A stretch of DNA of 33,023 bases from Patescibacteria group bacterium (GTDB lineage: Bacteria > Patescibacteriota > UBA1384 > UBA12157 > JAENIV01). The notes under the pieces are model-generated. The model made no database searches, was not told the DNA's origin, and saw nothing but the letters and a program-made list of their open reading frames with translations. Below are positions 1-33,023 of the stretch, piece by piece. Position 1 is the first letter of the stretch. Each line of letters begins with the position of its first letter. Location of the stretch: contig JAMCZU010000025.1 of NCBI GenBank assembly GCA_023485405.1, positions 1 through 33,023 on the forward strand. Reading direction: 5' to 3'. A program made the translations under genes and the position numbers.

Positions 1-75
1 AAGCAAATTGAAGATTTTAGTTTAAAAATTAATAAATTACTCGAAGATAAAGAAAAAGAAATTAGGACGATCTAA
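1..75 (+). CDS. frr: Ribosome recycling factor, C-terminal fragment
   Basis: Only the last 24 codons and the stop lie inside the window; the gene continues beyond the left edge. The visible end reads KQIEDFSLKINKLLEDKE followed by a short charged tail, matching the helical C-terminus of ribosome recycling factor, which usually ends in a lysine/glutamate-rich helix of the type 'I..KID.LL..KEKEI'. RRF works with EF-G to split post-termination ribosomes. The stop TAA is directly followed by the ATG of rseP, implying translational coupling. The order frr then rseP then proS is common in bacteria (frr-uppS-cdsA-dxr-rseP-proS, here shortened), which supports the call. The fragment is short, so it is an inference from tail similarity plus context. 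Confidence 0.7.
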   Translation, partial: KQIEDFSLKINKLLEDKEKEIRTI

Positions 76-1131
76 ATGTTTTTAACCATAGTAATTTTTA
101 TTGCTATCTTGGCCATTCTTATTTTAATTCACGAGTTTGGTCATTTTATTGTGGCCAAATTATTAAAAGTTAAAGTAGAGGAATTTGCTTTTGGTTTTCC
201 ACCACGGCTTTTTTCCAAGAAATATCATGGCACTCGATATTCTTTTAATGCGATTCCTTTGGGGGGTTATGTTAGTCTGTTGGGTGAAAATGAGAATATT
301 AAAGCGTCGGGTTCATATTACTCTAAAAAGATTTGGCAAAAAATATTAATTATTGTCACCGGTGTTTTAATGAATTTTTTGCTGGCAGTGATTGTTTTAA
401 CAATTGGTTTTAGCGTGGGGATGACGCCGTTGGTATCTGATCCTTCAACACTTGGGGGACAAAAAAAATCTGAAGTGATGGTAGTTGAAGTCGTACCAAA
501 TTCGGCGGCGGCGGAAATTGGTCTGGAATCAGGCAATATTTTAAAAGGTTTTTCTACGCCGAACGATTTACAGCAATTTACTAAAAGTCATGCTGGTCAG
601 AAAGTAACGCTGGAGGTGGAGAAGAATCGTCAAACTAAAACTTACGAAGTGACATTAGCGACCGGTGATGCGCCATTGGGCGTGGGAGCAGTTTCGGTAA
701 CGAAAGTTAAACAACCAGTTTATAAAGCTTTTGTGACGGCTATCGTGGAAGTGGGTAAAAGTATCGCTGTAATTTTTGTGGTTTTATGGCAAATTGTGAG
801 AAGTCTTTTTACGACAGGTACTACCGGTGAAGCAGGTGCGGGTGTGGTGGGACCGGTGGGGATTTACAATTTTACCGCCAGCGCCTTAAAAGTTGGTTGG
901 ATTTATATCTTGCAACTTTTAGCTATTCTTTCTATTAATTTAGGTATTATTAATATTTTGCCATTCCCTGCTTTAGATGGTGGAAAAATTCTCTTTCTAG
1001 GTTTGGAAGGAATTTTCCGTAAAAAAGTTGTCCGTCAAGAAGTAGAAAACTTAATTCATACCATTGGTTTTGTTATTTTAATTATTTTAATGTTGGCCAT
1101 AATTTTTCGAGATATTTTAAGATTTAGATAA
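76..1131 (+). CDS. rseP: Site-2 intramembrane zinc metalloprotease RseP
   Basis: Membrane-embedded M50 protease expected to cleave membrane-bound anti-sigma factors or leftover signal peptides within the lipid bilayer. The zinc motif HEFGH is at residues 19-23 inside the first membrane segment. A second membrane segment lies near residues 90-118, a single PDZ-like domain spans about 130-200 (with a VVPNSAA-AEIGL core), and the third zinc ligand is in LDGG at 300-303, followed by a last hydrophobic helix. The length of 351 aa with one PDZ domain fits the Gram-positive/CPR form rather than the two-PDZ E. coli form (about 450 aa). All catalytic residues (H19, E20, H23, D301) are present. It starts at the ATG directly after the frr stop and lies 18 nt before proS in the same operon. 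Confidence 0.93.
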   Translation: MFLTIVIFIAILAILILIHEFGHFIVAKLLKVKVEEFAFGFPPRLFSKKYHGTRYSFNAIPLGGYVSLLGENENIKASGSYYSKKIWQKILIIVTGVLMNFLLAVIVLTIGFSVGMTPLVSDPSTLGGQKKSEVMVVEVVPNSAAAEIGLESGNILKGFSTPNDLQQFTKSHAGQKVTLEVEKNRQTKTYEVTLATGDAPLGVGAVSVTKVKQPVYKAFVTAIVEVGKSIAVIFVVLWQIVRSLFTTGTTGEAGAGVVGPVGIYNFTASALKVGWIYILQLLAILSINLGIINILPFPALDGGKILFLGLEGIFRKKVVRQEVENLIHTIGFVILIILMLAIIFRDILRFR

Positions 1132-1149
1132 ATTAGATAGAATGTAACT

Positions 1150-2382
1150 ATGCGTTATTCAGCATCATTTATTAAAACTAAAAAGGAAACACCGCGGGGA
1201 GCACAGTCTATTAACCAAGCGTTATTAGAACGTGGCTCTTTTATTTACCAAGTTGGTTCAGGTATTTTTGCTTACCAGCCGCTTGGATTTATAATTTATG
1301 AAAAAATCGTTCAGATTATTCGGGAAGAATTGGATAAAATTGGTTGTCAAGAAGTATCGTTGCCGGTTTTGCACCCGGCTGAACTTTGGAAAATTTCCGG
1401 TAGATTCTCTGAAATTGGCGAAGAATTGTTAAAAGTTAATACTTCTAAAGAAGCGGAATTTGTTTTAGCCATGACTCATGAAGAAGTAATGACTCCTCTA
1501 GCAAAATCTAAAATTCAATCTTTTTCTGATCTGCCATTTACATTAAATCAAATTTCTAAAAAAATTCGTTACGAAGCACGACCGCGCGGTGGTCTAATTC
1601 GTCTGCGCGATTTTAATATGCAGGATGCTTATAGTTTTCATGCCACTGAAGAACAATTAGACAAAACATTTGATGATTTTGTTGGCGCTTATAAGAAAAT
1701 TTTCCAAAGAGTTGGTCTTAAAGCGATTATGGTAGAGGCGGCTTCGGGGATGATGGGTGGTAATGATTCACGAGAGTTTATGGTTATTACGCCTGCTGGT
1801 GAAGATCGAATTTTAGTCTGTGTTTGTGGTAAAGCATATAACACAGAAGTAGCACCGGAAGGTAATGTTTGTATTTGTGGTAAAGACTTGAAGGAAGAAA
1901 AAGGTATTGAATTAGCTCATATTTTTAAATTACGCGATCGTTATAGTATCAAATTTGGTCTTAATTTTACTGACGAAAAAGGAAAACTTTTACCGGTTTT
2001 AATGGGGTGTTATGGTATTGGTCTTGATCGCTTGATTGCAGCGATAGTGGAGACAAATCATGATGAAAATGGTGTTTTATGGCCCGAAAATGTCGCGCCG
2101 GCCAAAGTTTATTTAATTGATTTGGAAGGCTCGAAAGGCGAGGAAGTATATCGAAAACTCCAAGAACAAGGCGTGGAAGTTTTGTTTGATGATCGCGATG
2201 TGAGCGCCGGGGTGAAATTTTCCGATGCTGATTTACTGGGAATTCCTTATCGAATCGTTCTAAGCGAGAAAACTTTAAAAGAAAATAGCCTAGAGTTAAA
2301 GAAAAGGAATGAAAAACAAGAAAAATTAATGGGGGTTGACAAAATATTCGATGTTTTTGATAATAGAAAAAACAAAGATTAA
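1150..2382 (+). CDS. proS: Prolyl-tRNA synthetase, short form without editing insertion
   Basis: Class II aminoacyl-tRNA synthetase charging tRNA-Pro. Motif 2 is RYEARPRGGL at residues 140-149, followed by RDFNMQDAYSFH. Motif 3 is GCYGIGLDR at 286-294, and an HGTP anticodon-binding domain occupies roughly 310-405. At 410 aa it is far shorter than the usual bacterial enzyme (about 570 aa). The distance between motifs 2 and 3 leaves no room for the roughly 180-aa INS domain that hydrolyses Ala-tRNA-Pro. In its place are two CxC pairs (C224/C226 and C241/C243) that could bind zinc; full-length enzymes have cysteines flanking the insertion site, so these may be its stitched edges. The organism must then edit in trans or tolerate mischarging. 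The start ATG is clear although the SD is weak. Confidence 0.93.
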   Translation: MRYSASFIKTKKETPRGAQSINQALLERGSFIYQVGSGIFAYQPLGFIIYEKIVQIIREELDKIGCQEVSLPVLHPAELWKISGRFSEIGEELLKVNTSKEAEFVLAMTHEEVMTPLAKSKIQSFSDLPFTLNQISKKIRYEARPRGGLIRLRDFNMQDAYSFHATEEQLDKTFDDFVGAYKKIFQRVGLKAIMVEAASGMMGGNDSREFMVITPAGEDRILVCVCGKAYNTEVAPEGNVCICGKDLKEEKGIELAHIFKLRDRYSIKFGLNFTDEKGKLLPVLMGCYGIGLDRLIAAIVETNHDENGVLWPENVAPAKVYLIDLEGSKGEEVYRKLQEQGVEVLFDDRDVSAGVKFSDADLLGIPYRIVLSEKTLKENSLELKKRNEKQEKLMGVDKIFDVFDNRKNKD

Positions 2383-2397
2383 TTTTTTGGAGGTTAA

Positions 2398-2574
2398 ATG
2401 GATCAAGATCAAGTAGCATCTCAAACAACAGATGCAGACGACGCCGATGCCACCACAGCCGACGAAGTCGAAGACACAGAAGGTGAAGTAGAAGAACCAG
2501 CGGAAGAAACCGATGGTGAAGGTACAGAAGAAACGGAAGAAACTGACGAAGAAGAGGAAGAAGAAACCGAATAA
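2398..2574 (+). CDS. Small, extremely acidic protein (58 aa), function unknown
   Basis: A short ORF opens at ATG 2398, 4 nt after a strong SD (TTGGAGG at 2387-2393), and ends with TAA at 2572-2574. It encodes 58 residues, of which 30 are Asp or Glu, and contains no Lys, Arg, His, Cys or aromatic residue. The last third is almost pure Glu with Thr. The predicted charge is about -30, and it is very probably disordered. It begins 15 nt after the proS stop and is followed by an intrinsic terminator at 2594, so it is the last gene of the frr-rseP-proS operon. I do not recognise a family. Low-complexity acidic proteins can be DNA mimics, cation buffers or tails binding basic proteins; nothing here decides between these. 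Confidence 0.7.
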   Translation: MDQDQVASQTTDADDADATTADEVEDTEGEVEEPAEETDGEGTEETEETDEEEEEETE

Positions 2575-2593
2575 GAGTTCGTTGATTTAAAAC

Positions 2594-2632
2594 AAATCCC
2601 CTCGATATTTTAAAACGGGGGGATTTTGTTAT
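2594..2632 (+). terminator. Intrinsic terminator of the frr-rseP-proS operon
   Basis: An 11-bp stem (AAATCCCCTCG pairing with CGGGGGGATTT, one G-U pair) with an 11-nt loop is followed by a T-rich run (TTGTTAT). It sits 20 nt after the stop of the acidic protein. Confidence 0.75.
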
Positions 2633-2659
2633 CTATAAATTTGTGTTAAAATTACTATT

Positions 2660-2677
2660 CACGGACTGATGTCCGTG
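2660..2677 (+). repeat. Small hairpin in the uvrB leader
   Basis: CACGGAC and GTCCGTG form a perfect 7-bp stem with the 4-nt loop TGAT, 48 nt before the uvrB start. It has no T-tract, so it is not a terminator. Its place between the operon terminator and uvrB suggests a leader or operator element; role unknown. Confidence 0.4.
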
Positions 2678-2725
2678 TGTGTAAGTGGTAATTAAATTTT
2701 TCGCTTATGCTCAAAATAAAATTTC

Positions 2726-4684
2726 ATGAATTTTAAATTTGCTTCACAATTTAAACCAGCCGGTGATCAACCGAAAGCGATTAAAGAATTAACTGAAGGT
2801 TTGGAAAAGAAATATCGTTTCCAAACTCTTTTAGGTGCCACAGGCTCTGGGAAAACTTTTACGATTGCTAAAGTAATTGAAAAGCTCCAAAGGCCAACCC
2901 TAGTAATTGCTCACAATAAAACTTTAGCGGCGCAACTAACCTCTGAATTTCGGACATTTTTTCCCAAAGCGGCAGTTGAATATTTTGTTTCGTATTATGA
3001 TTATTATCAGCCAGAAGCCTATCTCGAATCGGCCGATGTTTATATTGAAAAAGAAGTCGAAATTAATAAAGAAATTGAACGACTTCGTCATGCGGCCACC
3101 CAAGCGCTATTAACTCGAAAAGATTGTATTATTGTGGCCTCCGTTTCTTGTATTTACGGTTTAGGTGATCCCGAAATTTATTCCAAATCATTTTTAAATT
3201 TCCAAAAAGGAGCAACCGTTAATCGTGATGAAATTATTAAACGGTTAGTGGAGCTCTATTTTACGCGTAGTGAAATTTTGGAACGTGGTCGGTTTCGTCT
3301 GCATGGGGAAACGCTAGAAATTATACCGATAGATCAAGAAATAATTATTAGAATTGAATTTGAAGAAAATATTATTGACAAAATTACTCTTTTTGAAAAT
3401 TTAACGATGAAAAAAATCTCGGAAGAAAAGAATCTAACTTTATATCCGGCCAAACATTTTGTGGTTGAGCCTTTATCGCTTGAAAAAGCATCAAGAGAAA
3501 TTAAAAAAGAATTAGCTGAAAGATTGAAATATTTTCGAAAAAATAATCAAATTCTGGAGGCTGAAAGACTAGAGCGTCGGACAAATTTCGATTTAGAAAT
3601 GCTTAAAGAAATTGGTTATTGTCCGGGAATCGAAAATTACTCAAGATATTTAACCGGACGTTTGCCTGGTCAGCCACCTTATACTTTAATTGATTACTTT
3701 CCAGAAGATTTTTTATTAGTGATTGACGAATCGCATGTCACTGTGCCTCAAATTCAAGGAATGTTTGCGGGCGACAAATCCCGCAAAGATGCCTTAGTCA
3801 AAAATGGGTTTCGTTTGCCTTCTGCTTACGACAACCGACCTTTGAAGTTTCCGGAATTTGAACAAAAAATAAAACAAGTAATTTTTACCACGGCTACGCC
3901 CGCTTCGTATGAAAGACAACAATCTCAAAAAATTGTGGAACAAATCATTCGACCGACGGGATTAGTTGATCCAGAAATTGAAATTCGGCCGACTAAAAAT
4001 CAAATCCAGGATTTAATTTCCGAAATCAAAATCCGCGCCAAAAAAAATGAAAGAGTGTTGGTGACAACTGTGACGAAACGAATGGCCGAAAATTTGTCGG
4101 AACTTTTGCGAGAAAATAAAATTAAATCAGAATATCTTCACAGTGAAGTAGATACTTTGGATCGCGTGGGGATTTTAGAAAATTTACGAAAGGGAGAGTT
4201 CAGTTGTTTAGTGGGTGTTAATTTATTGCGCGAAGGTTTGGATTTACCGGAGGTAACATTGGTGGCCATTTTAGATGCTGATAAAGAAGGATTCTTACGC
4301 AGCGAAGTGTCTTTAATTCAAACCATTGGTCGGGCGGCCAGAAATGTTTCTGGCCGAGTGATTTTATATGCAGACAACATTACTGGCTCAATGGCGCGTG
4401 CTATTGGTGAGACCAATCGTCGCCGGAAAATTCAAACGGAGTATAATCAAAAACACCACATTACGCCAACCACCATTCAAAAAGCCATCAAGACAATTGT
4501 GGACCATGAATTAAAACCGAAGGTCACACCAGAATATGAAAAAATCGAAAACTTAGAAGATTTGCCGAAGGTTTTGAAATTTAAGCAAGGAGAAATGAAA
4601 AAAGCCGCCCAAAATTTAGAATTTGAGAAAGCGGCCATTTTACGCGATGAAATTATCCAGCTTAGAAAAATTAAAATTAGATAA
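2726..4684 (+). CDS. uvrB: Excinuclease ABC subunit B
   Basis: The helicase-like damage-verification subunit of nucleotide excision repair. It is loaded by UvrA, inserts its beta-hairpin between strands and recruits UvrC. Walker A GATGSGKT is at residues 37-44, the beta-hairpin YYDYYQPEAY starts at 90, and the DEAD-type Walker B DESH is at 334-337. Helicase motifs V/VI lie in NLLREGLDLPEV and QTIGRAARN, and the C-terminal UVR motif (about 615-648, MKKAAQNLEFEKAAILRDEI) is the UvrC contact. The length of 652 aa is close to normal and all motifs are intact. No good SD precedes ATG 2726. It is transcribed separately from the proS operon and ends at a perfect palindrome. Confidence 0.97.
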   Translation: MNFKFASQFKPAGDQPKAIKELTEGLEKKYRFQTLLGATGSGKTFTIAKVIEKLQRPTLVIAHNKTLAAQLTSEFRTFFPKAAVEYFVSYYDYYQPEAYLESADVYIEKEVEINKEIERLRHAATQALLTRKDCIIVASVSCIYGLGDPEIYSKSFLNFQKGATVNRDEIIKRLVELYFTRSEILERGRFRLHGETLEIIPIDQEIIIRIEFEENIIDKITLFENLTMKKISEEKNLTLYPAKHFVVEPLSLEKASREIKKELAERLKYFRKNNQILEAERLERRTNFDLEMLKEIGYCPGIENYSRYLTGRLPGQPPYTLIDYFPEDFLLVIDESHVTVPQIQGMFAGDKSRKDALVKNGFRLPSAYDNRPLKFPEFEQKIKQVIFTTATPASYERQQSQKIVEQIIRPTGLVDPEIEIRPTKNQIQDLISEIKIRAKKNERVLVTTVTKRMAENLSELLRENKIKSEYLHSEVDTLDRVGILENLRKGEFSCLVGVNLLREGLDLPEVTLVAILDADKEGFLRSEVSLIQTIGRAARNVSGRVILYADNITGSMARAIGETNRRRKIQTEYNQKHHITPTTIQKAIKTIVDHELKPKVTPEYEKIENLEDLPKVLKFKQGEMKKAAQNLEFEKAAILRDEIIQLRKIKIR

Positions 4685-4698
4685 TATTAGAATTTTTA

Positions 4699-4724
4699 AA
4701 TAATAACGCGATCGCGTTATTATT
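4699..4724 (+). terminator. Perfect 26-bp palindrome after uvrB
   Basis: The 26 bases are their own reverse complement, with arms AATAATAACGCGA and TCGCGTTATTATT. Transcribed RNA can fold into an 11-bp stem with a GATC loop, rich in G-C at the tip and A-U at the base. It lies 14 nt after the uvrB stop and may end uvrB transcription, possibly in both directions because it also faces the converging membrane-protein gene. The core contains the octamer GCGATCGC. There is no long U-tract, so terminator function is an inference. Confidence 0.5.
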
Positions 4725-4744
4725 GACAGACGTATAAAATTAAA

Positions 4745-4774
4745 TAAGAAAAAGCCCCCGGAAAAACCGAGGGC
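4745..4774 (-). terminator. Intrinsic terminator of the minus-strand membrane protein gene
   Basis: Read on the minus strand, GCCCTCGG and CCGGGGGC form an 8-bp stem (one U-G pair) with a TTTTT loop, followed by TTTTTCTTA. It lies about 20 nt past the stop of the gene that ends at 4795. Confidence 0.85.
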
Positions 4775-4794
4775 CCAGTTAAGATATCGAAAAT

Positions 4795-5781
4795 CTAGTA
4801 AACTTGTCGCCTGATTGCAACTACTGAAATCAGACGATAGGCAGCGCAGGCAAGGCCAGCGGAAACGAGCGCGCTTATCACCAGAACATCTAGTAAGAAC
4901 AATGGCGACAGTCGCCAATTGTAATAAACGACCAGAAAGCCAATTATTCCACCGAGTGGGCCGTAGATCGCTACCACCATTCGTTCGGTGGTATGGATCC
5001 GCCAGAACAAAGCTTTCGCTACTGCTTTAATCTTGGCCTGTACTCGATCAATCCGGCTTATCTTGTAGGCTGCCCAGTTACATTCATCACGAATCCAGAA
5101 TCCAGCGCCTCTGGCTGCATCAAGATATAGGGCCAAGAGCTTGGGCCAGGTGTAAACTGTGGTCGCGAGCTCTGCGTGATCTGCGATCATGTTTATTCTT
5201 TTCCAATTATATAGATCAATAGACCATTTTCCGTACGGTGCACCAAAATAAGAAATCCACTTTTTAAGGATCTCTTCTCGTTCCTGGCAAGCATATCTGA
5301 ATGAACTTCTCGCGACGGTATAAATAATCGCAGCTATCATCGCAGAAAGTGTGCAACATACACAACCAATGTATAATGCTTCGAAGAGAATACAAAATAC
5401 GTTTGATCTATGGTTGCTATGACTTAGTAAAAGTAAAACGAAAAACCAAGTCAGAAATGCAGAACTAATCATCCAAGCTACGTATGGAATCAAGCTATAT
5501 CTTGGATTTTTAAGTTGGTCAATTGTCCAAACCACGGAATTATGCGCTATTTTGATCATCGCTTCCAGAAATCCTGGCGCTCCTTCATGAACGGCCGATG
5601 GTATCGCTAAAAGCACTTCATCGAATCGGTAGCCAAAGTAACTGACTATCGCTCCGATCAGAAAAGCGATATGTCCGGCCCAGATCAAGTTTAATCCAAA
5701 TCGGACCAGACAGTACATCGTAATTGCCGTTACTACTCCGCCGAAAGCGGCGGATTTTGCCAACCGAGTGTAAACCTTCAT
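4795..5781 (-). CDS. Multi-pass membrane protein, function unknown (328 aa)
   Basis: I do not recognise the family. The chosen start is the ATG at 5781, 7 nt after the SD AAAGAGGTG, rather than an in-frame ATG 12 codons upstream that has no SD. The product has about six hydrophobic segments: two near the N-terminus (about 10-50), two around 90-155, and a pair at the C-terminus (about 272-322). Between them is a soluble central stretch (about 165-265) rich in aromatic and charged residues. It is a single-gene unit with a near-consensus promoter (5838-5866) and its own terminator, transcribed against the flanking uvrB and uvrA. By eye it is more GC-rich than its neighbours, with more Cys, Trp and Tyr codons, which suggests acquisition or a different selection regime. 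Expression signals make it a real gene. Confidence 0.75.
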   Translation of the reverse strand: MKVYTRLAKSAAFGGVVTAITMYCLVRFGLNLIWAGHIAFLIGAIVSYFGYRFDEVLLAIPSAVHEGAPGFLEAMIKIAHNSVVWTIDQLKNPRYSLIPYVAWMISSAFLTWFFVLLLLSHSNHRSNVFCILFEALYIGCVCCTLSAMIAAIIYTVARSSFRYACQEREEILKKWISYFGAPYGKWSIDLYNWKRINMIADHAELATTVYTWPKLLALYLDAARGAGFWIRDECNWAAYKISRIDRVQAKIKAVAKALFWRIHTTERMVVAIYGPLGGIIGFLVVYYNWRLSPLFLLDVLVISALVSAGLACAAYRLISVVAIRRQVY

Positions 5782-5837
5782 CGCAGTCACCTCTTTGAAG
5801 TAATAGCAAGTTTTCACTTGTCAACGAACTAGCTAAC

Positions 5838-5866
5838 ATTTTACTAGAAAATAATGTAGCTGTCAA
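5838..5866 (-). promoter_or_regulatory. Sigma-70-type promoter of the membrane protein gene
   Basis: On the minus strand: TTGACA at 5866-5861, a 17-nt spacer, then TAAAAT at 5843-5838, followed about 50 nt later by the SD and ATG at 5781. It matches consensus at 11 of 12 positions. Confidence 0.8.
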
Positions 5867-5880
5867 TACGTTTTTAAACC

Positions 5881-5905
5881 AATGTCCACCTACGAGGTGG
5901 ACATT
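5881..5905 (-). repeat. Perfect inverted repeat upstream of the membrane-protein promoter
   Basis: AATGTCCACCT and AGGTGGACATT form an 11-bp perfect stem with a 3-nt loop (ACG), 14 nt upstream of the -35 box at 5861-5866. No T-tract follows on either strand. It may be an operator or a transcription roadblock between the two minus-strand genes. Confidence 0.5.
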
Positions 5906-5913
5906 AAATAAAA

Positions 5914-5939
5914 TGCCTTGGTGAAATTCTACCAAGGCA
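5914..5939 (-). terminator. Terminator overlapping the 3' end of the 74-aa gene
   Basis: TGCCTTGGT and ACCAAGGCA form a 9-bp perfect stem with an 8-nt loop; on the minus strand it is followed by TTTTATTT. The stop codon of the 74-aa gene (5929-5931) lies at the top of the first arm, so the hairpin starts inside the coding sequence. Confidence 0.7.
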
Positions 5940-6153
5940 AAGTGGGGTTGATCGGGGTTTTTGGAGGCAGGGGAAGCATCGTTATACTGAAAAGTTGGCC
6001 AGATAATTCTTTGTTCCTAATGATTTTGCGCGCTTGCTTTTCGGCAAGGTAAAGTCTAACTTTACTGTCTCGACAACAATTGGCTTCCTTCATTTTGAAA
6101 GTAAAAAGGACGTCGGTGGTTGTCAGACACTCGAACTGAATATATCTATTCAT
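5929..6153 (-). CDS. Small protein of unknown function (74 aa)
   Basis: Start chosen at ATG 6153, about 8 nt after a strong SD (GGGAGGG); a GTG one codon earlier is also possible. The protein opens MNRYIQFECLTTTDVLFTF, has a basic middle (K/R-rich around 30-50) with two adjacent cysteines, and a proline-rich C-terminus. No known domain, signal peptide or membrane segment is evident. It has a perfect consensus promoter (6183-6211) and its own terminator, so it is almost certainly expressed, probably strongly. It is divergent from uvrA, with both promoters inside about 70 bp. The N-terminus (QFECLTTTDVLFTF.M) looks like beta strands of a small nucleic-acid or ligand-binding fold, but that is a guess. 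Confidence 0.65.
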   Translation of the reverse strand: MNRYIQFECLTTTDVLFTFKMKEANCCRDSKVRLYLAEKQARKIIRNKELSGQLFSITMLPLPPKTPINPTLPW

Positions 6154-6182
6154 CACTGCATCCCTCCCATTTCGTTTTTAAT

Positions 6183-6211
6183 ATTATATCTTAAATAATG
6201 CCATTTGTCAA
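6183..6211 (-). promoter_or_regulatory. Perfect consensus sigma-70 promoter of the 74-aa gene
   Basis: On the minus strand: TTGACA at 6211-6206, exactly 17 nt of spacer, TATAAT at 6188-6183. All 12 hexamer positions match consensus. It is the strongest promoter-like sequence in the window. Confidence 0.88.
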
Positions 6212-6243
6212 GGTTTAAGCTAGATTTTTAAGTGAACCTCGTC

Positions 6244-6249
6244 TATAAT
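6244..6249 (+). promoter_or_regulatory. -10 box of uvrA
   Basis: TATAAT is a perfect -10. The -35 at the right distance (TAGATT, 6221-6226) is poor, so an activator or repressor could matter. Predicted transcription start is about 6256-6258, giving a roughly 88-nt leader before uvrA. Confidence 0.55.
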
Positions 6250-6257
6250 AAGATGCT

Positions 6258-6341
6258 ATGCAAGACCCCGCACAATTTCTTACTGTCAAACGGACTTCGT
6301 CCTGTTATGACAGTGCGTCATATGCGGGGCAAGCAAAATAA
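6258..6341 (+). CDS. Putative leader-peptide uORF before uvrA (27 codons)
   Basis: An ATG at 6258 falls at the predicted transcription start (8 nt after TATAAT). It opens a 27-codon frame ending in TAA at 6339-6341, 3 nt before the uvrA ATG, and the frame reads straight through the hairpin at 6266-6329. uvrA has no SD of its own, so uORF translation could melt the hairpin and deliver ribosomes to uvrA. An alternative frame from ATG 6253 ends in a TGA overlapping the uvrA ATG, but it would start upstream of the expected 5' end. This rests on position only. Confidence 0.3.
6266..6329 (+). promoter_or_regulatory. Nested stem-loop in the uvrA 5' leader
   Basis: Three nested stems: outer CCCCGCA/TGCGGGG (6266-6272 with 6323-6329), middle ACTGTCA/TGACAGT (6282-6288 with 6308-6314), and inner AACGGAC/GTCC(T)GTT around a TTC loop. 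The two outer stems are perfect 7-bp pairings. The structure ends 15 nt before the uvrA ATG and fills the leader. No T-tract follows, so it is not a standard terminator. It may be a regulatory leader or a mobile palindrome inserted before uvrA. Confidence 0.5.
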
Positions 6342-6344
6342 AAT

Positions 6345-9158
6345 ATGAAAGAAACTATTATTATCAAAGGCGCGCGCGAGCACAATCTAAAAAATATTAA
6401 TTTAGAATTGCCGCGCCACAAATTAATTGTTTTTACGGGGCTTTCCGGTTCTGGAAAATCTACCTTGGCTTTTGATACAATTTTTGCCGAAGGCCAGCGG
6501 CGTTATTTAGAATCTTTATCCAGTTATGCTCGGCAGTTTTTGGGTCAAATGGAAAAACCCAATGTGGATTCAATTGAAGGACTCTCGCCGGCCATTTCGA
6601 TTGATCAAAAAGCGGCTTCTCACAACCCTCGCTCAACCGTCGGGACAGTGACGGAAATTTACGATTATTTAAGAGTTTTATATGCGCGGATTGGCGTGCC
6701 ACATTGTCCCGTCTGTGGCAAATCAATTACTAAGCTTTCTTTGGAACAGATGGTGGAAAAAGTTTTAGATTTAAATTCCGGCAAAATTACAGTCTTAGCT
6801 CCAATTGTTCGTGGTCGAAAAGGGGAATATCATCAATTATTAAACGATTTTTTCCGTCGTGGTTTTTCTAAAGCCCGGATTAATGGCAAGACTAAAGATC
6901 TCTCAGAAAAAATTACTCTTTCTCGTTACACGCAACACAAAATTGAAATTGTTGTTGACAATTTAGAAATTACGGCTGAAAATATCGGTCGAATTACTGA
7001 TGCTATTGAGCAAGCAGTCAAATTAGCCGATGGTCTGGTTCTGATTGTCCATGAGGATAAAGAAATTTTATTAAATCAAAATTTACTTTGTTCGGAGCAC
7101 GGGGTGGGACTACCTGAAATCGAACCACGGATATTTTCTTTTAATAGTCCGTATGGTGCTTGTGAAAAATGTGATGGTTTGGGGGTACAGAAGAAAATTG
7201 ATCCCAATTTGGTGATTCCAGATAAAAATCTTTCCGTTGCTCAAGGAGCAATTGTACCCTTAAACTATAAAACAAATAATTATTACGGTGCAATTTTAAG
7301 AGCGGTGACGGAACATTTTGGTTTTTCGGAGCATGCGCCAATTAAAAATTTACATAGTGAGCATTTAGAGACTATTTTGTATGGCTCGTCCTTACCGGAG
7401 CGACTTAAAGTGCGTTACTTTTCTCATGGCCATTCCAATGTTTTTTGGGTCAAATTTGAAGGCATTATTCCTTTGTTGGAACGACGCTATCGTCAAACAG
7501 AGTCGGATAATGTGAGGAAAGAAATTGAACGATATATGAGCCAAACACCTTGTGACTTGTGTGAGGGCCGACGACTTAAAAAAGAAAGTTTGCTAGTTAA
7601 AGTTGGCACTAAAAATATTTCGGAAGTCACTCAAATGTCGGTTAAAAATACTTTGGAATTTTTCGAAAATCTTGAACTTTCACCCAAAGAAATCTTAATT
7701 GCCGAAAGAATTTTAAAAGAAATTAAAGCGCGTCTAAAGTTTTTGGTTAATGTTGGTTTGGATTATTTAACTTTAGATCGGACAGCTTTTACGTTAGCTG
7801 GTGGTGAAGCACAACGTATTCGTCTTGCTTCTCAAATTGGTTCTGGTCTTGTTGGTGTTTTATATATTCTTGACGAACCTTCGGTTGGTCTACATGCGCG
7901 TGATAACGATCGTCTCCTGGAAGCGTTAAATCATTTACGAAATTTAGGTAATACCGTCATTGTGATTGAACATGACGAAGAAACAATGCGCCAAGCGGAT
8001 TTAATTGTTGATATCGGACCGGGTGCGGGTAGTCATGGTGGGGAAATTGTGGCGATGGGTGATTTGGCGGAAATTATCAAAGAACCAAGATCGGTTACGG
8101 GTCAATATCTATCTGGCAAGAAAAAGATTGAAATACCTAAAAATCGTCGTAAAATTAAAGATAAATTTTTAACCATTGTTGGGGCGAATGAAAACAATTT
8201 AAAAAATCTTAATATTCATTTTCCATTAGGTGTTTTTACTTGTGTCACCGGTGTTTCTGGTTCTGGTAAATCAAGTTTGGTCAACGAAATTTTATATAAA
8301 GCGGTGGCGCGTAAAATTTCGAGTGCTTTAGAGCGACCGGGCAAATATGCCCGACTTGAAGGAGTGGAAAATTTAAACAAATGTATTATTATTGATCAAT
8401 CGCCGATTGGTCGGACGCCGCGATCGAACCCAGTGACTTACACCGGTGTTTTTACCTATATTAGAGAACTGTTTGCAAAGACGCGTGAGGCGAAGATGCG
8501 TGGTTATCAGCCGGGGAGATTTAGTTTTAATGTGGCCGGCGGTCGATGTGATAATTGTCAGGGTGACGGCACTTTAAAAATTGAAATGCACTTTTTGCCT
8601 GATGTTTATATCCCCTGCGATGTTTGCGCGGGCAAACGTTTTAATCGTGAAACACTAGAAGTCAAATTTAAAGGCAAATCAATCGCTGATGTTTTGGCAA
8701 TGACAGTTTTGGAGGCGCTAGATTTCTTTTCGAGCATTCCAAAAATTGCCGATGTTTTAAGAACGCTTTCTGATGTTGGTCTAGGTTATATCCATTTGGG
8801 GCAGGCGGCGACCACTTTGTCTGGTGGGGAAGCACAACGGGTGAAACTTGCCACTGAACTAGCGCGACGCGCCACTGGTAAAACTTTGTATATTTTAGAC
8901 GAGCCGACCACTGGTCTTCATTTTGACGATATTAAAAAGTTACTTGAAGTTTTACATCGCTTAGTTAATGCGGGTAACACCGTGGTGGTGATTGAGCATA
9001 ATCTAGATGTTATTAAAACTTGCGATTATATTATTGATCTTGGTCCTGAGGGTGGTAACGAAGGTGGTAAAATTATGGCTTCCGGCACTCCCGAAGAAGT
9101 AGCTATTATTGAAAAATCCTACACAGGCCAATTTTTACAAAAAATCTTGAAAAAATAA
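6345..9158 (+). CDS. uvrA: Excinuclease ABC subunit A
   Basis: The damage-sensing ATPase of nucleotide excision repair; its dimer scans DNA and loads UvrB. It is a double ABC ATPase. Walker [10 protein letters not shown] is at 32-40, with the first zinc-module cysteines (CPVC) near 123; the UvrB-binding region and a second Cys set (CEKC and CDLC) follow. The first signature is [11 protein letters not shown]. The second half has Walker [10 protein letters not shown] at 636-644, the CDNC and CDVC zinc finger near 734-765, signature [11 protein letters not shown] and Walker [12 protein letters not shown]. The length of 937 aa is normal. There is no SD before ATG 6345; the leader carries a nested hairpin and a uORF. 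It is divergent from the 74-aa gene. Confidence 0.98.
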
Positions 9159-9171
9159 TTTAACCTTTCAA

Positions 9172-9192
9172 CCCTCATACCGGGTATGAGGG
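9172..9192 (+). repeat. REP-like palindrome, left of the transposase
   Basis: CCCTCATACC and GGTATGAGGG form a 10-bp perfect stem around a single G. It lies 13 nt after the uvrA stop and about 30 nt before the transposase ATG. A closely related palindrome occurs at 9907-9927 on the other side of the gene, as expected for the REP sequences mobilised by this transposase family. Confidence 0.75.
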
Positions 9193-9208
9193 GAAATGGT
9201 TTAGATGG

Positions 9209-9217
9209 TGATATACT
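9209..9217 (+). promoter_or_regulatory. Extended -10 promoter of the transposase
   Basis: TGaTATACT: an extended -10 (TG at 9209-9210, TATACT at 9212-9217) with no clear -35. It ends only 6 nt before the ATG, so the transcript would be leaderless or nearly so. Confidence 0.45.
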
Positions 9218-9223
9218 GAAAAT

Positions 9224-9892
9224 ATGCAAAGAAAAGATTGTTTGGTGAAGGGGGAAATTTATCACATTTTTAATCGAAGTATTGCGGAGTATGTTATTTT
9301 TAACGATGAAAATGAATACGAACGAATGCAGCAATTAGTGCGGTACTACAAAACTGAAAATTATCTTAGATTTTCTGATTTTCTGGAACTACAATTAGTG
9401 GTACAAAAAGGATTTACTAATGCGGTTAATATTGTGTCTAAAGATAATGACCCATTAGTTCAAATTATTGCTTGGTGTATTATGCCCACACATATTCATC
9501 TTGTGCTAAAACAGTTAACAGACCAAGGAATCTCTAATTACTTAAGAAAGATTTTAGAAAGCTATTCTTCATATTTTAATTCTAAACATAAAAGAAAAGG
9601 TCCATTATGGGAGAGTAAATTTAAAAATGTTTTGGTTAAAAATGACGAACAATTGCATCATTTAATAAGATATCTCCATTTGAATCCAGTCACGACTTAT
9701 TTAGTTGAATGTCCTGAAAAGTGGTTGTATTCTTCGTATTGTGAGTATCTTGGAAAAGTAGCAGATAGCCAGAAAATGTGCCAATTTGATGACATTCTAG
9801 AAATTAAACCGACTTCATATCGTAAGTTTGTCAACGACCAAATATCTTACCAAAGAGAATTAGCACAAATTAAAAAACTTTTATTCGACTAG
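9224..9892 (+). CDS. REP-associated tyrosine transposase (Y1/HUH family)
   Basis: Single-stranded DNA transposase of the IS200-like/TnpA-REP group, which nicks DNA at hairpins through a 5'-phosphotyrosine. The HUH motif is HIH at residues 90-92 within MPTHIHLVL. The helix with the nucleophile is SYSSYFN (Y114 and Y117 are candidates, Y117 the likelier by family pattern), followed by the typical GPLWESKFKNVLV strand and HHLIRYLHLNPV. The length of 222 aa is usual. It is flanked by near-identical palindromes at 9172-9192 and 9907-9927, so gene and palindromes form a self-contained unit between uvrA and the next cassette. It has no SD; the extended -10 box just upstream suggests a leaderless transcript. 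Motifs are intact, so it may be active. Confidence 0.93.
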   Translation: MQRKDCLVKGEIYHIFNRSIAEYVIFNDENEYERMQQLVRYYKTENYLRFSDFLELQLVVQKGFTNAVNIVSKDNDPLVQIIAWCIMPTHIHLVLKQLTDQGISNYLRKILESYSSYFNSKHKRKGPLWESKFKNVLVKNDEQLHHLIRYLHLNPVTTYLVECPEKWLYSSYCEYLGKVADSQKMCQFDDILEIKPTSYRKFVNDQISYQRELAQIKKLLFD

Positions 9893-9906
9893 TCTAACCT
9901 GTTTAC

Positions 9907-9927
9907 ACCCATACCAGGTATGAGGGT
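9907..9927 (+). repeat. REP-like palindrome, right of the transposase
   Basis: ACCCATACC and GGTATGAGGGT pair around a single A, with two unpaired bases in the right arm. It shares the ATACC and GGTATGAGGG core with the copy at 9172-9192. It begins 14 nt after the transposase stop. Confidence 0.7.
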
Positions 9928-9945
9928 AAGGTGGGTTAACAATTT

Positions 9946-9970
9946 AAAAGCCCCGTCATAATGATGGGGC
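9946..9970 (-). terminator. Intrinsic terminator of the 162-aa minus-strand gene
   Basis: GCCCCATCAT and ATGACGGGGC (minus strand, one U-G pair) form a 10-bp stem closing on a single base (4-5 nt loop after opening), followed by TTTTAAATT. It lies about 40 nt beyond the stop at 10010. Confidence 0.75.
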
Positions 9971-10009
9971 AGGAAAGTGAGTTGAGAGGATAAGTTCTGG
10001 TCGATAGTA

Positions 10010-10498
10010 CTAATCAATAATCCGAGCATTCTCGAACGGCTTGAGGAGTTTTTGTTTGATGGTTTCTACTTCCTCTGGCAGACCAAAAACAGTACCGGCA
10101 TTGAGACAGTTTTTAAGAATGACAGTGCGATCTGGCTGACCAATGACGACGGGTAATTTACCCTCATCTTCCATTTGCATTTTGATTTTCTCAAAGATGC
10201 CATTGCCAGTCGCTCGTTTCTTTTCTGCCTCTTCATTTTCGTCGAATATAGGAAGATCAAGATAGAGTTCGAAATCTCTTAGCCTGAAGACGGGTTTTCT
10301 GTCATCTAGGCCATAGGAATTATTGACAGAAATCCATGGCACAAGATCGAATATTTCCGTCAGCTCTGGATAGGAAGATTGTAGCAGGGCTTCTTTGATT
10401 CTCTCTTTGGCTTCTCTAATACTTAGGCAGTTATCAATCAGTGCTTGCCGTAATTGTGGTAAAATCCTATAATCAACTTTTGTTAACTTTATTAACAT
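10010..10498 (-). CDS. Hypothetical soluble protein (162 aa)
   Basis: I do not recognise a family. The product has no membrane segment or signal peptide. Residues about 1-45 look like an amphipathic helical region (ILPQLRQALIDNCLSIREAK). The middle is aromatic and acidic (FRLRDFELYLDLPIFDENEE), and the C-terminal third has alternating beta/alpha character (KLPVVIGQPDRTVILKNCL). The opening (M-L-I-K-L-T-K) and bidirectional promoter show that the ATG at 10498 is right; a G-rich SD (AGGGGG) lies 7 nt before it. It is a single-gene minus-strand unit with its own promoter and terminator, sharing its -35 hexamer with the divergent uvrC promoter, so the two may be co-regulated. Confidence 0.7.
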   Translation of the reverse strand: MLIKLTKVDYRILPQLRQALIDNCLSIREAKERIKEALLQSSYPELTEIFDLVPWISVNNSYGLDDRKPVFRLRDFELYLDLPIFDENEEAEKKRATGNGIFEKIKMQMEDEGKLPVVIGQPDRTVILKNCLNAGTVFGLPEEVETIKQKLLKPFENARIID

Positions 10499-10526
10499 TG
10501 TACACCCCCTGATTTAGTCTGTTCTG

Positions 10527-10555
10527 ATTTTAGCTGAACTCATTTTAAATTGCAA
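10527..10555 (-). promoter_or_regulatory. Promoter of the 162-aa gene
   Basis: On the minus strand: TTGCAA at 10555-10550, 17-nt spacer, TAAAAT at 10532-10527. The -35 is its own reverse complement and is shared with the uvrC promoter on the other strand. Confidence 0.65.
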
Positions 10556-10577
10556 ATCACTATAAGAGTGATAAAAT
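10550..10577 (+). promoter_or_regulatory. Promoter of uvrC, sharing its -35 with the divergent gene
   Basis: TTGCAA at 10550-10555, 16-nt spacer, TAAAAT at 10572-10577. The -10 ends 8 nt before the uvrC ATG, so the mRNA should be leaderless. Polymerase binding on one side should exclude the other. Confidence 0.6.
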
Positions 10578-10585
10578 TAAAAACT

Positions 10586-11779
10586 ATGGATAATTCTAAA
10601 TTAATTGCCAAAATTAAAAAGTTTCCGGAAGTGCCGGGAATTTATATGATGCGTGACGGAAAACGTAGTCCTTTGTATATTGGTAAAGCCTCAAGCTTAC
10701 GCCACAGGGTTTTGAGTTATTTTCAACGACCGCAAGAAACGCGATTAGAAAAAATGCTGGAACAAATAAAATCAATTGAAATTCAAAAAACTGATTCGGT
10801 GATTGAAGCACTTTTTTTGGAAAGTAATTTAATTAAAAAATATAAACCGAAATATAATATTAAACTTAAAGATGATAAAACTTTTTTGGGTATTTTTATC
10901 ACCAAAGAAGATTGGCCCCGGATAATACCAGCTCGAATTACTCAAAAATTACCCGAAGGTGAATTTTTCGGGCCTTTTCCGTCAAGCGGTCAAGTCAGAG
11001 AAGCGCTGCAAATTCTTCGCAAAATTTTTCCTTTTCGTGTTTCTTGCAAGCCGCTTTCTGGCAAAGCTTGTTTCGAATATCATCTTGGAATGTGTCCAGG
11101 AGTTTGCACGGGAAAAATAGATCAAAAAGATTACCAAAGAACAATTAAACAAATTAGACTTTTTTTGAAAGGTCATAAAAAAGAAGTTATCCGCGATATT
11201 GAAAAACAAATGAAAGAATTGGCCAAAAAAATGGAATTTGAAAAAGCGGCCAAGCTGCGTGATACTATTTTTGCCTTGCGGCATATTCAAGACGTGGCTT
11301 TAATTGCTGAAGACGATTTAAAGCATCCGGAAGATGTGCCAGTAAGAATTGAGGCCTATGACATTTCTAATATTTCTGGGTGTTTTGCGGTGGGGTCAAT
11401 GGTGGTCTTTACCGAGGGTCTAATTGATAAAAATAATTATCGAAAATTTAAAATTAAGACGGTGACAGGTGCAAATGATGTAGCGATGCTTTCCGAAGTA
11501 TTACAACGACGTTTTGAGCATAATGAATGGTTAAAACCAAATTTGATTTTAATTGACGGTGGTAGAGGACAAGTCAATGGCGCGAAAGAAGTTTTAAAAG
11601 AATTAAAATTGAATATTCCAGTGATTGGCATTGCCAAAGGACCTAAAAGAGATAAAGATGAGATTATTACCGATGAAAATTTAAGTGTTGATAAGAAATT
11701 ACTTCTTCGAATTCGCGATGAAGCTCATCGTTTTGCCATCTCATATTATCGGTTACGACATCAAAAAAGCTTAAAATAG
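10586..11779 (+). CDS. uvrC: Excinuclease ABC subunit C, truncated form
   Basis: Dual-incision endonuclease of nucleotide excision repair. Start taken at ATG 10586, 8 nt after a -10 box; an upstream TTG in frame lies in the -35 and is rejected. The GIY-YIG nuclease has GIY at 18-20 and YIG at 31-33 (3' incision). The UVR motif that docks on UvrB spans about 203-232 (KQMKELAKKMEFEKAAKLRD). The RNase H-like nuclease (5' incision) has its first Asp in EAYDISNISG (D259), then LILIDGGRGQ and RDEAHRFAI. At 397 aa it is about 200 residues short of typical UvrC: the linker between UVR and RNase H domains is reduced and the C-terminal helix-hairpin-helix pair is missing. Both catalytic domains are intact. 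It lies 6 nt before the nuclease-like gene. Confidence 0.95.
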   Translation: MDNSKLIAKIKKFPEVPGIYMMRDGKRSPLYIGKASSLRHRVLSYFQRPQETRLEKMLEQIKSIEIQKTDSVIEALFLESNLIKKYKPKYNIKLKDDKTFLGIFITKEDWPRIIPARITQKLPEGEFFGPFPSSGQVREALQILRKIFPFRVSCKPLSGKACFEYHLGMCPGVCTGKIDQKDYQRTIKQIRLFLKGHKKEVIRDIEKQMKELAKKMEFEKAAKLRDTIFALRHIQDVALIAEDDLKHPEDVPVRIEAYDISNISGCFAVGSMVVFTEGLIDKNNYRKFKIKTVTGANDVAMLSEVLQRRFEHNEWLKPNLILIDGGRGQVNGAKEVLKELKLNIPVIGIAKGPKRDKDEIITDENLSVDKKLLLRIRDEAHRFAISYYRLRHQKSLK

Positions 11780-11785
11780 CCAATT

Positions 11786-12430
11786 ATGCAAGAGATAGAA
11801 AAACAAATTTCTATTAAAGATGAAATGCATGTTCAAAATTTTTTTGAGCAAATTGACTATTTTTGCAAAGAAAAATTTGATACTGACCATTCTAATAAAA
11901 TGCCAGATTTTGGTTTTGAAAAGAATAATAAACAATATTTAATAATTTGTGAAGTTAAGCATATATTTAGTTATGGCCATGATTCTAAAGGTAAGAGAGT
12001 ATCATTTTTTTATGATCAAAAGAATGAAAAAGATGGTTATTGGCATTTCGTAGAACCAAATTTTCAAAAAATACATGAAAAACTGGAAGAGGCATCATCG
12101 CAATACACTTCTTTAATTAAAAAAAGACCAGAGTATAGACTGACACCGTATTTAGTTGTTTTATTTGATTATGCGATAATGGGTTACCCAGATATCAGTG
12201 ACATTGAATCAGAGGATCTGAAAGATTATCCCAATATTAGTGCTATAGCGTTTATGGTTAATAATTTTCAAATAAGTGAAAAATTGAAGAATAAAAATTC
12301 AGCTGAGATAAAAAGATATATTGAAAAGGGCCCTAGATCAAAATTACAGACACAGTTAAAATTTGTTCTTAATAAAAAACCAAATATAAAATTTAAACCG
12401 CAACATTTTCCAGGTCAAATCTTTCTTTAA
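11786..12430 (+). CDS. PD-(D/E)XK nuclease-like protein (214 aa)
   Basis: Probably a restriction-endonuclease-fold protein. P40-D41 (MPDFGF) is followed 14 residues later by E56-V57-K58 on a hydrophobic strand (YLIICEVKHI), the PD-Xn-EXK signature. A second conserved-looking strand is YLVVLFDYAI near 127-136. No DNA-binding domain is evident. It begins 6 nt after uvrC without an SD, so translation may be coupled to uvrC. It lies 51 nt before a methyltransferase-nuclease fusion, which has its own SD. Position suggests it is the restriction or accessory nuclease of that module, but family membership is inferred from the motif only. Codon use is very AT-rich (many AAA, ATA, TTT), more so than uvrC. 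Confidence 0.6.
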   Translation: MQEIEKQISIKDEMHVQNFFEQIDYFCKEKFDTDHSNKMPDFGFEKNNKQYLIICEVKHIFSYGHDSKGKRVSFFYDQKNEKDGYWHFVEPNFQKIHEKLEEASSQYTSLIKKRPEYRLTPYLVVLFDYAIMGYPDISDIESEDLKDYPNISAIAFMVNNFQISEKLKNKNSAEIKRYIEKGPRSKLQTQLKFVLNKKPNIKFKPQHFPGQIFL

Positions 12431-12432
12431 TT

Positions 12433-12460
12433 TTGTTTTTATTAAATGCTATAGTATATT
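12433..12460 (+). promoter_or_regulatory. Possible promoter of the methyltransferase gene
   Basis: TTGTTT (12433-12438), 16-nt spacer, TATATT (12455-12460), followed by SD AAGGAG at 12467-12472 and the GTG start at 12482. An internal promoter would let the methyltransferase be made independently of uvrC and the upstream nuclease. Confidence 0.4.
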
Positions 12461-12481
12461 TAAATAAAGGAGAACTACTAA

Positions 12482-13999
12482 GTGCAAAACAGAACTCTTT
12501 ATTTTGGAGATAATTTAGAGGTTCTAAGAGAAAAAATTCCTGACGAGAGTTTTGATTTAATTTATCTCGATCCGCCTTTTAATTCTAATCGGAATTATAA
12601 TGTCATTTTTAAAGAAGGAATGATTGATAGTTCGGCTCAAACTCATGTTTTTGAGGATTCTTGGCACTGGACACCAGAAACACAGAAAATCTTTGATTAT
12701 TTGGTTACCAAGACTAATGAGAGTATTTCTAGCTTGATGCAGTCTCTTGCAAAGGTAATTGGTTTGCAAAATGATATGACGGCATATTTGACGATGATGA
12801 CAATCCGACTGATTGAACTTCGTCGTGTCTTAAAACCGACTGGCTCGATTTATCTTCACTGTGATCCAACTGCTAGTCATTATTTAAAGATCGTTATGGA
12901 TGCGATTTTTGGGAAAAAATATTTTCAAAACGAAATAATATGGCATTACAAAAGATGGCCTGCAAAACAAAATCGATTTCAGAGAATGCATGATACAATT
13001 TTATTTTATTCAAAAAAGGAAGTACCGGCTATATTTAATGTAATGTATTCACCACTGGCCGAAATCACAGTTAAAATTCATAAAGGGAAAAAACAGTTAG
13101 CAGTCGTTGAGGACGGTAGGAGGCTATCAAAAGATCAACTACATAATTCAGACGGAACACCAATGGACGATGTTTGGGATATTTCTACAATAGCTGGCAA
13201 TGCTAAAGAACGTCTTGGTTATCCTACTCAAAAACCGGAAGCGCTATTAGAAAGAATTGTTAAAGCATCATCCAAAGAAGGTGATTGGGTTTTAGATCCT
13301 TTTTGTGGTTGTGGTACAACAGTGGCGGTGGCAGAAAAATTGAATCGGAATTGGATTGGAATTGATGTTTCTAGTTTAGCGATAAAGGTTATTAAAGATA
13401 GATTATCGCAAGAATTTCAAAGTAAGGCATTACTTCAAAAAATAAATATTGATGGTTTACCTAAAGATTTAAGCGGTGCTAAGTTATTAGCTCAAAAAAA
13501 TCCGTGGGATTTTGAATATTGGGCTTTGCTGTTAGCTAAAGGGGCAATTCCTGCTAAAAATAAAACACAAGAAAATATGAAAGGTGCAGATAAGGGAATT
13601 GATGGAATTATCACGTTTTTAAAAAATATAAATAAAAATGAATATGGAAAAATAATAATTCAAGTAAAGAGCGGTCATGTTCAAAGAAACCAGATAGCCA
13701 TATTAAAGGGTGATGTGGATCGCGAAAAAGCCGAAGGTGGTTTATTTATTACTTTAGAAGAACCAACTAGACCTATGAAAGACGAAGCAGTGTCAGCCGG
13801 AGGTTTTACTGTTGATTTTGCGCCAGGTAAAGAATTTCCAAAAATTCAAATTCTGACAATTAATGAATTATTAAATGGTAGACAACCAGATTTGCCTTAT
13901 GGCATGATTCAAAATCATTTTAAGACAGCTGTGTCAAAAGAGTCAGAAAATAATCACAATATTTTTAATTATTTAAAGGAGAATGGAAATGGAAAGTAA
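12482..13999 (+). CDS. DNA methyltransferase fused to Mrr-like nuclease domain (505 aa)
   Basis: Start is GTG 12482, 9 nt after SD AAGGAG. Residues 1 to about 305 are an amino-methyltransferase (N6-adenine or N4-cytosine): catalytic motif IV DPPF at 30-33 comes first and SAM-binding motif I DPFCGCGTT at 272-280 comes near the end, the beta-class order, with the target-recognition region between (about 150-245). Residues about 330-470 form a second domain: GADKGIDGII at 368-377 and IIIQVKSG with Q394-V395-K396, the D-x(n)-QxK active site of Mrr-type PD-(D/E)XK nucleases, followed by a long helix and GGLFITLEEPT. One chain could thus both cut and methylate, as in type IIG enzymes, though it lacks their size. 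Its end overlaps the next gene by 11 nt. Confidence 0.85.
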   Translation: MQNRTLYFGDNLEVLREKIPDESFDLIYLDPPFNSNRNYNVIFKEGMIDSSAQTHVFEDSWHWTPETQKIFDYLVTKTNESISSLMQSLAKVIGLQNDMTAYLTMMTIRLIELRRVLKPTGSIYLHCDPTASHYLKIVMDAIFGKKYFQNEIIWHYKRWPAKQNRFQRMHDTILFYSKKEVPAIFNVMYSPLAEITVKIHKGKKQLAVVEDGRRLSKDQLHNSDGTPMDDVWDISTIAGNAKERLGYPTQKPEALLERIVKASSKEGDWVLDPFCGCGTTVAVAEKLNRNWIGIDVSSLAIKVIKDRLSQEFQSKALLQKINIDGLPKDLSGAKLLAQKNPWDFEYWALLLAKGAIPAKNKTQENMKGADKGIDGIITFLKNINKNEYGKIIIQVKSGHVQRNQIAILKGDVDREKAEGGLFITLEEPTRPMKDEAVSAGGFTVDFAPGKEFPKIQILTINELLNGRQPDLPYGMIQNHFKTAVSKESENNHNIFNYLKENGNGK

Positions 14000-14258
14000 A
14001 AATAAAAGAGATTTAATACAGAAAAAATATCGTTTGCCCGATATTTTAAAACCATTAGCCGAAAAAGCGAAAAAATATAAAAGTGCAAAGAAATTTACAT
14101 ATTATGTTTACGGCGATATTACATGGTATCAATTTGAACAAATTGGAAAACTAACCAATAAAAGTTATGGCATTGGAGCTTATAAAGATCCGGCGATAAA
14201 TGCTCCTAAGGATTTTTATAATTTAATTATGAAAGGAGAAAAATGCGCAGACCTCTGA
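13989..14258 (+). CDS. Small basic protein downstream of the methyltransferase (89 aa)
   Basis: Start chosen at ATG 13989, 7 nt after SD AGGAG; an ATG two codons earlier is only 1 nt from the SD. The protein is lysine-rich (N-terminal half about one third Lys/Arg), then becomes aromatic (FTYYVYGDITWYQFEQIGKL). I do not recognise a family. It overlaps the methyltransferase end by 11 nt and the tpiA start by 16 nt, so all three are translationally coupled; the SD of tpiA lies within its last codons. It may be a specificity, inhibitor or controller partner of the methyltransferase-nuclease module, but only position supports this. Confidence 0.65.
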   Translation: MESKNKRDLIQKKYRLPDILKPLAEKAKKYKSAKKFTYYVYGDITWYQFEQIGKLTNKSYGIGAYKDPAINAPKDFYNLIMKGEKCADL

Positions 14259-15037
14259 TTGTTGGCAATTGGAAAATGAATACCACTCTTTCTGACGCGG
14301 TAGTATTGGCAAATTCAGTTAAGCGGGCTGCCGAAGACTTAGATTCGGTGGAAATTGTTCTTTGCCCGCCTTTTGTGTGGTTGGTGCCTCTGGCCGAAAA
14401 TCTTGAAAATGCGCCTAAAAATCTTACATTAGGAGCTCAAAATATGTGGTTTGCCGATTCAGGGGCAATGACAGGTGAGATTTCGCCGATCATGATTAAA
14501 GATTTGGTCAAATATGTCATTTTAGGTCATAGTGAAAGACGCTCGCATTTTGGTGAATCCAATGCTTTAATTAACGATAAAATTCATGCCGCTTTTACTC
14601 ACGGCCTGACACCAATTGTTTGTGTTGGCGAACTTAAAAAATTACAAGAAGAAAAAAGAGGTCGGGGAAGACCAAATCGAACGGACACAAAATCCGATGT
14701 CAACCACCAATTGGAAGAAGCATTGAAAGGTGTTTCTAAAGAAAAAGCTGAAAAAATAATAGTGGCTTATGAACCAGTTTGGGCGATTGGTACGGGGCAT
14801 GCGGCCACCGGTGGTTATGCCGCCACTGTGATTGAAAAACTGCGTCAGGTTTTTGCTAAAAAATATAGTAAGTCGCTTTCGGAACGAGTCAGAATTTTAT
14901 ACGGTGGCTCGGTTGATTCAAAAAATGTCCAAGAATTTATGTATCAGCCAGAAATAGACGGCGTTTTAGCCGGTGGTTCGTCACTTAAAGCCAAAGAATT
15001 TATTGCTGTTTGTCGCGAAGCAGCTGGAAGGCAATAA
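14243..15037 (+). CDS. tpiA: Triosephosphate isomerase
   Basis: Interconverts dihydroxyacetone phosphate and glyceraldehyde-3-phosphate. TIM barrel with all catalytic residues: GNWKMN with K11, LGHSERR with H96, and AYEPVWAIGTG with E177, followed by the flexible loop 6; the phosphate-binding LYGGSV and GVLAGGSSL are present. The length of 264 aa is slightly above the usual 250 because of a basic insertion (RGRGRPNRTDTKSD) before helix 5. ATG 14243 follows SD AAAGGAG, which lies inside the preceding 89-aa gene. The stop TAA shares its last A with the ATG of fba (TAATG), so the two are coupled. Confidence 0.97.
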   Translation: MRRPLIVGNWKMNTTLSDAVVLANSVKRAAEDLDSVEIVLCPPFVWLVPLAENLENAPKNLTLGAQNMWFADSGAMTGEISPIMIKDLVKYVILGHSERRSHFGESNALINDKIHAAFTHGLTPIVCVGELKKLQEEKRGRGRPNRTDTKSDVNHQLEEALKGVSKEKAEKIIVAYEPVWAIGTGHAATGGYAATVIEKLRQVFAKKYSKSLSERVRILYGGSVDSKNVQEFMYQPEIDGVLAGGSSLKAKEFIAVCREAAGRQ

Positions 15038-15867
15038 TGTTAGTTACTTCTAAACAAATGATTCTTAGTGCTCAAAAAAATGGTTATGCCGTTGGTTGTT
15101 TTAATACCTCGGATCTAGAGCTTACCAAAGCCATTATTGCCGCGGCCGTAGCCCAACAGGCGCCAGTGATGGTGGCTACTTCAGAAAAAGCCATTCAATT
15201 TGGGGGAATAGCGGCGTTGGCGGCTTTAATTAAAGAGGAGGCAAAAAATGCCAGCGTGCCAGTAGCCTTACATTTGGATCACGGTAAAAGTATCCATATT
15301 GTGAAAGAATGTCTTGATGCTGGTTATACTTCAGTGATGTTTGATGGCTCAGAATTATTTTTAGATAAGAATACGCAAATGACGGCTGAGGCAGCAAAAC
15401 TTGCTCATGAAAGAAATGTGCCGTGTGAAGGTGAGTTGGGACATTTAGGCAAAGTAGGGGTAAGCTCTAATCAGTTAACTAACCCCGATGATGTTTTGGA
15501 ATTCGTTCAAAAAACTGAAGTTGATTTTTTAGCTCTTTCGATTGGTTCAAGTCATGGGGTTGGTAGTGATGAAAAATTGGAAATTGAACTTCTTAAAAAA
15601 ATTAATTCTCTGACGAAAATTCCTTTAGTTTTGCACGGCGGTTCGGGTGTGCCAGATGGTGATATTCAAAAAGCAATTAGTAGTGGTATTTGCAAAATTA
15701 ATATTGATACCGACATTCGTCATGAATTTACCAAAGACCTTCGAGAAATTTTAAAGGAACATCCAGACGAGCAAGATCCGCGGGAAATTTTGGCAGAAGT
15801 AATGCAAAAAGTCCAAACATTAGTGGAGAAAAAGATTAAATTATTTGGCTCCAATAATAAAACCTGA
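15037..15867 (+). CDS. fba: Class II fructose-bisphosphate aldolase
   Basis: Zinc-dependent aldolase splitting fructose-1,6-bisphosphate into the two triose phosphates. Start taken at ATG 15037, which overlaps the tpiA stop by one base; an in-frame start 27 nt upstream lies within tpiA and lacks an SD. Zinc and catalytic residues are in HLDHGKS (H79, D81, H82), the GELGHLGKVG segment gives a further metal-associated Glu, SSHGVG has the next zinc His, and LHGGSGVP contributes the third. NIDTDIRHEF binds substrate phosphate. At 276 aa it is the compact GatY/KbaY-like form, so a tagatose-bisphosphate specificity cannot be excluded, but the tpiA neighbour favours glycolysis. Confidence 0.93.
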   Translation: MLVTSKQMILSAQKNGYAVGCFNTSDLELTKAIIAAAVAQQAPVMVATSEKAIQFGGIAALAALIKEEAKNASVPVALHLDHGKSIHIVKECLDAGYTSVMFDGSELFLDKNTQMTAEAAKLAHERNVPCEGELGHLGKVGVSSNQLTNPDDVLEFVQKTEVDFLALSIGSSHGVGSDEKLEIELLKKINSLTKIPLVLHGGSGVPDGDIQKAISSGICKINIDTDIRHEFTKDLREILKEHPDEQDPREILAEVMQKVQTLVEKKIKLFGSNNKT

Positions 15868-15961
15868 TAATTTTCAATTTCAAATTTAAAATTTTAAATC
15901 AAATTCGAAAATTAGAATTTTAAAATTGAATTAAAATTTAAAATTAAAAATTAGAAATTTT
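15868..15961. repeat. AT-only spacer of short inverted AT repeats
   Basis: The 94 bp between fba and the sugar kinase are almost devoid of G/C and made of permuted AAATTTAAAATT-type words, including a perfect 16-bp palindrome at 15884-15899. No terminator or promoter can be named with confidence. A shorter stretch of the same kind is at 24571-24590. Confidence 0.5.
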
Positions 15962-16972
15962 ATGTCATATGATATTATAACAATTGGCGATGTAATGCGA
16001 GATATTTTTGTTTTTCCGGATATTGATGATATGGAAAAACCGGTTTCTGATGAAGAAATTGAAAGTGAAGAGCATTTTGAAAAATTTCTTGTTTTTGGTT
16101 TAGGCGATAAAATTGAAGTTTCCGATGTTTCTTTTTCAATTGGTGGTACGGCGGCCAATGTGGCGGCAGGTCTAAGTAAATCTGGTTTTAAAACTGGGCT
16201 TATTTCTGCGGTTGGTGGTGATAACATTGGTAGTGAGCTCGTTTTAGATCTTCGCTCCAAAAAAGTCGGAGTAGAAAATCTTAAAAATTATAAATTGCGT
16301 AAAAGTAGTTTTTCCGTGATCGTTTCTTACAAAGGTGAAAGAACAATTTTTGTTTATCATGCTTTTACACCTGAAGATTTTATTTTGCCCAAAGAAATTA
16401 ATGCTTCTTGGGTTTATCTTGGACCAATGGCTAAAGGTTTTGAGCGGGTTTACAATCAAGTGACTAATCAAGTCATTAAAAATAATTTGCGCGTTGCCAT
16501 TAATCCTGGCTCAATTCAAATTAATGCTGGTCTGGAATATTTTGGTGGCCTGAAAGAATTAATGGAAGTAATATTTTTGAATCGTGAAGAAGCCCAACTT
16601 TTGTCAGGTTTACCTGGTACACCTCAGGTTAAAGATATCGCTAAGGCAATTAATCTACGTGGGCCAAAAACAGTGGTGATTACTGATGGTAAAGAAGGCG
16701 CTTATGCGTATAGTGAAGAAAAGTTTTTGAAAGTGGGTATTTATCCGGGGCATCGCTTGGATGCGACGGGAGCAGGTGATGCTTTTGCTTCGGGTTTTTT
16801 ATCTGCCAAAATGAAAGAACTGTCTTTACAAGAATGTTTAAAATGGGGGGTAGTCAATTCTGCTTCCGTGGTGGGAAAAATTGGTGCCCAAGAAGGCTTA
16901 CTATCGTCAAATACTATCAAAAGAAAAGTAAAAGAATATCACTGGCCACAAGAAAGTCTGAGATTTTCCTGA
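15962..16972 (+). CDS. PfkB-family sugar kinase
   Basis: ATP-dependent ribokinase-fold kinase. PfkB signature 1 is in SIGGTAANVAAGLSKSG (about 58-74) and signature 2 is DATGAGDAF at 267-275, with catalytic Asp D273 and the anion hole GAGD. The substrate lid is expected in the first 60 residues, which here carry an unusually acidic insertion (KPVSDEEIESEEHFEKF). The length of 336 aa is normal. The substrate cannot be read from sequence: ribose, adenosine, fructose-6-phosphate and fructose-1-phosphate kinases share these motifs. Its place after tpiA and fba makes a phosphofructokinase-like role possible, since no PfkA is seen here. There is no SD before ATG 15962. Confidence 0.88.
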   Translation: MSYDIITIGDVMRDIFVFPDIDDMEKPVSDEEIESEEHFEKFLVFGLGDKIEVSDVSFSIGGTAANVAAGLSKSGFKTGLISAVGGDNIGSELVLDLRSKKVGVENLKNYKLRKSSFSVIVSYKGERTIFVYHAFTPEDFILPKEINASWVYLGPMAKGFERVYNQVTNQVIKNNLRVAINPGSIQINAGLEYFGGLKELMEVIFLNREEAQLLSGLPGTPQVKDIAKAINLRGPKTVVITDGKEGAYAYSEEKFLKVGIYPGHRLDATGAGDAFASGFLSAKMKELSLQECLKWGVVNSASVVGKIGAQEGLLSSNTIKRKVKEYHWPQESLRFS

Positions 16973-17065
16973 AAATTAGGTAGTTCTCTTGTATAAATAT
17001 TTCTAAAGCACTAAAATTAATATAGCGGATCTAATTTTTTATTTACCTACAATAGGGAGGGAACA

Positions 17066-20000
17066 TTGTTCAAGGGATTCTCTGATAAATTAAGCTATTT
17101 ATTTTCTAATAGAAAAAAACACTTAACTCTTTTTTTAGTTTTAATTTTTTCATTATTATTATCTACGACCTTAATTTTATCTCATCCACCACTTAAGAAA
17201 GTTCTTGGCAATTCAAGCTTTGCTTGGAATATTAATACTAATTCTGAATATACTTACGACGATACTAAAATCGAATTCTCTGGCGGGGTGGCGCAACTCA
17301 AAGCTAGCGGCACTCCTGGAGTGGATTGGATAGCAAATGACGGGCTAGGAAACAGTTGGGGTTATCGGAAAGCGATTACTGTTGATAATACCCAAACCGC
17401 CTCTATTCTAACTGATTACCAGACAGTTATGACTATTGATACCCAAGCTCTTGTTAGTGCTGGCAAGATGAGTAGTGATTGTAAGGATATCCGTTTCACA
17501 GATAATGATAAGATTACCCCGCTCAACTTTTGGCTTGAAAGCGGCTGTAATACGACCACTACTAGGGTCTGGATCAAGGTGCCTAGTATCCCGGCCAGTA
17601 GTACAGCCACTATTTATCTTTATTACGGTGACTCAAGTGCTACTTCGGCTAGCAATGGCAACAACACCTTTATTCTTTTTGATGATTTTAATGATAACAG
17701 CATTGATGTTACAAAATGGACTGTGGTTGATCCCGGCAATAAATTTTCCGAATCAGGCAGTAAACTAAATTTCATTTATGGTTCGGGAGCTGGAAATTGG
17801 AATGCTAGTATCTACTCGAATCAAAATTTTTCCAGAAGTGAGTTGTCTTTTGAATTTAATTACAAAAGAACCAGCGCTTACTCGCCTTACAATGCTTTTA
17901 TGTGGGGATGGAAAGACACAACAACTGGTGTAAGCTATGCTAATTTAGTTCATGGCGAATACAGCCAAGCTGACGCTGGCTGTACAGTTAACTGCACAAA
18001 TCCGAATTACGAAAAAGGTGCTGGCACTGGCAGTATAACTTGGCAACAAGCTCTTGATTATGTAGTTAGATTAAGATTAAAAAGTACTGCCGGTGTTTAT
18101 TATGATCAAAGTACCGACGGGGGAGTTACATGGACTACTGCTCAACAGACAAGTGCATACAACGACACACCTTTAAAAGTCGCTTGGATGCATTATTCCG
18201 GTGATGAAATAGTGGATAATGCCAAGGTACGTAAATGGACTGCAAATGAACCGGCTTTATCTGCCGGAAGCGAAACTATCTTTTATTCTACCACTAATCC
18301 CACTCTCACTCCCAACACTGGCCAAGGATACACAACAATTTCTGCTTTTACTCAAACCTTGGGAGCGGGCTCTTCGGGAGCGATTAAATATCAAGTCTCA
18401 CCTGACAATGGGGTAACTTGGTATTGGTGGAGTGGTGCTACTTGGGCAACGACCATCGCTGGTTATACTGAAGCAAACACTGCTAGTGACGTTAACACAA
18501 ATATTGGTAGTTTTTCAGCTGGTTCTAACCCAAAAACTTTCAAATGGAAAGCATACTTTAATTCTGATGGAAGTCAACAGCCAAAATTGGATAATTTAAA
18601 TATTACCTATGTTTGGGATACAGCCGATCCAGATAATCCAGCGACAGTTACAACTTTATCTCAACTTGGAGGCACCGCTCTTACAACCAATACTTGGTAT
18701 AATCATACGGCCCCATATTTTAGTTGGACAGAACCTACTGATAACGCTGGTGTGGGAGAAGTGGCTTCTGGCATTGCTGGCTATTATGTCTATTTTGGCA
18801 CAACCGCTACTGCTGATCCTCATACGACGGGAAGTTATCAGGTTAGTAGAACTTACACTGCTTCATCTCTTTTATCTGGTTCAACTTACTATTTAAGAAT
18901 TGAAACCAAAGACAATGCTGGCAACATTAAAAATATTGCTCCTGAAAATGCCTCTTTATTTATTTATAAATATGATGGCGATAATCCAAATTCGCCAGTT
19001 TATATCTCTGCTTCGCCTTCTGGTTACACTCGGACTAATTCTTTTACTTTTTCTTGGCCAACATCGGGGGGAAACATGGCTACTGACACTGGTGGCTCGG
19101 GGTTAGCAGGCTATAATTACAAAATTAATTCTGGGAGTTGGTCAGGAATAATCACAGGCGGTAGTATTGTGTTAACGGATATTGCTACCACTGGTGTTAA
19201 TGTTTTTTATTTTCGAGCGGTGGATAATGCTGGTGGTTATGATTTAACACCAGTGCAAACTAACTTTTACTATAACAATTCTTCGCCTACGACACCACAG
19301 AACTTAACTGTAACACCGACAGTTTCTGGTACTAATTCTTTTGCCTTTTCTTGGTCGTTACCCATATCTTATTCTGGTTCGATTGCCGGTTATTATTATT
19401 CTATTAATGCTTTGCCAACCCTGGTCAATGTTAGTTACACAACCGCTACTTCTTTGCCAGCCGATGCCTATGCTACTCAACAAGGAGTTAATACTTTCTA
19501 TATTGTGGCTAAAGACGAATCTGGCAACTACGATCTTGGTTCTTGCCAATCTATTCAAAATAATCCAACGACTGATTCCTGTACTAAGGTGGAGTTCACG
19601 GCTAATACTTCGGCACCAGGGATACCAACAACCGTACAAATCTTCGATATCTCTAATCGAGATACGAAAGAATATGCCATAACACTTAAATGGACAGCAC
19701 CTGTTAATCAAGGTGCCGGTTTTTCTGGTTACGAAGTTTATCGCTCGGCTACTGGTTCGGGTTATGAATCAATTGGTTCAACGACGGGTACCACATATGC
19801 CGATACTGGTCTTTCTTCGCATATCTACTATTATTATGTCAAATCTAAAGATAATGCTGGTCAGTATTCAGCTGCTTCCAGCGTGGTAAGCGTTACTCCA
19901 ACTGGTAAATATACTTCACCGCCTAAAATTGTAGCCACGCCAAAAATTACAATTTCAAGTTATTCAGCAGTTATTACTTGGCAGACTGATCGAGAAGGAT

Positions 20001-21151
20001 CTTCTTTTGTGGAATATGGTACAGGAGCTGCCAGTTTAGGTACTGTCAATGGTGGTGAAACTAAGGGTCAATTAGATCAAACAATGGATCATTCAGTTTC
20101 TTTAAAAGGACTTCAACCGAATACGACTTATTATTATCAAGCTGTTTGGGTGGATGTTGATGGTAATCGGGGAGCAAGTGATACTTTAAGTTTCTTAACC
20201 AAGCCTGCTCCCAAAGTAACCGATCTAGACAGTAAAACCAATATTACTTTGAATTCCATTCTGGTTAATTGGTCAACCACCGTTACGGCTTACTGTGTTT
20301 TGAATTATGGCGCAACTACTGATTATGGTGGTGTTTTAAAAGAATTTTCGGGGACTTACGCCAGCGCTCACTCTTTGAATTTAACTTCACTTGATCACTC
20401 GACTACTTATCACTTTCAGATTAGTTGTTTAGATAGTGAAAATAATGTTTTTACTTCCGATGACTACAAAGAAACGACTTTAACTATGCCGTTAATATCT
20501 GAATTTAGATTTGAAACTATTGATGCACCAACGACCACGGTCAAATTTTCTTGGAAAACCAATGTTCCTACTACCACAGTGGCAACTTATCAAGTCGGTA
20601 GTGATCCGCTTCAGTCACAATCCGCCGCTGATTACAAAACCGATCATGAAATTATCATTTCTAATTTAGAAGATAAAACTAGCTATGTTTTGCAAGCCAA
20701 AGGTGTTGATGAGCATGGCAATATGGCTGAATCAGAAAAAAGCACTTTTACCACTCCTGACGACACTCGTCCACCAAAATTAAATGGGATGACTATTGAA
20801 GTTCGTACTTCCGGTTTTGGTCAAGCTCAAAAAGCTCAAGTGGTTGTCGCTTGGCAAACAGACGAATCTTCGACTTCTCAAGTGGAATATTCTCAAGGTA
20901 TTTCCGGTCAAGATTATTCTTTTAAGAGTAAGGAAGATATTGCTTTAGCAACTAATCATGTGGTGATTGTCTCTGATTTAGAGCCTTCAAAAATTTATCA
21001 TTTAAGAGCTATCTCCAAAGATGCGGCTAAAAATGCCGGTATCTCTGAAGATACTACTGTTATTACCGGCAAAGTTCAAAAATCAGTGACCGATATTATT
21101 ATTAATTCCTTGAGTTCATCTTTAGGTTGGCTTTTTAGGGTTTTTCAATAA
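17066..21151 (+). CDS. Giant DUF2341/fibronectin type III surface protein (1361 aa)
   Basis: Start is TTG 17066, 4 nt after the SD GGGAGGG. Residues about 18-40 form a signal peptide or N-terminal anchor (basic flank, then LTLFLVLIFSLLL). WGYRKAITVDN near 98 opens a DUF2341 domain, which is followed from about 200 by a LamG/concanavalin-like region (FILFDDFNDNSIDVTKW). From about 540 to 1345 there are roughly eight fibronectin type III modules: early ones with the SGIAGYYVY pattern, later ones with the AVITWQTD..SSFVEYG pattern typical of phosphatase-type FN3. The C-terminus ends in an amphipathic or hydrophobic patch (LSSSLGWLFRVF). Most likely an extracellular adhesin or glycan-binding fibre. 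It is followed within 9 nt by an ABC ATPase gene in the same operon. Threonine- and serine-rich; few cysteines. Confidence 0.85.
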   Translation: MFKGFSDKLSYLFSNRKKHLTLFLVLIFSLLLSTTLILSHPPLKKVLGNSSFAWNINTNSEYTYDDTKIEFSGGVAQLKASGTPGVDWIANDGLGNSWGYRKAITVDNTQTASILTDYQTVMTIDTQALVSAGKMSSDCKDIRFTDNDKITPLNFWLESGCNTTTTRVWIKVPSIPASSTATIYLYYGDSSATSASNGNNTFILFDDFNDNSIDVTKWTVVDPGNKFSESGSKLNFIYGSGAGNWNASIYSNQNFSRSELSFEFNYKRTSAYSPYNAFMWGWKDTTTGVSYANLVHGEYSQADAGCTVNCTNPNYEKGAGTGSITWQQALDYVVRLRLKSTAGVYYDQSTDGGVTWTTAQQTSAYNDTPLKVAWMHYSGDEIVDNAKVRKWTANEPALSAGSETIFYSTTNPTLTPNTGQGYTTISAFTQTLGAGSSGAIKYQVSPDNGVTWYWWSGATWATTIAGYTEANTASDVNTNIGSFSAGSNPKTFKWKAYFNSDGSQQPKLDNLNITYVWDTADPDNPATVTTLSQLGGTALTTNTWYNHTAPYFSWTEPTDNAGVGEVASGIAGYYVYFGTTATADPHTTGSYQVSRTYTASSLLSGSTYYLRIETKDNAGNIKNIAPENASLFIYKYDGDNPNSPVYISASPSGYTRTNSFTFSWPTSGGNMATDTGGSGLAGYNYKINSGSWSGIITGGSIVLTDIATTGVNVFYFRAVDNAGGYDLTPVQTNFYYNNSSPTTPQNLTVTPTVSGTNSFAFSWSLPISYSGSIAGYYYSINALPTLVNVSYTTATSLPADAYATQQGVNTFYIVAKDESGNYDLGSCQSIQNNPTTDSCTKVEFTANTSAPGIPTTVQIFDISNRDTKEYAITLKWTAPVNQGAGFSGYEVYRSATGSGYESIGSTTGTTYADTGLSSHIYYYYVKSKDNAGQYSAASSVVSVTPTGKYTSPPKIVATPKITISSYSAVITWQTDREGSSFVEYGTGAASLGTVNGGETKGQLDQTMDHSVSLKGLQPNTTYYYQAVWVDVDGNRGASDTLSFLTKPAPKVTDLDSKTNITLNSILVNWSTTVTAYCVLNYGATTDYGGVLKEFSGTYASAHSLNLTSLDHSTTYHFQISCLDSENNVFTSDDYKETTLTMPLISEFRFETIDAPTTTVKFSWKTNVPTTTVATYQVGSDPLQSQSAADYKTDHEIIISNLEDKTSYVLQAKGVDEHGNMAESEKSTFTTPDDTRPPKLNGMTIEVRTSGFGQAQKAQVVVAWQTDESSTSQVEYSQGISGQDYSFKSKEDIALATNHVVIVSDLEPSKIYHLRAISKDAAKNAGISEDTTVITGKVQKSVTDIIINSLSSSLGWLFRVFQ

Positions 21152-21160
21152 AGGAGGGAA

Positions 21161-21895
21161 ATGGACGAAAGTACAAAGGTAATTACTGTCAAAGACGTTT
21201 ATAAATCTTATCAATTAAGTAAAAATGCTCCACTTATTCCTGTTTTAAATGGTGTTAATTTTGAAATTCATAAAAGAGATTTTGCCATTATTTATGGCTC
21301 CTCTGGCTCTGGTAAGTCAACTATTTTACATCACGTAGTTGGATTGGAAGTGCCTTCAAAAGGGAAAATATTTATTGATGATAAGGACATCACTGTTTTA
21401 AGTGATGAAGAAAGAGGTATTTTACGGGCTAAAAAAATCGGCATGGTCTATCAGGTTTGTTATTGGATAAAATCTTTATTAGTTTGGGAAAATGTGGCGA
21501 TGCCTTTGCTTATTATTGGTTATCCGCCTAAGGTAGCTAAAGATAAAGCTTTTTATGCTTTAGAACAGATTAGTATGGAAAAGTATAGCTATAAATATCC
21601 AGTCCAGCTGTCTGGTGGTGAGCAACAAAGAATTGGTTTAGCGCGAGCCATTATTAATGATCCGGAAATTGTCATTGCTGATGAACCAACTGGTAATTTG
21701 GACACAGTTTCGGCCAAGGGCATTATGGATTATCTGCAATTTATGAATAAGCGACAAGGTAGAACAATTGTAATGGTTACTCATAATTTATCTTATCTCG
21801 CATTAGCTAGTAGAACTATCGCGATGAAAGATGGCAAAGTTGTTTCGGCTGAAAGTCAAGAAATTCAAAATATGATTAAACAGAGGCAAATATGA
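21161..21895 (+). CDS. MacB/LolD-type ABC transporter ATPase
   Basis: Nucleotide-binding subunit of a type VII (MacB-like) ABC system, which uses ATP hydrolysis to drive periplasmic or extracytoplasmic motion. Walker A is GSSGSGKST at 46-54, the Q-loop Gln is in MVYQVCYW, the signature is LSGGEQQRIGLARAI, Walker B is IVIADEPTGNLD and the switch His is in VMVTHN. The length of 244 aa is normal. It has a strong SD (AAAGGAGGG) 2 nt after the FN3 stop region and overlaps the permease by 4 nt (ATGA). The residues after the Q-loop (CYWIKSLLVWENV) are unusual compared with the common F-N-L-L-P-x-L-T-V-x-E-N-V pattern. Confidence 0.93.
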   Translation: MDESTKVITVKDVYKSYQLSKNAPLIPVLNGVNFEIHKRDFAIIYGSSGSGKSTILHHVVGLEVPSKGKIFIDDKDITVLSDEERGILRAKKIGMVYQVCYWIKSLLVWENVAMPLLIIGYPPKVAKDKAFYALEQISMEKYSYKYPVQLSGGEQQRIGLARAIINDPEIVIADEPTGNLDTVSAKGIMDYLQFMNKRQGRTIVMVTHNLSYLALASRTIAMKDGKVVSAESQEIQNMIKQRQI

Positions 21896-23112
21896 CAAAA
21901 ATGAGAATGAAAAATAAGGTACTTTTTTTGCTTTCTTATCGTAGCCTCTGGTCGCATCGGTTAAGAGCAATTTTAACGATTACTGGTGTAACAATTGGTA
22001 TTGCTTCAATTATTTTTTTGGTTTCATTAGGTTATGGGTTAGAACAACTCGTAACTAATCAAATTGCTAATTTTAGTGCTTTTACGATTATTGAAACATC
22101 TTCTTCAAATGCTAGAATAGTCAAAATGGACCAAGAAGCAATTCAAAAAATTAGCGAATTTCCAAAAATTCAGTCAGTTGGTAGAGTGGCCAATCTTGCT
22201 GGTAGAATTAAAAAAGTGGAAAGTGACTCAACGGCTGAAACGGTTATCATTGCTGGTGATGCTAACTATTGGAAATTAGCGGAAATTAAGCCTGATGATG
22301 GTAATTTACCAAAAGAAAAAAATGAAATGATGATCAATAAATCGGTTTTGAATTTAATTAACGAAAATTCTAATGATGTTATTGGTAAAACACTAAAGTT
22401 AAGTGCTATTATTCCGGCTGAATTGCGACAGGGTGAAGAACAAGCAACGACTACTGTCGAAGATATCGAGTTAAAGGTTTCAGGATTGAGTAATGATGAG
22501 CAGTCCCCAATTGTTTATTTAGATGATAATTTATTACTTGATAATGGGATGGACAAATACTCATCTTTCAAGGTTCAAGTAGCAGAAAAAGATAGCAAGT
22601 CAATCGCAGAAACGCGTGCTTTTTTAGATAATTTTGGTTACAAAACCGATTATATTGGTGATACGATTTCAGAGATAAATCAGGTGTTTTCACTTTTTCG
22701 GGTAATCTTGGCTGCTTTTGGTTTAATTGCTTTGGTTGTGGCGGCTTTGGGAACTTTTAACACTTTAACCATTAGCCTTTTGGAAAGAACTCGAGAAGTT
22801 GGTTTAATGAAGGCATTGGGGATGCGGAACCGTGATATTTATAAACTATTTTTAGTAGAATCTTTAATTATTGGAATTTTTGGTGGGATCATTGGCTTAT
22901 TTGTAGGTGTAATATTAGGTCAGGTCATTAATTTGGTGGTGAGACTTTTAGCCGTAAAATCTCAAGTGGAAACAATTAGTCTTTTCTCAACACCATGGTT
23001 ATTTGCTGTGGGTGTTGCTTCGTTTTCAATCATCGTTGGTTTTTTAACCGGCTTATATCCAGCTAAACGAGCGGTGAAAATTAATGCGCTTGATGCATTA
23101 AAATATGAATAG
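21892..23112 (+). CDS. MacB/FtsX-type ABC transporter permease
   Basis: Four-helix membrane subunit paired with the preceding ATPase. It starts at the ATGA overlap. The N-terminal helix (about 22-50, LRAILTITGVTIGIASIIF) is followed by a MacB-type extracytoplasmic domain (about 55-260). Three C-terminal helices form the FtsX domain: FRVILAAFGLIALVVAALGTF near 265, SLIIGIFGGIIGLFVGVILG near 325 and WLFAVGVASFSIIVGFLTGLYPAKRA near 365, the last being the signature of the family. The length of 406 aa is typical. Neighbouring FN3 protein and shared operon suggest that it exports or tensions that protein, or a peptide, at the cell surface. Confidence 0.93.
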   Translation: MTKMRMKNKVLFLLSYRSLWSHRLRAILTITGVTIGIASIIFLVSLGYGLEQLVTNQIANFSAFTIIETSSSNARIVKMDQEAIQKISEFPKIQSVGRVANLAGRIKKVESDSTAETVIIAGDANYWKLAEIKPDDGNLPKEKNEMMINKSVLNLINENSNDVIGKTLKLSAIIPAELRQGEEQATTTVEDIELKVSGLSNDEQSPIVYLDDNLLLDNGMDKYSSFKVQVAEKDSKSIAETRAFLDNFGYKTDYIGDTISEINQVFSLFRVILAAFGLIALVVAALGTFNTLTISLLERTREVGLMKALGMRNRDIYKLFLVESLIIGIFGGIIGLFVGVILGQVINLVVRLLAVKSQVETISLFSTPWLFAVGVASFSIIVGFLTGLYPAKRAVKINALDALKYE

Positions 23113-23118
23113 TATAAT
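23090..23118 (+). promoter_or_regulatory. Promoter of gap
   Basis: TTGATG (23090-23095), exactly 17 nt, then TATAAT (23113-23118). The -35 and most of the spacer lie in the last codons of the permease gene. gap starts 20 nt after the -10 with SD AAAGGA between, so gap can be transcribed apart from the ABC operon. Confidence 0.65.
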
Positions 23119-23137
23119 CAATTCAGAAAGGAAATAA

Positions 23138-24145
23138 ATGAAAATTGCTATTAATGGTTTTGGTCGGATTGGCCGCACTTTTTTTCGAGCCGCTTACAAA
23201 GAAAAATTAGAAATTGTGGCGATTAATGATCTTGGTGATCTAAAAACACTAGCTCATTTACTAAAATATGATTCAAATTATGGTAAGTTTGATGCAGAAA
23301 TTATGGCCAAGGATGGTAATTTGCAAGTTGGCAGCACGACAATTAAGATATTATCTGAGAAAGATCCAGCTAATTTACCTTGGAAAGATTTGGGAGTAGA
23401 CTTGGTAATCGAGTCAACAGGTGCATTTACTGATTATGAAGGTGCTTCAAAACATGTCACTGCCGGGGCTAAAAATGTGATCGTCAGTGCGCCATGTAAA
23501 GGTGAATCAAAAATAAAAACTATTGTTTTGGGGATTAATGAAGAAGAATTTGATCCTTCAAATGATGTGATTTCGATGGCCTCTTGCACGACTAACGCCC
23601 TCGCGCCGGTGGCTGATATTTTACATCGGAATTTCAAAATTTTAAAATCAACTATGACCACAATCCATGCTTATACCATGGATCAACGATTGCAAGATGA
23701 CGCTCACAAAGATTTACGTCGGGCGCGGGCGGCTGCTTTGTCAATTATTCCCACGACCACCGGTGCTACCGTCGCCGCGGCAGAAGTTATTCCTGATTTA
23801 AAAGATAAAATGGATGGTATTTCTTATCGCGTACCGACTGCTACGGTTTCTCTTTTAGAATTTGTGGCCTTACTCGAAAAAAACACCACTAAAGAAGAAA
23901 TAAATGTTGCATTTCAAAAAGCGGCCAATGATCCAAAATATCAAGGTGGTATTGACGTTTCGGTCGAACCTTTAGTTTCAACTGATTTCAAGGGTAATAC
24001 TCACGGCGCGGTGGTGGATCTCTTGTCAACTCAAGTGGTTGATGGTAATCTTTCAAGAGTAGTGGCTTGGTACGATAATGAAATGGGTTATTCTTATCGC
24101 TTAGTTAAATTTTGTCAATTTTTAGAAAATAAACTTAAAAGTTAA
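23138..24145 (+). CDS. gap: Glyceraldehyde-3-phosphate dehydrogenase
   Basis: Oxidises glyceraldehyde-3-phosphate to 1,3-bisphosphoglycerate with reduction of NAD(P). The Rossmann motif GFGRIGR begins at residue 7, the catalytic Cys is C150 in SMASCTTNALAPV, and the catalytic His follows in MTTIHAYT. The phosphate site and C-terminal YDNEMGYSYR are intact. The length of 335 aa is standard. It has a clear SD (AAAGGA) and a promoter inside the preceding gene. It probably heads a transcription unit with the thioredoxin-like protein, hydrogenase, SDR and pgk, linking glycolytic oxidation to hydrogen formation. Confidence 0.98.
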   Translation: MKIAINGFGRIGRTFFRAAYKEKLEIVAINDLGDLKTLAHLLKYDSNYGKFDAEIMAKDGNLQVGSTTIKILSEKDPANLPWKDLGVDLVIESTGAFTDYEGASKHVTAGAKNVIVSAPCKGESKIKTIVLGINEEEFDPSNDVISMASCTTNALAPVADILHRNFKILKSTMTTIHAYTMDQRLQDDAHKDLRRARAAALSIIPTTTGATVAAAEVIPDLKDKMDGISYRVPTATVSLLEFVALLEKNTTKEEINVAFQKAANDPKYQGGIDVSVEPLVSTDFKGNTHGAVVDLLSTQVVDGNLSRVVAWYDNEMGYSYRLVKFCQFLENKLKS

Positions 24146-24153
24146 GGAGCATT

Positions 24154-24570
24154 ATGCGTAAAGACTGGGCTTTAATTAGTATCATCGCTTTAATTTTAGT
24201 CGTGGGTTTAGGATTAGTTGGTTATCTCAAACTTTCTAAAAAGAAAGTCATCGCCAATCCTTTGCCTTCGAATGGAAATCAACAGGTGGCCGGGGCAACT
24301 TCTAGCCAACCTTTTTTTGCTGAAGATGCCAAAGTTTCTTTTTTCTATTCTGATTATTGCCATTGGTGCCAAAAGGAAGAAAGCGAAGTTTTGACACCTC
24401 TTGCTCAAGAAGGATATAAGGTTAAACCAATGAATATTGGTGAAAAACCAGAATATGGTCAACAATTTAATGTCACTGGGACACCAACTTTTATTGCCTC
24501 AAATGGTGATCGTTTAGTTGGCTTTCAAACCAAAGATGTTTTAAAGGCTTGGCTTGATCAACACAAATAA
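24154..24570 (+). CDS. Membrane-anchored thioredoxin-like protein (CHWC)
   Basis: The product starts with a single membrane helix (residues about 5-26, ALISIIALILVVGLGLVGYL) and then a linker of about 25 residues. A thioredoxin-fold domain follows with the active site C69-H70-W71-C72 in YSDYCHWCQKEE and the cis-proline loop in VTGTPTFIA. At 138 aa it is a short thioredoxin domain. The N-in topology places it outside the membrane, where it could reduce or form disulfides; CHWC is neither the reducing CGPC nor the oxidising CPHC, so direction cannot be told. It starts 8 nt after gap with SD AAGGAG. Confidence 0.85.
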   Translation: MRKDWALISIIALILVVGLGLVGYLKLSKKKVIANPLPSNGNQQVAGATSSQPFFAEDAKVSFFYSDYCHWCQKEESEVLTPLAQEGYKVKPMNIGEKPEYGQQFNVTGTPTFIASNGDRLVGFQTKDVLKAWLDQHK

Positions 24571-24591
24571 TTAAAATTCAAATTTTAAATT

Positions 24592-24786
24592 ATGAAAAAA
24601 AGTAGTCAAATTATTGCTGGAATTACTATTTCAATTATTGGTGTTTTGCTTTTGGGTGCGGATAGACTATTTGCTTCGGCATCAACTGCCGCTTACAGTC
24701 AGTCGGTAACAATTTTAACGACAGTTTCGGTTATCTTCTTGCTTATTGGGGCGGTAATTCTTTTTAGAACAATGTATAAGAAGTAG
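24592..24786 (+). CDS. Small two-helix membrane protein (64 aa)
   Basis: A 64-aa protein with two hydrophobic helices: residues about 7-30 (IIAGITISIIGVLLLGAD) and about 42-60 (LTTVSVIFLLIGAVILF), separated by an Ala/Ser/Thr linker, with basic ends (MKKSS and MYKK). No family recognised. It lies between the thioredoxin-like gene and the hydrogenase, 7 nt before the latter, after a 21-nt AT-only spacer with no SD. Probably real because it fills the operon and has a clean hydrophobic pattern. Confidence 0.6.
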   Translation: MKKSSQIIAGITISIIGVLLLGADRLFASASTAAYSQSVTILTTVSVIFLLIGAVILFRTMYKK

Positions 24787-24793
24787 AGGAAGT

Positions 24794-26278
24794 ATGGCAG
24801 TTGAAATTAATGGCAAAGATTTTGAGTTAAAGCCGCGTCAAAATGTTCTCCAAAACCGAAAAGGTAAACCTTTTCGCGATTTTGATGACATTGCCATTAC
24901 TCGCGATGAATCAAAATGTATTGGTTGTGGACTTTGTCGGACAGCTTGCTCGGAATACAATAATTTAGGCATACCGGTGGAAACAAAAGTTGAAGACTGT
25001 TTTTACTTTCGGCCGGACGGAAAATTAAAAGTAACTGAAAGTAATTGTACTCGTTGTGGACAGTGTATTCTTGCCTGTCCCACCGGCACACTCTGGGAAA
25101 AAGAAAATATAATAGATGTCAAAAAAGATTTAGCCGATCCTGATAAAATTGTCATCGCTCAAATCGCGCCTTCATTGCGGGTTAGTCTAGGCGAATCATT
25201 CGGTCGAAATCCTGAAGATATTTTAGAAGGGCAAATGATTACCGCTTTGAAAAAACTTGGTTTTGACTTTGTTTTTGATGTTAATTTGGGGGCTGATTTT
25301 ACTACTTACGAAGAAGCGTACGATTTGAAAGACAGGATTTTAGAAGGCAAAACTCCTTTATTTACCTCTTGTTGTCCGGCTCGGGTTAAATTTATTGAAG
25401 ATTTTCATCCGAAATTAGTGGGTAATATTACTTCTGTTAGATCGCCACAAGAATGCTTAGCGGTTTTAATTAAAACTTATTTTGCTCAAAAACAAAATAT
25501 TGATCCAGCTAAAATCTCAGTTGTTTCGATTATGCCTTGTGTGGCGAAGAAATTTGAATCACGCCGTGAAGGTGAAAACAAATCTGGTCAATTTGATGTC
25601 GATTGGGTTTTAACTACTCGCGAGTTTATTAAAATGATAAAAGGCGAGCAAATTGATCTTCCGAATCTAGAAGCAGCAGAATTTGATACGCCTTTGGGTG
25701 AGGCCTCGGGTGCTGGTGCAATTTATGGTGCTTCGGGTGGAGTAATGGAATCGGCGGTCAGAACCTTCGCGGACATTTTTCGAAATGTTAAAATTGAAAA
25801 AATTGACTATATTTCGACAGAAATTCCGCGGCAAGCGAAGCTTGACTACCAAGAATTTCGAGGGATGGAGGGGATTAAAAAAGCGACTTTAAATATTGAT
25901 GGTAAAGAAATCAAAATTGCTGTAGCTACTGGCCTTGCTAATGCCGAAAAAATTATTGAAGAAATCAAAAATGGCGAAACTTATCATTATGTCGAAGTAA
26001 TGGCTTGTCCGGGTGGTTGTGTTGGCGGTGGTGGCCAGAGCAAACCGCAAAACAAAGAAATTATGGCTACGCGCGGAAATTTGCAAAAGCAAATTATTAA
26101 TAAGCGTCGTGAGGCTTTATATAAAATCGATGCTGGAAAATCTATTCGCAAAGCGCACGAAAATCCGATTTTAAAACAAGTTTATCAGGAATTTTTGGGT
26201 TGCGCTGGCTCGGAACTGGCCCAAAAATATTTGCATACAAATTATAATGTTAAACAAGCCCGAATTTGTCAGAATTAA
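24794..26278 (+). CDS. hydA: [FeFe]-hydrogenase with two [4Fe-4S] clusters
   Basis: Reduces protons with ferredoxin electrons, or the reverse, at the H-cluster. Ferredoxin domain: C42/C45/C48/C52 and C85/C88/C91/C95. H-cluster ligands: TSCCP at 191-195 (C193, C194), MPC at 247-249 (C249) and ACPGGC at 404-409 (C405, C409), followed by VGGGGQ. The small C-terminal subunit domain is fused (about 415-494). The length of 494 aa fits a monomeric enzyme without extra domains. In the first motif the usual Trp after TSCCP-x is replaced by Arg (TSCCPAR), which lies near the H-cluster. The maturases HydE, HydF and HydG are not in the window. It starts with SD AGGAAG, 7 nt after the small membrane protein. 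Likely fermentative electron sink beside gap and pgk. Confidence 0.93.
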
Positions 26279-26305
26279 TAAATAAAATAAAAGGAAGGAG
26301 ATAAA

Positions 26306-27058
26306 ATGAATCGTTTACAAAATAAAATAGCTATTGTCACTGGTGCCGGGTCAGGAATTGGTCGAGCGATGGCGGAGGTTTTTGCCAAAGAGGGAGCAAA
26401 AGTTATTGTCGCTGATTATAAAGCGGAAAGTGGTCAAGAGACGGTTGAAAACATTGTGACATCTGGTGGTCAGGCAGAATTTGCCCAGACTGATGTTTCG
26501 AAATCCAATGAAGTAGAAGCAATGATTAAAATTGCCGTCGAAAAATTTGGTGGCTTGGATATTTTAGTCAACAACGCGGGCGTGGCTTTAATGGCCGATC
26601 TTGCTTCAACGACTGATGAAATTTGGCAAAAAACAATTGACGTAGATTTGAAAGGCGTATTTTTAGGTGTAAAATTTGCCGTACCGGAAATGGAAAAACG
26701 GGGCAAAGGAAAAATTATTAATACAGCTTCGATTGCGGGATTGGTGGGTTTTCAAGGAATCACGGCCTATTGTGCGGCTAAAGGTGGCGTGGTCAATATG
26801 ACGAAAGAATTAGCTTTAGATTTAGCTTCAAAAAAAATTAATGTCAATGCCATTGCGCCCGGAGTGATAAAAACCGCAATGACTACAGATATTTTGAAAG
26901 ATCCGAAAATGGCTGAAGGAATGTTAGTGCAAACGCCGATTGGTCGTTTGGGCGAGCCGGAAGATATTGCCTATGCTGCTTTATATTTAGCTTCCGACGA
27001 ATCTGATTTTGTTACCGGTCATACTTTGGTGGTTGATGGTGGCTGGATTGCGAAATAA
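26306..27058 (+). CDS. Short-chain dehydrogenase/reductase
   Basis: Classical SDR oxidoreductase using NAD(P)H. Cofactor motif TGAGSGIG at residues 12-19, NNAG near 88, catalytic Ser in NTASIAG (about 142), and Y155/K159 in YCAAK. Acidic residue D36-type at the end of strand 2 (VADYKAES) hints at NAD rather than NADP preference. The length of 250 aa is standard. Annotation is often 3-oxoacyl-ACP reductase (FabG-like) or glucose/sugar dehydrogenase; the C-terminal [10 protein letters not shown] is typical of both. The substrate cannot be read from sequence. A very strong SD (AAGGAAGGAG) precedes ATG 26306, and it is 5 nt before pgk. Confidence 0.9.
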
Positions 27059-27063
27059 AAAAT

Positions 27064-28182
27064 ATGAAAAATATTCAAGACATTCAAGTTAATAATAAAA
27101 ATGTTTTAGCGCGCATTGACGCCGATGTACCGATTGAGGACGGTGTGGTTTTGGATGACAAACGATTGCAAGCGAGTGTTCCGACATTAAAATATCTGCT
27201 TGAAAATGGTGCTAAAGTAACAATCATCGGCCATATTGGTCGGCCTAAAGGGAAAGAAATAACCGAGCTTAAAATTCGACCAGTCGAAGATAAACTGATT
27301 GAACTTTTGGGGACGCACTTAAATTGGCAAATTTTAGAAAACTTGCGTTTTAACGCTGGCGAAGAAGAAAATGACCCAGAATTTGCCAAACTTTTGGTGA
27401 CGGGTCAAGACTTATTTGTCCAAGATGCTTTTGCCGTCTGTCACCGCGCTCATGCTTCGACAGTCGGGATTGCTAAATTATTACCGACTTATGCTGGCCT
27501 TTCGGTGCAACGCGAGGTGGGAGGTTTGCAAAAAATTTTAAAAAGTCCGAAAGAGGGATTCACAATTATTATTGGTGGTAAAAAAGCCGAAGATAAATTG
27601 CCGGTGATTACCAACCTTTTTGAAAAAGCGGAAAATTTTCTCATTGGTGGAGTGGTGGCCAATACATTTTTGGCCGCCAAGGGTGTTAAATTGGGAAAAT
27701 CGTTAATCGAAAGTCAAGTTTTAGGGCAAGCCAAAGAAATTTTAGCCAAGTTTGAGCACGATCCAAAAAAGAAATTATTGTTGCCGGTTGATTTAGTATT
27801 TTCTAAATCAATTGAGGAACCTCTGGAACTAAGATACGAAAATATCGCTGACTTAAATCACTTAGATAATTATTTTGCCTGTGATCTGGGCGAAGAGACC
27901 ACCGCCAATTTTGTCGTGGCAATCAAAAATTCAAAGACGATTTTTTGGAACGGCAATATGGGTATTTCGGAAGTTGAAAAATTTAGGAAAAGTACGTGGA
28001 GAGTTGCCGAAGCGATCGCTAATAACGATGGGCAGAAATATGCCGGCGGCGGGGACACAACCTCTTTTATCCGCCAATTGGGTTTGGCCGAAAATTTTGA
28101 TTTTCTTTCCATCGGCGGCGGCGCCACTTTGGAATTTCTCTCTGGCAAAACTTTGCCGGGATTGGAAGTACTAAATAAATAG
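27064..28182 (+). CDS. pgk: Phosphoglycerate kinase
   Basis: Transfers phosphate from 1,3-bisphosphoglycerate to ADP, the first ATP-yielding step of glycolysis. The substrate-binding signature reads RIDADVP (usual RxDxNVP, with Asn replaced by Asp), then HIGRPKGK. The hinge and nucleotide site are in TIIIGGKKAEDKLP, and the C-terminal GGGDTTSF and SIGGGATLEFLSG are intact. At 372 aa it is somewhat shorter than the usual 390-400. It follows the SDR by 5 nt with no SD, so it is likely translated by coupling. With tpiA, fba and gap it completes the triose part of glycolysis in this window. Confidence 0.96.
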   Translation: MKNIQDIQVNNKNVLARIDADVPIEDGVVLDDKRLQASVPTLKYLLENGAKVTIIGHIGRPKGKEITELKIRPVEDKLIELLGTHLNWQILENLRFNAGEEENDPEFAKLLVTGQDLFVQDAFAVCHRAHASTVGIAKLLPTYAGLSVQREVGGLQKILKSPKEGFTIIIGGKKAEDKLPVITNLFEKAENFLIGGVVANTFLAAKGVKLGKSLIESQVLGQAKEILAKFEHDPKKKLLLPVDLVFSKSIEEPLELRYENIADLNHLDNYFACDLGEETTANFVVAIKNSKTIFWNGNMGISEVEKFRKSTWRVAEAIANNDGQKYAGGGDTTSFIRQLGLAENFDFLSIGGGATLEFLSGKTLPGLEVLNK

Positions 28183-28206
28183 TAGTATATTAAATACGAG
28201 GAACAA

Positions 28207-28515
28207 ATGGCCGAAAGCAAAATTGATATTGAAAAAATTTTAAAAAAACAGCGGGAAGAATATCAAAGATATCTTAAAATATTTTCTGAAGATGTTAATT
28301 CAAAATTTAAGATAATTGGTGAGGGAATTTCTGGAATTTTAGAAGGTCAGAAGAGTATCCGAGAAATGGTTGCCAAAAACTCTGAAGACATTGAAATTAT
28401 TAAAATGGATATTTCTTTTATCAAAAGCGGATTGAAAGAAAAAGTTGATCGGGATGAATTTACGGCTTTGGAGAAAAGAGTTATTTTTTTGGAAAATAAA
28501 TACAAAAGAGCTTAA
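28207..28515 (+). CDS. Small coiled-coil protein (102 aa)
   Basis: Function unknown. The protein is Lys/Glu/Ile-rich and almost entirely helical, with heptad-like spacing from about 45 to 100 (ISGILEGQKSIREMVAKN and FTALEKRVIFLENKYKRA). A ladder of D/E-x-I-x-x-I residues suggests a coiled-coil dimer. No signal peptide or membrane segment. It starts 24 nt after pgk with an SD (GAGGAA). Similar short coiled-coil proteins are common in CPR genomes, usually without assigned function. Confidence 0.65.
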   Translation: MAESKIDIEKILKKQREEYQRYLKIFSEDVNSKFKIIGEGISGILEGQKSIREMVAKNSEDIEIIKMDISFIKSGLKEKVDRDEFTALEKRVIFLENKYKRA

Positions 28516-28554
28516 TTTATAATTGTTTTTTTAGTTATATTTAAGTCATTACTC

Positions 28555-28583
28555 TTGTTTTAGGACTAAAATCTTGATAAGAT
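28555..28583 (+). promoter_or_regulatory. Promoter of tig, apparently leaderless
   Basis: TTGTTT (28555-28560), exactly 17 nt, TAAGAT (28578-28583). The -10 ends 7 nt before ATG 28591 and there is no SD, so transcription and translation should start at or next to the same base. Confidence 0.55.
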
Positions 28584-28590
28584 ATTGAAT

Positions 28591-29781
28591 ATGGAAATTA
28601 AAAAAGAAAATTTAGAAAAATCAAAAGTTAAACTGACAATTAAAGTAAGTTCTCCAGAAATGCGAGGCTTTTTTAATTTGGCTTATAATAAATTGGCATC
28701 AAATGTGGAGGTCAAAGGTTTTCGAAAAGGTGGAGCACCCAGAGCGTTGACGATTGCTGCCATTGGTGAAAATCGCTTAAACTCAGAAATTTTGGATTTA
28801 GCCTTACAGGAAACTTATACCACTGCTTTAAAAAAAGAAAATATTTTACCCATTGCTCAACCAAAAGTTAATATCAAAGTTTTAAAAGATTTAACGGTTG
28901 ATACGGCTGAGTTAGAATACGAATTAGAAGTAGATATTTTGCCAGAAGTAAAAATTGGTGATTACAAAAAATTAAAAATTAAAGAAAAGAAAGATTTAGA
29001 AATTAAAGTGACTGATGATGAGGTGGAACATGTTCTTTCGCATTTATCTAGGCAGAAAGCGACTTTTAAAGATATTACTACTCCTTTAAAAGAAGGAGAC
29101 AGGGCTGAAATAAATTTTGAAGGATTTGAACGCGGCGCAAAAATCGAAAATCTTTCCTCAGAGCATTATCCAGTTATTTTGGGTAGTGGCACACTGATTC
29201 CTGAATTTGAAAAGAAATTAATTGGTCTTAAAAAAGGTGATAAAAAAGAATTTAAAGTGGAATTGGTAGATCAGAAAGATCCAAAACAGTCTAAAAAACC
29301 GATTGATTTTAAAGTGGAAATTTTGGAAACACAAGAAGTTATTTTACCAAAGATAGATGATGATTTTGCTAAAAATTTTGAAAAAAATACACTCGAAGAT
29401 TTAAAAAAAGCAATTTCTGATGATATTGTTTTGCAAAAAAAAGAAGTTCAAAAAAAGAATCTCGAAAATCAAGTTTTGGAAGAATTGTTAAAAATCACCA
29501 CCGTCGAGATACCGGAAAGTTTAATCGAACAAGAAACCGATCGACAAATCAATGACATTCGCTCAAAAATTGCGACGATGGGAATGACATTTGAAAAATA
29601 TTTGGAAAACTTAAAAAAATCCGAGGAAGATTTCCGAAAAGAGCTACGGCCTCAAGCAGAAAAAACCATCAAAATTGGTTTAGCGCTGGGTGAGGTGGTA
29701 AAAGCCGAGAAAATTGATTCCAAAGATAAAGACGCCGGCAAAATTGCGCTCGAAAAATTAATAACATATAATGTAAAATAA
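28591..29781 (+). CDS. tig: Trigger factor chaperone/peptidyl-prolyl isomerase
   Basis: Ribosome-bound chaperone for nascent chains. Start taken at ATG 28591; a TTG two codons upstream lies next to the -10 box. The ribosome-docking signature GFRKGGAP begins at residue 43. An FKBP-type PPIase domain covers about 150-240 (GDRAEINFEGFERG, FEKKLIGLKKGDKKEF), followed by the helical arms of the C-terminal domain (about 250-385, LEQETDRQINDIRSK). The length of 396 aa is a little below the usual 430 and the isoelectric character is basic because of very high lysine. Placed upstream of clpP by 2 kb; tig-clpP linkage is common in bacteria, here separated by two sugar genes. Confidence 0.95.
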   Translation: MEIKKENLEKSKVKLTIKVSSPEMRGFFNLAYNKLASNVEVKGFRKGGAPRALTIAAIGENRLNSEILDLALQETYTTALKKENILPIAQPKVNIKVLKDLTVDTAELEYELEVDILPEVKIGDYKKLKIKEKKDLEIKVTDDEVEHVLSHLSRQKATFKDITTPLKEGDRAEINFEGFERGAKIENLSSEHYPVILGSGTLIPEFEKKLIGLKKGDKKEFKVELVDQKDPKQSKKPIDFKVEILETQEVILPKIDDDFAKNFEKNTLEDLKKAISDDIVLQKKEVQKKNLENQVLEELLKITTVEIPESLIEQETDRQINDIRSKIATMGMTFEKYLENLKKSEEDFRKELRPQAEKTIKIGLALGEVVKAEKIDSKDKDAGKIALEKLITYNVK

Positions 29782-29799
29782 AGATTAGAAAGAATTTAT

Positions 29800-30777
29800 A
29801 TGCCAAATCAAAAAAAGGCTTTTATCACCGGGATTACCGGTCAAGATGGTTCTTATTTAGCCGAATTTTTACTTGCCAAAGATTATAAAGTTTACGGGAT
29901 GACGCGGCGTTCGAGCACGGACAATTTGGAACGAATTGAACATTTGAGAGATAAAATTGAAATTGTTCATGGTGATTTAATTGACCAATCTTCAATCACC
30001 TCAATTTTAAAAGAAATTCAACCGGACGAAATTTATAATTTAGCCGCTCAAAGCTTTGTTAAAAGTTCGTGGTCCGAGCCTTTAGCTACCGGTGAATTTA
30101 CAGGACTTGGTGTTTTGCGAGTTTTGGAAGCGATGCGCCAAGTTTGTCCTAAAGCAAAATTTTATCAAGCATCTTCATCGGAAATGTTTGGGTCAGCTCC
30201 CGCGCCTCAAAGTGAAAAAACACCTTTTCATCCTCGCTCACCTTATGCCGTTTCTAAAGTATTTGGTCATTATATTACGGTAAATTACCGAGAAAGTTAT
30301 GGTCTTTTTGCTTGTTCGGGCATTTTATTTAATCACGAGTCACCGCGACGGGGGATGGAATTTGTGACGCGTAAAATTGCTAACGGTGTGGCCAAAATTA
30401 AATTAGGTTTGACCGATGAATTAAGTTTGGGCAATCTTGATGCTAAACGTGATTGGGGTTTTGCTGGTGATTACGTTAAAGCAATGTGGTTAATGCTTCA
30501 GCAAAAAAACCCTGATGACTATGTCATTGGTACAAACGAAAGTCATACTGTGCGTGAGTTTGCTGAAGAGTCTTTCTGTGCGGCCGGAATTAAAGATTGG
30601 CAAAAATATGTCAAAATTGATTCCAAATTTATGCGTCCAGCGGAAGTAATGGAACTTAGGGCTGATATCACTAAAGCCAAAAATAAACTTAATTGGAAGC
30701 CAGAAATCAAATTCAAAGAGTTAGTTAAAATGATGGTTGAAGCGGAAATTACCCGACTTTCTTCAAAAGGATATTAA
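29800..30777 (+). CDS. gmd: GDP-mannose 4,6-dehydratase
   Basis: Converts GDP-D-mannose into GDP-4-keto-6-deoxy-D-mannose, the precursor of rhamnose, fucose and related surface sugars. The NADP-binding motif is TGITGQDGSYL at about 10-20, with the Arg-rich loop TRRSS that selects NADP. Catalytic Y149 and K153 lie in YAVSK, with SSSEMFG upstream supplying Thr/Ser and Glu. NHESPRRG near 180 is diagnostic of the family. C-terminal NWKPEIKFKELV is typical. The length of 325 aa is normal. It starts 18 nt after tig with a weak SD (AGAAAG) and is followed by the partner reductase 7 nt later. Confidence 0.95.
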   Translation: MPNQKKAFITGITGQDGSYLAEFLLAKDYKVYGMTRRSSTDNLERIEHLRDKIEIVHGDLIDQSSITSILKEIQPDEIYNLAAQSFVKSSWSEPLATGEFTGLGVLRVLEAMRQVCPKAKFYQASSSEMFGSAPAPQSEKTPFHPRSPYAVSKVFGHYITVNYRESYGLFACSGILFNHESPRRGMEFVTRKIANGVAKIKLGLTDELSLGNLDAKRDWGFAGDYVKAMWLMLQQKNPDDYVIGTNESHTVREFAEESFCAAGIKDWQKYVKIDSKFMRPAEVMELRADITKAKNKLNWKPEIKFKELVKMMVEAEITRLSSKGY

Positions 30778-30784
30778 AAATAAA

Positions 30785-31657
30785 ATGAAAATTGTAGTGA
30801 CCGGTTCTGACGGCTTTGTCGGTCGTCACTTGGTTGAGCTATTAAAAAAAGATTCTCACAATCGTATTTTTCCGTTGGATCTAAAACAAGCGGATATCAC
30901 TGATTTTTTACAAGTAAAAAAATATTTAACCAAGATTCAGCCAGATCAGGTTTACCACTTGGCTGGTTTTGCTTCCGGTGCGGGTATTGACAAAGATCTT
31001 ATTTTCAAAATTAATGTCTCTGGAACTTTAAATATTATAAAAGCACTCCAAGAACTCGAAAAACCTGTTAAAATCCTCTTGGCTTCCACAGCTTATGTTT
31101 ACGGCAATACTCCTAGCTGTGTGACAGAGTCTGGTAAGATTGCAGCTATTAGTTTTTATGATCAAAGTAAGATTGCAATGGAACAGGAAGTATTAAAATA
31201 TCAAAGTGATAACTTAAAAATTGTGATTACTCGCGCTACCAATCATACCGGTCCAGGTCAAAAATTAGGTTTTGTCGTGCCGGATTTTTGTACGCAAATT
31301 ATTGGAGTGAAAGATGGTGATGAAATTTTAGTTGGCAATCTTTCAGCCGAGCGCGACCTTTTTGATGTTCGTGATTGTGTCAAAGCTTACGAGCTTATTA
31401 TGGAAAAAGGTGGGTCAGGCCAGATTTATAATATTGGTACTGGTAAAACAACTTCTATTCAAGAAATTTTGGAGCAATTAATCAAAATTTCCGGTAAAAA
31501 ATTAACTTATAAAATTGATCCTCAAAAAATGCGACCATCAGATATTAAAAAGAACTGTGTTAATGCCGAAAAATTGAGAAAACTTGGTTGGAGGTCGCAA
31601 ATTTCTTTGGAAAAATCACTTAAAGATTGTTACGAGTACTATTTGACAACTGAGTAA
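30785..31657 (+). CDS. rmd: NAD-dependent epimerase/reductase, RMD-like
   Basis: Start taken at ATG 30785; an in-frame ATG 48 nt upstream is inside gmd. SDR-fold nucleotide-sugar enzyme: TGSDGFVGRHL at 6-16, VYHLAGFASG, and Y125/K129 in YDQSK. At 290 aa and next to gmd it is best read as GDP-6-deoxy-D-mannose reductase, giving GDP-D-rhamnose. GDP-fucose synthase is the main alternative but is longer (about 310-320) and carries other active-site residues. Both product sugars would go to surface polysaccharide or glycoprotein. Its 3' end carries the clpP promoter. Confidence 0.85.
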   Translation: MKIVVTGSDGFVGRHLVELLKKDSHNRIFPLDLKQADITDFLQVKKYLTKIQPDQVYHLAGFASGAGIDKDLIFKINVSGTLNIIKALQELEKPVKILLASTAYVYGNTPSCVTESGKIAAISFYDQSKIAMEQEVLKYQSDNLKIVITRATNHTGPGQKLGFVVPDFCTQIIGVKDGDEILVGNLSAERDLFDVRDCVKAYELIMEKGGSGQIYNIGTGKTTSIQEILEQLIKISGKKLTYKIDPQKMRPSDIKKNCVNAEKLRKLGWRSQISLEKSLKDCYEYYLTTE

Positions 31658-31671
31658 ATGTAAAGTACAAT
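31643..31671 (+). promoter_or_regulatory. Promoter of clpP
   Basis: TTGACA (31643-31648), exactly 17 nt, TACAAT (31666-31671): 11 of 12 consensus positions. The -35 lies in the last codons of rmd. Confidence 0.8.
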
Positions 31672-31678
31672 TTACATT
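31657..31678 (+). promoter_or_regulatory. Operator-like inverted repeat over the clpP -10 box
   Basis: AATGTAAA and TTTACATT, a perfect 8-bp inverted repeat separated by 6 nt, covers the -10 hexamer and the start region of the clpP promoter. The 14-bp centre-to-centre spacing suits a dimeric repressor; at the RNA level it would be only a short weak hairpin without T-tract. Confidence 0.5.
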
Positions 31679-31689
31679 GAAAGGATATT

Positions 31690-32292
31690 ATGACAAAAAA
31701 AGAGATCTCAAATCAGTATTTAGTGCCGATGGTTTTGGAAAAAAGCCAATTTGGTGAACGTTCTTACGATATTTACTCAAGGCTTTTAAAAGATAGAATT
31801 ATTTTTATTGGTGGACCGATTGACGATGTGGTCGCTAATTTAGTGATGGCTCAACTTTTGTTTTTAGATGCCGAAGATACCAAGAAAGATATCTCGATTT
31901 ATGTTAATTCTCCTGGTGGAGTAGTCACTGCCGGAATGGCAATTTACGACACAATTCAATACGTTAAAGCCGATGTTTCGACAATTTGTATCGGGCAAGC
32001 GGCTTCCGCGGCCGCTGTTCTTTTGGCGGCTGGTGCTAAAGGTAAACGCTATGCTTTACCCAATGCGCGAGTAATGATTCACCAAGTAATGGGTGGAGCC
32101 GAAGGTCAAGCGACTGATGTGGAAATTCAAACCCGTGAGATTTTGCGAATCAAAAAAGCCATTAATGAGATTCTGGCGAAACATACCGGTCAAAAAGTTG
32201 AAAAAATCGAAAAAGATTCTGATCGTGATTTCTATATGTCAGCTCTTGAAGCCAAAAAGTATGGCCTTATTGACGAAGTGATTAAGAAGTAA
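31690..32292 (+). CDS. clpP: ATP-dependent Clp protease proteolytic subunit
   Basis: Serine protease forming the tetradecameric chamber used with ClpX or ClpC unfoldases. Catalytic S106 lies in GQAASAAA, H131 in ARVMIHQ, and the third residue (Asp) in the [10 protein letters not shown] segment near 177-183. The length of 200 aa is standard. SD AAAGGA precedes ATG 31690. It has a strong promoter with an operator-like palindrome over the -10, which suggests repression under normal growth. The tRNA gene follows after 7 nt and both end at the terminator at 32399. Confidence 0.97.
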
Positions 32293-32299
32293 GAACTTT

Positions 32300-32384
32300 G
32301 CCCCCGTCGTCTAATATTGGCAAGACTACCGAGATCTACCAAGATCGAGGGTTGGACACACGGGTTCGAATCCCGTCGGGGGCA
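32300..32384 (+). tRNA. Anomalous tRNA gene with expanded anticodon region
   Basis: Clear tRNA framework: 7-bp acceptor GCCCCCG/CGGGGGC, T-C at positions 8-9, D arm GTCT-10 nt loop with GG-AGAC, T arm ACGGG-TTCGAAT-CCCGT, discriminator A, no encoded CCA. Between the D and T arms are 33 nt instead of about 22-23. The excess is a tandem near-duplicate: CTACCGAGAT (32326-32335) and CTACCAAGAT (32336-32345). With one unit removed, a 5+7+5 arm appears with CC(A/G)AG, loop ATCGAGG and GTTGG (closing G-G mismatch), giving T33 and anticodon CGA. As written, no normal anticodon arm forms and identity is unassigned. The 33-nt segment could also fold as a hairpin with tandem G-A pairs. May be a pseudo-tRNA, a processed precursor or a special function tRNA. 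Confidence 0.65.
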
Positions 32385-32398
32385 TATCATTTTTTAAT

Positions 32399-32423
32399 AG
32401 GAAGCAAATCGCTTCCTGTTTTT
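32399..32423 (+). terminator. Intrinsic terminator of clpP-tRNA
   Basis: AGGAAGC and GCTTCCT form a 7-bp stem with a 5-nt loop, followed by GTTTTT. It lies 14 nt after the tRNA. Confidence 0.85.
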
Positions 32424-32433
32424 ACTAAATTTG

Positions 32434-32442
32434 TGGTATAAT
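32434..32442 (+). promoter_or_regulatory. Extended -10 promoter of the DUF378 gene
   Basis: TGgTATAAT: a perfect -10 at 32437-32442 with an extended TG at 32434-32435. No good -35. The ATG is at 32468 after SD GAGGGGGTG. Confidence 0.65.
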
Positions 32443-32467
32443 GCAATCGAGAGAGGGGGTGATAAAA

Positions 32468-32668
32468 ATGCAAAAAGGCACCCTTTATTGGATTACTCTT
32501 ATTCTTTTGATCATTGGTGGTCTGAACTGGGGTTTAATTGGTATTTTTAGATGGGATTTAGTAGCTGTTATTTTTGGTGACTTAAGTGTCATTTCAAGAG
32601 TCATTTATACCTTAGTTGGTGTTTCTGCTTTGTATATTGGAATCTCAGCTATTAGTGCCAAAGAGTAA
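32468..32668 (+). CDS. DUF378 family small membrane protein (66 aa)
   Basis: Start chosen at ATG 32468, 7 nt after the strong SD GAGGGGGTG; an ATG nine codons earlier overlaps the -10 box. Two hydrophobic helices (about 5-30, LYWITLILLIIGGLNWGLIG, and about 38-60, VISRVIYTLVGVSALYIG) with the diagnostic GGLNWGL motif and an acidic/aromatic loop (RWDLVAVIFGD). This is the YuzA/DUF378 pattern found in many bacteria, function unknown. It is a single-gene unit with its own promoter. Confidence 0.88.
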   Translation: MQKGTLYWITLILLIIGGLNWGLIGIFRWDLVAVIFGDLSVISRVIYTLVGVSALYIGISAISAKE

Positions 32669-32674
32669 GAAAGC

Positions 32675-32703
32675 TTGACACAGTTTTAAAGTCAAGCTAT
32701 AAT
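32675..32703 (+). promoter_or_regulatory. Perfect sigma-70 promoter embedded in an inverted repeat
   Basis: TTGACA (32675-32680), exactly 17 nt, TATAAT (32698-32703), all 12 positions consensus. AGCTTGAC (32672-32679) and GTCAAGCT (32691-32698) form a perfect 8-bp inverted repeat covering the -35 and reaching the -10, a likely operator. It reads rightward into sequence without an ORF. Confidence 0.85.
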
Positions 32704-32709
32704 TAGTTT

Positions 32710-32822
32710 AGTAAATGTTGTTTAAGGAGTTTATATTTTATATTGCCTTAAATTAAAAAATTAAGAGTGCTTTTTAAATTGAGGATGGTCAAAAGAGTTC
32801 CGGACTTCCTTGGAACTTTTTT
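32710..32822 (+). ncRNA. Candidate small RNA or regulatory leader
   Basis: Predicted transcript from the promoter at 32675-32703 to the terminator at 32791-32822, about 113 nt, no credible ORF. TTTAAGG (32721-32727, containing an SD-like AGGAG) pairs with CCTTAAA (32746-32752). Alternatively 32746-32759 pairs with 32771-32784 (14 nt, one mismatch, one G-U), freeing the first segment. The sequence does not match 6S, SRP, tmRNA or RNase P features that I know. It may be an sRNA, or an attenuator leader for a gene past the edge. Confidence 0.5.
32791..32822 (+). terminator. Intrinsic terminator of the candidate small RNA
   Basis: AAAAGAGTTCC and GGAACTTTTTT form an 11-bp stem (one G-U) with a 10-nt loop; the T-run of the right arm serves as U-tract, and the A-run of the left arm makes it usable in both directions. 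Confidence 0.75.
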
Positions 32823-33023
32823 GTTTGTCCTTCGATTCGGTCGCCGTTGGCGACCTCACTCAGGACTGGACTTTAACAACTAAAACCCGTAAAAATTTCA
32901 TGCAGTTTTCAGTATTTTTACGGTTGCCCCATAGAATTTCTTACTGGCTTACAGAATTACATTCTGTCACGCCGTGCGAAATCTACGGGACGAACCTGTA
33001 AAATTCTTTCAGGAAAGATCGGA

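Follow-up and report, generated by a model that had tools for sequence, protein, structure and literature searches.

A tRNA-Glu-like element with a period-10 repeat in place of an anticodon arm downstream of clpP in a Patescibacteria group genome

Introduction

The nearest described case to the locus reported here is tRNA-Other of Bacillus cereus, a tRNA relic that has no role in translation and lies inside a larger transcript (PMC3399842). It is a pseudo-tRNA that acts, if at all, within the larger RNA; its anticodon is that for Trp, it lies at the flank of a genomic island, several Bacilli carry it, and its deletion produces a phenotype (PMC3399842). Non-canonical tRNAs that are active, among them tRNA-Sec, tRNA-Pyl, allo-tRNA and mitochondrial tRNAs, keep a usable anticodon arm (PMC7609411). 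The work on tRNAscan-SE 2.0 notes that bacterial predictions with low scores or atypical features are for the most part handled as pseudogenes (PMC8450103). A literature search found no report of tRNA oddities in this bacterial group.

Here we analyse a tRNA-like element in a 33,023-nucleotide stretch of DNA (the window) from a Patescibacteria group bacterium. Like tRNA-Other, it appears to be a non-translational tRNA relic within a larger, in this case putative, transcript. Unlike tRNA-Other, it lacks an anticodon, is associated with no island or att copy that we could find, and occurs in only one of the genomes searched. It departs from the standard cloverleaf, as do the non-canonical active tRNAs, but it has lost the anticodon arm that these retain and has kept an ordinary 7/5 acceptor/T branch.

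Results

The element and its arms were delimited as follows.

32300..32384, + strand: tRNA-Glu-like element; Rfam RF00005, 36.6 bits; no ARAGORN call; CCA not encoded (A73 is followed by TAT)
32309..32326, + strand: D arm as drawn from the sequence, GTCT-AATATTGGCA-AGAC; in-silico probability 0.09
32360..32376, + strand: T arm ACGGG-TTCGAAT-CCCGT; identical in both tRNA-Glu genes of the genome

The Rfam score exceeds the gathering score of 29, which makes the element a member of the Rfam tRNA family, and the match confirms a tRNA-like element at exactly the position given in a preliminary description of this DNA. ARAGORN rejects it under bacterial and mitochondrial options, with and without introns. 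That description had called the arms perfect. This holds for the acceptor stem (GCCCCCG/CGGGGGC, 7 of 7 pairs possible) and for the T arm (5 of 5); the D stem (GTCT/AGAC) can form all four pairs on paper but is weakly favoured in silico, as its low probability in the unconstrained fold indicates. Further tRNA marks are U8, A14, G18G19 and the TTCGAAT T loop. Between A15 and G18 the D loop runs to four bases, one above the usual number. GC content is 58% in the element and 37% in the window, and the element shows no other signs of decay.

Among the tRNAs of its own genome, the two tRNA-Glu genes are closest to the element by body, with identity throughout the T arm and the segment TCGTCTA (positions 8-14). 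Apart from the element itself, eight BLAST matches were listed in its own genome and relatives; all fall in tRNA-Glu genes, including the sole one among them from its own genome. By sequence, the body belongs to the tRNA-Glu lineage and not to serine. As read from the alignment, three acceptor pairs differ from the genome's Glu(TTC) on both sides with pairing retained, so that either the helix was kept until recently under pairing constraint or the element descends from a different tRNA-Glu. The start of its acceptor 3' strand, CGGG, is that of tRNA-Glu in genomes G017 and G028. The element differs from the tRNA-Glu genes of the genome and its class in its unrecognisable anticodon arm, the lack of CTC or TTC, a period-10 repeat, and A73, although A73 is also found in the tRNA-Glu genes of G005 and G006.

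The middle of the element is occupied by the repeat and by two candidate hairpins.

32321..32346, + strand: tandem array, period 10, 2.7 copies, consensus CAAGATCTAC (Tandem Repeats Finder; shuffles)
32339..32355, + strand: 17-nt arm CCAAG-ATCGAGG-GTTGG with would-be anticodon CGA, four pairs and a G.G mismatch; the only 17-nt arm with U33; predicted not to form
32329..32350, + strand: predicted non-anticodon hairpin CC-GA-GATCT-ACCA-AGATC-GA-GG; pair probabilities 0.8-1.0

The D and T arms are 33 nt apart, as first counted, and within this distance CTACCGAGAT is directly followed by CTACCAAGAT. We shuffled the 33-nt region 20,000 times by mononucleotide and 20,000 times with dinucleotides preserved. 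Adjacent repeats of 10 nt or more that differed by no more than one mismatch turned up in 6 of the former and in none of the latter; the period-10 repeat exceeds chance within the element. A 10-nt tandem duplication that alters the anticodon arm had been proposed. The repeat itself stands, but with about 2.7 copies rather than two, and the array reaches beyond the anticodon arm, its first bases lying in the D-stem 3' strand.

Collapse of one repeat unit had been taken to restore a nearly normal arm with the serine anticodon CGA, a reading that our analysis contradicts. The collapsed arm, CCAAG-AUCGAGG-GUUGG, has four pairs, a G.G mismatch and one extra linker base, and the same arm is present at 32339-32355 without any collapse, downstream of the first repeat copies. 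At least four pairs with U33 arose in 449 of 2000 shuffles (22%), so the arm provides no evidence for a CGA anticodon. A functional tRNA has a 5-bp anticodon stem, a 7-nt loop and an anticodon; the best arm here has four pairs and a G.G mismatch, comes with a 12-nt linker and has a predicted probability of about 0. We enumerated all deletions of 8-13 nt: none yields a five-pair arm with U33, and the four-pair outcomes are within chance. An intron-containing tRNA was rejected on the ground that no such single-block removal restores a canonical anticodon arm, and an excised mini-insert, another of the early suggestions, has nothing in its favour beyond the repeat. Nor is there room for the long variable arm of tRNA-Ser(CGA), with 4 nt separating the would-be arm from the T stem. 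The glutamate-type body, the missing long arm, an intact long-arm Ser(CGA) elsewhere in the genome and the predicted near-zero probability of the CGA loop together led us to reject a serine tRNA.

Folding predictions, which are for unmodified RNA and ignore modified bases and tertiary contacts, favour the central hairpin. When the fold is constrained to the cloverleaf body, the middle with the lowest energy is CC-GA-GAUCU-ACCA-AGAUC-GA-GG, at -33.2 kcal/mol; the cloverleaves that show a CGA loop (structures B and C) reach -26.8 and -24.0 kcal/mol. The unconstrained fold (-34.4 kcal/mol; z -3.0) retains acceptor, T arm and central hairpin at probabilities of 0.76-1.0 and disfavours the D stem because GUCUAAU pairs with GUUGGAC. 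The predicted fold suggests that the would-be anticodon is buried. The central hairpin has no second or dispersed copy in the genome at up to three mismatches.

We compared the element with the tRNA complement of its genome (G000), a draft of 832,514 bases in 37 contigs that is 94.85% complete. It is the lowest of 37 Rfam tRNA matches, the remaining 36 of which ARAGORN calls, and it falls below all 130 Rfam tRNA matches in three relatives (G001-G003; minimum 44.2 bits). Degenerate tRNA-like loci are thus rare in the group, and this one stands out. The whole-genome check that had been proposed found intact Glu(TTC), Glu(CTC) and Ser(CGA), and the element is therefore not the only copy of its isoacceptor. 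No tRNA-Met, tRNA-Asn, Ser(TGA) or Leu(CAA) is called in the genome, probably as a result of assembly gaps.

Five ARAGORN-called tRNAs of the genome likewise lack an encoded CCA, so a missing CCA is by itself no bar to charging. The CCA-adding enzyme (PF01743) was not found in the draft. It is present in G001, G002 and G003 (in G001 as a fragment at a contig end), and a match is absent from 11 of the 31 good-quality genomes in our search of relatives, G000 included. Given the five called tRNAs without CCA and the enzyme in G001-G003, the gene probably lies in an assembly gap, and we dropped the lack of CCA and of PF01743 as proof that the element is not charged.

The element lies between a protease gene and a region that probably leads to an rRNA operon.

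31643..31671, + strand: promoter-like site of clpP, TTGACA-17-TACAAT, 11/12 in a consensus scan in which promoter-like sites overall are near shuffle expectation
31690..32292, + strand: clpP (ClpP protease, PF00574; Pfam E 7.3e-86), 88% identical to that of G001, a genome of the same family
32396..32425, + strand: intrinsic-terminator-like hairpin AATAGGAAGC/GCTTCCTGTT with T-rich tail; -15.1 kcal/mol, z -4.3 for 32385-32440
32468..32668, + strand: gene for a DUF378 small membrane protein (Pfam PF04070, 1.1e-21)
32675..32703, + strand: sigma-70 promoter TTGACA-17-TATAAT, 12/12, probably for an rRNA operon past the contig end

Only 7 nt separate the clpP stop codon from the element. The early claim that it sits directly after clpP and shares its transcript is correct as to position; cotranscription is likely, given the promoter-like site at 31643 and the terminator-like hairpin after the element. 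This hairpin is absent from the matches of our consensus terminator scan. SSU rRNA follows clpP in G001, and in G003 the contig that carries clpP has DUF378 ahead of SSU rRNA. Elsewhere in the window, ORFs at 9224-9892 and 24794-26278 resemble, by sequence only, a Y1-type (REP-associated) transposase and an iron-only hydrogenase with ferredoxin domains.

Searches of 60 relatives and of 380 genomes sampled from the phylum returned no homologue of the element, and a pattern search with its 5' half found none. At the relatives' clpP loci examined, no tRNA or tRNA-like match lies behind clpP; the matches of our clpP-based scan of genome contigs came mostly from distant phyla. Between clpP and the rRNA promoter of G001 (contig C25, L157:1455-1486), where the element sits in our genome, there is a hairpin rich in GC, CCCCGTTAGAT/ATCTAATGGGG, which lacks a T-run; alignment does not support homology between the two. 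Phages and plasmids gave matches of T-arm length only, IMG/VR viral contigs contained neither of two exact patterns of the element, and a phage or plasmid origin was rejected. We also rejected an integration att site: apart from the T arm of Glu(TTC), the genome holds no second copy of the element's 3' half.

Discussion

We propose, with a probability of roughly 0.6, that the element is a genome-specific, non-decoding pseudo-tRNA, the relic of a tRNA-Glu-type gene. Judged by sequence, it derives from a tRNA, lacks the means to decode and is dispensable as an isoacceptor. Of the options first raised for this locus, a dying tRNA is the best supported: the Rfam score is the lowest in the genome, ARAGORN makes no call, the anticodon arm has a probability of about 0, and intact isoacceptors exist. 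The element is almost certainly unable to read codons. Against a relic stand the perfectly paired acceptor and T stems, acceptor changes that keep pairing, and the absence of other decay in so GC-rich an element.

A relic could have arisen as follows. In this lineage a tRNA-Glu-type gene would have become placed downstream of clpP, ahead of the DUF378/rRNA region, and slippage of a 10-nt unit over the junction of D stem and anticodon arm would have generated the tandem array and left no intact anticodon arm. The clpP mRNA probably extends to the hairpin at 32396-32425 and carries the element as its tail, from which RNase P and RNase Z may still excise it. The relic would yield no decoding product and be tolerated, with nothing lost, since the genome keeps intact tRNAs for Glu and Ser at other loci.

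Alternatively, the element could be a retained tRNA-like structure that serves as the 3' end of the clpP mRNA, either as a site for RNase P and RNase Z cleavage or as protection of the transcript, with a plain hairpin standing in for the anticodon arm. Its start just past the clpP stop codon, the terminator-like hairpin behind it, the predicted stability of acceptor, T arm and central hairpin, and the presence of an unrelated GC-rich hairpin at the same place in G001 are all consistent with such a role. We nevertheless consider it unlikely: no relative has a homologue or a conserved structure, most have nothing comparable after clpP, and a chance tRNA relic would look identical. It is more doubtful still that a tRNA-Glu gene was captured after clpP and now acts as a tRNA-like mRNA 3' element, the enzymes that cut tRNA ends setting the end of the transcript and the plain hairpin replacing the anticodon arm.

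An assembly or sequencing slip at the short repeat, with a shorter true gene, is improbable. The adjacent period-10 repeat is exact, the draft is fragmented and the contig ends shortly downstream, but any read would be much longer than the 26-nt array, which makes slips there rare. With one unit removed, the stem still has only four pairs and a G.G mismatch, and CGA would sit on a Glu-type body.

We regard as very improbable a working, unusual tRNA in which the extra 10 nt are looped out or excised and which reads UCG or is charged with Glu. The intact sequence does contain the 17-nt arm with U33 and CGA, and two repeat copies are each available as a pairing partner for the D stem (structures B and C), but these structures lie 6-9 kcal/mol above the hairpin form, UCG is already served by Ser(CGA), and CGA is at odds with a Glu-type body. 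We know of no bacterial enzyme for such an excision of 10 nt from a tRNA. A Glu-charged, non-decoding tRNA used outside translation, in cell wall, peptide or tetrapyrrole chemistry, would fit the Glu-type body and the acceptor, D and T arms that can form, but is least credible of all: GluRS normally reads the anticodon, which is absent here, CCA is not encoded, PF01743 is missing from the draft (probably through a gap), and no linked pathway gene lies beside the element.

If the element is only a relic, it provides a clean example of a tRNA killed by a 10-nt slippage array, and a caution that collapsing repeats may suggest an anticodon that chance gives too. If its RNA is made and kept, it would be a rare instance of a reduced bacterial genome putting the tRNA fold to new use at the end of an mRNA.
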